Source of the DNA: a virus
Reading direction: 5' to 3' (one strand)
Length of the DNA stretch: 64,000 bases
IMG/VR virus record: IMGVR_UViG_3300023210_003077
Location: 62,001-126,000 of that record
Shown: positions 1 through 64,000 of the stretch, piece after piece
Layout: every line of letters begins with the position of its first letter
Numbering within the stretch: position 1 is the first letter of the stretch
The notes under the pieces: model-generated
The model's input: the letters and a program-made list of their open reading frames with translations, nothing else
Told to the model about the DNA's origin: nothing
Database searches by the model: none
Position numbers and translations under genes: made by a program

Positions 1-314
1 AATTTAATCTCTCCCGCTACGATATTTTTCTCTTGGATATAACTTGCCTTTGTGATAATATGCGAGGCTCTTGAGAGTGATGTGTCAAAAACGTCTGGAT
101 GATCGAATTCACCATAAACAGCACCTAAGCCACTTATACGTTCATTCATTTCATTCAATGCTGGTAAAAATTTATCAGCCGAATAAATACGTTCATTTCT
201 GTTCTTGACACCGAATTCGGTGAATGTACCACCTAATGTGTACCCCTTATTAGCAGAGTTACTCTCTCTAATAAGTTGGTTTTGTGAATTTTCTACTATT
301 AAAACCGGTTTCAT
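1..314 (-). CDS. 21: Prohead core protease gp21 (N-terminal part; runs off the left edge)
   Basis: I read this by reverse-complementing the left edge: an open frame starts at ATG 312-314 and continues past base 1 (104 codons visible). The segment around residues 39-75 (NRNERIY, then GEFDHP) matches the T4 gp21 signature NRNKRLY...GELNHP; H72 would be the catalytic His. In T4, gp21 is the serine protease that matures the prohead by cutting scaffold, capsid and internal proteins after [L/I]-x-E. Its presence matters here because many proteins in this window carry N-terminal leaders with such sites. A late-promoter-like TCAATATATA lies about 30 bases upstream. The C-terminal part, with the catalytic Ser, is outside the window. 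Confidence 0.8.
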   Translation of the reverse strand, partial: MKPVLIVENSQNQLIRESNSANKGYTLGGTFTEFGVKNRNERIYSADKFLPALNEMNERISGLGAVYGEFDHPDVFDTSLSRASHIITKASYIQEKNIVAGEIK

Positions 315-341
315 GTAAAATAATTATTTTTTGCTTCTTAG

Positions 342-351
342 TATATATTGA
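342..351 (-). promoter_or_regulatory. Late-promoter-like element before gp21
   Basis: On the minus strand this reads TCAATATATA, one base off the TTAATATATA element seen before many genes here, about 28 bases upstream of the gp21 start. Confidence 0.45.
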
Positions 352-471
352 CAATGTAAATTCTAAAAATAACAAAGGTGGATTCTTTACAGAGGCTCTA
401 TAATCTTTTATTAAAGAAGGTTTGGTGAGTACGGGAAGAGGACAACACATATTTAATAAATAATTAAAATT

Positions 472-885
472 TTGAGGTTTTTTATGATAATAACTAGAGA
501 GATAAAAGTTAAAATAAGCGAAGCAAACTATTCATACTATGAAAATCTAGGATATAGTGATGTTACAATTGGTGAATTATTAATAATACCAGTTGAATTA
601 CTATCCAAAGGATCCCACTATAAAATAAAGTGTAAGTGTGATAAATGTGGAATCGAAAAGGATGTAATATTCAAGAACTATATTAAATATGATAATAACT
701 GGGGTGAATACTCTTGTAGAAAATGCTCAGAATCAAAAAGGAAAAAATCATTAAGAGAAAATTACGGTGTTGACTATCCAATACAAAACAATAAAATATT
801 GAAAAAAATGAAAAAAACACTTATAGATAAGTACGGTGTTGACAACATATCCAAACGCGATAATAAACAAAACGATATTTCCTAA
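472..885 (+). pseudogene. N-terminal remnant of a phage homing endonuclease
   Basis: 137 codons with a zinc-knuckle pair (CKCDKCG near residue 56, CRKCSES near residue 84) followed by two helical DNA-contact repeats (ENYGVDYPIQNNK and DKYGVDNISKRDN). The same repeat (RYGVDNVSKVD) occurs in the remnant at 58.1 kb, and a related zinc module occurs at 63.5 kb. In free-standing phage endonucleases these modules precede a catalytic domain; here the frame stops straight after the second repeat, just before the RNase R gene, so the nuclease part is missing. It sits between gp21 and gp20, neighbours in T4, and so probably marks an old insertion. It could still encode a small DNA-binding protein. Confidence 0.55.
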
Positions 886-895
886 TAAAAGGAAT

Positions 896-2800
896 ATGAA
901 TAATAATATAAAAGAAGGAGAACGTTACGAAGGTCAAATAGAGTTCTCAACAAACAGACACGCAACAATCACAATAAACGATAAATCAATTTTCATTTAT
1001 AAGAAGAATACTAAAAATGCTTTACACTTAGATAAAGTAATTGTAGAAGTATTTAGGGGTGATAGGAAATTAGAAGCTAAAGTAATTAACACAATATCAA
1101 GGAATAAGAAAGAATTCGTTGGTAAGGTACATATTAATGGTAAATCAACATTTGTTATAGCAGATAATAAAAGAATACCAGTTGATTTCTATATCAAGGG
1201 TGGATTAAAATCGGAAGATAACCAAAAGGTTATAGTCGAACTCACAAAGTGGGTAGATAGTAAATCCCCACAAGCTAAGATAACTAAGATATTAGGAGAT
1301 GTTGGTGATAATAACGCTGAGATGAATTCGATAATGTATGAATATGGATTACCAGTTGATTTTCCACAAGATGTTATAAACGAATCAGAACTCACACCAG
1401 AAGTAATAACCGAAAAGGAAATAAAATCTCGTAGAGATATGAGAGATACAACAACAATAACAATCGACCCAGTAGATGCTCGTGATTTTGATGACGCATT
1501 ATCACTTAAAGTAATGAATGATAATAGATTTGAAGTAGGAGTACATATTGCTGATGTTGGACACTATGTTAAACCTGGTACTAAATTAGATGATGAAGCT
1601 TATGAAAGAGCAACATCTGTGTATCTAGTTGATAGATGTGTATCTATGTTACCAGAAAGACTTAGTAATGGAATATGTTCATTAAAACCTAATGAAGATA
1701 GGTTAGCATTTTCAGTTGTATTTACACTAGACTCGGATGGTAAAATTGTTAAAGAATGGCACGGTAAAACAGTCATACATTCTGATATGAGATTTGCTTA
1801 TGAGGATGCTCAAGAGATAATCGAGGGTAATGATGAAAAATACACAGGTGATGGTAGTGTTTATCCATTGATGATTAATCATCTAAACACATTAGCTAAG
1901 AAAATAAGAAAGAAAAGAATTAAAGACGGTTCATTAGAGATGGGTGGTGTGGAAGTTCGATTCGAATTAGCAGAGGATAATAAGAAACCAATTGGTGTTT
2001 ATTTCAAAGAACAGAAAGAAGCTAATAAATTAATTGAAGAATTTATGTTACTAGCTAATAAATCTGTTGCTAAACTATTATCAAGTAATTCGAGAACTAA
2101 TGTATTTAGAGTACATGATACTCCTAATATGGAGAAGTTAACAGCATTATCAAATGTGTGTAAGACTTTTGGTCACGAATTCAAAATAGAAGGCGAATCT
2201 GAAGATCTTAAAAAATCTATAAACAAGTTATTACAAGATGTTAAAGGAACACCAGAAGAAAATATGTTAAGTACGGTTGTAACTAGATGTATGTCTAAAG
2301 CAACATACACAATACAAAACATAGGACATTATGGATTAGGATTCACACACTATTCACACTTCACAAGTCCAATACGTAGGTATCCGGATTTAATGACACA
2401 TAGAATGTTACTTGATTTCTTACATAATAAGAAACAAGGAAACCCTACTAAAGTTGAAGATGAGGCTAAATGGTGTTCAAGTAGAGAATTGATAGCATCC
2501 AGAGCCCAAAGAGATTCTATAAAATACAAACAAGCCGAATATCTTTTAGATAAAATTGGGAAAGTATTCACTGGGATAGTTTCTGGTGTAACTGATTGGG
2601 GATTATATGTTGAATTAACAGAAAGTAAATGTGAGGGTATGATAAGATACCAATCTTTAGAAGGTAATTATAATATAGACACACAAAACTATCAAATCTT
2701 TAATGATGTTGGGGATAGAATCAGATTAGGTGATGAGATAACTATCATAGTTAATGGTGTTGATTTAGAAAAGAAACAAATAGATTTCATAAAAATGTAA
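896..2800 (+). CDS. rnr: RNase R / RNase II family 3'-5' exoribonuclease
   Basis: 634 codons from ATG 896, which is preceded by AAAAGGA. An upstream in-frame ATG at 836 lies inside the endonuclease remnant and adds 20 residues with no family match. The RNB catalytic signature DPVDARDFDDA is at residues 191-201 with its metal-binding aspartates intact. An OB/cold-shock-like region precedes it (about 1-130) and an S1 RNA-binding domain closes the protein (about 555-634, GKVFTGIVSG). Host RNase R is usually 700-800 residues, so this is a compact version. It would degrade structured RNA processively; in a phage it may recycle host transcripts or shape the decay of phage mRNA. The next gene starts inside its stop codon. 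Confidence 0.9.
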   Translation: MNNNIKEGERYEGQIEFSTNRHATITINDKSIFIYKKNTKNALHLDKVIVEVFRGDRKLEAKVINTISRNKKEFVGKVHINGKSTFVIADNKRIPVDFYIKGGLKSEDNQKVIVELTKWVDSKSPQAKITKILGDVGDNNAEMNSIMYEYGLPVDFPQDVINESELTPEVITEKEIKSRRDMRDTTTITIDPVDARDFDDALSLKVMNDNRFEVGVHIADVGHYVKPGTKLDDEAYERATSVYLVDRCVSMLPERLSNGICSLKPNEDRLAFSVVFTLDSDGKIVKEWHGKTVIHSDMRFAYEDAQEIIEGNDEKYTGDGSVYPLMINHLNTLAKKIRKKRIKDGSLEMGGVEVRFELAEDNKKPIGVYFKEQKEANKLIEEFMLLANKSVAKLLSSNSRTNVFRVHDTPNMEKLTALSNVCKTFGHEFKIEGESEDLKKSINKLLQDVKGTPEENMLSTVVTRCMSKATYTIQNIGHYGLGFTHYSHFTSPIRRYPDLMTHRMLLDFLHNKKQGNPTKVEDEAKWCSSRELIASRAQRDSIKYKQAEYLLDKIGKVFTGIVSGVTDWGLYVELTESKCEGMIRYQSLEGNYNIDTQNYQIFNDVGDRIRLGDEITIIVNGVDLEKKQIDFIKM

Positions 2801-3255
2801 TGGATGATTTACTAGAATATAATGTTGTTTTAGGAAATGATGTTGAGTTAAATAACTATGATCGATTACTAACTAAATTTCCACAATGGATACAATATAA
2901 ACGTGAGATAAAACTTAATGTTTTATTAAACGAAGGTAAAAGGATTGGATTTGACGTAACCGAAATATCAAAAATAAATAGTCCGGTATATGGTAGTTTA
3001 GGAAAACCAGAATATTCTGATATATTATTAAAAAGTATATCATTTTTTGTTAGGTCAATGTCTTTTATCATAACGAATAATAAAGTGGATGAGTTAAAAA
3101 TAGTATTAAAAGTTCTAGATACACCAAAAGGTAAAGAATTAAAAAACATATTAGAATCGGGGTGTTTACTAGAAGTTAAACAAATGAAACTTCCAAGTTG
3201 TAATAGCGTAACACAATTTTACTTTGATATACCCGACCCAAAAACTGCGGCATAA
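2800..3255 (+). CDS. Hypothetical protein coupled to RNase R
   Basis: 151 codons; its ATG overlaps the TAA of the RNase R gene (TAATG), so translation is probably coupled. I recognise no family. The protein is soluble, with alternating basic and hydrophobic stretches, no signal peptide and no zinc cluster. A strong terminator follows directly, making this the last gene of a two-gene unit. A role with RNase R is an inference from coupling only. Confidence 0.7.
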   Translation: MDDLLEYNVVLGNDVELNNYDRLLTKFPQWIQYKREIKLNVLLNEGKRIGFDVTEISKINSPVYGSLGKPEYSDILLKSISFFVRSMSFIITNNKVDELKIVLKVLDTPKGKELKNILESGCLLEVKQMKLPSCNSVTQFYFDIPDPKTAA

Positions 3256-3258
3256 AAA

Positions 3259-3284
3259 AACCTCTTAATTAATTTTAAGAGGTT
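3259..3284. terminator. Bidirectional terminator
   Basis: Perfect 10-bp stem AACCTCTTAA/TTAAGAGGTT with A-tract before and T-tract after, placed between the convergent ends of the 2800-3255 gene and the portal gene. Confidence 0.85.
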
Positions 3285-3302
3285 TCCTTTTTTAAATATC
3301 TT

Positions 3303-5000
3303 TTAGAATTCAAATTCTCCACCGTCATCTCCACCAGCATCTCCACCAGCATCTCCACCATCATCTCCACCACCAGCATCATCTACACCACCAACATCAC
3401 CAGATTCACCAAAGTCGCCTCCATCATCTCCGCCTTCAGCGCCTTCTTCACCAGAACCAACACCTTCACCAGCATCACGAGCCCAATACCTGTCATTCTC
3501 AGCTTTCTCCTCTGGAGTAAGCTTGAATATATTATCCATTATCCACTCAATGTGAAAATAAGGTTTTTCATCTGTTCTCATAACACCTAATAAAGTTCCA
3601 ACTATTTCTGATTTCTTAGCTAAGTTATTTATCTTCTTCCAATCTTCAAATATTTGATTAGTATAGAAGTCAATATCAACTCTATTAGTAAATACCTCAT
3701 CCTCTGTTAATTCAGGAAACTCAATTAACATTTGTAATTTAAGTGGCTTAACAATAAGTTCTTTAAAGTTAGCTCTTAATCTACTAATAAAATTGTGAAA
3801 TTTAATCTCATCTCTAGTCATCTCAGAAGCGTCACCAAAAAGGTTACCACCACCATTTTCACCTTCGAATCTAGATATAGGTATCTTAGAAGCTCTTTTA
3901 AGAGACTTATAAAACCAAGATAACATAGTTTCATCATTCAAATCATGACCTTCTGGTGAAACCATCTCCATATTAGGAGTACCAGCATCTCCCTCAGGAA
4001 ACCATATTTGTTTATTGTAAGGTAAGTGCTTAGCACCATTGATAGTAAGTGTTCCTAGACTATCATCCCACTCAACTTCTTCTGAATAATCATGTATTAA
4101 CTGACCTATTTGTTCTTCTGCTCTTTGTCTAGACAATCCTTTAATAGGAATTGTAAATTTTTGATAAAGAGTAGCGTTTATAACATTGAACATTATTCTA
4201 GTTTGTTCTAATATTTTTAATTGATTATATGGTTTTATCAAACCTTCAACATAAGAAGTTTCTGAATAATCATTCTGTGTTGAATATGATATATAAACTA
4301 TTTGTGAATCTAAAAATATTCTCCTTAATTGTGGATCCTCTGGAAATTGTATCCATAAGTGTCCAATAGCTGGTTCATAAGCAGGTACTAAAGTTTCTGG
4401 TCTCATTCTATTGAAACCAACAATATTCTTTTTCTTATCATCATATATAATCTCAATAGCTATATAACCATCAATAAGGAAATCTCTCATCATATCCCAA
4501 GCACTAATACCATCAGAAAATCCATACTTATTGTATATTTTTTCGAAATATTCTTGATACTTATCTCTTACTTCTTGTGGATATTCATTTGATAGTGATT
4601 TAGGTGAGCAAAAGGCAACATCATCATTAAAAACAATAGACTCATCCGATATAGTACTCACAAAATCTCTTATTTCATCCTTAATAGAATACTCTCTAAG
4701 TATTCTTCTCTTATCACCATATGCTTTATCTAGATAAGGTATTGACTTTCTATTCAAAACAGAAGCCACAGCTCTCTGACTAAAGAAATCATACATCGAA
4801 TTACCTCTAGCTGAATATGGATCCTCATTTATACCGATACCAACTTGATTTCTGATGATCATATCATCATAGTTCATACCATAATTTGAAAGGTTTCTTA
4901 GAATACGACTAAATAGTCCTTTATTCTCAACTGCTGAATTACTAGCAGCGAAGTTAGAATCTGCTCCTGCTGCTCCGTTAAAGTTATTATATGATGGCAT
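3303..5000 (-). CDS. 20: Portal vertex protein gp20
   Basis: 565 codons. Collinear with T4 gp20 (524 aa): an N-terminal wing, a central region with NATLYQKFTIPI, a tunnel-loop/clip region with SEMTRDEIKFHNFISRLR (compare T4 SEITRDELKFTKFIDRLR), and ISRFEGE before it. The portal forms the dodecameric DNA channel on which the prohead assembles and to which the terminase docks. The last 50 residues are an acidic Gly/Asp repeat tail (GGDDGG, GGDAGG units) absent from T4; it may be a charged tail or a place for repeat-length variation. A TTAATATATA element lies 28 bases upstream. Confidence 0.93.
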   Translation of the reverse strand: MPSYNNFNGAAGADSNFAASNSAVENKGLFSRILRNLSNYGMNYDDMIIRNQVGIGINEDPYSARGNSMYDFFSQRAVASVLNRKSIPYLDKAYGDKRRILREYSIKDEIRDFVSTISDESIVFNDDVAFCSPKSLSNEYPQEVRDKYQEYFEKIYNKYGFSDGISAWDMMRDFLIDGYIAIEIIYDDKKKNIVGFNRMRPETLVPAYEPAIGHLWIQFPEDPQLRRIFLDSQIVYISYSTQNDYSETSYVEGLIKPYNQLKILEQTRIMFNVINATLYQKFTIPIKGLSRQRAEEQIGQLIHDYSEEVEWDDSLGTLTINGAKHLPYNKQIWFPEGDAGTPNMEMVSPEGHDLNDETMLSWFYKSLKRASKIPISRFEGENGGGNLFGDASEMTRDEIKFHNFISRLRANFKELIVKPLKLQMLIEFPELTEDEVFTNRVDIDFYTNQIFEDWKKINNLAKKSEIVGTLLGVMRTDEKPYFHIEWIMDNIFKLTPEEKAENDRYWARDAGEGVGSGEEGAEGGDDGGDFGESGDVGGVDDAGGGDDGGDAGGDAGGDDGGEFEF

Positions 5001-5027
5001 ATATTAAAATAATTTAAAAATTTAAGT

Positions 5028-5037
5028 TATATATTAA
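5028..5037 (-). promoter_or_regulatory. Late promoter element for portal gene
   Basis: Minus-strand TTAATATATA about 28 bases before the portal ATG; matches the element shared by many genes in the window. Confidence 0.6.
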
Positions 5038-5063
5038 TTTTAACACCTACCTCCTGTAACAAA

Positions 5064-5089
5064 AAAACACGAGCTAAGACTCGTGTTTT
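5064..5089 (-). terminator. Terminator overlapping the end of the 5074-5424 gene
   Basis: 10-bp stem AAAACACGAG/CTCGTGTTTT with loop CTAAGA, then a T-run on the minus strand. The stem includes the last codons and stop of the minus-strand gene. Confidence 0.8.
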
Positions 5090-5424
5090 ATTATTTCATT
5101 TATTTTTTTCTGGTTTTTCTTGACATTCTCCACTATATCTGGATCAAAGAAATCATTACATGATTTTCCAGCTCTAGGTTTAAATAATTTATTCAATTTA
5201 TTCAACGATTTAATATAATCATCAGAATCAGGACCATATAATCTATCCGAAATATCCTGTAAAATCATCTTATCAACCTTATTAGTAATTGGCTTTTTCA
5301 TATTTTCTCTTTGCCTCTGTAAGTTAGCAATATCAGACTCACTTGGTCTTTCTATTGTATATTTAATACCCATAGGTTTTACATCACCACTAAGTTCTTT
5401 TTTACTTTTTCTGAAAATTCTCAT
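5074..5424 (-). CDS. Hypothetical basic protein
   Basis: 116 codons, rich in Lys, Asp and Asn, with no recognised domain. It lies 12 bases downstream of the 5437-6153 gene, with which it probably forms a minus-strand unit ended by the terminator at 5064-5089. The position between gp4 and gp20 suggests a head-related role, but nothing in the sequence proves it. Confidence 0.65.
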   Translation of the reverse strand: MRIFRKSKKELSGDVKPMGIKYTIERPSESDIANLQRQRENMKKPITNKVDKMILQDISDRLYGPDSDDYIKSLNKLNKLFKPRAGKSCNDFFDPDIVENVKKNQKKINEIIKHES

Positions 5425-5436
5425 TATTATTATTTT

Positions 5437-6153
5437 TTAAGTCCATGTGTTAGAACCTCCCGGTCCATACTTCTTCATATTATTTCGTATTCTAGAAACG
5501 TGGTTTCTAAGAACACCATACTTCTCCGATATATCATTATTTATATCAAAGAATTCATCTATACTAGCCATCATCATTTCTTTATGTCTCTCATCCCTAT
5601 TAGCTATCTTAGCATCCCATATTTGTATTAACTTCTTAGGGTCATAAATATTTTTAGGATGTTGTGAATATAAAAATCTTGGTAATAGGTCTAATTCTAT
5701 TTTATGTACTAATTTAACTCTTGAAGCATCATACTCCACCATAGCATATTCAAAACCCAAATCTCTTAATTTATCATAAACACCTTTATAATCAACTTTT
5801 AATAAAGCATCATTCTCAAAGTCTTGTTCACTAACATACTGATCAAATAACAATGTTCTAACCTCAATAGGTATAAAGTTAAAGTTGATAGCAAATATAA
5901 TAATTTTATTTGAGAATTTCTTATAATCAGATACAAAAACTGGAGAAAATTGCATCCAACTAGAGGTATCTAAATAGTGTATAAAATAAAACCCTCCAGG
6001 TTGTATATCAGTAACAGAAACTCCTAGAACCTCCTTAGTAGATTCTTGATATTTATTATAAAAAAATAAAGAATTATTTTTGAAGTTATCCGGAATGCCA
6101 TTACCATTAACCAATAAATTTATTTTAACTCTTTCTGCTAATTCACCCATCAA
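5437..6153 (-). CDS. Hypothetical protein next to head genes
   Basis: 238 codons, MM start (second Met also possible). Mixed alpha/beta composition; a hydrophobic strand region (KIIIFAINFNF) near residue 85 and a Gly-rich tail (KKYGPGGSNTWT). I do not recognise a family. It is divergent from the head-completion nuclease gp4 (6193), sharing a short AT-rich intergenic region, and sits upstream of the portal, so a virion-assembly function is likely by position only. Confidence 0.7.
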   Translation of the reverse strand: MMGELAERVKINLLVNGNGIPDNFKNNSLFFYNKYQESTKEVLGVSVTDIQPGGFYFIHYLDTSSWMQFSPVFVSDYKKFSNKIIIFAINFNFIPIEVRTLLFDQYVSEQDFENDALLKVDYKGVYDKLRDLGFEYAMVEYDASRVKLVHKIELDLLPRFLYSQHPKNIYDPKKLIQIWDAKIANRDERHKEMMMASIDEFFDINNDISEKYGVLRNHVSRIRNNMKKYGPGGSNTWT

Positions 6154-6192
6154 GACATTTTTCTTTTATATATAAAAAAAATTATAATCATA

Positions 6193-6714
6193 ATGTTAAA
6201 CTCGAAACCAAATAATTCTAAATATCATGGTGGTAATTATATACCAAAAAATAAAGATAAAGTGATAAAGTTAAATGCTGAACGTGGACTTTATTATAGG
6301 AGTTCTTGGGAAAAGAAAATAATGTTTTGGTTAGATAATAATGATCAAGTAACAATGTGGGGAGCCGAATGTTTAAATATACCTTACCAAATGACACATT
6401 TTGAAAATGGAGATGCTAAAGTTAAAAAACATACGTATTATGTAGATTTCTATTATGAAATGAGGGTAAATGGTGTACTAAAACAAGTAGTTGTTGAAGT
6501 AAAACCTAAAAAGGAATATAATATGGTAATCGCTCTTAATGCTGGTAAACTTAGTGTTCCTGAAAAAGGAACTAAAAAGTTGAAAAACTTCGAGTATGAC
6601 TTAAAAATGGCATATAAGAACAAGAATAAATGGGAAACTATGATAAATTGGTGTAATAAAAAGGGTTATGAATTTATTATAATAACAGAAGATCATTTGA
6701 AAATGTTTAGTTAA
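6193..6714 (+). CDS. 4: Head completion nuclease gp4
   Basis: 173 codons. Matches T4 gp4 in order and spacing: RSSWEKKIMFWLD (compare T4 RSLWERQFMKYCD), then WGAECLNIPY, HTYYVDFYYE, and VVVEVKPKKE. The D of YYVDF and the E/K of EVKPKK form a restriction-endonuclease-like catalytic set. In T4 this protein joins the filled head before tail attachment and probably trims DNA ends. Slightly longer than T4 gp4 (150 aa). Confidence 0.88.
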   Translation: MLNSKPNNSKYHGGNYIPKNKDKVIKLNAERGLYYRSSWEKKIMFWLDNNDQVTMWGAECLNIPYQMTHFENGDAKVKKHTYYVDFYYEMRVNGVLKQVVVEVKPKKEYNMVIALNAGKLSVPEKGTKKLKNFEYDLKMAYKNKNKWETMINWCNKKGYEFIIITEDHLKMFS

Positions 6715-6733
6715 AAAATTTACTCATATTATT

Positions 6734-6744
6734 TTTAATATATA
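6734..6744 (+). promoter_or_regulatory. Late promoter element before GluRS-like gene
   Basis: TTTAATATATA 26 bases upstream of ATG 6770. Confidence 0.6.
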
Positions 6745-6769
6745 CTTAATAAGTAAAAATAATATTATT

Positions 6770-7618
6770 ATGATAACAAGAGTAGCTCCGTCACCAACAG
6801 GACAATTCCACTTAGGAACTTTAAGAACAGCATTGCTAAACTATTTAATGGCTAAAGCTAACAATGGTACTTTCATACTACGTATTGATGACACCGATCA
6901 AGAAAGAAATAAACCAGAATGGATAGATTATATCTATGATCAAATGAATAAATTTGGTTTGGATAGTGATATAACATTTAGACAATCAGAAAGATTAGAC
7001 AGATATAAAGAAGTTGCTGAGAAAATCGGAACGAAAACTGAAAAGGGTTATGTGTTAGATATGGGTGGTTATGAAATGGTTATACTTAGAAATAATGGAT
7101 TCCCAACCTATAACTTCTCTTCTATATTAGATGATTATGATTATGACGTAACAAATATAGTAAGAGGTGTAGATCATATTTCTAATGAAATAAAACAAAG
7201 AATAATATGGAATAAAATTTGTGAGGTTGAGTCTGATAAACAATTTCCAGAAATAACACATGCTGGTCTTTTATTCGAAGGTAATAAAAAACTATCGAAA
7301 AGAACTGGTAATGGAACAACAGAGGATTACAAAGAATATAGTAAAGAAGTTTTATTAAATTGGTTAGTAAAATTTGGATGGTCGCATCCGGATCCAAATT
7401 TTGACAAAAAACATAAAACATTAAGTATGGATGAAATGATAAACCTTTTTAATGAGGGTAGTATTTCGAATAAAAATTGTAAAATTGATAAAAACAAACT
7501 ATTATTTTTAAATAAAAAATGGAAAGGTAGATTACCAAGAATTAAGAATTTTAAAAACTTTGATGTATCAGAATCTATTAATATTGAAAAATGGTACGAA
7601 TTTCAAAACAACCAATGA
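6770..7618 (+). CDS. Glutamyl-tRNA-synthetase-like catalytic core, lacking tRNA-binding parts
   Basis: 282 codons. Residues 3-45 carry the class I signature of GluRS (RVAPSPTGQFHLGT, then LRIDDTD), residues 111-137 the GluRS block PTYNFSSILDD...VRGVDH, and residues 174-178 KLSKR (KMSKS loop). These ATP and glutamate pockets look intact. Between RQSER (71) and GFPTYNF (110) there are about 40 residues where full GluRS has over 100, so the acceptor-stem-binding insertion is almost gone; the C-terminal anticodon-binding domain is also missing. GluQ-RS has a similar length but keeps the insertion. It should be able to form glutamyl-adenylate; the acceptor is unknown. The glutamine synthetase gene is 0.7 kb downstream. 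The end overlaps the convergent membrane-protein gene by 16 bases. Confidence 0.85.
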   Translation: MITRVAPSPTGQFHLGTLRTALLNYLMAKANNGTFILRIDDTDQERNKPEWIDYIYDQMNKFGLDSDITFRQSERLDRYKEVAEKIGTKTEKGYVLDMGGYEMVILRNNGFPTYNFSSILDDYDYDVTNIVRGVDHISNEIKQRIIWNKICEVESDKQFPEITHAGLLFEGNKKLSKRTGNGTTEDYKEYSKEVLLNWLVKFGWSHPDPNFDKKHKTLSMDEMINLFNEGSISNKNCKIDKNKLLFLNKKWKGRLPRIKNFKNFDVSESINIEKWYEFQNNQ

Positions 7619-7944
7619 AAAAAAATTGTAATTAGTGTGGATATAGAAAAAATTGGGTATATATCATTATAGATCCTGAAAATATTTTTATTAAAATGGT
7701 AAGTGGGAAATTTCAAAAATCCCAAAACAAATAATACATAGAATAGTTCTGGTTGATTAGTAAAGAAACCAATTGGTACCCATATCCAATATGAAATTTT
7801 AGTAAAATAATATATAATATCCAATCTTGACATACCAATTATATCTCTTTCTCTAAATCTCTTATCTAATTGCTTATTCTTAAGCATATGATAAACATTC
7901 ATAAAAATGAATAAAATAGGTAATATGTAAAATACATTAATCAT
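7603..7944 (-). CDS. Small membrane protein
   Basis: 113 codons with three hydrophobic segments (about residues 1-18, 48-75 and 95-113), so probably an inner-membrane protein. No family recognised. Its start overlaps the upstream minus-strand gene (7937-8233) by 8 bases, and its end overlaps the GluRS-like gene. Function unknown; a lysis or superinfection role is possible but unsupported. Confidence 0.65.
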   Translation of the reverse strand: MINVFYILPILFIFMNVYHMLKNKQLDKRFRERDIIGMSRLDIIYYFTKISYWIWVPIGFFTNQPELFYVLFVLGFLKFPTYHFNKNIFRIYNDIYPIFSISTLITIFFHWLF

Positions 7945-8233
7945 GATTTATTATAATTTCTTCCATTTTTATTAGATTATTTAACTCATTTTCAAATAAT
8001 CTAACATTTTTATCTTCATTGATAATATCAAATAAACCATCATCAATAAAAGCCTCTATTGGATCACCAACAATTCTTTCATAGGTATCAGGAACATCAC
8101 CACTTCTATCTTCATAAGAATCCTTTACATATTTTTTTTGATTATTTAAATCAATGTGTAAAGAGCAACCATCAGGCCGTGATCCTTGACCCCTCTCTGA
8201 TTCTTCCCATATTTGTAAAATAACTTTATTCAT
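7937..8233 (-). CDS. Hypothetical protein
   Basis: 98 codons. N-terminal part resembles a short beta-structured binding module (QIWEESERGQGSRPDGCSLH); acidic C-terminal helix. Overlaps the downstream membrane-protein gene by 8 bases, suggesting coupled translation. Divergent from the glutamine synthetase gene, with an AT-rich shared upstream region. No family recognised. Confidence 0.65.
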   Translation of the reverse strand: MNKVILQIWEESERGQGSRPDGCSLHIDLNNQKKYVKDSYEDRSGDVPDTYERIVGDPIEAFIDDGLFDIINEDKNVRLFENELNNLIKMEEIIINHD

Positions 8234-8329
8234 AATTATATTTTATATATGTTTTTTTATATTAAAAAGTAAACAAAGTTTAAAAAAAAAGTAAAAATAA
8301 AAATAAAAACAAAAACAAAAACTATTTTT

Positions 8330-9412
8330 ATGCAAAATATTAAATTAGAGTATATATGGTTGGATGGGTCAAATCCACAACAACTAAGAAGTAAAACAAA
8401 AGTAATTAAAACAAAGGATTCCTTAAAAGTGGAAGACTACTCAATGTGGTCATTTGATGGAAGTTCAACAAAACAAGCAGAAGCGGGAAAGGGGAAGAAT
8501 ACAGATTGTTTACTAAATCCAGTTTTCATAACTAAGGACCCATTTAGAGGTGACCAAAACAAATTAGTTTTTTGTGAGGTATTAAACCCAGATGGTACAC
8601 AACACGAAAGTAATCACAGAAACAAACTACAAGAAAAAATCGAAGAACTAGGTATAGACGAAACAATCGAAAAGGATGAATTACCTTGGTTTGGATGGGA
8701 ACAAGAATACACTTTAACGAAGAAAGATAGAAATCCATTTGGAACGAATGGAGCACTACCATTAGGATTCGAAAAAGGTGAACCAAGACAACAAGGAGAT
8801 TATTATTGTGGTATAGGATCTGATAGTGTTGTTGGTAGAGGTATAGTTGAAGATCATATGAATATGTGTATAGAAATTGATTTAGACATCTCAGGAGTAA
8901 ATGCGGAAGTTATGTTAGGCCAATGGGAATATCAAATTGGACCAGTGAAACCACTAAATGGATGTGACCAAATGTGGGTATCTAGATACTTATTAGAAAG
9001 GGTAGCTGAAAAATACAATGTTATTGTATCATTACACCCAAAGCCAATGACTGGTGATTGGAATGGATCAGGGTGTCACGTTAACTTCTCAACAAAGGAA
9101 ATGAGAGAAGAAGGTGGATTATCTTTAATAGATGAAGCTGTTATGAAATTAAAAGAAACTCACAAAGAGCACATGGCAGTATATGGATTAGAGAATGATA
9201 AGAGAATGACAGGAGAACATGAAACTTCAACTATACACGAATTTACACACGGTTACAGTACGAGAGACACAAGTATTAGAATACCAGCACAATCAATTGT
9301 TGATAAGAAAGGGTATTTTGAAGATAGAAGACCAGCTTCTAATTGTGACCCATACCAAGTTACTGAAAGAATGTTAGAGACGATATTTAGTGAAGTACCA
9401 GTTTCAGTATAA
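8330..9412 (+). CDS. glnII: Type II (eukaryote-like) glutamine synthetase
   Basis: 360 codons, full length for GSII. Residues 118-127 carry WFGWEQEYTL (metal-binding Glu), 245-250 NGSGCH (substrate/ammonia loop with the conserved His), and 328 onward GYFEDRRPAS followed by NCDPY, the GSII C-terminal signature with the ATP/phosphate Arg. The N-terminal beta-grasp part (YIWLDGS) is present. The enzyme makes glutamine from glutamate, ammonia and ATP. GSII lacks the adenylylation control of GSI, so it would work regardless of host nitrogen signalling. Preceded by a long A-rich leader and closed by its own terminator, so probably a single-gene unit. An obvious host-derived metabolic gene and very unusual in a T4-type phage. 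Confidence 0.95.
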   Translation: MQNIKLEYIWLDGSNPQQLRSKTKVIKTKDSLKVEDYSMWSFDGSSTKQAEAGKGKNTDCLLNPVFITKDPFRGDQNKLVFCEVLNPDGTQHESNHRNKLQEKIEELGIDETIEKDELPWFGWEQEYTLTKKDRNPFGTNGALPLGFEKGEPRQQGDYYCGIGSDSVVGRGIVEDHMNMCIEIDLDISGVNAEVMLGQWEYQIGPVKPLNGCDQMWVSRYLLERVAEKYNVIVSLHPKPMTGDWNGSGCHVNFSTKEMREEGGLSLIDEAVMKLKETHKEHMAVYGLENDKRMTGEHETSTIHEFTHGYSTRDTSIRIPAQSIVDKKGYFEDRRPASNCDPYQVTERMLETIFSEVPVSV

Positions 9413-9433
9413 ATATAATTTATATTAAATAAA

Positions 9434-9463
9434 AAAACCCACTCATTTATTTGAGTGGGTTTT
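9434..9463 (+). terminator. Terminator after glutamine synthetase
   Basis: 12-bp stem AAAACCCACTCA/TGAGTGGGTTTT, 6-base loop, then T-run. Confidence 0.88.
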
Positions 9464-9551
9464 TTAGTATCTTATTTATTTTCTGTTTTCTTATTTGGTT
9501 TCTCTCAAATTCGGAGATCCGACCAAACATGTGAATACCTTTGATGACTTA

Positions 9552-9917
9552 TTACAAAGAGTGAATACCTTGACCATCATTAGAACCCTCTATTGAGATT
9601 AATTTTATTTTGTGTTCGTTATCACCTTTTTTCTTATAAAGTTCATTATAACCCTTGGCAATACCTCTCTTGAAGACTTCTGTAAAGTATGCGAAGGCAT
9701 TAACCGATTTTTCCTCATTGAAGTTGAACCAGTTTTGGAACATATCCAACAACCCACTTTGATAACAATCCATTTTGTCGTCATTTGAGTAGTATCTCAT
9801 TTTTTTGATTGTTTTTTTAGCTAGAAGTTCTAACATTTTTTCAGCCGATCTGGTTAATCTTCCTTGGGCTTTTGATACGATAATCTCTACATATAAATCT
9901 TTATTATTTAAGTACAT
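9552..9917 (-). CDS. 55: Late-transcription sigma factor, gp55-like
   Basis: 121 codons. Resembles the core of T4 gp55 (185 aa): YLNNKDLYVEII, a helix with MDCYQSGLLDMFQNWFNFNEEKSVNAFAYFTEVF (compare T4 [35 protein letters not shown]), then a basic helix. gp55 directs host RNA polymerase to minimal late promoters. The T4 C-terminal clamp-binding tail is not evident; the protein ends in GQGIHSL. The abundant TTAATATATA element in the window is the likely target. Just past the stop a second copy of GGTATTCAC occurs. Confidence 0.75.
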   Translation of the reverse strand: MYLNNKDLYVEIIVSKAQGRLTRSAEKMLELLAKKTIKKMRYYSNDDKMDCYQSGLLDMFQNWFNFNEEKSVNAFAYFTEVFKRGIAKGYNELYKKKGDNEHKIKLISIEGSNDGQGIHSL

Positions 9918-10006
9918 TTAATTAGCATTTATTTTTTTATAGAACTCTATTTGTTCTTTCATGCTTTCATGTTATAGGACTAAATCATGAAAAGTTTATA
10001 TAAACA

Positions 10007-10036
10007 AAAAATCCTCAAATTTCTTTGAGGATTTTT
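10007..10036 (-). terminator. Terminator after the 10056-11339 gene
   Basis: 13-bp stem AAAAATCCTCAAA/TTTGAGGATTTTT with loop TTCT and flanking A/T tracts; symmetrical, so it can work both ways. Confidence 0.88.
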
Positions 10037-10055
10037 TAATATTTATTTTTTATAA

Positions 10056-11339
10056 TTAAAGTTTAGTTACTTCTTTGAATTGTACTTCTTTAATACCCAA
10101 TAATTCACCATCAAGATTTACTTTTCTTTTCTCTAGGTTATTAAGAGCTGTTGATAAAACTTCCGATTCACCAATCATTTGTATAGAACCTTTAACCTTT
10201 TCAATATTGAAATTGACATCCTCTAATTTAAGAGTGATTTCTCTTTCTTTATCTTCAAGCTTTCTCTTAATGATTAACTCACCATCTAATTTATTTTCAT
10301 AAAAATATGTCAAATCATAATTAAGTTCATTTCTTACTTCATTAACAAGTTCGATAGCTGATTCATACTTAAAGAATGAATTACCATATCTCTCATCACA
10401 TCTATATAAGAAAGTAGTGTTTTTATAATTGAATGCAAAACACTCTAAATAAGGGTTGATTAAGTTATTAATCTTTTTAACAACATCCAATTCAACAAAT
10501 TTATCCATATTATGAGATACCTCAAGTAAAATAGGGTAAAAGTTTTTGTTAACAATAGGAACAATTGGAGATGAGAAAAGACTTTCTAATGTAGTTTCTT
10601 CATTTAATTCATCTTCATTAATAAAGATACCACCTTTTTTACTAACAGAAAGACCAATTGTTAGATATTCAGATATTCTGAAATTAACTCTATCTTCACT
10701 GATAGTAGCATATTTCATAGCTGATTCAATCATTCTAAGACTTTTTAAGTCTTCTTCATTTTTAACATGGTTTTCTAAAAGTGTTTTTTCAATAACATTT
10801 TCTGTAAGTAAGAACCAAGAATCTTTAATTAAAGCGATGTGACCATCTTCAACAGATTCAACAATAGTGAATACTGACTCACCAGAACCACCACTCAATA
10901 GGTTATTTCTTTTCTCCGGAGACTTTGTTAAGTTATGAACAAATACTTTAATTTCTGGAACCCAGTCATAAATAGCTAATTCATTCAAAACCTTAGACAT
11001 TCTATCTTCATCAGATTCTAAATTGATTGTTTGTAAAAGAACATTAATTGGTTGTCTATAAAGCTCTCCTTGGTTTTGGGTATTAAGAACATTATATAAA
11101 CTTTTTAATTCATATATTAGTTCGTGATTTGACATATCATCGTTTAAACTCTCCAATAGACCCTTCACAGCGCTATCATACGTGAAAGATCTTAATTTCT
11201 CATTAAGAGAATTAATTATTGCTTTCTCGGCATGCTCATTACAAGCATTCATATGCCCCTCTACAATAAGTGCAACGTCTTCTTGATCAAGTGAAAGATT
11301 TTTCTTGAAGTTAAACAACTCGAGTTTAAGATTCTTCAT
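10056..11339 (-). CDS. Unrecognised protein, probably virion-associated
   Basis: 427 codons, soluble, alpha-helical at both ends (predicted coiled coil near residues 360-410: KLEDKEREITLKLEDVNFN). No family recognised. Own late-promoter element upstream and own terminator downstream, so a single-gene late unit, which together with its size suggests an abundant structural or head-core protein. The middle region contains a Ser/Gly stretch (LLSGGSGESVF). Confidence 0.7.
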   Translation of the reverse strand: MKNLKLELFNFKKNLSLDQEDVALIVEGHMNACNEHAEKAIINSLNEKLRSFTYDSAVKGLLESLNDDMSNHELIYELKSLYNVLNTQNQGELYRQPINVLLQTINLESDEDRMSKVLNELAIYDWVPEIKVFVHNLTKSPEKRNNLLSGGSGESVFTIVESVEDGHIALIKDSWFLLTENVIEKTLLENHVKNEEDLKSLRMIESAMKYATISEDRVNFRISEYLTIGLSVSKKGGIFINEDELNEETTLESLFSSPIVPIVNKNFYPILLEVSHNMDKFVELDVVKKINNLINPYLECFAFNYKNTTFLYRCDERYGNSFFKYESAIELVNEVRNELNYDLTYFYENKLDGELIIKRKLEDKEREITLKLEDVNFNIEKVKGSIQMIGESEVLSTALNNLEKRKVNLDGELLGIKEVQFKEVTKL

Positions 11340-11373
11340 ACTTTAAAATATTATTTTTTTTTCTACTTATTAT

Positions 11374-11384
11374 TATATATTAAT
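11374..11384 (-). promoter_or_regulatory. Late promoter element for the 427-codon gene
   Basis: Minus-strand ATTAATATATA about 35 bases before ATG 11339. Confidence 0.55.
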
Positions 11385-11440
11385 AGTAAAAAGTCATTTT
11401 TTACCATTTTTATATATTCCTTTAACAGATCGTAAAATAT

Positions 11441-12526
11441 TTACGGAGTGTAAGGATTTCCTGATGATCCATTATTAGGATCTTGTGAATTTGGGTTATT
11501 TATTGGTATACTAGATTTTTGTCTAGCTCTTAGTATATTATTAAACCATCTAGTTCTTTTAGGTGTGATATAATAATCAGGATCACCGGAACCATTAGGA
11601 TTTTGAATGTATGTATAATTACCAGTAGCACCATATGGTGTAGTACCAGTATTAATATTAGGATCTAGACCACCAATATAATCATAAGGAGAATTCGGTA
11701 CGTTATTAGTACCACCTCCGGGCGCGAACGGTCCAGGAGAATTCGATGGGTTATCAGTACCAAATCCCTCCGAAAACCCATCTACTATTGTATGACCATT
11801 TAAATCAGTCATACCATCACCATAATTCCTAGGATAACCCACACCATTATATCTATCTTTTCTAAAAGCTGGATAATATGTTTGTACCTCAAATGAGACC
11901 TTCATCTTAATATTATTATCAGAAGACATATTTTTTTCACGTGCCATTTCTATTGAATTACCATCTGGCATTAATATAACAGCATCTATATTCATAAAGT
12001 TATGCTCAAAATACATAAATTTATATAACCATAAAGTATCCATTATTGCCTGACTACACTTGAACGTATCTACTTCACTAGAAAGTAATATTTCCAAATC
12101 ATAACTAACAGTAATAGGAACTGCTCTAACTTTAGCTAAAATCTTTCTTATCTCAACCTCATTCTCGACAACCATTCTCAACCAAACATTAGGATTGGAG
12201 AATTCATCAGAATTAATATTAAATCCAGTCATTGTTATGTGACCCCTTGGTATAATATCGGTGTTTAATTCAACAAATCTATTTTCAGAAACCACATCAT
12301 CCTGAAATGTATCCAATAAAAACCTCTCATCACCCGTCAATGAGTAATAAAAAGGTACTTTTACATAAACATCCCCAGAAGAAAATCTATTAACCCAATT
12401 AACTTGACCTTCTAAGGTATCAAGAACACAAACTGTTAAATCTCGGAAGAAAACATCCTCCATATTAAATCTTTCACCTATCATAGATGTATATATAAAA
12501 ACTAAATCTTCTCCAAAACTTATCAC
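11441..12526 (-). CDS. 15: Tail completion / sheath stabiliser protein, gp15-like
   Basis: 361 codons. The first 240 residues follow the block order of T4 gp15 (272 aa): a start like FIYTSMIGERF, VYVKVPFYYSLTGDERFL (T4 FIRVPITYASKEHFM), PRGHITMTGFNIN (T4 PRINLHLVDFSYN), VPITVSYDLEI (T4 PIKMIYELSIF) and MKVSFEVQTYYPAF (T4 LTFEVNGWMYPP). gp15 caps the tail and binds the last sheath ring and the neck. The C-terminal 120 residues are a Pro/Gly/Asn-rich low-complexity extension. Divergent from the clamp loader gene. Confidence 0.68.
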   Translation of the reverse strand: MISFGEDLVFIYTSMIGERFNMEDVFFRDLTVCVLDTLEGQVNWVNRFSSGDVYVKVPFYYSLTGDERFLLDTFQDDVVSENRFVELNTDIIPRGHITMTGFNINSDEFSNPNVWLRMVVENEVEIRKILAKVRAVPITVSYDLEILLSSEVDTFKCSQAIMDTLWLYKFMYFEHNFMNIDAVILMPDGNSIEMAREKNMSSDNNIKMKVSFEVQTYYPAFRKDRYNGVGYPRNYGDGMTDLNGHTIVDGFSEGFGTDNPSNSPGPFAPGGGTNNVPNSPYDYIGGLDPNINTGTTPYGATGNYTYIQNPNGSGDPDYYITPKRTRWFNNILRARQKSSIPINNPNSQDPNNGSSGNPYTP

Positions 12527-12546
12527 AAAATATCAATATACATGTT

Positions 12547-13506
12547 ATGAGCGTAAAAAAATTATTATTATGGGAAAGATGGCGTCCAAAGACTATGGAT
12601 GATGTGATTCTATTACCTAGAATCAGAAAGCATTTTGAAAACGGAATTGATGGAAATTATATTTTTCATGGAAATTATGGAACTGGCAAAACCAGCTTAG
12701 CTAGAATACTCATTGGTAAATACACCAAGGATAAACCATTCCTAGAAATAAATAGTTCTATCGAGACATCAATTGATTTACTTAGAAATGAAATTGATGA
12801 TTTTTGTAAGTTTTCACCTATGATGGAAACAGAATCAGATTATAAATATATATTTTTTGATGAGTTTGAAAGAACATCCGCTCAGTTTCAAGATGGGTTT
12901 AAAGCATTTATAGAAAAGTATAGTAAAAATGTTAGGTTTATAATAACAACCAATCACTTAAATAAGATAGATGGTGGTATTAAATCCAGAATACCTAGAT
13001 TAAACTTCGATTGTGAGAATTTAGAAGAAGAAAAGTTTCTAAAACAAGCAATATACAAGAGAATTAATAATACTGTATTACCAACAGAAGAAGAAGAAAT
13101 ATCAAAGGAAAGTTTAGTTACTATTATCAATAAGAAGTTCCCAGATTTCAGAGAAATAATGGTTGATCTTGAAACACACATAAAAACTGGAGAATCGACA
13201 TCATCATCTAATGTTTCTAATAAGGTTAGGTTAGATTTATACAAGACTATATATGACACATCAATGGATTACGAAAAAATCTATCATTTCTTAATGAATA
13301 TGTTCGGTCCTGAGAAAATAGATGGTATGATTAAAGTATTAGGAACACCATTTATAAAATGGTCTATGGAACAAGGTAAAAATGTTGATAAGTTATTCGA
13401 GTGTAATTATATAATATCAGATTATTCGTCAAAATTAGAGACTAACACAGATCCTATTGTTTTAGGGATGACTATAATTGGTAAGTTAAGAGATATATTG
13501 AACTAA
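12547..13506 (+). CDS. 44: Clamp loader ATPase, gp44-like
   Basis: 319 codons. AAA+ ATPase: WERWRPKTMDDV at 9-20, Walker A GNYGTGKT at 42-49, Walker B FFDEFE with D105/E106, sensor TTNH and arginine-finger region SRIPRL near 147-152. Same length as T4 gp44 (319). It loads the sliding clamp gp45 (encoded at 51.7 kb) onto DNA for replication and late transcription. The small subunit gp62 was not recognised in the window. Its stop shares 4 bases (CTAA) with the convergent gene. Confidence 0.93.
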   Translation: MSVKKLLLWERWRPKTMDDVILLPRIRKHFENGIDGNYIFHGNYGTGKTSLARILIGKYTKDKPFLEINSSIETSIDLLRNEIDDFCKFSPMMETESDYKYIFFDEFERTSAQFQDGFKAFIEKYSKNVRFIITTNHLNKIDGGIKSRIPRLNFDCENLEEEKFLKQAIYKRINNTVLPTEEEEISKESLVTIINKKFPDFREIMVDLETHIKTGESTSSSNVSNKVRLDLYKTIYDTSMDYEKIYHFLMNMFGPEKIDGMIKVLGTPFIKWSMEQGKNVDKLFECNYIISDYSSKLETNTDPIVLGMTIIGKLRDILN

Positions 13507-14072
13507 TCTTCATCAGGATATCTTTCATAAAACTCAAATTTAATTCGGTCTTTACTACCAACATATTCCATATGTTTTAAGTTTACAAATTCTTTAACCC
13601 TATTTAATACTTCATCGAAATCGATATTTAACAAAACATCAACCTGTTTTAGTAAAACGACACATCGGTTGTCAGATTTATCACCAGTTTTATATATCAT
13701 TGCTTTATTATCATCAACATATTCAGAGAATATATCTTTCAAGTTATCAATAACATCAACAGTACTATTATTTAAATGATATTCACATTCATTATAAATA
13801 TCCTGTAACTTACTTGCGCTCCTCTCAGAATTACCTCTTGATATCTCATCAACTAAAAGTGTTATAGCCTCTAAACTTATACGATCACCATTATTCAATG
13901 AATCTTCTATCATATCAGCAATTACATCACTACTCTCAAATCCCAATTCCTCTAATTGTGTAACCAAACCATCATCATATATACTACTATAATCAGATAA
14001 AACCTTTATAAAAATATCTCTATTAACAGATACAGTTCCTCTATAAGATTCAAAAAATTTCAGATATTTCAT
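13503..14072 (-). CDS. Leader-bearing hypothetical protein (candidate internal head protein)
   Basis: 189 codons. Begins MKYLKFFESY, the leader shared by 17 proteins in this window and similar to the T4 capsid-targeting leader. The rest is acidic and helical, with no recognised family. Divergent from gp25; both share a short intergenic region with late-promoter elements on each strand. Late expression plus leader suggests head packaging, by inference. Confidence 0.7.
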   Translation of the reverse strand: MKYLKFFESYRGTVSVNRDIFIKVLSDYSSIYDDGLVTQLEELGFESSDVIADMIEDSLNNGDRISLEAITLLVDEISRGNSERSASKLQDIYNECEYHLNNSTVDVIDNLKDIFSEYVDDNKAMIYKTGDKSDNRCVVLLKQVDVLLNIDFDEVLNRVKEFVNLKHMEYVGSKDRIKFEFYERYPDED

Positions 14073-14089
14073 ATGAGTATATATAAAAA

Positions 14090-14099
14090 TTAATATATA
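14090..14099 (+). promoter_or_regulatory. Late promoter element before gp25
   Basis: TTAATATATA 6 bases before ATG 14105 (+5 start would give a very short leader). A TATATATA stretch at 14078-14085 may serve the divergent gene. Confidence 0.5.
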
Positions 14100-14104
14100 A
14101 ACAC

Positions 14105-14482
14105 ATGGCAGATATTAATTTTATAGACTTCTACATAGGTTACCCTGGTCACCCAAGATTCACCGATAAAGAAATGATTGAGGATGATGTGATTAGGGTG
14201 ATCGTACAAAAATACGAAATGGTCATTTTCACTAATAAAGGTGATTTATTAGGTGATCCAAACTTCGGAGCAGATTTACCAGCTCTATTATATGAAACAA
14301 GATTATCAGCAGAAGCTATCGAAGGAGATATTAGAGCACAAATATCAGATTATATAGAGGAAATAGATGGTATAGACTATGGGCTAACAGTTGAGTTTTT
14401 CGAAGATCCAGATAGACACCAAGAGTATATGGTTATAACATTCAATCTCAAAGACTATGAGGTTTATGCTTCAGTAATTTAG
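14105..14482 (+). CDS. 25: Baseplate wedge subunit gp25
   Basis: 125 codons, near the T4 length (132). GPW/gp25 family features: IRVIVQKYEMVIFTNKGDLL near 30-50, then DPNFGADLPALLYE and a C-terminal beta-strand. gp25 is the conserved wedge component that seeds sheath assembly in contractile machines. The stop TAG overlaps the convergent cysteine-hydrolase gene by 4 bases (TTAG). Confidence 0.92.
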   Translation: MADINFIDFYIGYPGHPRFTDKEMIEDDVIRVIVQKYEMVIFTNKGDLLGDPNFGADLPALLYETRLSAEAIEGDIRAQISDYIEEIDGIDYGLTVEFFEDPDRHQEYMVITFNLKDYEVYASVI

Positions 14483-15093
14483 ATAGGACAATGATTTGCT
14501 GAGTAGATATACTTATAATCTCTTTTAATATTAACACCAAGACTTTCAGCAGATGTAATAATATCCTCCAAACATTCAGAATCAGAACCACCAACAATAA
14601 TAACACTCTTACCCCTTAATTCAACAAGATGTTTATATAATTTAATAGGAACTTGGAACCATTTATGATTATTACCAATATAAACTATAATAGTTCCCTC
14701 TTTTGTTCGGAAAAAGTCACCTTTTTTTAATTGTTTATTATCCTCTTTATCACTAATCTCTTTATAAACTTCCTTATCTAGAATTTTTTTATAAAAATCA
14801 GCATCTACATCATAATTATATCTCTTTTCGATTAACTCACTTTGGTTAGGAAAATGGTATAAATCATCATGTATTGGAATTTCAGGATTTTTATCATATA
14901 AGTAGTCTTTATCAACAATTTTACCATCTGTATGGTTATCCCAGATTTGATAAACATTGACAAATTCATTACAATACTTTTTTAATTTATTTATGTACAT
15001 CTCAGAAAAGAATTTCTTAAATGATTTTTGAACATCAACAATTATAAGTGTTGTATCAGTATTATAATTCTCATATGCCTTTAGGTATCTCAT
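14479..15093 (-). CDS. Leader-bearing cysteine hydrolase (isochorismatase/nicotinamidase fold)
   Basis: 204 codons. Leader MRYLKAYENY, then the isochorismatase-superfamily blocks: LIIVDVQKSF with catalytic Asp D20, a metal/His region YQIWDNH near 50, and VIIVGGSDSECLEDI with candidate nucleophile C174. The family includes nicotinamidase, isochorismatase and N-carbamoyl hydrolases; I cannot assign the substrate. The middle (about 70-135) is divergent and Lys-rich. Because the phage also encodes NAD-precursor uptake and salvage, nicotinamide is an attractive but unproven substrate. Late-promoter element 7 bases upstream of its start. Confidence 0.68.
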   Translation of the reverse strand: MRYLKAYENYNTDTTLIIVDVQKSFKKFFSEMYINKLKKYCNEFVNVYQIWDNHTDGKIVDKDYLYDKNPEIPIHDDLYHFPNQSELIEKRYNYDVDADFYKKILDKEVYKEISDKEDNKQLKKGDFFRTKEGTIIVYIGNNHKWFQVPIKLYKHLVELRGKSVIIVGGSDSECLEDIITSAESLGVNIKRDYKYIYSANHCPI

Positions 15094-15099
15094 TGTAAG

Positions 15100-15111
15100 T
15101 ATATATTAAAT
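15100..15111 (-). promoter_or_regulatory. Late promoter element before cysteine hydrolase
   Basis: Minus-strand ATTTAATATATA directly upstream of ATG 15093. Confidence 0.6.
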
Positions 15112-15114
15112 AAA

Positions 15115-15143
15115 AAACCCATCAAAGTTTATTTGATGGGTTT
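15115..15143 (-). terminator. Terminator after the Gln-rich protein gene
   Basis: 12-bp stem AAACCCATCAAA/TTTGATGGGTTT followed by a T-run on the minus strand. Confidence 0.88.
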
Positions 15144-15166
15144 CATTTTTTAATATTTTCTATAAA

Positions 15167-15760
15167 TTAAAGTGGAAGTTCTTCTTCGTCCTCTTCTTCA
15201 TCTTCGTCTTGTGCTTGACCTTGTACTTGACCTTGTGTTTGACCATCTTGAGCCTGTACTTGACCATCTTGAGCCTGTACTTGACCATCTTGTACTTGTG
15301 TTTGACCATCTGCTTGAACTTGTACTTGACCATCTTGAGCCTGTACTTGAGCATCTGCTTGTGGCTCTTCAAACTCACCTTGTGGTTGTGTTTGTTGTGC
15401 TTCTGGTTGAACCTGAGGTTGCATTTGAGCTTGTGGTTGTGCTTCTGGTTGAGCTTGCTGAACTTGTGTTTCTTCTTGACCACCCATCAAAGCTCCACCT
15501 GGAATCTTCTCTATATCAAGATTGTTCATATTAATATATTTAACAATTTCCTCAGCGATGTCAACATCACCAAAAAATTGTCTTAGGTTCTTACCAGTAG
15601 TTTCTTTAACTTTCTTAACATAAGAGTTAATCAAAGATTGAGGAATATCAATCATTGTCTTTACTTTATAAATATCATTAACTTGTAGAACAGCTTCTTT
15701 GATAATTTCAGATCTGTTCTTTACAATACGATATTTTTCATACGTTCTAATATGCTTCAT
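15167..15760 (-). CDS. Leader-bearing protein with Gln/Ala/Asp repeat tail
   Basis: 197 codons. Leader MKHIRTYEKY, a helical domain to about residue 95, then about 100 residues of Gln-rich repeats (VQAQDG and VQVQADG units) ending in an acidic run (DEDEEEDEEELPL). Late-promoter element upstream, terminator downstream. Acidic, flexible, leader-bearing proteins fit T4 prohead-core scaffold or internal proteins, but there is no direct homology. Long open frames on the opposite strand here are by-products of the repeat. Confidence 0.72.
   Translation of the reverse strand: MKHIRTYEKYRIVKNRSEIIKEAVLQVNDIYKVKTMIDIPQSLINSYVKKVKETTGKNLRQFFGDVDIAEEIVKYINMNNLDIEKIPGGALMGGQEETQVQQAQPEAQPQAQMQPQVQPEAQQTQPQGEFEEPQADAQVQAQDGQVQVQADGQTQVQDGQVQAQDGQVQAQDGQTQGQVQGQAQDEDEEEDEEELPL
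15238..15354. repeat. In-frame 21-base tandem repeat in Gln-rich tail
   Basis: Repeating unit CTTGAGCCTGTACTTGACCAT with several full and partial copies, encoding QAQDGQV on the minus strand. Likely to vary in copy number by slippage. Confidence 0.75.
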
Positions 15761-15784
15761 ATTTAATAGAATTTTTTTATAAGT

Positions 15785-15794
15785 TATATATTAA
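15785..15794 (-). promoter_or_regulatory. Late promoter element before the Gln-rich protein
   Basis: Minus-strand TTAATATATA about 25 bases before ATG 15760. Confidence 0.55.
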
Positions 15795-15822
15795 GTATTA
15801 AAAGCCGTTTTTTACAACTTAA

Positions 15823-16323
15823 TTATGGTAATAATATAGATATTATTAAACCAACAATAGCGAGACCTCCGAGACCTCCTCCTATTATCATCTTAGTTTT
15901 CATCTCACGTATCTGTTTATCTTTCAAATCTATCTGATCCTTTAGATTTATCAATTGATCATTAAACATAACCTCCCTTAACTGATACTCAGTTACTTGT
16001 TTTTGTAAAGTTTCGATTGTGGTGTCCTTAGTATCAATACTAGTGTTTAATTGTTCTATTAAAACTTTTTGTTCTGATATCAAAATATTCTTATCATTAA
16101 CCGCCTTAACACAAACCGAATCATAACTACCAATCTGGACATTTAACTGCTCAAATAGTTGTAATAAATCAGAATTATTATCAAGCTTTTGAGCTTGTTC
16201 TATTGTCATAACAACAACACTTTGACCCAAAGAATCTAATTCATATCTAGGATATTCTATTTCTTGTGAAAGTACATTAATAGAAATTAATAACCCAACC
16301 AACAATGTTAATAAACTTTTCAT
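15823..16323 (-). CDS. Signal peptide-coiled coil-TM envelope protein (spanin-like candidate)
   Basis: 166 codons. N-terminal signal peptide (residues 1-20, ending NVLSQ), a long coiled coil (about 75-140), and a Gly-rich C-terminal transmembrane segment (GGGLGGLAIVGLIISILLP). An envelope-spanning coiled coil anchored at the inner membrane is the topology expected of a spanin, which fuses inner and outer membranes at lysis; however, no lipobox Cys is seen, so outer-membrane anchoring is unproved. Start and stop overlap with the upstream membrane gene, so the two are coupled. Confidence 0.6.
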   Translation of the reverse strand: MKSLLTLLVGLLISINVLSQEIEYPRYELDSLGQSVVVMTIEQAQKLDNNSDLLQLFEQLNVQIGSYDSVCVKAVNDKNILISEQKVLIEQLNTSIDTKDTTIETLQKQVTEYQLREVMFNDQLINLKDQIDLKDKQIREMKTKMIIGGGLGGLAIVGLIISILLP

Positions 16324-16736
16324 TATTTCGTTTTATTTTTTATAGAATTAAGTAAATCGTCTCCTGTTCTATTTGGTGGATTTTTCTTTAATTCTTCTAT
16401 CTTCTTTCTAGTATCCGCTAATTCTCTTTTTATCCTACTAAGGTTATCAGCGCTTTCGGTAGCTTTATCCTCAGCTTCTCTAATATTAAATTCTAGTAAT
16501 GCAATTTTTTCACCATTTAGACTATCAACTAACATCAAAGAATCTATAATAAAGGAATTATCTTCTAACCTTTTATTAGATTCTTGTTTCTTTAATTCAA
16601 TCTCATCATACCTTTCCTGTAATTGGTCTAATTTTTCACCAATCTCACCATCAGTACTAAAGTACCACTTATACCCAAATATAAGTGTAAACCCTAGAAG
16701 TATTAATATGAGAATTGACTTAATATCTAACTTCAT
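16323..16736 (-). CDS. Membrane-anchored coiled-coil protein (Rz-like i-spanin candidate)
   Basis: 137 codons. One N-terminal transmembrane helix (about 8-27), then a periplasmic coiled coil (35-125) and a short Pro-containing tail. This N-in/C-out coiled-coil layout is that of inner-membrane spanins (Rz). Coupled to the next gene by overlap at 16323. No sequence homology can be claimed; the lysis assignment rests on topology and pairing. Confidence 0.6.
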   Translation of the reverse strand: MKLDIKSILILILLGFTLIFGYKWYFSTDGEIGEKLDQLQERYDEIELKKQESNKRLEDNSFIIDSLMLVDSLNGEKIALLEFNIREAEDKATESADNLSRIKRELADTRKKIEELKKNPPNRTGDDLLNSIKNKTK

Positions 16737-16790
16737 AAAACTTTTTTATTTTGGTGTATATATAAATTAACAAATTATCTCCTTGTATTA

Positions 16791-16822
16791 TTTGAAAAAT
16801 TCAAGGATTTTACTTATATTTG
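16791..16822 (+). promoter_or_regulatory. Bacteroidota-type host promoter
   Basis: TTTG (16791-16794), 20-base spacer, TATATTTG (16815-16822). This fits the Bacteroidota housekeeping consensus TTTG-N~20-TAnnTTTG and lies 43 bases upstream of the HAD gene, so the HAD-ClpS pair is probably transcribed early by host sigma. Confidence 0.7.
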
Positions 16823-16825
16823 TAT

Positions 16826-16873
16826 TAAATATATAACAACATGACAAAATAAATATATAACAACATGACAAAA
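16826..16873 (+). repeat. 24-base tandem duplication covering a start codon
   Basis: Two perfect head-to-tail copies of a 24-base unit (16826-16849 and 16850-16873) containing ATGACAAAA. In copy 1 the ATG (16841) opens a three-codon frame MTK ending in TAA; in copy 2 the ATG (16865) starts the HAD gene. Confidence 0.9.
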
Positions 16874-17380
16874 ACATTATACTGTTTCGATTTTGATGGT
16901 ACATTAGTACACTCACCAATGCCGACTGAAGGTAAAGATATTTGGTTGAAAAAGACCGAGATGACATGGCCATATGTTGGATGGTGGGGTAAATCGGAAT
17001 CTTTGGATAATGATGTTTTCGAAGTTGATAAAAATGAATGGGTATATCAAAGATATCTTGAAGCAGTATCAGATGAGGATAACTACATAATAATGGCAAC
17101 TGGTAGATTAGAAAAATCACCAGGAATGAGAGGAAATGTTGAAAAAATTCTAAATAAACACAATTTATCATTTGATGAAATTCACTTAAATGATGGTGGA
17201 GATACATTCAAATTCAAAACCAAACTTTTCGAAAAATTAATTGAAAAAACAAACTGTGATAATTTCATCATGTATGATGATAGACACGAACACCTTGTAA
17301 AGTTCAGAGAATGGGCTAGTGAACAAGATTGTGAGGTAACAGTTGTTGATATAGTAAATAAGATAACAAATACATATTAA
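16865..17380 (+). CDS. HAD-superfamily phosphatase of the Swiss-army-knife RNA-repair type
   Basis: 171 codons. HAD motif I CFDFDGTLVHSP at 7-18, motif II MATGRLEK near 77-85, and motif IV MYDDRHEH near 138-145. The WWGKSESL segment after motif I is typical of the HAD group linked to RNA-repair fusion proteins in eukaryotes and of stand-alone phage versions. It probably removes a phosphate from nucleic-acid ends or nucleotides; a 3'-phosphatase for RNA repair is plausible. Promoted from the host-type promoter and followed by the clpS gene. Confidence 0.78.
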   Translation: MTKTLYCFDFDGTLVHSPMPTEGKDIWLKKTEMTWPYVGWWGKSESLDNDVFEVDKNEWVYQRYLEAVSDEDNYIIMATGRLEKSPGMRGNVEKILNKHNLSFDEIHLNDGGDTFKFKTKLFEKLIEKTNCDNFIMYDDRHEHLVKFREWASEQDCEVTVVDIVNKITNTY

Positions 17381-17386
17381 TATATA
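17377..17386 (+). promoter_or_regulatory. Late promoter element before clpS
   Basis: TTAATATATA 20 bases upstream of ATG 17406, giving ClpS a possible late promoter besides read-through from the early one. Confidence 0.5.
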
Positions 17387-17405
17387 CAAAAAGGAAATAA
17401 TAAAA

Positions 17406-17687
17406 ATGGCAACTATTACAAAGAAAAAAAGTGAGACTAAGGTAGATGAAATACTTTCTAAACCATTTAGACTTGATTTACATAACGATGATCACAATTC
17501 ATTTGATTGGGTAATCACTTGTTTAATGAAGGTTTGTGACCATGAACAAGAACAAGCTAATCAATGTGCTCATCTTGTACACTTCAAAGGAATCTGTGAT
17601 GTAAAGTACGGAGACTTAGAAACTATTTCAACAATGAAAGATAAATTGGAAAGTGCTGGGTTATCAGTAACTATGGAAGTAAATTAG
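17406..17687 (+). CDS. clpS: ClpS-family adaptor of the ClpA(P) protease
   Basis: 93 codons, the usual ClpS length. After a basic N-terminal extension it contains the ClpS core: RLDLHNDDHNSFDWVI (residues 22-37), with the N-degron pocket Asn-Asp-Asp, then VCDHEQEQANQCAHLVHFKG, the ClpA-contacting helix and His/Lys positions. ClpS recognises N-terminal Leu/Phe/Tyr/Trp on substrates and hands them to ClpAP, while blocking SsrA-tagged substrates. A phage copy would redirect host proteolysis. Convergent with the terminase gene. Confidence 0.88.
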   Translation: MATITKKKSETKVDEILSKPFRLDLHNDDHNSFDWVITCLMKVCDHEQEQANQCAHLVHFKGICDVKYGDLETISTMKDKLESAGLSVTMEVN

Positions 17688-17692
17688 TATTT

Positions 17693-19825
17693 TTATTGAC
17701 CAAACCAAGTACCAATGTTATTATCTAATCCAGTATTCTTATTACGATTTTGGAAATTTCTTCTAACCTTTAGTACTTGTCCATAATCCACACCCTCAAC
17801 ATAATCAAAGTTTTTCAAGCACCCATTTATATAAGACATAAGATCTCTATCTGTAAATTTACTCGACCATTCCTCAACCATTTCACGAAATTCACTCTTT
17901 TTAAATATAGATGTTGAGTTAACAATAGTCATAACGCAATCATCATGACCTACATCAGCAGCATATCTGGTATTACCAGCAGTTGTTGTGTGTTTAACAA
18001 AGGTTGTTATCTCTCTAATTGTTTCCTCATTATTAATTGAGAATCCCTTAGATATCATTAAGTCTTGATAATCCTTAACCAATAAATTTTTATTTTCTCC
18101 AACTTTTAACCCAACCTTCTCTTCGTTAGCATCAGCTCTATGTTTATATCTAACAAAAATAGAAGAACCATAATCATTATTACCCTCAAAAACATGTGGT
18201 AGCTCAGCTAATAATGTATTGCCATAATTATTTAATTCTAAAACAACTTTAACATTATCTGGATTAAAATACTCAAAGGCAATAAGATATAAAATCTCAG
18301 CCAATTGCTTAACAGATACTAAATTACTCCTATATATACCTATTTGTTCTAATTTAAAGAAATCAACAATTGATGTATATGCTGCCTTTTGGTTATCTAT
18401 GACTTCCTTTGTCTTATTATTAACTCTGAATATATTTATTATTGAATAATCTTGTCCTAAACCCTCGGCGATATCCACAGATAATACAATTTTATAATCC
18501 TTTCTCATTAATGGTAGGTAAACATCATCATCAACCCATCTTAATTCATTATAACTAAATCTAAGTTTTTCAAATTCTGAAATTTCCTCATGAATATAAT
18601 TTTTCTTAGACTTTAATAAATCATCTATAATAGACTCATTTAATAGAGATTTACTAGCATTGATAAATCTCAAACCGTACTCTTGGTTAAAAGCATCTTC
18701 TCCACCAATATCCTTAATAGCTTCTTCTTTCCAAGTTGTTAACTCAGCAACAGAAAATAAAGGAATCTCCTCGTCCTTTGAATTTACTATCATCAATGAT
18801 CTAATATCATCATCAGAGCATTTATCATTATTAAGTACACTTATAATATTTTTTTGTAAATCAATATTATAAGACATATCAACTTTAGTAATATCACCAA
18901 GGTTTTCTTGAAGAAATTTTAAAATATATTCCTTATCAATACCCTGTTCATATAATTTATGATCATTCAATCTAACATAAGTAACAAACCTACCCGGTAC
19001 TTGATACCAATAAACCCTATGAGCTTTAAAGTTATTCCTTCTAGGATCACCATCTGGTCTCTCACCATCAGTAAGTAATTTATGGAATAAGTTCATACCA
19101 TTGGGTGTTGATGTTATTATAATCTTAGAATTCTTAATTGCTGATACAGTTGGAAATACAGCCGTGTAGTATGGTTCTATAATATTGGATGGTATATGAG
19201 CAAACTCATCAAGATATAAAACATCAATAGTAAAACCAATCGCAGGTGTCTTTGTTCTAGCAGATGTCTTTATCCTACACCCATTCTCAAATGTTAATGA
19301 TTTCTGGTTCCAGGTTTTTATACCAGGCTTTAGAAAGAAAGGTAATAAAGTATAAATAGATTTCATCTTATCAACAATCTCAACCGCAGTATCACCTTTA
19401 TTCGCAACTATCATCACATTCTTATCATTATTAAATAAAATTGTATGTAACATAAAAATAGAGGATGATATAGTCTTACCGACCTGCCTGGATGCCATTA
19501 ATATATTAAATCTATTATTAACAAAATTATCCATCATATCTTTTTGATAATCTCGAAGTTTTATATTACCTACACTACCGTCCTCTGTTTTAACCTTACA
19601 ATATTTTTCAGTGAAATAGTGAACATCCAAAGCACATCTAATATACTCTTGTTGTTCAGTAGTAGTCATCTTAAAAGTAACACCAGCTCTTCTTAAACCA
19701 ACTTCACTTTTTAGCCAAGGGTTCTGGTATCTCTTAACAACAACACCATCATTTATTTTATCAGTAGCATCATCAACCAGAATGGTTGTGAATATCATTT
19801 GTCTCTGTACTTGTTCCTTAGCCAT
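17693..19825 (-). CDS. 17: Terminase large subunit gp17
   Basis: 710 codons (T4: 610). ATPase: Walker A ASRQVGKT at 111-118, Walker B VLYLDEFAH with D206/E207, and TSTPNGMN coupling motif. Nuclease: SVDIAEGLGQDYS near 450 with the first acidic residue, and HDDCV near 640 with the distal aspartates. It powers packaging of the genome through the portal and makes the headful cut. Divergent from the gp16-like gene. Confidence 0.95.
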   Translation of the reverse strand: MAKEQVQRQMIFTTILVDDATDKINDGVVVKRYQNPWLKSEVGLRRAGVTFKMTTTEQQEYIRCALDVHYFTEKYCKVKTEDGSVGNIKLRDYQKDMMDNFVNNRFNILMASRQVGKTISSSIFMLHTILFNNDKNVMIVANKGDTAVEIVDKMKSIYTLLPFFLKPGIKTWNQKSLTFENGCRIKTSARTKTPAIGFTIDVLYLDEFAHIPSNIIEPYYTAVFPTVSAIKNSKIIITSTPNGMNLFHKLLTDGERPDGDPRRNNFKAHRVYWYQVPGRFVTYVRLNDHKLYEQGIDKEYILKFLQENLGDITKVDMSYNIDLQKNIISVLNNDKCSDDDIRSLMIVNSKDEEIPLFSVAELTTWKEEAIKDIGGEDAFNQEYGLRFINASKSLLNESIIDDLLKSKKNYIHEEISEFEKLRFSYNELRWVDDDVYLPLMRKDYKIVLSVDIAEGLGQDYSIINIFRVNNKTKEVIDNQKAAYTSIVDFFKLEQIGIYRSNLVSVKQLAEILYLIAFEYFNPDNVKVVLELNNYGNTLLAELPHVFEGNNDYGSSIFVRYKHRADANEEKVGLKVGENKNLLVKDYQDLMISKGFSINNEETIREITTFVKHTTTAGNTRYAADVGHDDCVMTIVNSTSIFKKSEFREMVEEWSSKFTDRDLMSYINGCLKNFDYVEGVDYGQVLKVRRNFQNRNKNTGLDNNIGTWFGQ

Positions 19826-19870
19826 AAAGAAAGCATATTTTTTTTATATATATTGTAAAAAACCACCTCT

Positions 19871-20521
19871 ATGTCTAAAAGTGAGAATGAAAGAAATAGA
19901 TTACAAGATGAATTTGACCAAATTCAGTCAGAAAGTAATGATTTCAATTTTGATATATCTGACCACTTAGCTAAACCCGAGGACTTACCAGATCTAGGAG
20001 AAATAGAGATATATGATTACGATTCAGATTTAAGTGTTTCATCACAACAATCAATGGAAGTCTTAGAGTCACTTGTAGATTTATATCTAAGTGATGTACC
20101 ACAATTAAAAGAACACTCATACATAAAAACAAAAATGAGGGAAGATGCTTTAGTTTATGCCGAGGCTATATTTCTTTCTAAAATGACTCGTAAAAACTTC
20201 TTAAATCAACTAAGGCAGGTAGATAACGGTGATAACTCAGCTAGAATGCACGAAGTTGTCAATCAAACAATTGGTCAGATAAGAGAAAATTCTAAATTTC
20301 TATCAACACAAAGAACAGATCTTGAAAAATTCTACAAAACACTAAGAAGCGATTTAGGCTTGAATGATATTGAAAGTCCAGATGTTCTTAAATCACAAGT
20401 CGCTCACGCTGCCGATGAAGGAGTAAAGGATGAAGGTGGTGAAGTAATGGATAATAGAAAATTGAATGATTTAATTAAAAGGGCGATGACCGGTAAAGAA
20501 GAAGATAAGAAAAAGAAATAA
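19871..20521 (+). CDS. 16: Terminase small subunit, gp16-like
   Basis: 216 codons. Central helical region matches T4 gp16: SARMHEVVNQTIGQIRENS against T4 SPRHMEVFATLMGQMTTTN, preceded by an acidic N-terminal part and followed by a disordered acidic/basic tail. gp16 forms rings that recognise DNA and regulate gp17. Position next to gp17 supports the call, although here the two genes are divergent. Ends immediately at the convergent neighbour. Confidence 0.72.
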   Translation: MSKSENERNRLQDEFDQIQSESNDFNFDISDHLAKPEDLPDLGEIEIYDYDSDLSVSSQQSMEVLESLVDLYLSDVPQLKEHSYIKTKMREDALVYAEAIFLSKMTRKNFLNQLRQVDNGDNSARMHEVVNQTIGQIRENSKFLSTQRTDLEKFYKTLRSDLGLNDIESPDVLKSQVAHAADEGVKDEGGEVMDNRKLNDLIKRAMTGKEEDKKKK

Positions 20522-21373
20522 TTAATCTCTTTTGTAGATAAAACTCTCGAAAGTTTTCTTTATATTACTCCATTCTATTAAAACCTCCTTGGTTATAAAA
20601 GGATTTACTTTATTATTTGTTACTTTATTAACAATAATTATTTTATCATCCTCTTTAACAACATCTTTTATGTTAGATTTTATTGAATCTTCTGTGTTTG
20701 AAACAATGAAATCGAATGTTTTGTTACAATCATTAGCCAATGAAATCACACTAGAGTCATCATCATAAAAATAAACTCTATCATATTGTGTTATTTCCTC
20801 ATCGATAAATTTATCACTCTCGCTTCTATAACCAATCAAGTGTTGTAATAGTAACTTAACTTTAGTATGTGATATATTATCTTTATCTCTATTATAGAAT
20901 GTTTCTGATAAATAATAGAAATCCTTAATAACCAAACCAAAATCAGCCATTTTTTCTATTAACGTATCAACTACTTTTTTATAATTCTTTTCTGTGTTCT
21001 TTGAACAAATAATATAAATATCATCCTTAGTATTTTTCAATTGTTGAAAGTGTTCAACCAGTACCTTAAATTCTAAGTGATCTATAACTAACGGGTTCAT
21101 AAATTCTTGCATCGAAAATGATAAATCTGTTATATCACATTTTAAATTTTTACACCTAACCTTTAGGTTATTCATTAAATCTTCTGGTAACCAATATGAT
21201 TTTCCTCCTATATTAAGGTTTTGTTTATATTTCTTATAAATGCCCCTTTTTATGAGTTTAAATTCATGTTTTGAAATTTTAATAACAGGAATATCTGGTT
21301 TTATCTTAGATATAACCCAAACCTTACTATTAACATCAACTAATACATCTATATCGAAAAAATGAGCACCCAT
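20522..21373 (-). CDS. HAD-like protein, divergent
   Basis: 283 codons. HAD-type features: FDIDVLVDV at 6-14 (motif I, DxD), IIYCSKNTE-like motif II region near 118 (YIICSKNTEKN), a Lys-containing helix (HTKVKLLLQHLIG), and acidic motif IV FYDDDSSVISLAND near 203-216. T4-like phages carry comparable divergent HAD proteins of unknown substrate. Overlaps nothing; followed upstream by a small Cys-rich gene one base away, so probably co-transcribed. Confidence 0.55.
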   Translation of the reverse strand: MGAHFFDIDVLVDVNSKVWVISKIKPDIPVIKISKHEFKLIKRGIYKKYKQNLNIGGKSYWLPEDLMNNLKVRCKNLKCDITDLSFSMQEFMNPLVIDHLEFKVLVEHFQQLKNTKDDIYIICSKNTEKNYKKVVDTLIEKMADFGLVIKDFYYLSETFYNRDKDNISHTKVKLLLQHLIGYRSESDKFIDEEITQYDRVYFYDDDSSVISLANDCNKTFDFIVSNTEDSIKSNIKDVVKEDDKIIIVNKVTNNKVNPFITKEVLIEWSNIKKTFESFIYKRD

Positions 21374-21374
21374 A

Positions 21375-21611
21375 TTATAATTTAAAATTTGTTACTTTAT
21401 AGCTCATCTCATGAGGTTTTCCATCATCCCGAGGCCCTTCATATTCTTTATCCGTCCAAGTAACACCACCACTCAATTCACTATCAAAACTTTCACACTT
21501 TTTACACTGACTTGGTGATAATTTCTTACCATCAATATCTTGTATATCAATATCGTTATAGATAAAATGTGCTTTACACCAAGGGTTTCTACATACACTT
21601 TTATATTCCAT
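21375..21611 (-). CDS. Small Cys-rich protein, probable zinc binder
   Basis: 78 codons with CRNPWC near residue 8 and CKKC near residue 36, a likely four-Cys zinc site. Separated by one base from the HAD-like gene downstream. No family recognised. Confidence 0.65.
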   Translation of the reverse strand: MEYKSVCRNPWCKAHFIYNDIDIQDIDGKKLSPSQCKKCESFDSELSGGVTWTDKEYEGPRDDGKPHEMSYKVTNFKL

Positions 21612-21630
21612 ATTGTATATATAAAAAAAG

Positions 21631-21655
21631 AAAACCCATCAAATTGATGGGTTTT
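21631..21655 (-). terminator. Terminator after the 21660-22124 gene
   Basis: 11-bp stem AAAACCCATCA/TGATGGGTTTT with loop AAT and a T-run. Confidence 0.85.
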
Positions 21656-21659
21656 TATA

Positions 21660-22124
21660 TTATTTCACAAAATCTTTACCAATAGCAAAGTCATACAAGA
21701 CAGGCAAATTCAAATATCTAATAAAACCATCTCTAATATCTCCCATCGTATTAGCCTTTTTAACAATATTTATAATCAAAAATCCAAATTCTTCCTGAAA
21801 GTCTAAATAACAATCACACCAAGGTCTATTATAATGTTCTAAACTTCTCCACTCCTTATAACCACCTGTTAACCAAAACAAACTTTTCTCAGGTGTTAGC
21901 TCCTCAATTTCAACATCAATAATATCGGTTTCCCAAACTGGGTGATTATAACCAAAATCTCTCATAAGAATAACCGCCGCTTCAGCGACATCAGTTGTTA
22001 CTTCTTTACCAATTTCAAAAAACCACCCACCACTATCTTTATTAATCACAACTTTATCATTAACATAAGTCATTTCTGATAATTCTTTAAGTAAATCTTT
22101 TTTTCTTCTCATAATACTAAACAT
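21660..22124 (-). CDS. Hypothetical protein
   Basis: 154 codons (a second start, MRRKKDLLKELSEM, lies four codons in). Trp-rich; segments such as GGWFFEIGKEV and GGYKEWRSLEHYNRPWCDCY suggest a compact alpha/beta protein. No family recognised. Overlaps the upstream repeat-protein gene by 8 bases; terminator at its 3' side. Confidence 0.65.
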   Translation of the reverse strand: MFSIMRRKKDLLKELSEMTYVNDKVVINKDSGGWFFEIGKEVTTDVAEAAVILMRDFGYNHPVWETDIIDVEIEELTPEKSLFWLTGGYKEWRSLEHYNRPWCDCYLDFQEEFGFLIINIVKKANTMGDIRDGFIRYLNLPVLYDFAIGKDFVK

Positions 22125-22416
22125 TATTTTTTGATAAATTTATTCCACTTTCCCAATTGCCCTTAAAATATCCATCCTCCCAGATACCATTTTTCCAATT
22201 GCCGTAGAAACCTCCATTTTTGAATATACCATATTCCCAATCACCAACCATATAAATACCTTCGTGCCATATAAGAGTGTTATTCTCTATTTCTAAAATA
22301 GCACCATCAGTCTCGGAGTCTATTAACCAATAGAATCCTTCTTCTTTAATAATTTTAATGATTTGATTGTATTCTGTATAAGTCTTACCGTTATACTTTA
22401 GTTCTTGAAAATTCAT
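22117..22416 (-). CDS. Small protein with Trp/Gly MORN-like repeats
   Basis: 99 codons. Residues about 57-92 show short repeats of the pattern W-x-x-G-x-[FY]: GDWEYGIFKNGGFYGNW, then KNGIWEDGYFKGNWESGI. Such Gly/Trp pentad-type repeats form flat beta-sheets or helices. The N-terminal half (KEEGFYWLIDSETDGAI) looks like a separate small module. Function unknown. Confidence 0.65.
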   Translation of the reverse strand: MNFQELKYNGKTYTEYNQIIKIIKEEGFYWLIDSETDGAILEIENNTLIWHEGIYMVGDWEYGIFKNGGFYGNWKNGIWEDGYFKGNWESGINLSKNNV

Positions 22417-22530
22417 AATTTAATAATTATTTACATCTTTATATATTCGACATTTTTTATAGAAAATTATACCGCCCTCTTTTTTTTAATAAAATCGACT
22501 ATGTAAATAAAAAAAATTATTTAAAATTAA

Positions 22531-22554
22531 AAAACCGGGAAATATCCCGGTTTT
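22531..22554 (-). terminator. Terminator after the 22586-22939 gene
   Basis: 10-bp GC-containing stem AAAACCGGGA/TCCCGGTTTT, loop AATA, T-run. Confidence 0.87.
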
Positions 22555-22585
22555 TTAATATATTAACTATTTCCTGTTTTTTTCC

Positions 22586-22939
22586 TTATTTTGAAAGGTT
22601 ATCAAGGTAATATTTCTCTTTTTTACTCAAAGAATCAATTCCATACTTTGTGATTTTTTCTAAAACTGAATCTAATTCGAACTGAATTGGCTCATCAGTT
22701 AATTCGAAAGAATCCATAAATAATAATCCAAGTTTGAAAGATTCCATAAAGATTATGTTTCCTTTATCTTTCTTAGTTGTGAATGCTATAACTTCAATAC
22801 CTTTTAAGTAAATTTTAGCGAATCCCTTTTTCTTATTGTTTAAAACAATATCATAAGATAAGTTTAATTCATTAGAAACTTCTTTAAGTTTCTCGTTGTT
22901 GAATTTAGTAAGGTCGATGCAAATTATGTTGTTTTTCAT
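22586..22939 (-). CDS. Hypothetical protein with DUF6576-like C-terminus
   Basis: 117 codons. The last 30 residues (LEKITKYGIDSLSKKEKYYL) match the pattern LDKIS..G..SLT..EK.FL found at the C-termini of many Bacteroidota proteins (DUF6576-like) and repeated in the 61523-62017 protein here. The rest is a small alpha/beta domain. Own terminator; upstream 218 bases before the next gene are AT-rich without another clear signal. Confidence 0.65.
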   Translation of the reverse strand: MKNNIICIDLTKFNNEKLKEVSNELNLSYDIVLNNKKKGFAKIYLKGIEVIAFTTKKDKGNIIFMESFKLGLLFMDSFELTDEPIQFELDSVLEKITKYGIDSLSKKEKYYLDNLSK

Positions 22940-23157
22940 AGTGGTTTGTTTTATTTAATGATTATAATACAATATAAGGATAATATACCAAGTAACCTAA
23001 TTTTTTATTACTTTTCTTTATTATTAATTCATTATTATTGTTTCTATACACAATATAGTAATTATATATTGATAAACCTAATTTTTATAGATAAATATCA
23101 ATAAAAATAAAAATAGAGTATGTAGAAATAATATATAATAAAAAATAATACTCTTTT

Positions 23158-26004
23158 ATGAAGTATCTATCAAGTAGAACTGAATACTTAAAGTCAGCAA
23201 AATATAAAGTCGTTAACGAAGCTGTTGTTTCAGGAGCAGGACCATTCGCCAATGATATAGCATGGGGAGACTCATTATTAGGAAGAATGTTACACTCATT
23301 TGCTAGAAAGGCTCAAATAGGAATAGATTTAGTTAGAATAGACTCTGTTATTAAAAGACTAAAAACACAATTTGATTATTTAGTAGATACTGCTAAATTA
23401 AACGGAGCTGAGATTGATGAAGCAACAAATAAAGAAATTGATATGTTGTCTATTTCTATTTTAATAGGGAAATTAATAAAAGCAATAAAAGAACCTGAAG
23501 CGGAAGGTAAAAATCATTTAGATGAAATAATAAGAGTTACAACTGAAACTATTTATGCAATAACAGAAGTGGTATTATACTCTGATGAAAGTGAAGGTGA
23601 TAGACAAGAAGTTTTAGAAAAGTTAACTGAATTTTTAGCAGAACTTAAAGAAATGGAGGAAACTGATGATGAGGAAACTGATGATGAGGAAACTGATGAT
23701 GAGGAAACTGATGGTGAGGAAACTGATGGTGAAAAAATACCTTATCAACTTTATATGGCAAATATAAAATCCATATCTAGTATATTAGAGTCTTTTAAGA
23801 AGATTAAATCAGTAAGGTCATTACCAGCTCCAAAAGAAGTTGAAGAACCCGAACAGGTTCATTTTGAATGGGGAGTTAAAGGTGAAGATCTTTATCAGAA
23901 AAAACTAGCTGAGTTGCTAAAAAGTCAAAAAGCTCTTGGTAAGGGAGCTAATCTTAAACCAGGAGAACATACTAGAAAGAAATTTAAACAGGAAGTTGCT
24001 TACAAAATTTGGTCAGAAAAAGGAAATTCTGGTACTATGGAGGATTTCAAAAAATCCAAAGAAGGAGAAAGTTTTCTAAAATCTGTTGCTAAAGCTGAAA
24101 CATGGAATAAAGTACCAGATACCGAATTATATGCCGAGTCTATGAACGATAGTTTTAGAAAATTCTCACTAAATGAGGGAACTGATGATAAAAAGCAAGA
24201 TAATATACCTATTCTAAATGCTACAAAGGCATTATTTAATTTTATGAATGAAGATCCTAATAATCTAGTAGAATTACAAGGATTGATATCAAGTTATGAT
24301 AAAATGTCTGATGACAATAAAAATAAATTATCAGCTGGTAACGCGGAAATGATGCAAAAATATGCTTCTGTTAAAAACCTATATGATCATATTAAGAAAA
24401 CATCAGTATCAGAAAATTTAGATAGTTTATTATCCGGTAGTGAGGCACTTGGTAATCATATTAAAAATTTATATAGTGTTTCAAAATCAGGAGATTTAAC
24501 CGAAATTGATGAATGGGGGAAAGATATAGATGGTGCATTGAAAAATTCAATAAAATCATTTAATGAAACAATGAGTGCTATTTTAGAACAGGAGCCAGAG
24601 GTTACAGAAAATGAAAAACCAGAGGATAAGGTAGAGAAAAACGAAGGTAAGTTATTAAGATATAAAAGTTTCAGAAAAATATTTGAAGCGGAAGGTGAAG
24701 ATGTGGTTGATGATACAACAAAAGATAAACCATCTGGAGATGTTTCAAAAGAGGATCAATCTATCGAAAAAGAGAATAGATATGATTTATCCATACCATG
24801 GAATAAATTTTTCAGTGAAGAATATTTGAGAAAATGGTCTGTTACCGAACAAGATGCTAAAAATCTGGAACAGAGGTTGGTAAAAATGGAGAAAGAGGGT
24901 ACTACATATAAAATAAACGGTATTGATCCTATACTAGAAATTGTTAAGATATTTAACAGAGCTTATAAATTACACACATCACAGACAATACCAACGGGTA
25001 GAAGTGGTGGTAAAGTATCTAATAAAAAATTCAGAGAGTATGAGTATATAGGTAGTGGATCTCCTGAGGTTAATACTGAATCAAGTGGATTTAAAGTTGG
25101 AATGGGCCCTTATAGAAACATAAGAATATTCACCAAATGGGAAGATGCTGTTCTTGATATAATAAAGGATTCAAAATATACAGTTTTATTCGATGAATCG
25201 ACTATTATACAAGTTGGTAAAGCAGATGATAGGGTAAATGTTTCACCAACATCAATTAGTGATAAAGGTAAGAAAAGTGGTAGAGTAGAAGGTGGTGGTA
25301 AAGTACTACTCAAATTTATGAACGATATGTTAGACGGAGATACTTTATACAGGTCCTCGGGTGGAAAAGGTGGTGGCGCACAACATAAATTTATCAGCAA
25401 ATACTTCAAAGTTGATGTTGATTCAAATAAATTAGATTATACGGGTGGAAAAGAGGTTGAAGGAAATGCTGAAGTTGCTGATGAAACAAAAGGTAATATA
25501 ATAGCTGAGTTCAAAAAGTCTAAAGAGGTAAATGATAAACCTGGTTGTATTTTTAACCTAAATAATTCATATTTTATGATAGTAATAGCAGGTGATAGTG
25601 ATTTTACTTATTTGAAATATTCAAAAACATTTGGATACATCAGTAAATATATTAAAGGTGAAAATGTTAAGGGTATGAAAGGTGACTTATCATCATCATT
25701 AAATGATAATGACTCTACTATACATTATGCTAGAATATCTAATAAATTATTCGATGCTAAAGGTGGTCTCTTAAAAGAAGGTATCAATTTAAAATTGAAA
25801 TCTATTAATTTAACTACTCTTAAAGAACGTTCCTCAGAACTGAAAACAGAAGAAGTTGACTTAGGCAAGATAGAAGATTTATACACATTTTATGTAAAAG
25901 AAGGTGAAGGTTCCGGTGAACAATACTTACTACCAACATCAGCAACACAAAATGCTTATGGTGATATATCAGTTGATAAAGCAAAAGGTTATTTAGAAAA
26001 ATGA
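23158..26004 (+). CDS. Large leader-bearing protein, candidate internal virion protein (apparent fusion)
   Basis: 948 codons. Starts MKYLSSRTEYLKSAKYKVVN followed by E-A, a leader with a [V]-N-E site. Residues 167-191 are five EETDD/EETDG repeats. Around residues 499-511 a second leader-like segment appears (LLRYKSFRKIFEAEG), which suggests that two leader proteins were fused. The C-terminal half has Gly-rich segments and a globular end. No family recognised. The next gene starts within its last codons. Size, leader and position before the sheath gene point to a head-core or ejected protein, by inference. Confidence 0.75.
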   Translation: MKYLSSRTEYLKSAKYKVVNEAVVSGAGPFANDIAWGDSLLGRMLHSFARKAQIGIDLVRIDSVIKRLKTQFDYLVDTAKLNGAEIDEATNKEIDMLSISILIGKLIKAIKEPEAEGKNHLDEIIRVTTETIYAITEVVLYSDESEGDRQEVLEKLTEFLAELKEMEETDDEETDDEETDDEETDGEETDGEKIPYQLYMANIKSISSILESFKKIKSVRSLPAPKEVEEPEQVHFEWGVKGEDLYQKKLAELLKSQKALGKGANLKPGEHTRKKFKQEVAYKIWSEKGNSGTMEDFKKSKEGESFLKSVAKAETWNKVPDTELYAESMNDSFRKFSLNEGTDDKKQDNIPILNATKALFNFMNEDPNNLVELQGLISSYDKMSDDNKNKLSAGNAEMMQKYASVKNLYDHIKKTSVSENLDSLLSGSEALGNHIKNLYSVSKSGDLTEIDEWGKDIDGALKNSIKSFNETMSAILEQEPEVTENEKPEDKVEKNEGKLLRYKSFRKIFEAEGEDVVDDTTKDKPSGDVSKEDQSIEKENRYDLSIPWNKFFSEEYLRKWSVTEQDAKNLEQRLVKMEKEGTTYKINGIDPILEIVKIFNRAYKLHTSQTIPTGRSGGKVSNKKFREYEYIGSGSPEVNTESSGFKVGMGPYRNIRIFTKWEDAVLDIIKDSKYTVLFDESTIIQVGKADDRVNVSPTSISDKGKKSGRVEGGGKVLLKFMNDMLDGDTLYRSSGGKGGGAQHKFISKYFKVDVDSNKLDYTGGKEVEGNAEVADETKGNIIAEFKKSKEVNDKPGCIFNLNNSYFMIVIAGDSDFTYLKYSKTFGYISKYIKGENVKGMKGDLSSSLNDNDSTIHYARISNKLFDAKGGLLKEGINLKLKSINLTTLKERSSELKTEEVDLGKIEDLYTFYVKEGEGSGEQYLLPTSATQNAYGDISVDKAKGYLEK
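23656..23730 (+). repeat. 15-base in-frame repeat, five copies
   Basis: GAGGAAACTGATGAT x3 then GAGGAAACTGATGGT x2, coding EETDD/EETDG; a likely slippage site. Confidence 0.9.
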
Positions 26005-26561
26005 AATATCTAAAAAAGTATAAATTATTTCTAGAAGCTGATGAATTTGAGATAGGAGATACTGATACTCCAGACGTTGTTATGTCTAAAGAGAAGATGA
26101 ATACTATTATGTCTAATATGAAAGACTATAAGACTAAGAAATCACAAATCGATGCATTATATTCTAAAGAAGGCGCTGATATCAAACCAGAGCTAGAAAA
26201 GATACTAGGTGAGACAGATGTTCAGAGCGGAAAGGATAGAAATCCCTTTCTAGTAGAATATGCACACTTAGCTAAGTTAGAAAAGGATATAAATAAATCA
26301 CAAGATGATAATTCAAATGATAAAATAAAATTAGATGATTTACAACAATCTCTTGGTTTATCAGAGGATAGTGAAACAAAAAAAGCTGTTGAATTCAAAA
26401 TAAGTGATATTAAAAATAGAATGTCCGAAAGATCCAGCAAAATAAGTGAAATACAACAAGATTTAGTAGGAAAAGAAAAAGACCACAAAGAAAAAATGGT
26501 TAAAATGGAGCAAGATATGAGGGATCATGTAAAAAATCTCTCATCTCAAGAGCAAAAATAG
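26001..26561 (+). CDS. Leader-bearing coiled-coil protein, candidate scaffold/internal protein
   Basis: 186 codons; ATG overlaps the TGA of the preceding gene (ATGA). Leader MKYLKKYKLFLEAD, with a potential gp21 site after FLE. The remainder is strongly charged and coiled-coil (residues about 85-185), as in prohead-core scaffolds. No direct homology to gp22 or gp67/68 can be claimed. Followed by the sheath gene. Confidence 0.72.
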   Translation: MKYLKKYKLFLEADEFEIGDTDTPDVVMSKEKMNTIMSNMKDYKTKKSQIDALYSKEGADIKPELEKILGETDVQSGKDRNPFLVEYAHLAKLEKDINKSQDDNSNDKIKLDDLQQSLGLSEDSETKKAVEFKISDIKNRMSERSSKISEIQQDLVGKEKDHKEKMVKMEQDMRDHVKNLSSQEQK

Positions 26562-26621
26562 AAAAAATACCATTTTTTACTTTTTATATATATACTAAAT
26601 CAAAAAATTAAAGATAATACT

Positions 26622-29600
26622 ATGGCAATTCAAATTGGAAAATACAAAAGACCAGGAATCTTCATCGAAGAATTTGACGCGTCTGTAATCAGCAGTCCAA
26701 CTGTTGAAGGGATTACCAATCTTGTGATGGGTGTATCCAGAAAAGGACCTGTTAACACACCGATTAGACTAACTAATATAACAGATTTAGAAGCTATCTT
26801 TGGACAATTAGATCGTAATTTAGAAAGAAAAGGTTCTTTCTTCCACAGAACGATTGCTAAAATGTTAGAGACTGCTCCTATATATGCTATGAACTTGTTA
26901 TTAACAGATGATAACTTAGATGTGATTGAATATAAATCACTATCTGCTTCTGCTGAATACAAGAATGATATAAAGAGAGAAGGACCTTATAGAAGAATGT
27001 TTGATACAACAGGTTTCTGGAAAAGAGATACCGAATCATTTATCAACTTAACAAAAAATAACACAGGATATACTGAAAGAGCATTTAATCTTACTAATTT
27101 ATCGGATAAGCCTATAACTACTTTTGTGTTCAAATCTCAACTAAATGGTTTTGATAGAACATTACTAGAATGGTATGGTTCTGTTGAGAAAATGCCAACT
27201 TATGTAAATGCTAATGATTTTGCATCAGATTACTTAATTGATGTTGTTGTTATTGCTGGAGACTGGTCAAACTATCAAGAATTAGCAGTTGATCCAAGAT
27301 GGAGTGAATATTTCAACGCTTCTGGTTTAGTAAAAGACCAAGTTAGTAATTTTGCTAATGATAGAAATGTCACTTTACTTTCTTATTACGAAGGTTTATC
27401 TTTAATACCTTATTTCAGAGACTTAAACGGAAGAAATATATTTATTGAAACATCAATAAACAGAGATACAGATTCAACTGGGCTATTTTGTTCATTTAAC
27501 AATGATTTAGTTGAACAAGATTATTATACAGGATTACTTGATTTATTAGGTAATACATTAGTTGGTGTTAACGAAACTGATATTGAATTCTTATCATATA
27601 AGGAAACAATCGCAGAATCAGTGGTGATGACAAATACACCTCTTGATTTACCAGGTAACGTAAATGCTATGTTAGGAACATATTCAGCATACGGAAGTCA
27701 AGCATCACATGCATTTGATGGTCCGATAAATGGTTCTATTGGACCATTATCAAGTGGAATATTGGAGAATGGTAATAATAGAACTGGATTTTTCGGTGAA
27801 GGGTCTGTTTATAATGTTACTAGATCTACACCAATAACAGGATCATCAGCATCTTTAGTAATAGAGTATGTTACTGGAACAAACGCATTCGCAGTAATAG
27901 GTGATACTCATATTCCGGTATCAGGAACTACATCACTTACTATAAGTGCTAGTGATTATACATATACAAGCTCAACAGCATCTTATACATCAACATTTGT
28001 ATTAGACGCTACTGGTGAGGTTGTATTAGTAAATAGCTTAACTCCTAATGTTAACCCATCGGTTAACACAAGTGATATTATACTTGGGTATATAGATTTT
28101 ACTGTCTATCAAGGTTCAATTGATAGCGTAACAGCCATATCGAGTGGAGTAACTGATGTAACAGTTGGTGATAGCGGGACATTCGATTACCTTGATTTTA
28201 GATTAGGTACCGATTATTCAATAACTGATTTAGGAAGTGGTTCATTAAAAATTGAATTTTTAGGAACTAATACAAAATCAGATGTTAAAAACTACGAACA
28301 ATATAGAAGATTCAAAATGTATAACAGATTGGTTAATCTGATTGATAGTCCTAATAAAAATAAAATGACTATGTTATTGGATAATTCAATGACTAAAGTT
28401 AGTTTGGGATTAATGACTATAACTGATATTGTTACTTCTACATTAGAAAATAAATCATTCACATTAAATACTGGATTAACAACAGTTGAATTAGTAAATG
28501 TAATAACTGATGGTTTATTAGTATTCTATACAGAAGATAATGAGTTTATATTAGGTACTGACGAAGTAACAACAACTGATTTAGTCTCGACACCAGCTTC
28601 TGGGGTAGTAGCTAAATACTCTAACCTTTATGGTAAATACTATGATGGTGTTATTAACACAAAAGATTTCTTTTATGATAATAGACTTTATGTTGATAAT
28701 AGTGCGAGTGCTACTAATGTTCTTGGAACAACAGTTGATATATCATTTATCGATGGTGAAAATGCTACATCAGCTACTTCATCATACGCTGGATATGATT
28801 ATATCGTATTTGATTCAAGTGTCGCGTCCTTCTCTGATGAAATTGATTTACAAACATTTGAGCAATTATTGTTCCCTACTTCGAAAGTAAATAAAGGAAC
28901 ATTTACAATAGTAGGAAACTCAGTAGAGCCAGGAGATACTCCAAATGAATTGGCTGTAAAATTAGGATATGGTATTCTAGGCGGTACATTCTACGCTTAT
29001 CAAGTAACTGAGGAAGTAGAGACTGAAACTTTATTCTCACAGAGTATAGTTTATAACTATTCTTCTAGAAGACACTACCTTAAATTATATCTTGATAACG
29101 ATGGCGTATTGAATGTTCAATTTATGGATGAGTTATTACTAGCAACTGAAGCAGTTGATATACAAGCTAATAACACATTTTATATACAATCAGGTAAAAC
29201 AAACTTCAAACAAACAGTTGAAGTAGAATTACCTACTGGATATATTCAAATACCAAATAAGATATTAATAGATGGTTCTAGATACACCGAAATAAAAGTT
29301 GGTGATTTCTTAGAAGCTTATTATGACCCTACAACTCTTGCAGTTGGTGAAGTACCAAGAAGATTAACAAGAATTCTTAGTAAGAGACAATATGTAGGTG
29401 ATGCTAGTTTAACTGAAATATCTTGTGATTCTAGAATAGCTACTTATGTTTTTAATGGTGATGTACAAACAATGAGATATGTATCAGTTGACCAATATGC
29501 GACAACATACAAAGCTATCACTATGAAAGGATTCAAGGTTAGACAAGCTTCTTTACCTGATGGAACAGAAGATAAACAAAATCAAGTACTTAACTTAGTA

Positions 29601-30554
29601 GCTAAAGGAACTCCAATGTTCAAAGCTTTAATTAACAAAGAAGCATTAGACTTTAGATATTTAATTGACTCATTTGGATTAGGATTAACCGAAAGATCAA
29701 AACAACAATTAGTTGATATATGTGGTGATAGATTAGATGCCTTTGGTTTCTTAAATATGCCATCACTTAGATCGTTCAAAAATTCATCTTCTCCATCATT
29801 TGTTAATTCAGAAGGTACATTACAAGTTAAATATGTAGCAAGTGGAGGTGACCCAGAAAGTAACCCAGCATTCCTTTACTCATTCGGTGATGGAGCAGGT
29901 ACAACTACTGTTGGTTATTTCACACCTTATGTTACGGTGAATGATAATGGTAGACCATTAGAATTCCCACCTGCATCCTTTGTAGCAACAACTTATATGA
30001 GAAAGCATATTTCTAATATAACATCTGTTACTCCTTGGACAATAGCAGCTGGTGTAACAAATGGTAAGATTACTAACACTTCTGGTATAGAAATGGACTT
30101 CACACAAGAAGACATCGAATACTTGAATCAAGCTCAAATGAATCCAATTGTATTCAAGAGAAATAGAGGTTACCAAATTGAAACTGAGAATACAGCTCAA
30201 ACTCTTTATAAATCAGCTCTTTCTTACATACACGTAAGAGAAGTACTTATTGAACTTGAAAGAGAATTATCAAGAATGTTATTAGACTACCAATGGAAGT
30301 TTAACACTCCTGATGTAAGAGCAGAAATTAAACTTAGAGCAGATGTTATTTGTGAAACTTATGTAAGTAAGAATGGTTTATACAACTTCTTTAACAAAAT
30401 GGATGAAGAGAATAACACATCTGAAATTATTGATAACCAAATTGGTGTTATTGATACTTATGTAGAACCAATCAAAGGTATGGGTATAATTGTTAACAAC
30501 ATTACTATACTTAGAACAGGAGCTATTAACGCGGGTGGGTTTCAAAACTCATAA
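26622..30554 (+). CDS. 18: Contractile tail sheath protein gp18, extended
   Basis: 1310 codons, twice T4 gp18 (659). N-terminal sheath signature RPGIFIEEFDASVISSPTVEG at 10-30 and FGQLDR near 64; the conserved C-terminal fold holds ALSYIHVREVLIELERELSR and TYVEPIKGMGIIVNN. About residues 330-900 form beta-rich, Thr/Ser-rich inserted domains that should face outward. The sheath contracts to drive the tube through the envelope. A TTTTTATATATATAC promoter-like stretch precedes it and a terminator follows. Confidence 0.93.
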   Translation: MAIQIGKYKRPGIFIEEFDASVISSPTVEGITNLVMGVSRKGPVNTPIRLTNITDLEAIFGQLDRNLERKGSFFHRTIAKMLETAPIYAMNLLLTDDNLDVIEYKSLSASAEYKNDIKREGPYRRMFDTTGFWKRDTESFINLTKNNTGYTERAFNLTNLSDKPITTFVFKSQLNGFDRTLLEWYGSVEKMPTYVNANDFASDYLIDVVVIAGDWSNYQELAVDPRWSEYFNASGLVKDQVSNFANDRNVTLLSYYEGLSLIPYFRDLNGRNIFIETSINRDTDSTGLFCSFNNDLVEQDYYTGLLDLLGNTLVGVNETDIEFLSYKETIAESVVMTNTPLDLPGNVNAMLGTYSAYGSQASHAFDGPINGSIGPLSSGILENGNNRTGFFGEGSVYNVTRSTPITGSSASLVIEYVTGTNAFAVIGDTHIPVSGTTSLTISASDYTYTSSTASYTSTFVLDATGEVVLVNSLTPNVNPSVNTSDIILGYIDFTVYQGSIDSVTAISSGVTDVTVGDSGTFDYLDFRLGTDYSITDLGSGSLKIEFLGTNTKSDVKNYEQYRRFKMYNRLVNLIDSPNKNKMTMLLDNSMTKVSLGLMTITDIVTSTLENKSFTLNTGLTTVELVNVITDGLLVFYTEDNEFILGTDEVTTTDLVSTPASGVVAKYSNLYGKYYDGVINTKDFFYDNRLYVDNSASATNVLGTTVDISFIDGENATSATSSYAGYDYIVFDSSVASFSDEIDLQTFEQLLFPTSKVNKGTFTIVGNSVEPGDTPNELAVKLGYGILGGTFYAYQVTEEVETETLFSQSIVYNYSSRRHYLKLYLDNDGVLNVQFMDELLLATEAVDIQANNTFYIQSGKTNFKQTVEVELPTGYIQIPNKILIDGSRYTEIKVGDFLEAYYDPTTLAVGEVPRRLTRILSKRQYVGDASLTEISCDSRIATYVFNGDVQTMRYVSVDQYATTYKAITMKGFKVRQASLPDGTEDKQNQVLNLVAKGTPMFKALINKEALDFRYLIDSFGLGLTERSKQQLVDICGDRLDAFGFLNMPSLRSFKNSSSPSFVNSEGTLQVKYVASGGDPESNPAFLYSFGDGAGTTTVGYFTPYVTVNDNGRPLEFPPASFVATTYMRKHISNITSVTPWTIAAGVTNGKITNTSGIEMDFTQEDIEYLNQAQMNPIVFKRNRGYQIETENTAQTLYKSALSYIHVREVLIELERELSRMLLDYQWKFNTPDVRAEIKLRADVICETYVSKNGLYNFFNKMDEENNTSEIIDNQIGVIDTYVEPIKGMGIIVNNITILRTGAINAGGFQNS

Positions 30555-30571
30555 AAATATCAAAATAAATT

Positions 30572-30600
30572 AAAAAACCCTCGAATTTCGAGGGTTTTTT
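30572..30600 (+). terminator. Terminator after sheath gene
   Basis: Stem AACCCTCGA/TCGAGGGTT with loop ATT and long flanking A and T tracts. Confidence 0.88.
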
Positions 30601-30687
30601 CATTTTAAACTAAACAAAGTGTATATTATTATTTATAATAGAGGAAGAGTTATATAGAATATATAATTAAAAAATAAAGATAATTTT

Positions 30688-31638
30688 ATGTCAGATAAAA
30701 AACAAGATAAGATGTCCGAAGAGGACTACTTAAAAAGACACTTAACAGACTTGGAAGTTGGTAAAGAGGCAGCGTCAGCTAGTACTGACACACCATTTAT
30801 TTCAGAAAATAAATCAGGATCAAGAGTTGATGATTTACAATACTTTAATTTTGATGTTAAAGAATTACCTTGTGGTGAGTTTTACCCAACAGGTACTCTT
30901 TTTATGGTAAGACCAGCTCAAGTTAGAGAAATACAAGCATACTCAATGGTTGATGATAATAACTTCTATGATATTGTTGAGAAGATGAATGATATGTTAC
31001 AATCATGTGTTAGGATTAAATACACAGATGGTAAGGTAGGATCTTATTTAGAAATTAAAGACCAAGATAGATTATATCTTGTATTCTTAATAAGAGAATT
31101 AACATTTCAACAAGGAAATAGCTTAGCTATACCAGCAAGATGTGGATGTGGTAGTGAATTTCAGGTTGAATTGAAAAGAGATAGTTTTAATTATCACGAA
31201 GTTGATGAGAACTTATCTAAGTTCTTAAATCTATCAACAAAAACATACCAGTTCAAAACAGTTAATGGTAAAGACTATGAAATTTCACCACCTAATATTG
31301 GTTTACAAAAAGCTTTTACTGATTATATCATAAAAGAAAATAATGAAAAGAAAACTCCTAATCTAGCTTTCTTGAAGATAATACCATTTATGTTAGCTGG
31401 TAGAACTAGCATATCATATGATGGTATAAAATCTAAACTTGTAGATTTTGAAGATATGGATGATATTTCATTTCAATTCTTAAACGCAGCAATTGGTAAA
31501 ATGACATTTGGAATAAAGGAACTTAAAAAATCATGTGGTGAGTGTGGAATGGAGGTCCTCACAGATATGACGTTTCCCAACGGAGCCTCAGGTATTTTCG
31601 TTATTCATGATGCCTTTGAAGCATATCTTAAAGAATAA
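30688..31638 (+). CDS. 26: Baseplate hub assembly protein, T4 gp26-like
   Basis: 316 codons. Belongs to the T4 baseplate gp26-type family by layout: DLQYFNFDVKELPCGEFYPTG (about 48-68), IREL...CGCGSEFQVEL with a Cys-rich knuckle (CGCG near 152, CGECG near 282) and a C-terminal FLNAAIGKMTFGIKEL. Homologues act in baseplate hub assembly. The frame stops at 31638, but the +1 frame continues with a sequence that reads as the natural C-terminal extension (see the next feature). Confidence 0.62.
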   Translation: MSDKKQDKMSEEDYLKRHLTDLEVGKEAASASTDTPFISENKSGSRVDDLQYFNFDVKELPCGEFYPTGTLFMVRPAQVREIQAYSMVDDNNFYDIVEKMNDMLQSCVRIKYTDGKVGSYLEIKDQDRLYLVFLIRELTFQQGNSLAIPARCGCGSEFQVELKRDSFNYHEVDENLSKFLNLSTKTYQFKTVNGKDYEISPPNIGLQKAFTDYIIKENNEKKTPNLAFLKIIPFMLAGRTSISYDGIKSKLVDFEDMDDISFQFLNAAIGKMTFGIKELKKSCGECGMEVLTDMTFPNGASGIFVIHDAFEAYLKE

Positions 31639-31858
31639 GTTATTATTACAGAAACATTTCCATACACAAGAATTAGCTATGGACAATTGGCCTTATTGGT
31701 TATTTGAAGAAAATGTTAAGTTAGTAAATGAAATTCTTGAAGAAGAAGATTCTAATCAGAAGAAACAAGAAGATGGACAACAAGGAAACTTCGATGCAAA
31801 TTCTATGATGAAAAGTGCTTCTGATATGACAAAAAACATGAAAATGCCGAAATTATAA
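31607..31858 (+). CDS. Overlapping frame: C-terminal extension of the hub protein or small tail protein
   Basis: Open in the +1 frame across the end of the gp26-like gene. An ATG at 31607 is available, but ATG 31679 (MDNWPYWLFEENVKLV) is a more natural independent start. A +1 slip near CTTAAAGAATAA (31627-31638) would give a fusion running YLKNKLLLQKHFHTQEL into WPYWLFEENV, which resembles the usual C-terminal part of this family. It may therefore be made by programmed frameshift, as with tail-assembly chaperones, or be separate after gene splitting or a sequencing error. The tail is acidic then Met/Lys-rich. Confidence 0.6.
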   Translation: MMPLKHILKNKLLLQKHFHTQELAMDNWPYWLFEENVKLVNEILEEEDSNQKKQEDGQQGNFDANSMMKSASDMTKNMKMPKL

Positions 31859-31890
31859 ATACTAGGCGACCTATTGGGGATAGACAATAA

Positions 31891-31926
31891 TAAAAAAACC
31901 CACTCAAATTTTGAGTGGGTTTTTTT
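31891..31926. terminator. Bidirectional terminator
   Basis: Stem ACCCACTCAA/TTGAGTGGGT flanked by A7 and T7, between the convergent hub-extension and tail-tube genes. Confidence 0.88.
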
Positions 31927-31948
31927 ATTATTCTTATTAATCTTAATT

Positions 31949-32569
31949 TTAATATCCTGTTACTAAAGGAGGATTAATTGTAAAGTTTTGATCTATATAC
32001 TCATCAATAAAGTAATCATAAACAAAATCTGCTGATGCTTCAGTTAATATATTATTAGATGACCAATCGAGTGAATATCCACCTAATTTTGTTATCTGAC
32101 AATTCTGAAATGTTACTCTTCTTAAAACAACACCTTTCTTATCATGCTGATTAACTATAATAGTACCAATCATATCACTTTTATAGTGTAATGCACCATT
32201 TTGTGAATTAAACATTAAATCGTACCAAGATTTCATAGTGTTCCAAGTCTCCATAGAACCTTGTTGATTTACGTTAACTTGAATCGGTATAGCTATAGTA
32301 CCACTAGTTTTAGTTGGTGTAGTTATAAACTCTCTAGTTGAGTATTTAAATCTTTGTTGTACAGTACTAGAATCAAACTCTGTTAAGTTTAAATCAACCT
32401 TAGTTGCGTTTTGTAGCAATAAAATTGGGTCTCTTCCCTGTGCTTGTAAAATAACTGGTAAAATAAAAGTTATTTCAAAAAGGTTTAAATATACAACCTC
32501 ATCCGGTAAGGTTCCTGGTCCACCTGGTGATCCTGAATTTATTACTTGTGTAAAGTGTGGTAATCCCAT
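31949..32569 (-). CDS. 19: Tail tube protein gp19
   Basis: 206 codons (T4: 163). T4-type tube family: N-terminal LNLFEITFILP, central IQVNVNQQGSMETWNTMKSWYDLMFN, and C-terminal LRRVTFQNCQITKLGGYSLDW with the beta-barrel pattern of hexameric tubes. It forms the inner tube through which DNA passes. An AT-rich late-promoter variant (ATAATATATAAAT) lies upstream. Confidence 0.85.
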   Translation of the reverse strand: MGLPHFTQVINSGSPGGPGTLPDEVVYLNLFEITFILPVILQAQGRDPILLLQNATKVDLNLTEFDSSTVQQRFKYSTREFITTPTKTSGTIAIPIQVNVNQQGSMETWNTMKSWYDLMFNSQNGALHYKSDMIGTIIVNQHDKKGVVLRRVTFQNCQITKLGGYSLDWSSNNILTEASADFVYDYFIDEYIDQNFTINPPLVTGY

Positions 32570-32658
32570 TATCTTTTTATTATTTTTTAATTAATTTGTT
32601 TTGGTTAAATTATAATTTATATATTATAATCTCTCCTTTCTCTATTAGTATATATAAA

Positions 32659-32817
32659 TTACCAAAAATCATTTTTTGATAAAAAACTTTTTAAGTCCAA
32701 AATTCTATCCTTTATATTAACAATACCATTATTAATATCTTTCAATAACCTATGGTGACCGTCCAATATCATCCAACATCCAATATAGAAAGATTCAAAA
32801 GTCTTAATATATTTCAT
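32659..32817 (-). CDS. 52-residue leader protein with ParB-like GHHR motif
   Basis: Found by reading the minus strand: ATG 32815-32817 to TAA 32659-32661. It starts MKYIKTFESFYIG, the shared leader, and then has WMILDGHHRLL, which looks like the [ILV]-x-D-G-H-H-R motif of ParB/sulfiredoxin-type domains; the rest (INNGIVNIKDRILDLKSFL) is short. A good late-promoter element (TTTAATATATA) stands 5 bases upstream. Either a mini-protein or the stump of a larger ParB-like protein. Confidence 0.62.
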   Translation of the reverse strand: MKYIKTFESFYIGCWMILDGHHRLLKDINNGIVNIKDRILDLKSFLSKNDFW

Positions 32818-32821
32818 AAAC

Positions 32822-32832
32822 TATATATTAAA
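32822..32832 (-). promoter_or_regulatory. Late promoter element before the GHHR mini-gene
   Basis: Minus-strand TTTAATATATA, immediately upstream of ATG 32817. Confidence 0.6.
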
Positions 32833-32864
32833 TATTCATATAATTAAAAAAGAAATGTTTTTAT

Positions 32865-33986
32865 ATGAGAGTATTCATGATAACAGATACACACTTTGGT
32901 ATCTATCTTAATAATTTAGATAAGTGGTTAAATATGATGGAATCAACGTTTTATGATTTTGTTATACCTTATCTAAAAGAAAATGCTAAAGAAGGTGATG
33001 TACTAATACATTTAGGTGATCTATTTGATAATAGAAATAGTTTACCTATTATTGTTATTAACAAAGTAGAGAAAATTCTTAAAGAAATGTCTGATATATT
33101 ACCATTACATATAATGGTGGGTAACCACGATTTATGGAATAAAGGTAGTAATGAAGTTAATTCAGTTAGATTATTCGGATATATGAATAAAGATATTCAA
33201 GTGTATGAAGAAACAACAACATTAGAATTGGGAGGTCAAAAACTCGTTCTAATGCCTTGGATTGAAAGACGAAGAGATATGATTGATCAAATAAGTATAA
33301 GTCCTGGAGACTACTTATTGTGTCACTCAGACTTAAATGGGTGTCAGATGCACCTAAATTCAATAGCTCATAGAAATGGTGATAAGATTGATGTTGAAGA
33401 ATTCAAAGGATATAAGAATGTTTTCTCTGGACACATACATATAAGACAAGAAAATAAAAACTTTATGTTTATTGGTAGTTTATATCAAATGGATAGAAAT
33501 GACTATGGTGACCAAAAAGGCATAACAATGTTGGATTTAGATACTGATGAAATTTCATTTATACACAACACTTATTCACCTAGTTTTAAGAAAGTTCGTG
33601 TAGAAAATGAGGATGATGTTGAGAGTCTTGATGAGATAAAAAACACCAAAGATTATGTTGATATAGCTATATCAAATTCATTACTTATGAGTAATAGAAA
33701 ATTGAGAAGAAAATTGGAAGTTATATTAGAAAGTAGTAATTTCGCATCTGTTGAGTATATAGATGATGTTTCATTAATAACAGAAAAAAGTGAGGATGAT
33801 ATCATAGAATTGGATGAAGAGACTTTAGATATATCTATACAACTAGACTACGAAGACTATGTAAAAGAGTACATACTTAAACAAACCTATGATAATGGTA
33901 AGTTCAAGGATGGTATATTAAACGAGTATGATGAAGTAATTAAAATTTATAAAGAAAACTACACTAATAAAAAAGACGATGTTTAA
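32865..33986 (+). CDS. 47: Recombination nuclease gp47 (SbcD/Mre11-like)
   Basis: 373 codons (T4: 339). Metallophosphoesterase motifs in order: ITDTHFG at 6-12, HLGDLFDN at 49-56, VGNHD at 85-89, CHSD near 146, SGHIH near 186. With gp46 it forms the Mre11/Rad50-type nuclease for host DNA breakdown and recombination-dependent replication. gp46 is not in the window. The next gene starts inside its end. Confidence 0.93.
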   Translation: MRVFMITDTHFGIYLNNLDKWLNMMESTFYDFVIPYLKENAKEGDVLIHLGDLFDNRNSLPIIVINKVEKILKEMSDILPLHIMVGNHDLWNKGSNEVNSVRLFGYMNKDIQVYEETTTLELGGQKLVLMPWIERRRDMIDQISISPGDYLLCHSDLNGCQMHLNSIAHRNGDKIDVEEFKGYKNVFSGHIHIRQENKNFMFIGSLYQMDRNDYGDQKGITMLDLDTDEISFIHNTYSPSFKKVRVENEDDVESLDEIKNTKDYVDIAISNSLLMSNRKLRRKLEVILESSNFASVEYIDDVSLITEKSEDDIIELDEETLDISIQLDYEDYVKEYILKQTYDNGKFKDGILNEYDEVIKIYKENYTNKKDDV

Positions 33987-34179
33987 GATAATAGATAATA
34001 ACAAAATTTATAATAGAATTATATCAGGTAAACCTTATGATAAGGACTTAAAGCCTTATTCAGAAGTTTTATTAGAAAGAGTTCTAATTTCATTTGAGAA
34101 TGATGAAGAATATGAAAAGTGTATTGTTGTGAAAAATCTATCAGATAGTAGGTTACATGATGAGGGTTTTAACCTTTAG
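33979..34179 (+). CDS. Small hypothetical protein coupled to gp47
   Basis: 66 codons; overlaps the end of gp47 by 8 bases and the convergent leader-protein gene by 11. Charged alpha/beta composition (DLKPYSEVLLERVLIS). No family recognised; too small to be gp46. Confidence 0.55.
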   Translation: MFKIIDNNKIYNRIISGKPYDKDLKPYSEVLLERVLISFENDEEYEKCIVVKNLSDSRLHDEGFNL

Positions 34180-34819
34180 GTGTTATCTTAATATCTGCTT
34201 TTGTACCGCCATAACCATAACTACCAGCTCCAATAATTACAATTCTAATATCAAAACCAGACATATCAATTTGTCTAGTAAAGTATTTGAATTTCCTACT
34301 AGTATATTGAGAAACCTCAATATTTATAGAGGGTTCCTCTTTATTTAATTTCAGTAACATACTATAATAAAAATCTGTTGTACCAGAATTAGATCTAGTT
34401 CTTAATACATTATAAACCTTTTCTAGTTCAAATAATTTATTATCAGTTACCTCACCAGTAACAAACATTATACTAACACCATAACTACCATACTTAGTGT
34501 TATAAAAATGTATTAATATTTTATCATTCTCTAACCTATTTCTCAAAGAAATTAACTCATCGAAAAAATCCCATATTCTATTATCAGACATAATATCGGT
34601 TCGGTATCCAAAACCAGGTGTTTTTTCATAGTCATTAAATGAAAATCCAACACTAATGTATTCACTACCATAAAATTTACCCTCTGTTATTGTTCTTTTA
34701 TCACCAATATCACAAGACACACCCAAATCCCTAATAGGTACTAACAATTCATTCAATTCATCTTTAGAATATGAATCAGACTCCGTAATATAGTTATAAA
34801 ATTTCTCTAGATGTTTCAT
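34169..34819 (-). CDS. Leader-bearing hypothetical protein
   Basis: 216 codons. Leader MKHLEKFYNYITESD with a gp21-type site after ITE at residue 13. The body is beta-rich, with repeated Tyr/Gly patterns (FYGSEYISVGFSFN, GAGSYGYGGTKADI). No family recognised. Its start overlaps the end of the upstream minus-strand gene by 4 bases. Confidence 0.7.
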   Translation of the reverse strand: MKHLEKFYNYITESDSYSKDELNELLVPIRDLGVSCDIGDKRTITEGKFYGSEYISVGFSFNDYEKTPGFGYRTDIMSDNRIWDFFDELISLRNRLENDKILIHFYNTKYGSYGVSIMFVTGEVTDNKLFELEKVYNVLRTRSNSGTTDFYYSMLLKLNKEEPSINIEVSQYTSRKFKYFTRQIDMSGFDIRIVIIGAGSYGYGGTKADIKITPKG

Positions 34820-35511
34820 TTATTCTTTAACTTTTTATCCAACATCTTAGCGATATTAGACCCGATAAAAAAGTGAACATTTGACAAAGAATCTGTTTCA
34901 AGTGTTTCTATATCATCCATAAACCTAAATTGGAATTTATAGGAGTCAATTTCATTCTCTTCTTCATCTCGATCTACCTTACTAATAGATAATCCCATAT
35001 CATAGTTATTATTAATATTGACTTTGAAATCAAACGTTGTTTTATCACACGGAGTAGTCTTAAATTTTGGTTGATACACCACATCAAAAATAGAATAATC
35101 TGTTATCTTGTGTCTTCTCATGTAGTAATTTAAGAACATAGCAGGTGCCTCAATGAAGTCAGAAAGTATTTGTAAGTCCTCTCCAAAATCTTTAGATTCT
35201 ATAATATTAGTTATCTTATCTTTCAAGTCAATAATATTTTTGAAATCTAATTTATGATAAACACAATTAACATCATATAAATAAATAAAAGAATCCTCTA
35301 CGGTTTTTCTTTTTTCTAAATCAACTTTAAATATAAACTTTGTGTGTATGATAGTAGTATCTTCCGTTACTAAACCATGTATAGATATAACCAATTTAAG
35401 AAAATCACCTTCTTCGGGTGACTCATAAATTGATTCAACAGAGTTAACAACACCCTTTTCCTCATCAAATACTTCTTTAAGCAATTCTTCTATTTCTGAA
35501 ATTCTAGCCAT
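34816..35511 (-). CDS. Hypothetical protein
   Basis: 231 codons, acidic, alpha/beta, without recognised motifs or leader. Lies between two leader genes with 3-4 base spacings/overlaps, so it belongs to the same transcript driven from the element at 36266. Confidence 0.65.
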   Translation of the reverse strand: MARISEIEELLKEVFDEEKGVVNSVESIYESPEEGDFLKLVISIHGLVTEDTTIIHTKFIFKVDLEKRKTVEDSFIYLYDVNCVYHKLDFKNIIDLKDKITNIIESKDFGEDLQILSDFIEAPAMFLNYYMRRHKITDYSIFDVVYQPKFKTTPCDKTTFDFKVNINNNYDMGLSISKVDRDEEENEIDSYKFQFRFMDDIETLETDSLSNVHFFIGSNIAKMLDKKLKNK

Positions 35512-35514
35512 AAT

Positions 35515-36261
35515 TTAATTAAATTGATTATCATAAGATTTTCTCTTTAGAACAAGAACTTTTCCAATATATCCATTTCTTCTAAGTAACTTAAATACTA
35601 AATTACCAGTAGAGAATTCACCACCTTGTGTAGCTAATCCACTCTTACGATAATTCTTAATCTTATCCCAAACTTTCTTTACCTTCTTTTGAAATTCTTC
35701 ATATTTATCTTCATCGATATCTCCCTCTAAATCATCAACCATCATCATAGCTGATTTAGCCTTTTCTTTGATTAATTCTTCATTTGGTTCGAAATCTTTT
35801 TTACTCGGCTTTACATTCCATTCATCATTCATAACTGAATAAATCCCAGATGCTTTATGTATTTCTTTTATACCTTGTATATAAACTTCAACCTCATATC
35901 CTCCAATCTCAATATCATGTAATCCGTTCCATATGTTCTTAACACTATCCGCATATTTCTTAACCAATTCTTCATCATCATTAACATCCTTGAAATCAAT
36001 TAATATATGTATATCATAATCAGAGTATTTTTCCGACCAATTATAATTAGCCAAAGATCCAGTTAGTATAATGTCTTGAACATCAGCCTTTAAATCTGTA
36101 CCATCGTAAAAATCTTGAGCAATTTGAAGTAATTGTTCTCTTACCTCAGGTATCATCTCTTCATTTTCCCAAACTTTTGGGTTTAATTCATCTTTAATAT
36201 AGAAAGATTTAACAGGTTCTAAATCAGACTGGACAAATTCTAAATATTTAGTAAGTTTCAT
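35515..36261 (-). CDS. Leader-bearing nucleotidyltransferase
   Basis: 248 codons. Leader MKLTKYLEFVQSD, then a polymerase-beta-type nucleotidyltransferase core: ILTGSLANYNWSEKYSDYDI with the G68-S69 motif and D81/D83 metal ligands, and a third acidic strand near YEVEVYIQGI. The C-terminal half is helical with a basic end. Such domains move an NMP (or oligo-A/pyrophosphate) onto RNA, protein or small molecules; target unknown. A leader on such an enzyme recalls T4 Alt, a packaged and injected transferase. Transcribed first in the 34.2-36.3 kb unit. Confidence 0.78.
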   Translation of the reverse strand: MKLTKYLEFVQSDLEPVKSFYIKDELNPKVWENEEMIPEVREQLLQIAQDFYDGTDLKADVQDIILTGSLANYNWSEKYSDYDIHILIDFKDVNDDEELVKKYADSVKNIWNGLHDIEIGGYEVEVYIQGIKEIHKASGIYSVMNDEWNVKPSKKDFEPNEELIKEKAKSAMMMVDDLEGDIDEDKYEEFQKKVKKVWDKIKNYRKSGLATQGGEFSTGNLVFKLLRRNGYIGKVLVLKRKSYDNQFN

Positions 36262-36265
36262 AAAG

Positions 36266-36276
36266 TATATATTAAA
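36266..36276 (-). promoter_or_regulatory. Late promoter element before the nucleotidyltransferase operon
   Basis: Minus-strand TTTAATATATA 5 bases upstream of ATG 36261. Confidence 0.6.
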
Positions 36277-36281
36277 TATAA

Positions 36282-36307
36282 AAACAGAACGCTAGACTTT
36301 TCTGTTT
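36282..36307 (-). terminator. Weak terminator after the 36334-38478 fibre gene
   Basis: 8-bp stem AAACAGAA/TTCTGTTT with a 10-base loop and short T-run on the minus strand. Confidence 0.5.
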
Positions 36308-36333
36308 ATAAATTATATGGATGGTTGTGTATT

Positions 36334-38478
36334 TTAAAAATCTTCTTTCCAAACAACTCCTGCTGAAATCTTTTTGTTTTGAGCGGTAGTAACCAAAGCA
36401 GTAGTAACAGTGTAATGGCTACCAGGTCGCATTCTTATACCTAAATTACTTATATCAACAGAGGTCCCACCATCTTTTGCGACAGAACCTACCCATAGTA
36501 CTCTACCTCCACTTATTGCAGTTGCGGTAATATCAGTAGATACAACAGATGTTCCAGTTGATATATCATTAGGTGTTCCCGCTCCAGTCAAAGAACCATC
36601 CTCTATTATTTTAACTACACCAGGCTCACCTGAACCACTTGCAATACTAATACTTTGTAATAAACAAGATACTTTATTCGTTTTACTTGCGAAGGTAGCA
36701 TTGTTATATAGTGTAAACATTAGTACGTCAGTTGTATTATTAGTATCTTCTATGTTTGTGAATCCATTAACAGGACCAGTTGGTAAGTTATTTCCTTCCA
36801 CGAAACTTGACATATCAGCAACTTTCATTACATAATTGTTGGCATCTGATGTTCCTACTTTGAAAACTTCTGCTCTTAATGCAAAAGTTGGATTGTAGGC
36901 GGATGGAGCATCCAATATATTTGCAAGATGCAATACGTGAACTAATATCATTCTTCCTGTTACATCGCTTTCAATAGAAAAGTTAATACAACCAAACCCG
37001 CTTCCATAACTAATTTGGTAAACATTACCTAGTGTTGGGTCTAATAACATTCCTGATGGATTATCCACACTTCCTGTGCCGTCCATCACATCATTATTCC
37101 ATAAGGTCTGTACTACGTTAGTCTGGTTAGCAGGAGGTGTATCAACTGCTCCGTTTGTTCTATACGATATATTCATAACTGAACCTATTAGAGCAAAACC
37201 ATATCCATCATTTGCATCTCCTACTCCCATTCCTTGAATGCTTGTTGGTCCATTTGATGAGTTTGTAAACAAGACTGAAAATCTTGCTAACGATCCTTGT
37301 CCTGCTCTAAATGTAATAGTTTCTTTACTTTCTAATGCTGCTGATTCTACTGCGGTTTGATCTACGCTTGTAGAAAGAACAGCCATATTATCACCTTGTG
37401 TAACTGTTCCACTTCCTCCTAAAATAGTAGTTACTATATCTGCATTAATATTATATGGAAAACTTAATTGAGATACTGGAGTAAGTTGTGCTACTTGAAC
37501 TTCATCATAAGAGGTATTAGGATTTGTAACGTTTACTTCTAAATGACCTTTAGTATCTATTGGGACATTTTCAAAATTACCTGCATCATTCTGACCAACT
37601 ATAACTGACTTAGTTACATTAGAAAGAGTGCCATCTTTAATTGGTAAATTAACAGGTAATGCTATTGTTTGTTGTGGTGATGTTTCATTCTTAATACTCA
37701 TGACAAATGAACTTTGAGGGGTGGATCCGTTGATATACTGAACTCTAAAATATTTAGTTGAAGCTGGTATCATATACACAAGTCCTTGTGGATTTGATGC
37801 TGTTAAATATGTAAAACTTATTACTCTTTCATCAGTAACACCATCACTCGAATGTATAATTTTAAGTCCATCTGCGGCTGAATCTTGATCCGATTTCATA
37901 AAAATAGAAGTTGAAGCATAACCACTAGTGTCGGTGAATGTTCCGCTAAATGTTGCTCCTGCACCAAGAGGTGCAACTGATGAATTTACATCACTTATTC
38001 CTCCGCTTGGAGTATTTGTAAAAACAGCATTTGGGTCTTGTCCTACTGTTATACTTCTATTTAGGGTAGTAACCATCGCGGGGGCAATAAAAGCGCCCGT
38101 TGTTAATAACTGAGGAGATATTGCAGTTGTTAAAAGCTTAGTAGTATAATAAAAATCTGTTTGTGTTACTCCACCGTTATTTGTAAACTCATATTTTATA
38201 AAGTTCGCAAAAGCAGGTGCGGCAAAGAATTGATAACCCCCACTTGCAGTATAAGGAATTGATATAGTTCTAACAACATCTGTAAAAGCTGAATCTTCAC
38301 AAAATGAAATATCAATATTACCATCGTGAGAGGCTAATATCTCTGTTTGAACTTGTGAACAACCATTTACATCTCCATCCCAATCTACATCAGATGAAGT
38401 GTAAGTCGCTCCATTTGCTAAAAGTGCGGTAGTTTTAAATGCAGTTACTTCTGCTTCTAATGGTGGTGTATAACTCAT
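36334..38478 (-). CDS. Tail fibre / adhesin-type virion protein
   Basis: 714 codons, Thr/Ser/Asn/Gly-rich and beta-stranded, with repeating elements (SITVGQDPNAVFTNTP and SVIVGQNDAGNFENVP; each followed by a short linker). Last of four consecutive minus-strand fibre genes. By eye it uses more G/C-rich codons than the neighbouring core genes (for example around 38090-38110), as often seen in exchanged receptor-binding genes. Promoter-like ATAAATATATAA directly upstream. Exact role (receptor binding or decoration) is unknown. Confidence 0.7.
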   Translation of the reverse strand: MSYTPPLEAEVTAFKTTALLANGATYTSSDVDWDGDVNGCSQVQTEILASHDGNIDISFCEDSAFTDVVRTISIPYTASGGYQFFAAPAFANFIKYEFTNNGGVTQTDFYYTTKLLTTAISPQLLTTGAFIAPAMVTTLNRSITVGQDPNAVFTNTPSGGISDVNSSVAPLGAGATFSGTFTDTSGYASTSIFMKSDQDSAADGLKIIHSSDGVTDERVISFTYLTASNPQGLVYMIPASTKYFRVQYINGSTPQSSFVMSIKNETSPQQTIALPVNLPIKDGTLSNVTKSVIVGQNDAGNFENVPIDTKGHLEVNVTNPNTSYDEVQVAQLTPVSQLSFPYNINADIVTTILGGSGTVTQGDNMAVLSTSVDQTAVESAALESKETITFRAGQGSLARFSVLFTNSSNGPTSIQGMGVGDANDGYGFALIGSVMNISYRTNGAVDTPPANQTNVVQTLWNNDVMDGTGSVDNPSGMLLDPTLGNVYQISYGSGFGCINFSIESDVTGRMILVHVLHLANILDAPSAYNPTFALRAEVFKVGTSDANNYVMKVADMSSFVEGNNLPTGPVNGFTNIEDTNNTTDVLMFTLYNNATFASKTNKVSCLLQSISIASGSGEPGVVKIIEDGSLTGAGTPNDISTGTSVVSTDITATAISGGRVLWVGSVAKDGGTSVDISNLGIRMRPGSHYTVTTALVTTAQNKKISAGVVWKEDF

Positions 38479-38508
38479 GTCTTATATATTTATTTTTATT
38501 CTTCTTGT

Positions 38509-39300
38509 TTATATGATGATCCAATTTGCACCATCTGATTGTACTGTTCTACTTGTATATTGAGTTGACAAAGTAATAGTTGTGGAACCGTTTATTGTCT
38601 CACCACTATTACCTTTTAATGTTATTATCCCTGTACCACTGTTTACGAGTGTATAGGTTACGCCTTGAATACCTACTGATGTTGGTAAGTTTACTATAAA
38701 TGTACCAGCAGTAGCGTTAATAGTTTCTTGTGCTGTTGAAAAAGTATCACCTGAACTCACATTTCTTAATGTAAAAGATACTGTTGCTCCGCCTCCTCCT
38801 GCTGGAACAGACCAAGTATTATCACCTCGTAAGAATGTAGTAGAATCCGGTGTACCAGTAGCAGATAATGTAGAAGTGATATCAGGAACATTTACTGTAC
38901 CTACATTTTGTAAGCTTACAAATGTGCTACTTCCTACCGTTAAGCTTTTAAGAGCAACATTCCAAACATTATCTCCTCCTAAAAAAGTAGTAGTGTCAGA
39001 TGTACCACTAGCTGAAAGCATTGGTATATCTACGGATCCTGCTGCAATAGTCAATGCGGTATCTCCTGTAACATCACCAGTATGAGTAGCATTAGTTACT
39101 TTAGCTGTGTTCGCTGCTACATCAGTAGCTATATCTATACCATTTATTATACCAGATGTTACTAAATTACCATTTATCGAAAAGGTACCTTGATCCCAAT
39201 TTAAATTATTATAATCTTCACTAACTACACTATTAGTACCTAAGAAAAGTACTGAACCTTGTGAAGCACCTTTTATTTGTTTAATATTCTGTTGAGCCAT
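38509..39300 (-). CDS. Short tail fibre protein
   Basis: 263 codons. Contains the common fibre repeat S-A-[ST]-G-T-x-D-[ST]-T-T-F-L-x-G-D-N-x-W twice (near 98-114 and 148-165) and a beta-helix-like C-terminus (GIITLKGNSGETINGSTTI, ending WIII). Such repeats are widespread in phage fibres. Own late-promoter element at 39330-39340. Confidence 0.75.
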   Translation of the reverse strand: MAQQNIKQIKGASQGSVLFLGTNSVVSEDYNNLNWDQGTFSINGNLVTSGIINGIDIATDVAANTAKVTNATHTGDVTGDTALTIAAGSVDIPMLSASGTSDTTTFLGGDNVWNVALKSLTVGSSTFVSLQNVGTVNVPDITSTLSATGTPDSTTFLRGDNTWSVPAGGGGATVSFTLRNVSSGDTFSTAQETINATAGTFIVNLPTSVGIQGVTYTLVNSGTGIITLKGNSGETINGSTTITLSTQYTSRTVQSDGANWIII

Positions 39301-39329
39301 TTAATGGATTTAATATTTTTATCTAGTCT

Positions 39330-39340
39330 TATATATTAAA
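39330..39340 (-). promoter_or_regulatory. Late promoter element before short fibre gene
   Basis: Minus-strand TTTAATATATA 30 bases before ATG 39300. Confidence 0.6.
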
Positions 39341-39372
39341 ACAGGATACTCTATTTTAAAAATGTACATAAA

Positions 39373-39400
39373 AAAAGGAGTGAATTTCTTCACTCCTTTT
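39373..39400 (-). terminator. Terminator after the long fibre gene
   Basis: 12-bp stem AAAAGGAGTGAA/TTCACTCCTTTT, loop TTTC. Confidence 0.87.
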
Positions 39401-39421
39401 TGATTAATTAATTATTAATTA

Positions 39422-42400
39422 TTATGTTTCGTAAGAAAGAGAAATTGTATCAGTAGTTGTTAAGTTAAATCCAGCAATTGCCCCATTCCAATAAAGAACA
39501 TCAGTAGCAACTATAAGACTTATTGCTCTAGTTGTTGTATTACCAGAATCTCTAAAGTAACAATCTTTGGTTGTGTTATTATCACCCAAGTTTTGTAATT
39601 GTCCATTAACAAATACTTGTACTCTTGAATATTTAGATGGTGGGTTCGCGATAGCAATTTGTGTACTAACATTATCAGTGTTTGGTGTAGTTAATACAGA
39701 AGTTTCATTCATTTGATTATAAACTGGTTGAGCTGTTGTACCAATTGCTTCTAATTGACCACTTGCATTAACTGTTATAGTTGTACCATCAGTTTCAACT
39801 TGTAAAGTGCTGTTGTTATCAACAATAACTCCTGAGAATGTTAAACCACCTTGTGCGGTAATATCAGCATCCATCTGTAAGAATCCAGAATTACCACCTC
39901 CACTTAAACCAGATCCGGCTGTAACTCCCGTAATATCTCCTTGTGCAGAAGCAACTAATTCACCATCTATAATTGTTATTGTACTATTATCAACAGATAC
40001 TTCAATTTGGCCACTAGAGAATGTTAAACCTCCATTAGATAATAAGTCAGCTTCAACAACATCAGAATTGATTGTTAAACCATTTCCAGTATTTACGTCA
40101 AGAACTACACCATTTGCAGTTAAACCATTTCCTTGTAAGTTAGTATTTATTATCGTATAATTAAAGTTAGCCTCATCAACTACTATATCATCACTAGAGA
40201 ATGTTAAACCACCATCAACTCCAAGATTAACATCTAAAGTAACAAATCCAGAATCACCTCCTCCACTTAAACCAGCACCAGCAGTAACTCCTTGTATATC
40301 ACCCAATGTAGTAGCGACTAATTCACCATTTACAATTTGAATTGTTGTATTATCAACATCAACATTAATAACTCCACCCGATTGTGTTAAACCATTACCA
40401 GTGATTGAAACAAAATCAATTGCCACATCATCAACATTTACTGTAATACCAGTTCCTTGACCAACATTAATAACACCGGCACTTGCTGTTAATCCAGCAC
40501 CTTGTGTTGATTCAGCAATTTCTGTTAAATCAGCAGATAGTGCATTACCAGTTTTTGTTAATCCTGTACCAGCTTCTTGTATAAATGCTGATTCTGATCC
40601 AGAAACACCACCAACAAAATACCCAGTTGATTCTTCGTGTAAAAATGTAGAATATGTACCATCACCTAAGTTAATTTCGATACCTGAATAAGGTACTGCT
40701 GATGGAGAACCACTATAAGTAGCGTTCAATGTAATAGTATTATCAACTACATAAAGATTTTCTGTATTTACATAAGTTGCTGTTCCAGCAATTGTTAAGT
40801 TTCCTGATACGATAACCGAATCAGCAAATGTTCTATCTCCTGTAATAGTATTTTTTAATCTAATAACATCAGTTACTATCTCCATAGAGTCAGCATTAAC
40901 ATTAACATCTAAAGTAACAACTCCTTGAGTACCACCTCCACTTAAACCAGCACCAGCAGTAACTTCATCGATATCTGATCCAGTAACTATTGAAATAGCA
41001 TCATCAACATATTCTTTATCAACTAAAGAACGATCAGTATAGTTAGATGAGTAATCAGCTTGATACTTTAAACCTGTTAGATTTAAAGTATCACCTACTA
41101 ACATCTGAGTTGCCAATATGTTAATTGATGATTGTCCTCCAGGTGCATCTACGCCTAAAGTACCTTGTTCTTTATTTATATTTAAAAATCCTAAATTACT
41201 ACTATCACTCGCGCCGATGATATAAACTGAGTCTGCTTCCACTTGTAAATCATCAACTCTATTAGTCGAAGGTTCCGAAATACCATTATCAATATCAGAA
41301 CCAATAGAAAGTGTACTAAATGTACCAGATTTATCCGCTAGGTTCTGATTTTTCATCAAAGTGTATGAATCAGCCACATTTGTTATATCTAAAACATTAC
41401 CATCAGTATCTATTGTTGTTGTCTTATCTAATGTACCACCTAATTCAACATCATCGCCATCTAAATTTAAACCATTAGAAACATTAACAGATAATGAAAC
41501 CGCTCCTGACGAACCACCACCAGTTAATCCGGCTCCAGCAGTAACTGCTGATATGTCTCCTGCGTTAAGAACCCAATCAAATCCTGTTCCGTTTGATAGT
41601 AAAGAATAACCAGCAGTTGCTCCACCACTAGCATCAAGTTTAACAGTTCCTAACGAACCATCAACTACTTCAGCAGTAATATCGGACCCAGGTGTTACTG
41701 AGAATGTGACTGTTATACCATCCACAAAATTCGCATCTGTAAAGATAGCTGTTTCTGAAGCGGATGTAAAATCATTTACTTGAGATGCCGTTATATCAAT
41801 CGTAACATCACTCGCTGATGTTAATCTACCTTGTTGATCTACTGTAAATGTTGGTATTGTATCATCAGCACCATAAGTAGTAGGAGTAACGGATGTATCT
41901 TCAAGAAAAACTTCTGTTGATGATGCTGATAATCCTGTTCCAGATCCAACATTTAATGTGTTACCGGTTTTTGTTAATCCAGATCCAGCTTGTACAACAC
42001 CAGCAGATGAGAATTGAGTCCAAATAATTGGAGTTGTTCCTATTGTAGCTGTGCTATTAGGAGAGGAAACAACCCATCCTGTATCAGCATATAAACTACC
42101 TTCCGTAACGAATGAATATTCACCACCATCAACCTCTTGAGATGGAGAACCATCAAAGTCAGTAGATCTTGTAAGTACTGTCAAACTAGTAACATCATAA
42201 ATACCATTCACAAATGTGTCTGTGTTAGAATTTATAATAACTCTTGTTAGTGGTGAGGTTACAGATAGTGTAACACCATCAAAATCAAGACTATTAACGT
42301 TTGTAAATGTTAATGTAGCTCCAACTCCAGAAGCACCATTATTATATACATATCCTGTCTCTGATGCAACGTCATCCTCATAAATAGCAGTAGAAGATTC

Positions 42401-42610
42401 TTTTGGATTTAATCCAGATGAAACAGAATCAACATAATTTTTATTAACAACATCTAATCCATCTAAAATATTATCATCGGATGTTCTTAAAAAAGCACCC
42501 GTAGAAAAACTCATTGTTGCAGAAGTGAAAGTAACTAAACCACTGGATCCATTTAATTTATCTAATGAGAGTGAGTTATCTCTCATTTGCTTACCATCTA
42601 ATAATGCCAT
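39422..42610 (-). CDS. Long tail fibre protein with VTAGAGLSGGG repeats
   Basis: 1062 codons. N-terminus MALLDGKQMRDNSLSLDKLN resembles baseplate-attachment ends of fibres. At least four copies of the unit D-I-x-x-V-T-A-G-[AS]-G-L-[ST]-G-G-G are spaced through the shaft, with GLTFSSDDI-type strands between. The C-terminal 90 residues (VQVFVNGQLQNLG, then CYFRDSGN, then LYWNGAIAG) are homologous to the C-terminus of the neighbouring 42689-44311 protein. The antisense strand shows several long frames that are by-products of the repeat. Flanked by a late promoter and a terminator. Confidence 0.85.
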   Translation of the reverse strand: MALLDGKQMRDNSLSLDKLNGSSGLVTFTSATMSFSTGAFLRTSDDNILDGLDVVNKNYVDSVSSGLNPKESSTAIYEDDVASETGYVYNNGASGVGATLTFTNVNSLDFDGVTLSVTSPLTRVIINSNTDTFVNGIYDVTSLTVLTRSTDFDGSPSQEVDGGEYSFVTEGSLYADTGWVVSSPNSTATIGTTPIIWTQFSSAGVVQAGSGLTKTGNTLNVGSGTGLSASSTEVFLEDTSVTPTTYGADDTIPTFTVDQQGRLTSASDVTIDITASQVNDFTSASETAIFTDANFVDGITVTFSVTPGSDITAEVVDGSLGTVKLDASGGATAGYSLLSNGTGFDWVLNAGDISAVTAGAGLTGGGSSGAVSLSVNVSNGLNLDGDDVELGGTLDKTTTIDTDGNVLDITNVADSYTLMKNQNLADKSGTFSTLSIGSDIDNGISEPSTNRVDDLQVEADSVYIIGASDSSNLGFLNINKEQGTLGVDAPGGQSSINILATQMLVGDTLNLTGLKYQADYSSNYTDRSLVDKEYVDDAISIVTGSDIDEVTAGAGLSGGGTQGVVTLDVNVNADSMEIVTDVIRLKNTITGDRTFADSVIVSGNLTIAGTATYVNTENLYVVDNTITLNATYSGSPSAVPYSGIEINLGDGTYSTFLHEESTGYFVGGVSGSESAFIQEAGTGLTKTGNALSADLTEIAESTQGAGLTASAGVINVGQGTGITVNVDDVAIDFVSITGNGLTQSGGVINVDVDNTTIQIVNGELVATTLGDIQGVTAGAGLSGGGDSGFVTLDVNLGVDGGLTFSSDDIVVDEANFNYTIINTNLQGNGLTANGVVLDVNTGNGLTINSDVVEADLLSNGGLTFSSGQIEVSVDNSTITIIDGELVASAQGDITGVTAGSGLSGGGNSGFLQMDADITAQGGLTFSGVIVDNNSTLQVETDGTTITVNASGQLEAIGTTAQPVYNQMNETSVLTTPNTDNVSTQIAIANPPSKYSRVQVFVNGQLQNLGDNNTTKDCYFRDSGNTTTRAISLIVATDVLYWNGAIAGFNLTTTDTISLSYET

Positions 42611-42635
42611 TCTTCATTTTTAATTTTTCTTAGAT

Positions 42636-42646
42636 TATATATTAAA
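42636..42646 (-). promoter_or_regulatory. Late promoter element before the long fibre gene
   Basis: Minus-strand TTTAATATATA 26 bases upstream of ATG 42610. Confidence 0.6.
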
Positions 42647-42688
42647 TATGAAACTTAATTATATATCTATGTTTTGTTTATTCTCAAT

Positions 42689-44311
42689 TTATTCTTGATA
42701 AAATAATGAAATCCTCCAAGTAGTGAATAAATCCATTCCAACTACAACTCCATTCCAATATAATTCGTCACCTATCTGTACATTATTAGGTGAAGTTGAT
42801 GTTTTAGCAGTTGTTCCACCATCATCACTAAAATAACATGGAACGCTAGAAGTTGTACCAAAACCAACTTGAAATTCTTGACCATTTATAAAAACACCAA
42901 CATAAGAATTTACAAGAGGTGTATTTGATATAACCAATCCAGTAGGTGAACCGTCACCACTAGTATTAGTACTCATTACATAACTTTTATCAGAATACGA
43001 TAAAGCTCCTCCTCCTCCGCCTTTCCAGTTAAATAATCCTGATTCATCAACAGATAATACATATCCAGCAGTTGCTCCACCGGAAGATCCAGTGTTTAAG
43101 TGTGAAGCCGTTAGTGAATCATTTTTAATGAAAGCTGATACCGAGGGACCAAGTGGTGCTACAAAAATATCAAAATCTATCGTGTCTGTATCAGAATATG
43201 ATGTTACTGATGGGGTTGATCCAGTTCCAGAGTCAAAACTAATAAATGATAAGGATCCAAAATTGGAAAAAGTTCCAGTGTTAATAAGTGAACCATTAGC
43301 GATAACAACTTGTCCGTAATTTTCCATCCAACCATCAATGGTTAAATCTCCATAAACCCAATATTGATAATATTGAGGAACAACTATATAATCAGTAGGT
43401 TCTATATAATATTTAACATTAAATAAATCATCATTTGAAGGTTTGTTTAATTGAAAATATGTACCATCATAAACTAAACTATAAACAATGTCTGTTTTTA
43501 TATCAAATGGGTTTAAGTTTATAACACCACCCGATGTTGATTTTTTTATTAAAACATTACCCAATCCATTTACATCCAATGAAGCTGTTACTCCGGAATT
43601 AACTGTATCAAATTTGGTAAGGAATAACATATCTTTTATATATCCTGAAAATTCAGGATCAGATGTTGTTGAATAACTAAACCCTCCGGTGAAATTAGCA
43701 TCTATTGATCTAACTTGTCCTAATTTTTCCTTTTCCCAAGTTCCATTCGGATAATTATTTAATCCACCATCCGTTTCATATTTATAAATGGAATTATCTT
43801 CATCATCTACCCTAACAGACATACCCTCAGTTGGATATGTGATATCCCAAGACATTAAAGCTGAATTCCACTCAGCTACAAATCCAGGAGATATAACTGA
43901 CCAATTAGTACCAGAAACGACATCGGTGGGTTTAGTACCTACTAAATATCTATCACCACTTGTTGGTGACCCGGGCCCTATCGTTGGCTCAGTTAACAAA
44001 ACTGAAAACACAGAATCAACCCATTCGCTTCCACCACCTCCACCAGATCCACTAAATTCAATCCAATTAGAGTTGTTCATTATATCAGTATCCGCATAAT
44101 TATACTCTAATTGATATGTTTTTTTATCATTGATAATGTAACACATCATACCCCATTCTCTTCTCTCAAATATAGTATCATCTCTATCACCACTTGATAC
44201 CACTGTATGTAATCCACCTTTTATCTCACTAGAAAAAGCTGACGCAATTGGATCTAATGAATCATTGGGTCTGATTGCTGATGAAACTAATGTACCTATG
44301 TTTTGTGCCAT
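42689..44311 (-). CDS. Tail fibre/baseplate-associated protein with DUF2793-like segment
   Basis: 540 codons. Residues about 115-185 carry SGDRYLVGTKPT...FVAEWNSALMSWD...PTEGMSVRVDDEDNSIYKY, the pattern of DUF2793-type fibre modules. A LNTGSSGGATAGYVLS segment near 410 recurs in the long fibre (SGGATAGYSLLS), and the C-terminal 90 residues (VGVFINGQEF, CYFSDDGG, LYWNGVVVG) are homologous to that fibre's end. Promoter variant TTAAATATATAG sits just upstream. Confidence 0.78.
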   Translation of the reverse strand: MAQNIGTLVSSAIRPNDSLDPIASAFSSEIKGGLHTVVSSGDRDDTIFERREWGMMCYIINDKKTYQLEYNYADTDIMNNSNWIEFSGSGGGGGSEWVDSVFSVLLTEPTIGPGSPTSGDRYLVGTKPTDVVSGTNWSVISPGFVAEWNSALMSWDITYPTEGMSVRVDDEDNSIYKYETDGGLNNYPNGTWEKEKLGQVRSIDANFTGGFSYSTTSDPEFSGYIKDMLFLTKFDTVNSGVTASLDVNGLGNVLIKKSTSGGVINLNPFDIKTDIVYSLVYDGTYFQLNKPSNDDLFNVKYYIEPTDYIVVPQYYQYWVYGDLTIDGWMENYGQVVIANGSLINTGTFSNFGSLSFISFDSGTGSTPSVTSYSDTDTIDFDIFVAPLGPSVSAFIKNDSLTASHLNTGSSGGATAGYVLSVDESGLFNWKGGGGGALSYSDKSYVMSTNTSGDGSPTGLVISNTPLVNSYVGVFINGQEFQVGFGTTSSVPCYFSDDGGTTAKTSTSPNNVQIGDELYWNGVVVGMDLFTTWRISLFYQE

Positions 44312-44322
44312 ATTCTATATAT

Positions 44323-45354
44323 TTAACTTATTATTATATTTAATGGTGAGTTTTGTAATGTATTACTAACCCACACTTCATAATTTGTGCCACTAAATCC
44401 ATTTGAGTTTACAAAAGCTGACGCGGTCCTAACTCTCGTAAATGCCGTATTAGGCAATCCATTAACACTAAATGATGGTATCAACGCACCACTCACATTA
44501 CTAGGCCAAGCAAATATTAAATATTTACCATCACCATCTATTCCCGTATATGTTTTATTTTTACTAATTGCTAATTCACTACCTAACATAGACCCATTTG
44601 CATTTGCTCCAGTCAATGACTTTATAGCAGTATCGGTACAAAGTGATGCTACTATTGACTGTGATCCTGGATTTGTAGTTAGATTTGGATTATCAATAGA
44701 AGCAAGGTCAATATATCCCCAAAATATTCTATTTTTCCATGTTAATGTATAATTTGAATTTGTAGTAGATGTACCATCATAAGCAGACATAGCAAATACA
44801 TTAGTTTCAGTAACTCCGGGTGTTAAGCTATGTGTACCAGTTGAATCTGTTTTTGTACCAACTTGTGAATTACCGGTGGGTATTTGAGCAACACCATCAA
44901 CAGTTATAACTGTAATTGGATCACTATTTTTCACAACAGACCAATTCAATGTTACCGCTAAAGGTGTACCAAATTCTCTTGATAAAGATGATGGTGAAAA
45001 TCCAGAACTTGGTCCAACATATGGATAAAGTAATTGATCCCACATATCTTGCATATTAGTTGGTGTCGGAAACGAAGTTCCTGATGGTATACCACCAACT
45101 GTAATTGGTGTAGATTCTGTATTTTGGAAAAAAGAAGATGCCGAACCCGCAGAAGCTGCTATTACCTCAACAGTATCAATTCTATCCCATAAAGTGTAAA
45201 CAGAATCTCTAATATTCTTAGCTACTATTAAGTTAGCCGTATTATCAGGCATACGAATAAGTAAATCATCCAAATCAGACCAACTCTCAGCCGAAGCGCT
45301 ACCTCCATAAGGAGGACCTCCACCAGGAGGACTATATGTACCAGTGACAGACAT
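44323..45354 (-). CDS. Virion protein at the start of the fibre cluster
   Basis: 343 codons, Pro/Gly-rich N-terminus (YSPPGGGPPYGG), then a DLDDLLIRMPDN...RDSVYTLWDRID segment typical of proteins that attach fibres to baseplates in Bacteroidota phages, followed by Ser/Thr/Asn-rich beta structure. 11 bases from the next fibre gene, so probably co-transcribed with it. Precise function not assignable. Confidence 0.65.
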   Translation of the reverse strand: MSVTGTYSPPGGGPPYGGSASAESWSDLDDLLIRMPDNTANLIVAKNIRDSVYTLWDRIDTVEVIAASAGSASSFFQNTESTPITVGGIPSGTSFPTPTNMQDMWDQLLYPYVGPSSGFSPSSLSREFGTPLAVTLNWSVVKNSDPITVITVDGVAQIPTGNSQVGTKTDSTGTHSLTPGVTETNVFAMSAYDGTSTTNSNYTLTWKNRIFWGYIDLASIDNPNLTTNPGSQSIVASLCTDTAIKSLTGANANGSMLGSELAISKNKTYTGIDGDGKYLIFAWPSNVSGALIPSFSVNGLPNTAFTRVRTASAFVNSNGFSGTNYEVWVSNTLQNSPLNIIIS

Positions 45355-45375
45355 AAAATACTAATTTCTTTCTTT

Positions 45376-45386
45376 TATATATTAAA
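45376..45386 (-). promoter_or_regulatory. Late promoter element heading the fibre cluster
   Basis: Minus-strand TTTAATATATA 22 bases before ATG 45354. Confidence 0.6.
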
Positions 45387-45465
45387 TTTTAAATCTATTA
45401 ATGGTATATTAAGATAAATATAAATACGAAATTATAGTTAAAGTGGTATCATGATGTTACATGTT

Positions 45466-46176
45466 TTACATAGACCATAGTAAAAATCCATTTAATTCAC
45501 CATCAAACTGACATTCTTCACCTAAACAATCAGTAATAACCTTTGTTGAAAATTCTTTATTAAAAATTGAATTCATTTTATCTTCAAAATTTTCTTTTTT
45601 AATCAAATCAGAAAGATCAATAGAAATTGAATCAGTTAATTCAACTTTATTTTTAGACAATTCATCAAATAAATGGTCTATCATATTACTTACTATTAAA
45701 TCAATATCCTCTTTTGAATAAATGACAATATTGGAACCATCATTTCCCCAAGAAGAAATTTTAAATAAATGTTTATCAGAATCAACAACATCTATTTCAC
45801 CTAAATTAGTATCGTGATAATCAGCTATTATTTTTTCCATTTTAATATCAGCCTTCTCAATACCTTTATAAAGACATTGTTTTAATGATTGTATTTTAAA
45901 TTCAGCAGATTCTAAGAACTTGTGATTCTCAAATGTAAGAACACCATCAGACTCCATACTGAACCTATCATCAATTATATCAGTTAGTATAGTACCAGCA
46001 CCTTTAATATCACCTAATTTATTTCTTTCTAGAAATCTATTAAACCTACTAGAACCAGGAGAAAGATACTTTTTCAATTTAGCAGGACGTATTTTCCACT
46101 TATCGATATACTCATCAACAAGCTCATTCATTATTTGATAATACTTATTAGCATCTTCTCTGTTATTAATTGACAT
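45466..46176 (-). CDS. Hypothetical protein
   Basis: 236 codons, acidic and helical; one region (HLFKISSWGNDGSNIVIYSKEDID) looks beta-stranded. Starts inside the end of the zinc-ribbon leader gene (11-base overlap), so probably the second gene of that unit. No family recognised. Confidence 0.65.
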   Translation of the reverse strand: MSINNREDANKYYQIMNELVDEYIDKWKIRPAKLKKYLSPGSSRFNRFLERNKLGDIKGAGTILTDIIDDRFSMESDGVLTFENHKFLESAEFKIQSLKQCLYKGIEKADIKMEKIIADYHDTNLGEIDVVDSDKHLFKISSWGNDGSNIVIYSKEDIDLIVSNMIDHLFDELSKNKVELTDSISIDLSDLIKKENFEDKMNSIFNKEFSTKVITDCLGEECQFDGELNGFLLWSM

Positions 46177-46486
46177 ACTTTTTCTTCTCTTTTGCTTTTA
46201 ATGATAATAAATTAACAAATTTATCTTTACTATCTTCCCTCTCACTTCTCAAATCTTCTACTTCATCATCCTCTAACCTTGACTCAACCATATCATAGTA
46301 ACCATCTTCATCCAATTCTTTAATGTTACCCGTATCACAAAATCTACACTTAACACAAGGATCATTAAATGATTCCCAAAGAGCATTACAAACATTGCAA
46401 TTATAATACATTGTTAAGTCTGATTTAGATGATATTGGTAAAGTATTACTAAAATCGAAAGATTCGTATTTTTTAATATGATTCAT
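46166..46486 (-). CDS. Leader-bearing zinc-ribbon protein
   Basis: 106 codons from ATG 46486, chosen because it yields the shared leader MNHIKKYESF; an ATG seven codons earlier lies in the promoter-like TTTTATATATAG stretch. Two Cys pairs, CNVC near 30 and CVKCRFC near 45, make a zinc ribbon. The C-terminus is a charged helix. Probably a small DNA/RNA- or protein-binding factor. Confidence 0.68.
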   Translation of the reverse strand: MNHIKKYESFDFSNTLPISSKSDLTMYYNCNVCNALWESFNDPCVKCRFCDTGNIKELDEDGYYDMVESRLEDDEVEDLRSEREDSKDKFVNLLSLKAKEKKKYVN

Positions 46487-46534
46487 AACACTATATATAA
46501 AAAACAAAAATTATAATTTAACTATAAACATAAT

Positions 46535-47257
46535 ATGAACATATCATGCCAAGATAATCTTGATTTACTAAAAACATTAGATGACAACTCAATAGATTTG
46601 ATATACGTAGATATCTTATATGGGACTGGTAGGAAATTCAAAGACTACCAAGACTTAAAACCCATAAAATCTGATATAGAAGAACACTATATACCTAGAT
46701 TAAAGGAGATGCACCGCGTATTAAAGGATACAGGAACCATATACCTACAAATGGATACTAAAATCAATCACTGGATACGTTGTATAATGGAAGACATATT
46801 CGGGTATGATAATATGAGAAACGAAATCATATGGAATTACAATACAGCTCCCAGAAAGAAATTAGATTTTGGAAAAAGACATGATATAATATACCGATTC
46901 ACTAAAAGTAACAATTATAAGTTCAACCCAATCAGAGAACCTTATGCTAAAAGTGCACCAAGAGGTTATGCTAAAGAAAAGTACTATCACAAAGACGGTA
47001 AAGTAATTGGTGATGTATGGAAAATGAATATTCTAGGACAAAACGATAAGAAGGAGCGAGTTGGATATGATACACAGAAACCGAAAGAACTTATTGATAG
47101 AATAATAAGAGCTTCGTCAGATGAAGGTGATTTGGTAGCTGATTTTTACCTAGGAAGCGGTACATGTGCTGTTGTTTGTAAGGAGCTAAAGAGGGATTTC
47201 ATTGGATGTGATATAAATCAGAAAGCTATTGACTTAACTAAAAAAAGATTAGAGTAG
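46535..47257 (+). CDS. DNA N-methyltransferase with atypical catalytic motif
   Basis: 240 codons. SAM-dependent DNA methyltransferase of the beta class by order: catalytic motif IV first (IDLIYVDILYGTG, D26-I27-L28-Y29), and the SAM-binding motif last (DFYLGSGTCAVVCKEL near 200, then GCDINQ). The usual N6-adenine/N4-cytosine motif is DPPY; here it is DILY. QKP and SDEGDLVAD are also conserved. It probably modifies phage DNA against host restriction, unless the altered motif lowers or changes activity. Followed 16 bases later by a second methyltransferase. Confidence 0.82.
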   Translation: MNISCQDNLDLLKTLDDNSIDLIYVDILYGTGRKFKDYQDLKPIKSDIEEHYIPRLKEMHRVLKDTGTIYLQMDTKINHWIRCIMEDIFGYDNMRNEIIWNYNTAPRKKLDFGKRHDIIYRFTKSNNYKFNPIREPYAKSAPRGYAKEKYYHKDGKVIGDVWKMNILGQNDKKERVGYDTQKPKELIDRIIRASSDEGDLVADFYLGSGTCAVVCKELKRDFIGCDINQKAIDLTKKRLE

Positions 47258-47273
47258 TTTTATATATACTCTA

Positions 47274-47846
47274 ATGAAACACTTACTCACTAGAAAAATA
47301 TTCGAGAATCAAGAAGAATTAAATAATCAAGACACTCTACTAAAGTTAGATGACAATGCTGATATTGAGTTAGTAGAGAAAATACAATCACTTATTTCAA
47401 GTGGTTCTATCTTAGAAATTTCTTGTGGTAACGGGGCTGATGCTTTAGAACTCTTAAAAAGAGGATATGTAGTATTCGGAACAGAAAACAATCAACAATA
47501 TGTAGACCACGTTAATCAGAAGATTAACTGTGTTAAACACGACACCAAAAACAAATTCCCATTTCCTGATAATTCATTTGATTTAGTTTATTCTAGATTA
47601 GGACTTCACTATTTCAGTGAGTCAGAATTACAAAGTATATTCAAAGACATTAGTAGAATCACAAAAGAGTATTTAGTATTTACTGTTAAGTTAGTAAATG
47701 ATATACAAACAGGTAAAACAATATTTAATAAAGAAACTTGGGAAGATTTAGTATCAAATGAATTTGAGATAGTTTCATCTGAGATAAAGGAAGGAATTCT
47801 TTATGATAATCAATCAAAATGGTTAGAAATAGTTGCTAAGACATGA
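47274..47846 (+). CDS. Leader-bearing class I SAM methyltransferase
   Basis: 190 codons. Leader MKHLLTRKIFENQ with a possible cut after IFE. Then a class I methyltransferase: ILEISCGNGADALELLKRG near 46-64 (SAM-binding), FGTENNQQYVD (acidic ribose contact region), and FDLVYSRLGLHYF near 101-113. It lacks a DNA-specific DPPY motif, so the substrate may be RNA, protein or a small molecule. The stump of another leader gene begins inside its final codons (47843). Confidence 0.75.
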   Translation: MKHLLTRKIFENQEELNNQDTLLKLDDNADIELVEKIQSLISSGSILEISCGNGADALELLKRGYVVFGTENNQQYVDHVNQKINCVKHDTKNKFPFPDNSFDLVYSRLGLHYFSESELQSIFKDISRITKEYLVFTVKLVNDIQTGKTIFNKETWEDLVSNEFEIVSSEIKEGILYDNQSKWLEIVAKT

Positions 47847-47984
47847 AATATCTAAGAAAATTTAACGAAAGTAATGATATAAAATCAGATGTTTATGATA
47901 TACTACTAAAAAAATACAAGTGGTCGTGATCCTGAGTGGGAAGATATTTATTTCATCAACTCATCCTTTTTAGCTAAAGGTTAA
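47843..47984 (+). pseudogene. Frameshifted small leader gene
   Basis: ATG 47843 overlaps the stop of the methyltransferase gene. Reads MKYLRKFNESNDIKSDVYDI and then stops early at 47929. Removing one A from the A7 run near 47908-47914 restores a frame continuing TSGRDPEWEDIYFINSS to TAA at 47984 (about 46 residues). The leader suggests a former member of the capsid-targeted family, inactivated by homopolymer slippage, or a sequencing error. Confidence 0.55.
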
Positions 47985-47985
47985 T

Positions 47986-47996
47986 TTTAATATATA
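47986..47996 (+). promoter_or_regulatory. Late promoter element before the 48001 gene
   Basis: TTTAATATATA 5 bases before ATG 48001. Confidence 0.6.
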
Positions 47997-48000
47997 AGAC

Positions 48001-48903
48001 ATGAATTTAAGACAAGTAAGAGCATATTACAACACAAAACCAGTTGAGTTTATTATTAAAGAAAAATATGACTTGATTGAAAATCAAGAGTTTGTTCCTA
48101 GATTTTCATTAAAGAATGTTAGAGATATAGCAAATATTCCTATTAACGAACCAGTTAAATATTCGGATGAATTAATGATTAAAGCTATTAAATATGGTAT
48201 GATATTCTTACTTAACTACAAAGGAGAAAAGGATTCTCATTTTGCTGGCCATGAAAGAGTTATATATCCAATGGTATTAGGTAGGTCATCAAAAGGTAAG
48301 ACTTTACTTAGAGGATGGCACTTAAATGGTTGGTCAGTATCACAAAAAAGACACATTAATAAGATATGGAGACTTTTTAGAACTGATAGAGTATTGTCAA
48401 TGACATTTACTGGTTCATTTTATAGACTTCCACCAAACGGATACAATATGAATGATAAAGGAATGAGAGGTGGTATGATAGCACGTGCTGATTTCAATGA
48501 AATAAGAAGAAACCAACAAAACCTTGTTAAACAAGATAAGATTCAAAGTAGAGAAGAGGTTACTATTGGAGATGAAAATAGAAAATTCGCTATAATTAAA
48601 GTTAAAGATGCTGACAGTCAAGTAGATTTAACAAACCCAATGGAAAATGCTTATATCAATAATATTAAGGATATGGTTGGGTTAAGAATGTCTTTTCTTA
48701 AAAGTATTTATGGTAATAAATATATTGCTATTTTAGGAGCACTTGGTCAACCAGGAAATACAGTTAAAGTTTTAACAGACAAAGGTACACAATTAGGAGT
48801 TTATAAAGTATTAGACTCTATAACAGGAGATGTATTAAAAAATATTAAAAGAGTTAAAGGCAATTCACTATATGACCTTTATCTATTTGACGAAAAAGTA
48901 TAA
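48001..48903 (+). CDS. Phage protein with WYL-like segment
   Basis: 300 codons. Central stretch HERVIYPMVLGRSSKGKTLLRGW followed by WRLFRTDRVLSMTFTGSFYRLPPNGYN (about 82-143) is reminiscent of WYL ligand-sensing domains, with the same order of conserved R/Y/W positions. No helix-turn-helix is visible, and a strong late promoter precedes it, so a virion or late function is likelier than transcription control. Next small gene begins 5 bases later. Confidence 0.6.
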   Translation: MNLRQVRAYYNTKPVEFIIKEKYDLIENQEFVPRFSLKNVRDIANIPINEPVKYSDELMIKAIKYGMIFLLNYKGEKDSHFAGHERVIYPMVLGRSSKGKTLLRGWHLNGWSVSQKRHINKIWRLFRTDRVLSMTFTGSFYRLPPNGYNMNDKGMRGGMIARADFNEIRRNQQNLVKQDKIQSREEVTIGDENRKFAIIKVKDADSQVDLTNPMENAYINNIKDMVGLRMSFLKSIYGNKYIAILGALGQPGNTVKVLTDKGTQLGVYKVLDSITGDVLKNIKRVKGNSLYDLYLFDEKV

Positions 48904-48907
48904 TAAT

Positions 48908-49231
48908 ATGATTTATAATTTCAAAAAGTTTAACGAAGAATTAAAAATGTCTGATTTGGATGAAAATACATTATCACAGATAAATGATAATTTATTATTT
49001 AGATTAAAAGAATATAGAACTTCTATACTTTTGAACATGGATAAGAAAATAGATTCAAGAACAATACTAAGAGAATTAAACAAAGAATTCACCAAAGAAT
49101 TCATGGATGATTTAGGATTAGAAGATTTTCTTAACGAAGTTAATAACATTTTATCTTTAGAAGAAGTTACTAAAAGAATGATAAGAGATCATTTCAAAAA
49201 GTTATATGACAAAATAAATAAAAAAGCATAA
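48908..49231 (+). CDS. Leader-bearing helical protein
   Basis: 107 codons from ATG 48908; the earlier ATG at 48872 would overlap the preceding gene and hide the leader MIYNFKKFNEELKM. The body is entirely helical and charged, ending in KKLYDKINKKA. No family recognised. Terminator follows. Confidence 0.65.
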   Translation: MIYNFKKFNEELKMSDLDENTLSQINDNLLFRLKEYRTSILLNMDKKIDSRTILRELNKEFTKEFMDDLGLEDFLNEVNNILSLEEVTKRMIRDHFKKLYDKINKKA

Positions 49232-49233
49232 AA

Positions 49234-49256
49234 AACCACTCAAAATCTGAGTGGGT
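49234..49256. terminator. Bidirectional terminator
   Basis: Stem CCACTCA/TGAGTGG with A and T tracts, between convergent leader-protein and endolysin genes. Confidence 0.78.
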
Positions 49257-49274
49257 TTTTACTTTATTTTAGTT

Positions 49275-50006
49275 TTAAACTAAATCAACTTCATCTATTA
49301 ATGTATAAGTAAATTTATTACCAGTGTGTGCTTTGAAATTATCACAAACATCCATCACAAACTCTTTATGTTCCCAATTAGAGAAAACTTGACAACCAGC
49401 AGACCATTTACCAATTTGTTTAGAAGGGTACTTTCTACCAGAACCATGAATATTTATACCAAATAAACCATTTTGTGTATTAGACTCATTCAAGTCATAA
49501 TTATTATCTTTATCATTATCTCTATAAACTGTTATCTTACCAGTTTGTCTTAATGCTCTATGACTAGGCTTTATGTGTTGTCCACGAGACCAACAATCTT
49601 CCCATTGACCAGGTTTAAGAACAGCTGATCCCATTTTATTCATAGGGTGGTTTAACCAATAAACCCCAGGGTTAGTTGTATTCGGAAATATTTTTAAATC
49701 TTCTTTTCCCTTCTTAGATTCATATTGAGAAATAGCATAATCAGTATTTTTACCACTAACACCATCCTCCGATAATTTTCTACCATTGGCTCCTATAAAT
49801 CCCCAATTATTTAAAAAAGATTGTTTTTGTTTTAATGATAAAGTAGAAGGCATTTCTGGGATAGAATAAACCATACAGAAGAAATCATTAAACGAATCTG
49901 GTATATCTAATGTGGTTCTCACTCCTATCATATTAGGTCTATCTGTATACCATTTATATCCTTTGTTTTTCATAACCCTTTTAAGGTTTCCTATTGTTAT
50001 ACTCAT
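49275..50006 (-). CDS. L,D-transpeptidase-fold endolysin/peptidoglycan enzyme
   Basis: 243 codons. The C-terminal half carries the YkuD-like active site GINIHGSG (H187), then KWSAGCQVF with the candidate catalytic C205, the form seen in Bacteroidota-phage lysins (WSAGCQV). The N-terminal half (SLKQKQSFLNNWGFIGANGR) may help bind the wall. No signal peptide, so a holin or similar is needed for export. Probably the lysis enzyme, or a virion-associated wall enzyme. Confidence 0.7.
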   Translation of the reverse strand: MSITIGNLKRVMKNKGYKWYTDRPNMIGVRTTLDIPDSFNDFFCMVYSIPEMPSTLSLKQKQSFLNNWGFIGANGRKLSEDGVSGKNTDYAISQYESKKGKEDLKIFPNTTNPGVYWLNHPMNKMGSAVLKPGQWEDCWSRGQHIKPSHRALRQTGKITVYRDNDKDNNYDLNESNTQNGLFGINIHGSGRKYPSKQIGKWSAGCQVFSNWEHKEFVMDVCDNFKAHTGNKFTYTLIDEVDLV

Positions 50007-50072
50007 AAGATACTTTTATTTTTAGTATATATAATAAACAAAATACCCATTTTTAGATAAAATTCGATACAT

Positions 50073-50351
50073 ATGCAAGAACCAACAGAGTTAGAAATTA
50101 ATGAATACCTTGATTACCTAACATCACATATAATTATAATTTCTGATTATATAAAAAATAATAATATTAATAAGAAGAATATTATCAATCAACATCTAGA
50201 TGAGATGGGAGAATCATTAATATCAGTATTAAATATTATCAATAATAATGGTCACTCATCAAATGATATATATGAGGGTATCGATAATTCAACAATTAAA
50301 ATCATAAGAGATTTCAAAATCTCAAAGATTATGGATGAAATAAATAAATAA
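50073..50351 (+). CDS. Hypothetical helical protein
   Basis: 92 codons, Asn/Ile-rich helices (YIKNNNINKKNIINQHLDEM). No family recognised. Upstream of the UvsY-like gene, probably same transcript. Confidence 0.55.
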   Translation: MQEPTELEINEYLDYLTSHIIIISDYIKNNNINKKNIINQHLDEMGESLISVLNIINNNGHSSNDIYEGIDNSTIKIIRDFKISKIMDEINK

Positions 50352-50428
50352 ATTTTGAAAAATATTTAAATCAAAACATAGATAAAGACATAAAAGGTAT
50401 GATTAACAAATGAAAAAAATATTTAAGT

Positions 50429-50926
50429 ATGAACCCATATAACCAAGAAGAATTAGAGAGAATCAAAAAAGCAAAGGAGACTAATGATAAATTAGAAGAC
50501 TTCTTTAATGACAAAAGAACAGATTGGAATAAAAATGTGGAACCATTATTTCAAGTACTTTCTTTGGATTTAAGTATTCCCTCAAATGCTAAACCATTAC
50601 TTGATGCTCAAGCTAACGCTCTCACACACAGACAACAAATTAACGAACAAATTAACTTCTTTTTAAATAAACGTAGTAGAGAAACGACTAAGATAAAGAA
50701 ACTTAGACAAGATAAATTTGTTTTTTATGCAACGGGTTTTGGTATGAAAACCAATTTAGGAGAAAAGGGTATTTTAATAGACGGTCACCTAGCCGAGAAT
50801 GATAGATGTATGGAATTAATAGAATCATATATAGAATTTTTAAGAGACACCGTAAGAAATCTTGAAAGCTTTTCATATTCAATAAAGAATATGATTGAAT
50901 TAATGAACTATTTAGGTCGTAGTTAA
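50429..50926 (+). CDS. uvsY: UvsY-like recombination mediator
   Basis: 165 codons (T4 UvsY: 137). The helical core matches by pattern: HRQQINEQINFFLNKRSRETTKIKK (T4 HSSIKKEMLRIEAQKKVALK), DKFVFYATG (T4 LDYYSGRG), then LIDGHLAENDRCMELIESYIEFLRDTVRNLES (T4 LSADKDVLKVDTSLQYWGILLDFCSGALDAIKS). UvsY loads the UvsX recombinase on gp32-coated DNA. Location near the clamp and other replication genes supports it. Confidence 0.65.
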   Translation: MNPYNQEELERIKKAKETNDKLEDFFNDKRTDWNKNVEPLFQVLSLDLSIPSNAKPLLDAQANALTHRQQINEQINFFLNKRSRETTKIKKLRQDKFVFYATGFGMKTNLGEKGILIDGHLAENDRCMELIESYIEFLRDTVRNLESFSYSIKNMIELMNYLGRS

Positions 50927-50950
50927 TATTTTATAAAAAACAAATTAAAA

Positions 50951-51343
50951 ATGAAGTATCCTAGATTTATATCAAAAGAAGATTGGTGTATAAAGACTGA
51001 TTTTATGGGCCTTTCAAAGGAAAAGGTCATTTATGAAAAAGGTCATATATTTGAACCAAACGAAAATGGTACATATGAGGTTCTAGATCCTTATGGTGCT
51101 TATCAACAGATTGATGAAAAGACAATGAAAGAATTTAAGACTTCTTTTGAAAGTGATGAGAATTTCTTTGAAATTTTAAAGGAAGATGAAGACTTCGATA
51201 TAATAATCGAAGAAATTCCAGATGATGATGATGTACTTGTTAGAAATTGGAGAATTCAATTAGATGTTAAAACTACGAGAAAGAAGTTAAAGGAAGTTGA
51301 AAGAATAATTAACGAACACGTTAAACCTATCTTAAATACTTAA
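50951..51343 (+). CDS. Hypothetical acidic protein
   Basis: 130 codons. N-terminal small beta domain (VIYEKGHIFEPNENGTYEVLD) like SH3-type folds in phage proteins, then acidic stretches (EEIPDDDDV) and a basic helix. Overlaps the convergent leader gene by 12 bases. No family recognised. Confidence 0.62.
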   Translation: MKYPRFISKEDWCIKTDFMGLSKEKVIYEKGHIFEPNENGTYEVLDPYGAYQQIDEKTMKEFKTSFESDENFFEILKEDEDFDIIIEEIPDDDDVLVRNWRIQLDVKTTRKKLKEVERIINEHVKPILNT

Positions 51344-51658
51344 AACCATATGTATATCCTTTTCAATATTAATTAACCCACCACTTATGGATTTTGCCTG
51401 ATTGGTGAAATCAACAGTATCACCAACTATTTTTTTAACTATCAAATTATCGATGTCAAATTCATATCTAATAGATAAATCATCTTTAGTGAAATTAACT
51501 ATTAATTGATGATCATTTTTATTCTCCCATTCATATACTATGTTCTGGCCATCAGAAACACCATTTATAAGTGTTCTTATCTCTTGCATTTTAATATCGA
51601 TAACATTATCCGAGTTCTCTATGAATTCTCTAATAAATTGATTCCATTTTTTTACCAT
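51332..51658 (-). CDS. Leader-bearing hypothetical protein
   Basis: 108 codons from ATG 51658. The upstream ATG at 51685 would place the start inside or before the late-promoter element, so the internal start is preferred; it gives MVKKWNQFIREFIENSD, a member of the leader family (compare MIKKYNQFVNERVNE at 62 kb). The rest is beta-stranded. Function unknown. Confidence 0.65.
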   Translation of the reverse strand: MVKKWNQFIREFIENSDNVIDIKMQEIRTLINGVSDGQNIVYEWENKNDHQLIVNFTKDDLSIRYEFDIDNLIVKKIVGDTVDFTNQAKSISGGLINIEKDIHMVLSI

Positions 51659-51662
51659 AACA

Positions 51663-51673
51663 TATATATTAAA
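51663..51673 (-). promoter_or_regulatory. Late promoter element
   Basis: Minus-strand TTTAATATATA 5 bases before ATG 51658. Confidence 0.55.
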
Positions 51674-51728
51674 ATAACTAAACAAAAAAAGATTTACATG
51701 ATATACTTAGTAATAATATTTCTACGAA

Positions 51729-52517
51729 ATGGCGAATAAAGTAAAATTTAAAATAAACGGAGACACATTTAATACATTTGTTTCTAAATTAAGTGATTTA
51801 TCAACTATTGATGATAGTGTTAGGTTGAAAATAGATAATGATGATGTATTAATGTATTCTATCTTAGGTAAGAATATATTACTCGCCTTCAAAAACTATT
51901 TAATACCAACAGATGAATTTCTCATAAAAAACGATGACCTAGATTATCAATTAGATTTAGTCATACCTAATATCAAGAAATTTGTTAAGAACCTTGGTAT
52001 GATCAAGGATCCGGATAAAGTAACAATAGAATTTAATTATAAACCATCAGCCGATGATAGAGACATTTATCAAGTAAGATATTTCCAAGTATCTTGTGGT
52101 CGATTTAAGATTAATTGGGTTGGTGGAGAACACAATAATGAAACTAGAGAAATCAATAAAGAAATGTTAGCTAAGAACTTAAATCTAAAAAATAGTAAAT
52201 GGTCATTCGCTCTTACGAAAGATGATTTCACTGATATTAAAAAACTTTCAAGTATTAACTCAGAGAGAATTATAAATATTGGTATCGATAAAGGTATTGT
52301 TAACTTCTCTGAAAAATCAGCTTGGGATTTAGAAGTCGATAACTTAGAAGATGATAGAAGTTCTAACCTTATTTTTAATAAAAGGTTTTTAAATTGCATA
52401 AACGCTGAGAGAGAAAAAATCACATTCAGTATATTCGAAACCTTTATGTTAGTTAAAGATGAAGAATCTAATTTGATGCTTAGCTTCGAACAAGATTTTG
52501 AAGAGGATGATATTTAA
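51729..52517 (+). CDS. 45: Sliding clamp gp45
   Basis: 262 codons (T4: 228). T4-type clamp features: N-terminal VKFKINGDTFNTFVSKLSDL, then DNAsheet strands with LDYQLDLVIPNIKKFVKNLG, and C-terminal ITFSIFETFMLVKDEE. As a trimeric ring it tethers DNA polymerase and, in T4, activates late transcription with gp55. The C-terminus is acidic (FEEDDI). Confidence 0.85.
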   Translation: MANKVKFKINGDTFNTFVSKLSDLSTIDDSVRLKIDNDDVLMYSILGKNILLAFKNYLIPTDEFLIKNDDLDYQLDLVIPNIKKFVKNLGMIKDPDKVTIEFNYKPSADDRDIYQVRYFQVSCGRFKINWVGGEHNNETREINKEMLAKNLNLKNSKWSFALTKDDFTDIKKLSSINSERIINIGIDKGIVNFSEKSAWDLEVDNLEDDRSSNLIFNKRFLNCINAEREKITFSIFETFMLVKDEESNLMLSFEQDFEEDDI

Positions 52518-52537
52518 TCAAATAATTTTAATCTAAT

Positions 52538-52897
52538 ATGATAAATTTATACTTACCATTTTACGGAATTGAACTTAAATGTGATAACTCAGACCATATT
52601 GAGGTACTTGGTAAAAGATTCGTCTCGGTACACCACAAAAGAACTGGATTAGATAACAAATTGTTCACTTTTTACTTAGATGAAAGAGACAATACAATTG
52701 ATATCCATACATCCACTGAAATGAGTAAGAAATTAGAAGAAAAATTTAATGAGTTTAAAAACTCAAATATAAATTATGGGAATATAGGAAGTGGTAGTGA
52801 ATATGAGTATGATGGAACAGAAAATATTTTACTAAAAGACTTTTTCGAATATCTTAAATCAGAAAACAGAGAATCAATAATAAATCAATCAATATAA
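52538..52897 (+). CDS. Hypothetical protein
   Basis: 119 codons, alpha/beta, with a hydrophobic N-terminal strand (MINLYLPFYGIEL) and acidic body. No family recognised. 16 bases upstream of the TonB receptor gene, so it may be the first gene of the NAD-salvage transcript or the last of the clamp transcript. Confidence 0.6.
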   Translation: MINLYLPFYGIELKCDNSDHIEVLGKRFVSVHHKRTGLDNKLFTFYLDERDNTIDIHTSTEMSKKLEEKFNEFKNSNINYGNIGSGSEYEYDGTENILLKDFFEYLKSENRESIINQSI

Positions 52898-52913
52898 ATC
52901 AATAACAAAAAAT

Positions 52914-54896
52914 ATGAAGAAATTACTATTTTTATTTTTATTAGCAACATCAACATCGTATTCACAGGATACTCTAAAGGTTGACACATCAATGGTGCAA
53001 ATTGAAGAAGTTACTATACAAGGAATTAGAGCTGGATCTAAAACACCAGTCACTCAGAAAACAATCAGTAAAGATGATATAGATGTTATGTATCATACAC
53101 AAGAATTACCGTTGTTATTAAACACAACACCAAGTGTAACATCATCAACAGATGGCGGTCACAATATGGGATATACTTACTTTAGATTGAGAGGTATTGA
53201 CCAAACTAGAATTAATATGACACTCGATGGGGTTCCTCTTAATGAACCAGAGGACCAAGGTGTATATTTCTCAAATTACCCAGATTTTACAAACTCAATT
53301 AGGTCAATGCAGATACAACGTGGTGTTGGTACATCAACAAACGGTGTTTCCTCATATGCTGGTTCTATTAATTTTGAATCACCAACGGGATTAAAGAAAG
53401 GAACAGAAGGACAAATTGGATATGGATCATTTAATACTTATAGAGTTAGTATTGAAAACTCAACAGGATTACTAAAAAATAAAACAGCCTTTTATACTAG
53501 ATATTCAAATTACGCGAGTGATGGATACAAATATAACTCAGGTGGTGAAGGACAATCATTCTTTTTAAGTGGTGGTTATTATGGAGAAAAGGATTTTGTT
53601 AAAATAACAGCATTCAATGGACACACAACTAATGAAATGGCTTGGTTCGCAGTTTCAGAAGATGATATAAAATCAGAACCAAGAACTAACTATAATACTA
53701 CTAGAGAAAATGACGACTTTACACAAAGTATGGTTATCTTAAAACACAAACACTTTTTTAACAAGTCAAATTTAACGACTACCGCTTTCTATAATAGATT
53801 AGATGGAGATTGGGGATTAGATTTACTACCACTTGGTGGAGGGGATGATGTTCTTAACTTCAATTTAGGTTCTAACTTCTATGGATTAACCTCTAACTAT
53901 AACTTAACTGGTAATAAATATAGATTGAATATTGGTGTTAGTGGTAATATGTATGATAGACGACATGCTATGACTGTATTAGCAAACACAGATGAACTAT
54001 ATTCTAATAAAGGACTTAAAAACGAAGTATCATCATTTGTTAAATTCGGATATGATATAAAGAAGTTTACTCTTTTCGGAGATGCTCAAGTTAGATACGT
54101 TGATTTCAAGTATCAAGGTACTATGGATATGGCACCATTTGAATGGACATTCTTCAACCCAAAAGGTGGTATAATGTTCACGAAATGTAAACACTATAAC
54201 TTCTATGCTTCTGTTGGTCAATCACAAAGAGAACCAACAAGAAATGATATTTTTATGGGAGAAGATGATCCTATTAGTTACATAGATGTTAAACCAGAAT
54301 CGGTTGTTGATTATGAATTAGGTACTAATATAACATTAGATAACTTTAAGTTACAAGGTAATCTATACTATATGGATTTCAAAAATGAAATAACATTATT
54401 AGGAGCAATTGGTTCAAATGGTTTACCGTTAATGACTAATGTTGAAAACTCTTTTAGAAGTGGTATTGAATTAGATATGACTTTAAGTTTATTTAGTAAA
54501 AAGAAAATTAACTTATTATTAGTTAATACATCATCATACTCTTATAACAGAATTAATGATGATGGGAAAGAATTTAGTCCATTATACACACCTAATTTGA
54601 TAATTAACCAAGGTGTGGTGATTAAAGATTCAAAAGATAGAATAAGAGTTGGATTTGATGTGAAGTACCACTCAGAGTCTTATATTGATATGGAGAACAC
54701 ACTCACAACACCAGATTTTGTGGTATTAAATGCTCAAGTTGATTATAAATTCTATAAACAACACAGTTTAAGTATTAGAGTAAATAACATAACTAATGAA
54801 AGTTATTACACTAATGGATACGCAGTTGGTACAGATAGACACTTCTTTGTTAATCCACCATTCAACTTCTTCGCTACAATTAAATTTAAGATTTAA
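52914..54896 (+). CDS. TonB-dependent outer-membrane receptor
   Basis: 660 codons. Signal peptide MKKLLFLFLLATSTSYS (cleavage before QDT), plug domain about 30-150 (EEVTIQGIRAGSKTPVTQKT, LLNTTPSVTSSTDGGHN, YFRLRGIDQTRINMTLDGVP), then a 22-strand-type barrel with alternating aromatic strands to the C-terminal FFATIKFKI. It lacks the SusC-type N-terminal extension. TonB receptors import scarce nutrients using inner-membrane energy. The stop overlaps the pnuC start (TAATG), and nadR overlaps pnuC, so the likely ligand is nicotinamide riboside/NMN or a related NAD precursor. In host Bacteroidota, receptor-Pnu gene pairs also serve thiamine, an alternative. Confidence 0.93.
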   Translation: MKKLLFLFLLATSTSYSQDTLKVDTSMVQIEEVTIQGIRAGSKTPVTQKTISKDDIDVMYHTQELPLLLNTTPSVTSSTDGGHNMGYTYFRLRGIDQTRINMTLDGVPLNEPEDQGVYFSNYPDFTNSIRSMQIQRGVGTSTNGVSSYAGSINFESPTGLKKGTEGQIGYGSFNTYRVSIENSTGLLKNKTAFYTRYSNYASDGYKYNSGGEGQSFFLSGGYYGEKDFVKITAFNGHTTNEMAWFAVSEDDIKSEPRTNYNTTRENDDFTQSMVILKHKHFFNKSNLTTTAFYNRLDGDWGLDLLPLGGGDDVLNFNLGSNFYGLTSNYNLTGNKYRLNIGVSGNMYDRRHAMTVLANTDELYSNKGLKNEVSSFVKFGYDIKKFTLFGDAQVRYVDFKYQGTMDMAPFEWTFFNPKGGIMFTKCKHYNFYASVGQSQREPTRNDIFMGEDDPISYIDVKPESVVDYELGTNITLDNFKLQGNLYYMDFKNEITLLGAIGSNGLPLMTNVENSFRSGIELDMTLSLFSKKKINLLLVNTSSYSYNRINDDGKEFSPLYTPNLIINQGVVIKDSKDRIRVGFDVKYHSESYIDMENTLTTPDFVVLNAQVDYKFYKQHSLSIRVNNITNESYYTNGYAVGTDRHFFVNPPFNFFATIKFKI

Positions 54897-55444
54897 TGGA
54901 TATTATTGAGGCAGTAGCTGTTTTATTCACGTTACTAGCTGTTATTCTAACAGTAAAAGATAACATATTATGTTGGCCATTTGGTATCGTAGGAGTTATC
55001 TTTTACTCTGTTATCTTTTACAACCATAACTTACTTGGTGATTTAGTTTTACAAGGTGTATTTCTAGTCCAATCTATACTAGGTTGGATAAACTGGAGCA
55101 AACCAAAAGAAGAATTGGCTATTAGTTGGTTAAATAAAAAGCAATTAGGATATCTAACAACCAGCACCATTATTCTATACATGACCACGTTTTGTATAAC
55201 AAGTGAATATGGTGGTAATATGCCATTTCTAGACTCTGCTGTAATGACATTGGGTGTTATGGCTACATTCCTATTAGTGAAGAAGAAAATAGAAGCTTGG
55301 ATTCTTTGGATTATAAATGACATTCTATTAATAGTATTATTCTCATCAAATGGCTTAGACGTATCATCATATGTATATGGTTTATTCTTAATATTAGCAT
55401 CAATTGGATTATGGAAATGGATAAAAAGTACAAAAGTAGTTTAG
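54896..55444 (+). CDS. pnuC: PnuC-family vitamin-precursor transporter
   Basis: 182 codons with about six to seven transmembrane helices. PnuC features: NILCWPFGIVGVIFYSVIFY near 22-41, WINWSK near 65, and the late AWILWIINDILLIVLF near 128-143. PnuC carries nicotinamide riboside across the inner membrane by facilitated diffusion trapped by phosphorylation, which the next gene provides. Start overlaps the receptor stop; end overlaps nadR by 34 bases. The relative PnuT carries thiamine; context favours the NAD branch. Confidence 0.9.
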   Translation: MDIIEAVAVLFTLLAVILTVKDNILCWPFGIVGVIFYSVIFYNHNLLGDLVLQGVFLVQSILGWINWSKPKEELAISWLNKKQLGYLTTSTIILYMTTFCITSEYGGNMPFLDSAVMTLGVMATFLLVKKKIEAWILWIINDILLIVLFSSNGLDVSSYVYGLFLILASIGLWKWIKSTKVV

Positions 55445-56430
55445 TATTGGGTAAATTCTACGGATTACACACCGGGCACCTTTATTTAATAGACACCGCT
55501 TTGGAAAATTCGGAAGTTGTTCATGTTTTAGCTTGTCATAATCCTACACAAACAATCCCTGGTAAATTAAGAGTAAAATCTTTACGAGAAATATATGAAA
55601 GTAACCCAAATGTCATAATACACTCTGTTGATGATAGTGAGATGCCACAATATGAACACGAATGTAAATCACTTGATGAATTTTATTCTTATTGGGTTCC
55701 ATTTGTTTATAAATTTGTTGGTAAATTAGATTGTGTATTCACTTCTGAGAATTACGGTGATGATTTTGCTAAATATTTGGGTATAAAACACTATCTAGTT
55801 GATAAAGAAAGAAAGAAATTTCCTATATCAGGAACTAAAGTAAGAACTAACCCCTTTGATAGTTGGGAATTTATACCGGATGAAATAAAACCCTACTTCG
55901 TTAAGAGAATTGTTATTATGGGGCCGGAATCTGTTGGGAAATCAACAATGAGTGAAAATTTAGCTAAATACTATAACACAAATTTTGTTGAGGAATATGG
56001 CAGAACTGTATTTGAAAGAAATGGTAATAAAATAGGAATAGAAGACTTTATCCCAATATCTGTTGGTCGACAAGAATTGGAAAATCAAAAAATAAAGACA
56101 TCCAATAAATTATTATTCTGTGATACAGAGGATATAACAACATACCTCTTCTCAAAAATGTATTTTCCAAATGGTTATAAAAGTATTGAAAACATATTAC
56201 TAGATAAAGTATATAAAAATAGTAATTATGATTTATACTTACTATTGAAACCTGATTGTGATGGTGTTCAAGACGGAACACGACAGTTTTTAGAAGAAAG
56301 GATGGAACATTATAATGTTATTAAATCAGAATTGGAAAAGTACAATTGTAATTATATAGAAGTGGGTGGTAATTGGAGAGATAGATTAAGCAAATCTATT
56401 GAAATTGTAAATTCACAATTTAATATATAA
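55411..56430 (+). CDS. nadR: Bifunctional NadR: NMN adenylyltransferase and ribosylnicotinamide kinase
   Basis: 339 codons. N-terminal nucleotidyltransferase domain with GKFYGLHTGH (GLHTGH at 18-23) and ISGTKVR at 139-145; C-terminal kinase domain with Walker A GPESVGKST at 171-179, EEYGRTVFE and FCDTEDITT. The N-terminal DNA-binding repressor part of enterobacterial NadR is absent, as in Bacteroidota. It phosphorylates nicotinamide riboside to NMN and adenylates NMN to NAD+, trapping what PnuC admits. Start lies inside pnuC; ATG 55417 is an alternative start. Confidence 0.94.
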   Translation: MEMDKKYKSSLVLGKFYGLHTGHLYLIDTALENSEVVHVLACHNPTQTIPGKLRVKSLREIYESNPNVIIHSVDDSEMPQYEHECKSLDEFYSYWVPFVYKFVGKLDCVFTSENYGDDFAKYLGIKHYLVDKERKKFPISGTKVRTNPFDSWEFIPDEIKPYFVKRIVIMGPESVGKSTMSENLAKYYNTNFVEEYGRTVFERNGNKIGIEDFIPISVGRQELENQKIKTSNKLLFCDTEDITTYLFSKMYFPNGYKSIENILLDKVYKNSNYDLYLLLKPDCDGVQDGTRQFLEERMEHYNVIKSELEKYNCNYIEVGGNWRDRLSKSIEIVNSQFNI

Positions 56431-56448
56431 CTAAAATAAGAATTCACA

Positions 56449-56709
56449 ATGGACCAACAATTAGAACTTTTAGCAAAACTTTTACAATTCTACAAAGGTA
56501 GATATGAAGGTACTAACCTTGAATCAAAATTTAATGATGCTTGTGAAGATTTAATAAACACAGGCGATTTGAAAAGATCTGTTTATATAAAGTTTTGTAT
56601 CGAAAATGATATCGAGCCACGAATTAATAAAAAAGTAACACCAACACCAAAATCATCAATTTCGAGATTTCGAAACGATGATTCATCATATTCAAGATCA
56701 TCTTGTTAA
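56449..56709 (+). CDS. Small hypothetical protein
   Basis: 86 codons, helical N-terminal two thirds (LELLAKLLQFYKGRYEGTNLESKFNDACED limited to charged helices), then a Ser/Arg-rich tail ending SSYSRSSC. 18 bases after nadR, likely same transcript. No family recognised. Confidence 0.6.
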   Translation: MDQQLELLAKLLQFYKGRYEGTNLESKFNDACEDLINTGDLKRSVYIKFCIENDIEPRINKKVTPTPKSSISRFRNDDSSYSRSSC

Positions 56710-56719
56710 TAAATAAATA

Positions 56720-57622
56720 ATGTTAGAATCAATCGAATTATTCGGGAAAGAAATTAAGCTAATAACTCATAATTGTGCCTTATTTGGAGAGGAGGAGGGA
56801 AACGCCATTGAAGAACCTTATATAAATCTTTATGTTAGAACTAAATTCTGTAACGCTAAGTGCTCATTCTGTACATATCACTCAGACGCATCCAAATGGA
56901 ACGGTAAAAAATATAAAGAAGTCTTACAACATATATCAGATAGAATTAAGATTAGAAAAATAGCCATTTCTGGTGGAGAACCAACTTTATATTGGGATAA
57001 TTTTCTGGAAATGTCCAATGTTGGTGTGGAATATGCACCTGATTGTGAATTATCACTGAATACAGACGGATTTAGATGGGAGAAGTTATTTAACGACCCT
57101 ATTGCTAAAAGATATGATTATATACAACTTAGTCGTCACCACTATGATGATAAGATTAATGATGAGATATTCAAATGCAAAACTCCTACATCAGAAGAGA
57201 TAAAGGCTATAAGCCATTTACAAACACATCCACACCAAGTACAATTCAGATGTAACTTAATAAAGAATTATATAGATACACCAGAAGAAGTATTTAAATA
57301 TTTAGAATGGGCAAACTCTGTTGAGATAAATGATATTGGTTTAGTATCTTTAATGCCTATCAATGAATACTCAAAAGAGAATTATATTTATTTTCACATA
57401 AAGGAATTAATAGGTGATAACTTTTTTTTAACCAAGTCTTGGAAAAGAACGGGTGGTGGATGTGAGTGTTTTAATTATGTCTATACTCCACCAGAAGAAG
57501 ACTTTAGAAGACCAATGAAAGTTTATCACAAAAATACATTTAAGCCTTCTGAGATAACGGAAACAATTGTGTTTGATGGTCAAAATGTTCGTTTGGGGTT
57601 TGATGGACCAATTATCTATTAA
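56720..57622 (+). CDS. Radical SAM enzyme
   Basis: 300 codons. Cluster-binding motif C44-x3-C48-x2-C51 (KFCNAKCSFC), then ISGGEPTLYW near 84-93 (SAM-binding GGEP) and SLNTDG near 116. Compact core with a Cys pair near 250 (GGGCECF) that might hold an auxiliary site. MoaA/QueE-like in general shape, but the substrate cannot be assigned. 10 bases after the previous gene, so it is probably part of the transcript that contains the NAD-salvage genes. Confidence 0.85.
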   Translation: MLESIELFGKEIKLITHNCALFGEEEGNAIEEPYINLYVRTKFCNAKCSFCTYHSDASKWNGKKYKEVLQHISDRIKIRKIAISGGEPTLYWDNFLEMSNVGVEYAPDCELSLNTDGFRWEKLFNDPIAKRYDYIQLSRHHYDDKINDEIFKCKTPTSEEIKAISHLQTHPHQVQFRCNLIKNYIDTPEEVFKYLEWANSVEINDIGLVSLMPINEYSKENYIYFHIKELIGDNFFLTKSWKRTGGGCECFNYVYTPPEEDFRRPMKVYHKNTFKPSEITETIVFDGQNVRLGFDGPIIY

Positions 57623-57647
57623 TGAATCCAACTAAATTCGATTCATA

Positions 57648-58031
57648 TTAATCTACTGGATTGTTTCCATAAGGAGTAACACTAATAACCTTACAAACAT
57701 TATCATCTTTAACTGCTACGATAGAATCGTTTCCTAAGTTAGCAATCTCCATTTCAGATTTATCTAAGTCAATATTAGAAGAATCACAAGTAACCGTAAT
57801 TAAATATAACTCAGAACTTTCTTTCTTATCTAATATAGAAGGGTCGATATCACCTTTATCACATACATAATACTCACCAGGTGAAGAAAGATCAACAACC
57901 GGATGAGAAGTGAGTCTATAAAGAGTAACCTCACCAGTTAATGTAGATGCTTTGCTACCAGTCTCAACAGGAGTTTCCATCAACTCTTCTGATTCATTAA
58001 TTTTGAAACTATTAAACTTCTTTAACCTCAT
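57648..58031 (-). CDS. Leader-bearing hypothetical protein
   Basis: 127 codons. Leader MRLKKFNSFKINESEE with a gp21-type site after INE at residue 13. Acidic, beta-rich body (VTLYRLTSHPVVDLSSPGEYY) with a small-molecule-domain look, reminiscent of short ADP-ribosyltransferase-like beginnings, but no catalytic triad can be seen. Late promoter upstream. Confidence 0.68.
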   Translation of the reverse strand: MRLKKFNSFKINESEELMETPVETGSKASTLTGEVTLYRLTSHPVVDLSSPGEYYVCDKGDIDPSILDKKESSELYLITVTCDSSNIDLDKSEMEIANLGNDSIVAVKDDNVCKVISVTPYGNNPVD

Positions 58032-58050
58032 TTGATACTGTTATTTTTAT

Positions 58051-58061
58051 TATATATTAAA
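58051..58061 (-). promoter_or_regulatory. Late promoter element before the 58031 gene
   Basis: Minus-strand TTTAATATATA 20 bases upstream of ATG 58031. Confidence 0.6.
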
Positions 58062-58093
58062 TTTAAAATATAATATATCTGATTAATCAAATA

Positions 58094-58417
58094 GTGATAG
58101 GTTACTACTATTTCCATTACTATAATCAATATAAGATAAATAAAAAATCAATCATATCTAAAATAAAAGAAACCTGTTTAGAGAGATATGGAGTTGATAA
58201 TGTATCAAAGGTTGATATTGTAAAATTAAAATCAAAACAAACAAAGGTTAAAAGAGGTACAGAGCTAATGGCAGATCCTATATTGTTTATTATTATACCT
58301 GGTGAATTATTACCACAATGGGAATTATATAAACGTGAATGTAGAAGATTATGAAAATTGGATAGGTATCGACTATTATGATGGTGAGAATATAAGTGGT
58401 TATCAATCAGCATAACA
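58094..58417 (+). pseudogene. Degraded homing endonuclease remnant
   Basis: Only a GTG is available as start. The frame contains the DNA-contact repeat KETCLERYGVDNVSKVD and then IPGELLPQWELYKRECRRL, stopping at 58354; about 30 bases of the other frame then give ENWIGIDYYDGENISGY. Both pieces belong to one type of phage HNH homing endonuclease (…ELYKRECRRL…ENWDGYDYYDGEYI… order, from memory), but the linker and the catalytic end are missing. It lies directly upstream of the split DNA polymerase exon, where such endonucleases insert. Confidence 0.6.
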
Positions 58418-58768
58418 AATACCATATAGGCGTATAGTTCTGTTATCTGACCAAATTGCGCCTGACTAAAGTGTAACATCATATCCACACATATTAAAAT
58501 ATTTTATGTTACGTGGTCCGATTTTTACTGAAACTTTTTCTTCCTTTATCATATACTTTAAGAGGTTTATTTATATATCAAAATGTATAAGTACCCTTTA
58601 TAACAAATTTATTAAATATGACAAAAACCGAAAAAATAAAAAAAATCGAGTCATTAAAAATTAAAGCGAGCGAGTTGAAAAAGGAAGTAGATTACTACAA
58701 TGCCCTTCAACTCGCTCTTTAATCACCCCCGCTTTATTTTAAGTGGGGGTAAATGACTAAAACTTGTA
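58418..58768 (+). ncRNA. Structured region before polymerase half: possible intron end
   Basis: About 350 bases without a substantial gene. It holds GC-rich inverted repeats unusual for this genome: GAGCGAGTTGA (about 58668) with TCAACTCGCTC (about 58709) enclosing GTAG/CTAC, then a perfect-with-one-wobble 10-bp hairpin ACCCCCGCTT/AAGTGGGGGT at about 58725-58750. The polymerase coding frame opens within 10 bases of that hairpin. Such stacked 3' hairpins occur at the end of group I introns (P9 region), but I could not identify the conserved P7 core. A 34-codon frame (58618-58722, MTKTEKIKKIESL) overlaps the repeat. Confidence 0.4.
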
Positions 58769-60079
58769 TTGAATGGTTCTTATGGAGCCTTCGCAACACC
58801 ATACTTCATACTTTATAACAACCACGTTGCAGGTACTATAACAGCAGAGGGTAGAGAATTGACTAGAAAGATGGATGATGATAACCAAGATTATTGGTAT
58901 AATCAATGGCATCTTGATACTGAGCTACACAAACAATTAAATATAAAAGATATCACACCAATTGATACGAAAGAGGATGTTAGTATCTATGGTGATACCG
59001 ATTCAATTTTTGTTTCATTCAAACCTTGTATGGACCATTGTACTTGGAGAGATCAAGTATTTAACGATGAATATCTATCTTCAATTGATAAGAAATTTAT
59101 TATACTATCAAGAGATTTGATAGAAACAGATAATCCAAATTATTTGGGTATGTCAAAAGATATCACGGAATTTACAGAACTTCTGAAAGAAGATTATGGG
59201 TTAGTTTTAATAGATGGTAACTTCGTGAAAGATAGGAAGTTAAATAAGATGATAGATGATGGAGTTTTAACAAATGATATTATCTGGAACTGGTCTACTG
59301 AGGTTGATTTTATATTAGGAGTTGACCAAATAAAATATGAGGGTTACTTCAAAGATTGTTTAGATAAACACGCAGAATCATATGGTGTTGAAAACAAAGA
59401 AGATTTTGAACTTGAAAGAATATCAGAATCAATTATAAATATTGCTAAGAAAAAATACATACAACATATTTTATATGAGGATGGTATTCCATATGATAGA
59501 TTGAAATATATTTATCCTAAAGGAGTTGAACTTGTTAGGTCATCCACACCAGCCTTTGCTCGTGATAAGATTGTTGGGATAGTAGAGTATTTATTTGAGA
59601 ATCCCGATACATTCAATATAAAGGATTTACTTAAATTGGTAAAAGGTCTTAGAAAGGAATTTGAATTGGCTGATGTTGATGATATCGCAATGCAATCATC
59701 TTGTAATAAATATGATGAGAAAGTTTTAAATGATAAAACATTACCATTACAATTTATAAGTGGAGCTCACTTTGCTGTTAAAGCGGCCGCTTATCATAAT
59801 TACTTATTGAACAATGATAAGAAATTACAAGATAAGTATGAATTTATGAAATCTGGTACAAAGATTAAATATTATATCTGTAAAGATAAATCAGTTAATT
59901 CCACATTTGCTTATGCTAGAGGGTCTTACCCGATTGAATTTGCTCCTGAGATAGATTATGATATACAATTTGAGAAATCAATACTATCACCAATTAATTC
60001 TATTATTGAACCATTAGGTATGCCAGAAATAACAAGAAGATTGAGTGTGGTAATGGATATATTCGGTGGATTTAAATAA
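58757..60079 (+). CDS. 43: DNA polymerase gp43, C-terminal half (family B)
   Basis: The frame is open from CTA 58757 after a TGA; TTG 58769 is the first usual start. It begins exactly in polymerase motif B, LKLVLNGSYGAFA (K-x3-N-x2-Y-G), continues with motif C YGDTDSIF (D76, D78 counting from 58769), and contains palm and thumb to a C-terminal MDIFGGFK that resembles the clamp-binding tail of T4 gp43. The exonuclease domain and motif A (SLYPS) are absent and are not encoded elsewhere in the window. T4-like phages with gene 43 split at comparable sites are known. The N-terminal half must be elsewhere in the genome, as a separate subunit or to be joined by splicing. Confidence 0.88.
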   Translation, partial: LKLVLNGSYGAFATPYFILYNNHVAGTITAEGRELTRKMDDDNQDYWYNQWHLDTELHKQLNIKDITPIDTKEDVSIYGDTDSIFVSFKPCMDHCTWRDQVFNDEYLSSIDKKFIILSRDLIETDNPNYLGMSKDITEFTELLKEDYGLVLIDGNFVKDRKLNKMIDDGVLTNDIIWNWSTEVDFILGVDQIKYEGYFKDCLDKHAESYGVENKEDFELERISESIINIAKKKYIQHILYEDGIPYDRLKYIYPKGVELVRSSTPAFARDKIVGIVEYLFENPDTFNIKDLLKLVKGLRKEFELADVDDIAMQSSCNKYDEKVLNDKTLPLQFISGAHFAVKAAAYHNYLLNNDKKLQDKYEFMKSGTKIKYYICKDKSVNSTFAYARGSYPIEFAPEIDYDIQFEKSILSPINSIIEPLGMPEITRRLSVVMDIFGGFK

Positions 60080-60830
60080 GTAGATTAGATTTACTTGAAA
60101 TAAAAGTATTACCTTTTATTTTAACTGGATTAGAGGGTGTATTTCTTAATTTAATACAATTCTTACCATCACATAGTATCAAGTAGTTTGTATTCAATGA
60201 TAAAGATCCTTCTGTCTTTATGAAAATTTTATCACCAATATACTTATAATCAGTAAATGGCTTTACTTGAACAGTAAAACTTCTACCATTGGATAAGAAT
60301 TTGAAATCAACACCGTTTATATCTTCATCAACAGAAGGGTTTTGTATAGTAATCTCGATATCTTTTTCTTTAGAATACTTTAAAAAGGATTCCTTAGCCA
60401 TTTTTTCAAGTACATTTCCCCTTCTAGTTGTGTTTATTAAAATAGGTAATGATTGTTCTAAAAAGAATTTACCATTTGGTGAATAAATATTATTCAGATT
60501 AGATAACATAAAATTATAAAAAGATTCTTCCTCTTTAATATTATTAATTCTTATCACATTTTTAAAAATGGTGTAATTATTAACCATCTTTGATATATAC
60601 TCACCATTAATTATCTTATTATCGATAAATATATCAGTATGTTTACCATAAACAAACCCAGATGATCCATAAACACTTTCGATAAACCTTTTTATAACAG
60701 CATTAAGATAAGTAATTGAGTTCTTACTACCATTTTTAACAGTCTTAAACATATTACCACCTTGTCCATCATCCAACACAACGACTTGATTATCTTGGGC
60801 CTCCTTTAAATACTCTTTATAATTTAGCAT
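60072..60830 (-). CDS. Leader-bearing protein with possible PD-(D/E)XK nuclease core
   Basis: 252 codons. Leader MLNYKEYLKEAQD, closest of all to the T4 leader MKTYQEFIAEA, with a cut site after LKE. Residues 136-190 show RRGNVLEKMAKESF (E142), INGVDFKF (D175) and SFTVQVKPF (Q188-x-K190), the spacing of a PD-(D/E)XK fold with Q replacing E. Possibly a nuclease delivered with the DNA; catalytic activity not proven. Overlaps the end of the polymerase gene by 8 bases. Confidence 0.65.
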   Translation of the reverse strand: MLNYKEYLKEAQDNQVVVLDDGQGGNMFKTVKNGSKNSITYLNAVIKRFIESVYGSSGFVYGKHTDIFIDNKIINGEYISKMVNNYTIFKNVIRINNIKEEESFYNFMLSNLNNIYSPNGKFFLEQSLPILINTTRRGNVLEKMAKESFLKYSKEKDIEITIQNPSVDEDINGVDFKFLSNGRSFTVQVKPFTDYKYIGDKIFIKTEGSLSLNTNYLILCDGKNCIKLRNTPSNPVKIKGNTFISSKSNLLI

Positions 60831-60835
60831 ATGGG

Positions 60836-60846
60836 TATATATTAAA
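60836..60846 (-). promoter_or_regulatory. Late promoter element
   Basis: Minus-strand TTTAATATATA 6 bases upstream of ATG 60830. Confidence 0.6.
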
Positions 60847-60862
60847 TATAGATATATAATTT

Positions 60863-61096
60863 ATGAAAAACGAGGAATTATACCTAGAATATATAACTTA
60901 CTTGGATACCAGGATTTTAGAGTCTAAAATATCAAGAGGTGAGTATTCTTTATTGAGAATGTCACGATCATCATTTGATAGTTTCAAACTAAAATTTGAA
61001 ACCGATGAACTTTTCCATAAAAATATAATAGGATTACATAAATCCGAAACAAGGGATAAAAAAATAGACGATATATTCGATGATATTAATTTCTGA
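60863..61096 (+). CDS. Small hypothetical protein
   Basis: 77 codons, helical and charged (YLDTRILESKISRGEYSLLRM). Overlaps the next gene by 17 bases, indicating coupling. No family recognised. Confidence 0.55.
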   Translation: MKNEELYLEYITYLDTRILESKISRGEYSLLRMSRSSFDSFKLKFETDELFHKNIIGLHKSETRDKKIDDIFDDINF

Positions 61097-61472
61097 GGAA
61101 AAAATAGACGATATTAATGTTAAATACTATGATGGTATAGACCTAAAAATGGCTCAAGAGCATCCTAAGGACGGATCTGGTGGATTTATATTCTACTTCG
61201 TTGAGAATTGGGTAAGTGAGGTTAAAAAGTACGATAGAGGGTCTAAGATAGATAATATACTATCAGATGAAGAAGTTATTGATTTTGATATCGATATTGT
61301 AAACAACAATTATATTTGTATATATCAGACAGACGGGGATTTAGAAATAGTATATAAAGCAATAAAGGAAAATATACATAAAAAGATAGGAAAACCTTGG
61401 TTAGTTGGTAACCACAACAGAAACCTTGTTGATAGTGGGTTAGGTAAAACACCAACACATAAGTTTTACTGA
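61080..61472 (+). CDS. Small hypothetical protein
   Basis: 130 codons, alpha/beta, acidic. Begins inside the preceding gene. Contains DGSGGFIFYFVENW and a Gly/His-rich end (LVGNHNRNLVDSGLGKTPTH). No family recognised. Confidence 0.58.
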   Translation: MILISEEKIDDINVKYYDGIDLKMAQEHPKDGSGGFIFYFVENWVSEVKKYDRGSKIDNILSDEEVIDFDIDIVNNNYICIYQTDGDLEIVYKAIKENIHKKIGKPWLVGNHNRNLVDSGLGKTPTHKFY

Positions 61473-61522
61473 TAAAAAAGGGAATTCAATATGAAATATA
61501 TACCTTAATGTTTAATAACAAT

Positions 61523-62017
61523 ATGAAACACTTAATGAGATATGAAGGTTATACTACCAAAGAAAGGGTAGATGATATTTTAGATAAAATATCTAAATAT
61601 GGTATGCCTTCTATAACCAAGCTGGAGAAAGATTTTTTGGACGCTCACGCTTCTGGTGGTGAAGAAGAAGTTCATAAGGAGATAGTGAAAGAAGAAAGTG
61701 AAAGAGTTTTCGAAGATGATTATGGATATTTCAAATTTGAATTAGAAGAAATAGAAGATTATGGTGATGAAATACACTATATTGGGACAATGTATGTTCC
61801 TGATTTAGAATTTCCTAGTAAGAAGAAAATAGAAGGTAGGTTAGAGGGAAAAATAGTTTTATTTAGTAATGGAACAACATCACCTGATTTTTTCTCAATA
61901 AAAAAGAGAAAGAATCAAGATAATTATGACATATTCGAATTTTGTAATGGATTAGAATATGAGTTAGATAGTTTTGTTGATTATGTTATAAGTGAATTGA
62001 AAAATTCTGATAATTAA
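61523..62017 (+). CDS. Leader-bearing protein with DUF6576-like motif
   Basis: 164 codons from ATG 61523 (an ATG at 61508 adds five residues). Leader MKHLMRYEGYTTKE, followed at once by VDDILDKISKYGMPSITKLE and KDFLDAHAS, the same DUF6576-like helix pair as in the 22586-22939 protein. The rest is acidic beta structure. In Bacteroidota this helix pair is usually C-terminal on host proteins, so it may bind a host component. Confidence 0.66.
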   Translation: MKHLMRYEGYTTKERVDDILDKISKYGMPSITKLEKDFLDAHASGGEEEVHKEIVKEESERVFEDDYGYFKFELEEIEDYGDEIHYIGTMYVPDLEFPSKKKIEGRLEGKIVLFSNGTTSPDFFSIKKRKNQDNYDIFEFCNGLEYELDSFVDYVISELKNSDN

Positions 62018-62018
62018 T

Positions 62019-62029
62019 TTTAATATATA
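62019..62029 (+). promoter_or_regulatory. Late promoter element
   Basis: TTTAATATATA 29 bases upstream of ATG 62058. Confidence 0.6.
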
Positions 62030-62057
62030 TAAACACAACAAAAAATAAGTAATAGTG

Positions 62058-62552
62058 ATGATTAAAAAATATAATCAATTTGTTAACGAAAGAGTAAACG
62101 AAGAGTTTGAATCAGAAGAAGAGTTTGATACAAACCAACAAGAACATGAATTAGCTATTCGTGACTTAGAACATGAATTCAAAGATTTAGAATCTGACGT
62201 TAAAGAAGCTCCCATTGAAGATTTAGAATCTGAAGAAATGGAAGAAGAAATGGAAGAAGAAGGTGGAGATGTTTATGCAAATAAACTACAAGAAGTTGCT
62301 GATAAATTAGGATCAGAGGTTACTAATGGTAAAGTAGAATATAATGGACAAAAGATAATTTTCCCATCAGAAACAGAGATGTTTCACGTTGGTAATAAAA
62401 AATTCAAAACGGCGGATGAAGTTGTTACTTTTATAGAAGGTGAATCAAACAAATTAGCTGATAAAGAATTTGATGAAATGGATGAGGATGAAAGATATGC
62501 TATGAAAGTAGGTGAATCTAAAAGTTATAAGAATACTAGAAAATTTAAGTAA
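62058..62552 (+). CDS. Leader-bearing acidic protein
   Basis: 164 codons from ATG 62058 (GTG 62055 also possible). Leader MIKKYNQFVNERVNEE with cut-like sites after VNE twice (residues 11 and 15). Highly acidic first half (EEMEEEMEEEGGD), then a small domain (VEYNGQKIIFPSETEMFHVG). Resembles T4 prohead-core or internal proteins in composition. Terminator downstream. Confidence 0.7.
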   Translation: MIKKYNQFVNERVNEEFESEEEFDTNQQEHELAIRDLEHEFKDLESDVKEAPIEDLESEEMEEEMEEEGGDVYANKLQEVADKLGSEVTNGKVEYNGQKIIFPSETEMFHVGNKKFKTADEVVTFIEGESNKLADKEFDEMDEDERYAMKVGESKSYKNTRKFK

Positions 62553-62570
62553 TTAAAATAATAGATACAA

Positions 62571-62599
62571 AAAAAGACCATCAAATTGATGGTCTTTTT
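62571..62599. terminator. Bidirectional terminator
   Basis: 13-bp stem AAAAAGACCATCA/TGATGGTCTTTTT with loop AAT, between convergent genes. Confidence 0.9.
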
Positions 62600-62604
62600 T
62601 GTTT

Positions 62605-62916
62605 TTAAACTTGTTCTTCGTGACTTCCTTCCGGATCACCCTTTTTCTTTTCTTTCTGTATTTGAGTAACCATATACCCAGATATAGCAAACTCTATCCC
62701 AGCCCAGATAGCTAAGTCAGATGCAGTCATTGTAGAATGATTTTGTATCATGAAATACACCATCCCGAATTGACCAACTAAAAAAGCCATTCCAGATTCT
62801 AGTCTTTTCTTAGAAAAGAAAGATTTGTTTGTTGAATAAACATTTGTAAGCTCTTTAATAGCCCATTTAATGTTAGACCATCCAAAGAAAGTTTTTGGTA
62901 ATTTAAATTTACGCAT
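62605..62916 (-). CDS. Two-helix membrane protein, holin candidate
   Basis: 103 codons. Two transmembrane helices (about 42-60 and 68-88), charged N- and C-termini (QKEKKKGDPEGSHEEQV). Size and topology fit a class II holin or another small membrane protein. The nearest lysis-type enzyme is 13 kb away, so the assignment is only suggestive. Confidence 0.58.
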   Translation of the reverse strand: MRKFKLPKTFFGWSNIKWAIKELTNVYSTNKSFFSKKRLESGMAFLVGQFGMVYFMIQNHSTMTASDLAIWAGIEFAISGYMVTQIQKEKKKGDPEGSHEEQV

Positions 62917-62987
62917 AGTGGTTATTTTATTTTAGGTATATATTAAACGAGGAAAATGAGAAAATTCAATATATAAATTGATAAAAT

Positions 62988-63461
62988 ATGAAAGTAATAA
63001 AAGTAATAAAATTCCTAGTAAAATCGGAACACCCACATTTTCTCTCAGTAGAAAAGAAAACATACAACAGATGGAAATTTTTAATAAAGTTGGTAGTCAT
63101 TGTAAATAAGAACTATAAATCTTGTGAGATATATAGGAAAAAATTCAAATATATGAAAGACTTTGTTGTGGTCGGACTAAAATATAGCGGTAAAAATGTT
63201 AAAAGAAGAACTAGCGGATTCGCTAAAGATTTCATAAATAAAAACAAAGGTAGCCTTTGTTTATATTGTGAAGAAAAGTTAAGTTATGAAAACGCTACGG
63301 CGGATCATATAGTACCCATATCAGAAGGTGGTAATAATTGTCAAGTAAATCTAGTTGTTTGTTGTAAAGATTGTAATGCAGAAAGAGGAAATAAAGAATT
63401 TAAGTCATTTCTTTTTACTAAAAATAAAAAGTATATAAATAAAGGTAATATAATTATCTAA
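62988..63461 (+). CDS. HNH endonuclease
   Basis: 157 codons. The C-terminal 65 residues form an HNH domain: CLYCEEKL (zinc pair), TADHIVPISEGG (catalytic DH), NLVVCCKDCNAERGNKEF (N, second zinc pair). The N-terminal part is basic (KKTYNRWKFLIKL) and probably contacts DNA; a start at Met56 (MKDFVVVGLKY) would give a smaller protein. Likely a free-standing homing-type nuclease; restriction-like function is the alternative. Confidence 0.82.
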   Translation: MKVIKVIKFLVKSEHPHFLSVEKKTYNRWKFLIKLVVIVNKNYKSCEIYRKKFKYMKDFVVVGLKYSGKNVKRRTSGFAKDFINKNKGSLCLYCEEKLSYENATADHIVPISEGGNNCQVNLVVCCKDCNAERGNKEFKSFLFTKNKKYINKGNIII

Positions 63462-63500
63462 AGATATTTAAATTTCCTAATCCACTTTTTAGACCCACAA

Positions 63501-63695
63501 TCAAATATCCGATAATAACCCCTTTCGTTCATTATAGAATGTTCTGTTTGGTTTGGAACAGGAGAATCCCAACTTAGAAAACTTGGTTTGTGTGTTATAT
63601 TTTTTCTTACTTATTAACTTTTCATTCCCACAAAAATCACATATTCCTGTTATTAAAATACCAGATCCATCTTGTATTAATGTTGATGATACCTC
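63501..63695 (-). pseudogene. Zinc-module remnant of a homing endonuclease
   Basis: A minus-strand frame without a start codon reads SSTLIQDGSGILITGICDFC followed by GNEKLISKKKYNTQ and FSKLGFSCSKPN to TGA at 63501. The CDFCGNEK...FSCS pattern resembles the CDKCGIEK...YSCRKC module at 0.65 kb. Nothing else convincing was found between 63462 and 63810. Confidence 0.4.
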
Positions 63696-63810
63696 TCTTT
63701 AATATTCAAATAATATGAGAGTGTTTTATTGGATATTTTTATTTGTATCAATTCATCTTTTATCATATATAAATAACTCAACTACCTGTATTAACACACA
63801 CCATGCCAAT

Positions 63811-64000
63811 TCATAATCTATTAAAATTATCAAATTTCTTGTTATAATCAGTTTCTCTTTCTACCCACTTACCTTTATTCATTTTAGGTATCCATTTAAC
63901 ATCAAGAACATCTGTGCTAAAATAATCAGGTAATTTAAGAGCCTTATAGGGATTTGGTACTAACTCAGCCAATTTATTTATATCTTTGACCTTAACTATT
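63811..64000 (-). CDS. C-terminal end of an unidentified protein (cut by the right edge)
   Basis: Open minus-strand frame from the window end to TGA 63811-63813, 63 codons, reading DINKLAELVPNPYKALKLPD and then IPKMNKGKWVERETDYNKKF. Composition is normal for the genome, so probably a real gene, but there is too little to assign a function. Confidence 0.5.
   Translation of the reverse strand, partial: IVKVKDINKLAELVPNPYKALKLPDYFSTDVLDVKWIPKMNKGKWVERETDYNKKFDNFNRL

Follow-up and report, generated by a model that had tools for sequence, protein, structure and literature searches.

The 64,000-nucleotide stretch of viral DNA analysed here (the window; positions 62,001 to 126,000 of IMG/VR record IMGVR_UViG_3300023210_003077) carries three overlapping genes for a predicted TonB-dependent outer-membrane receptor, a PnuC transporter and a two-domain NadR. 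In the explanation that we regard as probable, a Mahaphage-like megaphage has captured a Bacteroidota operon that takes up nicotinamide riboside, or a close NAD precursor, and traps it as NAD+. NadR, PnuC, NadV and NadM have been described from phages before, along with a role proposed for them in countering NADase immunity (PMC9503650, PMC7824862, PMC6102473). The receptor would extend such a pathway to the outer membrane.

All three reading frames are intact (Table 1), and receptor and pnuC meet in a TAATG junction at 54894-54898. The overlapping arrangement, the junction and the intact signatures given in a preliminary description of this DNA were confirmed. That description had nadR starting 34 bases inside pnuC, which is correct from the first ATG, but alignment shows that NadR in relatives begins two residues later, so nadR more probably starts at Met3 and overlaps pnuC by 28 bases. 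A match to CRISPR-DR44 at 54884-54911 was below threshold and was taken as chance.

Table 1. Genes of the operon and those immediately downstream (window coordinates).
Feature	Position	Strand	Details
TonB-dependent outer-membrane receptor, predicted	52914..54896	+	660 aa; PF07715, PF00593
PnuC nicotinamide-riboside transporter	54896..55444	+	182 aa; PF04973, TIGR01528
NadR, two-domain	55411..56430	+	339 aa; likelier start 55417; TIGR01526, phrog_3462
Small ORF between nadR and radical SAM gene	56449..56709	+	86 aa; 60% identical in LR745206
Radical SAM enzyme, CxxxCxxC	56720..57622	+	PF04055 2.8e-13

The receptor matches the Plug family (E 5.8e-12, 46.5 bits against a cut-off of 23.9) and TonB_dep_Rec_b-barrel (E 5.1e-26, 93 bits against a cut-off of 27), with the plug at residues 43-150 and a beta-barrel that reaches the C terminus. 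Judged by eye, the hydrophobic N terminus MKKLLFLFLLATSTSYSQ is a putative signal peptide and VQIEEVTI resembles a TonB box; by the same inspection a DTxxLxEVxV segment is conserved among aligned relatives. The closest solved fold to the AlphaFold model (pLDDT 86.7) is PqqU/YncD (PDB 9C4O, 6V81; TM 0.82 over the whole length), which also gives the best full-length profile matches, but it is 14-15% identical, carries pyrroloquinoline quinone, and is a match that holds no information on the ligand of the phage receptor. From context alone, the receptor is predicted to carry nicotinamide riboside or a close NAD precursor.

PnuC matches PF04973 (NMN_transporter; 7.2e-45, 153.5 bits against a cut-off of 27.3) and TIGR01528 (88 bits against 42.45), has seven predicted helices, and its AlphaFold model (pLDDT 91.2) has PnuC 4QTN as sole significant fold match (TM 0.76). 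NadR possesses the motifs of an NMN adenylyltransferase domain (HTGH, ISGTKVR) and of a ribosylnicotinamide kinase domain (GPESVGKST, Walker A; EEYGR; DTED, with the kinase Asp), at positions conserved in an alignment of 12 phage NadRs. The catalytic motifs of both domains are intact, as had been noted. The protein aligns over its full length with the solved NadRs 1LW7 and 8X7F and matches the phage family phrog_3462 (3.8e-79, 267 bits); its TIGR01526 score (1.7e-67, 228 bits) lies below the curated cut-off of 341.15, which is a naming threshold and not a biochemical feature. No N-terminal HTH was found in the window NadR.

We propose that the phage receptor would be inserted into the host outer membrane and, powered by host TonB-ExbBD, would bring into the periplasm nicotinamide riboside, or NMN or NAD+ that periplasmic enzymes would cut to nicotinamide riboside. 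Phage PnuC would let nicotinamide riboside diffuse through the inner membrane, the NadR kinase would convert it to NMN, thereby trapping it, and the NadR adenylyltransferase domain would convert NMN to NAD+. PnuC is a facilitator that depends on NadR as trap. The infected cell would thus hold more NAD+ for phage NAD-consuming enzymes, and this may offset NAD-degrading defences. The operon had been called a complete, self-contained import-and-trap pathway. Uptake plus trapping is supported, but the operon is not self-contained, because a TonB-dependent receptor requires TonB-ExbB-ExbD, here the host's. The scheme implies that energy supply and secretion in the infected cell last until a newly made outer-membrane transporter can be put to use.

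The linkage of the three genes, sought in other phage genomes, recurs in several distinct groups of giant phages. An alignment-based scan placed the receptor on 35 IMG/VR contigs; 32 of them encode NadR, and 26 PnuC, on the same strand and no more than 8 kb away. The trio is also present in megaphages LR745206, LR756502 and LR756501/503 and in Lak phages, where the receptor lies 5-6 kb from genes in the order NadR-PnuC. Nine of ten large phage records searched contain exactly one PF00593 match each, always at the NAD locus. On one contig (L105) PnuC lies about 8 kb and NadR about 12 kb from the receptor, and another (L130) stops inside the receptor. In L127 the receptor N-terminus passes directly into the radical SAM C-terminus, as though the cassette had been deleted; since most of it seems to have been lost there, the cassette can be dispensable. 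Several phages with the cassette encode NadV as well, so it is not their only NAD route. The radical SAM gene adjoins the cassette in three clades of phages and is absent from the 80 cellular loci described below. Its product resembles HxsC, viperin and QueE at scores below cut-off and, on this gene neighbourhood, is a candidate fourth partner of the phage cassette. No near match was found for carriage of the receptor cassette on plasmids.

Compared with the window terminase, that of LR745206 shows 83% identity, that of LR756502 73%, that of LR756501 45%, and the Lak terminase, in its N-terminal part, 37-38%. The study of Al-Shayeb et al. assigns its largest genomes and the Lak genomes to a Mahaphage clade, and predicts replication in Bacteroidetes for megaphages above 634 kb and Lak phages (PMC7162821). 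The LR accessions are presumably the Mahaphage genomes of that study.

A cellular counterpart was found when the receptor alignment was run against 84,980 prokaryote species, each represented by a single genome. The best 80 cellular loci are nearly all from Bacteroidota; 73 have NadR in the examined flank and 55 have PnuC, and most share the TAATG-type receptor/pnuC junction. One locus labelled 'Deltaproteobacteria' (L016) lies on a contig that looks like phage. Chromosomal operons of Zobellia (L053), Chitinophaga (L028) and Flammeovirga (L018) have the same families, order, strand and overlapping junctions as the phage, with receptors 40-49% identical to the phage receptor. They differ in what surrounds the trio. 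The Flammeovirga operon is headed by a Nudix gene with a C-terminal extension, which resembles the NAD regulator NrtR and overlaps the receptor start, whereas the window has no upstream Nudix regulator gene and phages often have radical SAM downstream. Since the same-order operon is common in Bacteroidota chromosomes, it is an ordinary bacterial operon, most likely taken by phages; as gene content and order indicate, the architecture is not a phage invention.

It is possible, though we lean against it, that the receptor imports NMN, NAD+ or another conjugate of nicotinamide riboside, a larger NAD precursor that would be trimmed in the periplasm to nicotinamide riboside for PnuC. Some loci lack an adjacent PnuC, as would suit such a receptor, and in Haemophilus NAD or NMN is indeed trimmed in the periplasm ahead of PnuC. 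However, the phage operon has no phosphatase or pyrophosphatase, and the analogous thiamine receptor/PnuT system handles a small vitamin. PnuC is non-adjacent at 25 cellular loci out of 80 and across most of a phage clade (L109, L112-L115, L126); in these, another inner-membrane carrier or a different ligand is possible. Even without PnuC beside the receptor, the neighbours in such phages are genes of NAD or ADP-ribose metabolism (NadD-MazG fusion, macro domain, NadR), which favours the main explanation.

Selection of this same pathway mainly as counter-defence seems rather unlikely to us. NAD+ would then be refilled from a precursor outside the cell after attack by host TIR, SIR2 or similar NADases. 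With NARP1/NARP2, phages reportedly restore NAD+ in the face of such immunity (PMC11984713), and NADAR and macro domains occur in related phages; LR745206 has a NADAR domain, and no macro domain was found in the window's own virus record. Yet NAD+-consuming phage enzymes offer a plain metabolic reason for the cassette (LR745206 encodes an NAD-dependent DNA ligase, together with a weak NadV match), and synthesis and insertion of an outer-membrane barrel would seem slow for a rescue. Both metabolic and counter-defence benefits fit the cassette.

Two other ligands deserve little credence. The LR745206 receptor was labelled 'SusC' by Michniewski et al. 2021, who conjectured a role in carbohydrate uptake and gave the same annotation for Mar_Mega_1 (PMC9723777). 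Against import of carbohydrate, which we consider very improbable, (i) PqqU/YncD provides the best profile and fold matches over the full length; (ii) no susD lies alongside the receptor, and pnuC-nadR is its neighbour in phages and bacteria; (iii) the fold match to a viral protein labelled SusC is at just 12% identity. The receptor consists of plug and barrel only, without the SusC-like extra N-terminal domain, and identity as SusC was rejected.

Thiamine uptake through the receptor and a PnuT-type transporter would account for the Pfam families and the gene order, both of which are as in Bacteroidota thiamine loci. However, the third gene here is nadR, and no riboswitch, TPP included, was found near the window operon. 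A search for all PnuC-family genes in 17 of the bacterial genomes showed that Dysgonomonas and Prevotella each have an additional receptor/PnuC pair preceded by a TPP riboswitch. These loci (L159, L160) share with the phage a TonB-dependent receptor and a PnuC-family transporter, but they lack NadR, and their receptors are about 30% identical to the window's and split from it into a separate clade (100/100). Window PnuC lies in a clade (98*) with NadR-linked PnuC proteins (L020, L021, L027), and the PnuT copies L156/L157 fall in a different one. Receptor and PnuC thus group with NadR-linked Bacteroidota homologues, which favours an NAD-precursor system over a thiamine one, as first proposed, and leaves thiamine a scant chance.

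The operon is borne by a phage. Portal, terminase, clamp loader, methyltransferase, SbcD and DNA polymerase genes lie on its two sides in the window, which sits within a 154,019-base virus record. An identical locus is present in a 241,918-base contig, a 95-99% copy in a third metagenome and a 73-84% copy in LR745206 (634,780 bases), and in all three the genes flanking it on either side are those of the window. Cellular homologues with the same gene order do exist, but host contamination or an assembly chimera is scarcely conceivable when the phage genes across the junctions are the same in three assemblies and a 635-kb genome, the nearest relatives are phage, and dN/dS is low like that of neighbouring phage genes. 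Between the window and LR745206, dN/dS is 0.09 for the receptor, 0.15 for pnuC and 0.11 for nadR, with 0.04-0.07 for those neighbours. Values in this range indicate function being kept; the three genes are under purifying selection and the reading frames are not chance.

Trees of NadR and of the receptor each contain five phage/cell label changes, at least three of them on supported branches. A single phage clade was rejected for the receptor (p-AU 0.0002), which speaks against a single capture of this gene by phages. In LR756502, NadR and PnuC group with the window and the receptor groups with bacterial ones; joining its receptor to the window's was rejected (p 7e-5), as was joining its NadR to bacterial NadR (p 0.009). 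Judged from these trees, it looks like the surface component alone has been replaced in this phage. The cassette would appear to have been captured from Bacteroidota, or exchanged, more than once, in a direction that we infer.

A wider picture falls somewhat short of an even chance in our judgement. Megaphages would install their own vitamin import across both Gram-negative membranes, with an external NAD precursor both fuelling replication and resisting NAD-depleting immunity; the cassette would have been repeatedly captured or exchanged from Bacteroidota and would have gained a linked, phage-specific radical SAM partner. What has been found already offers a testable ligand for an outer-membrane receptor, earlier guessed to import carbohydrate, of phages that rank among the largest known. 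It also suggests NAD-precursor uptake for a widespread Bacteroidota receptor family, a description of whose ligand was not found in the literature searched.

The preliminary description gave no precedent for such a pathway among described phages. A literature search likewise gave no paper that links a TonB-dependent receptor to PnuC and NadR of phages, though Li et al. 2024 (NAD synthesis by jumbo phages of the gut; Microbiome 12:268), the paper on KVP40 salvage, a 2026 jumbo-phage paper and the Al-Shayeb supplements fell outside the search. The genes themselves, however, are present in megaphages already published. Among known systems, the nearest in phages are those of Agrobacterium phage Atu_ph07, Caulobacter phage CcrBL9 and Lysinibacillus phage LysYB1, which pair PnuC with a bifunctional NadR as the window does, but for which no receptor of this family is listed (CcrBL9, LysYB1) or reported (Atu_ph07). 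NARP1/NARP2 and the NadV/NadM of KVP40 type are likewise phage genes that rebuild NAD+. These use intracellular ADP-ribose or nicotinamide, whereas the window cassette would import an external precursor, adding outside supply to the intracellular routes to NAD+ already known in phages.

A radical SAM gene stands shortly after the NAD cassette in the window and in nine of the compared loci (L001, L002, L102, L117, L119, L120, L123, L124 and L129), an arrangement found in three phage clades and in none of the 80 cellular loci, and in L119, L120 and L123 the gene overlaps the pnuC stop codon. Its product bears weak similarity, only to viperin, QueE and HxsC. In L127, the C-terminus of a radical SAM protein directly follows the N-terminus of the receptor (2926-3634); the segment spanning receptor, pnuC and nadR appears to have been deleted. 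The receptor of L002 (LR756502) appears to have been swapped for a bacterial-type one, with NadR and PnuC still in the clade of the window.

Features beside or within the cassette
Feature	Sequence	Position	Placement
Radical SAM gene	window	56720-57622	shortly after NAD cassette
262-aa protein	window	51729-52517	upstream of cassette
Receptor	L002 (LR756502)	7968-10019	

The 262-aa protein is 79% conserved in the related megaphage LR745206 (dN/dS 0.04), and no family match was found for it. Visual inspection suggests a sliding clamp as one possibility for it, in which case the NAD cassette would lie in the replication region. The window also encodes, in the region 58094-60079, a DNA polymerase ORF (58769) matching only the C-terminal part of its family (phrog_262, 520-839), and a short ORF (58094-58354) that resembles, by eye, the DNA-binding repeats of homing endonucleases. 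Together these suggest that the polymerase gene may be split.

In one phage clade (L109, L111-L115, L126), mostly without an adjacent PnuC, receptor and NadR are flanked or separated by macro-domain, NadD-MazG fusion or nucleoside-deoxyribosyltransferase-like genes. Two contigs binned as bacterial, L016 (JAJFLM010000305.1, Deltaproteobacteria) and L017 (PBYL01000482.1, Thalassovita), carry phage-like and Flammeovirga-like copies respectively and are therefore probably misbinned. Bacteroidota loci with a second pnuC (L131-L133, L139, L145, L151, L154, L155) have no receptor of the cassette's family; downstream of this pnuC they encode a short protein resembling NadR, about 175-225 aa long, which seems to comprise just the kinase domain.
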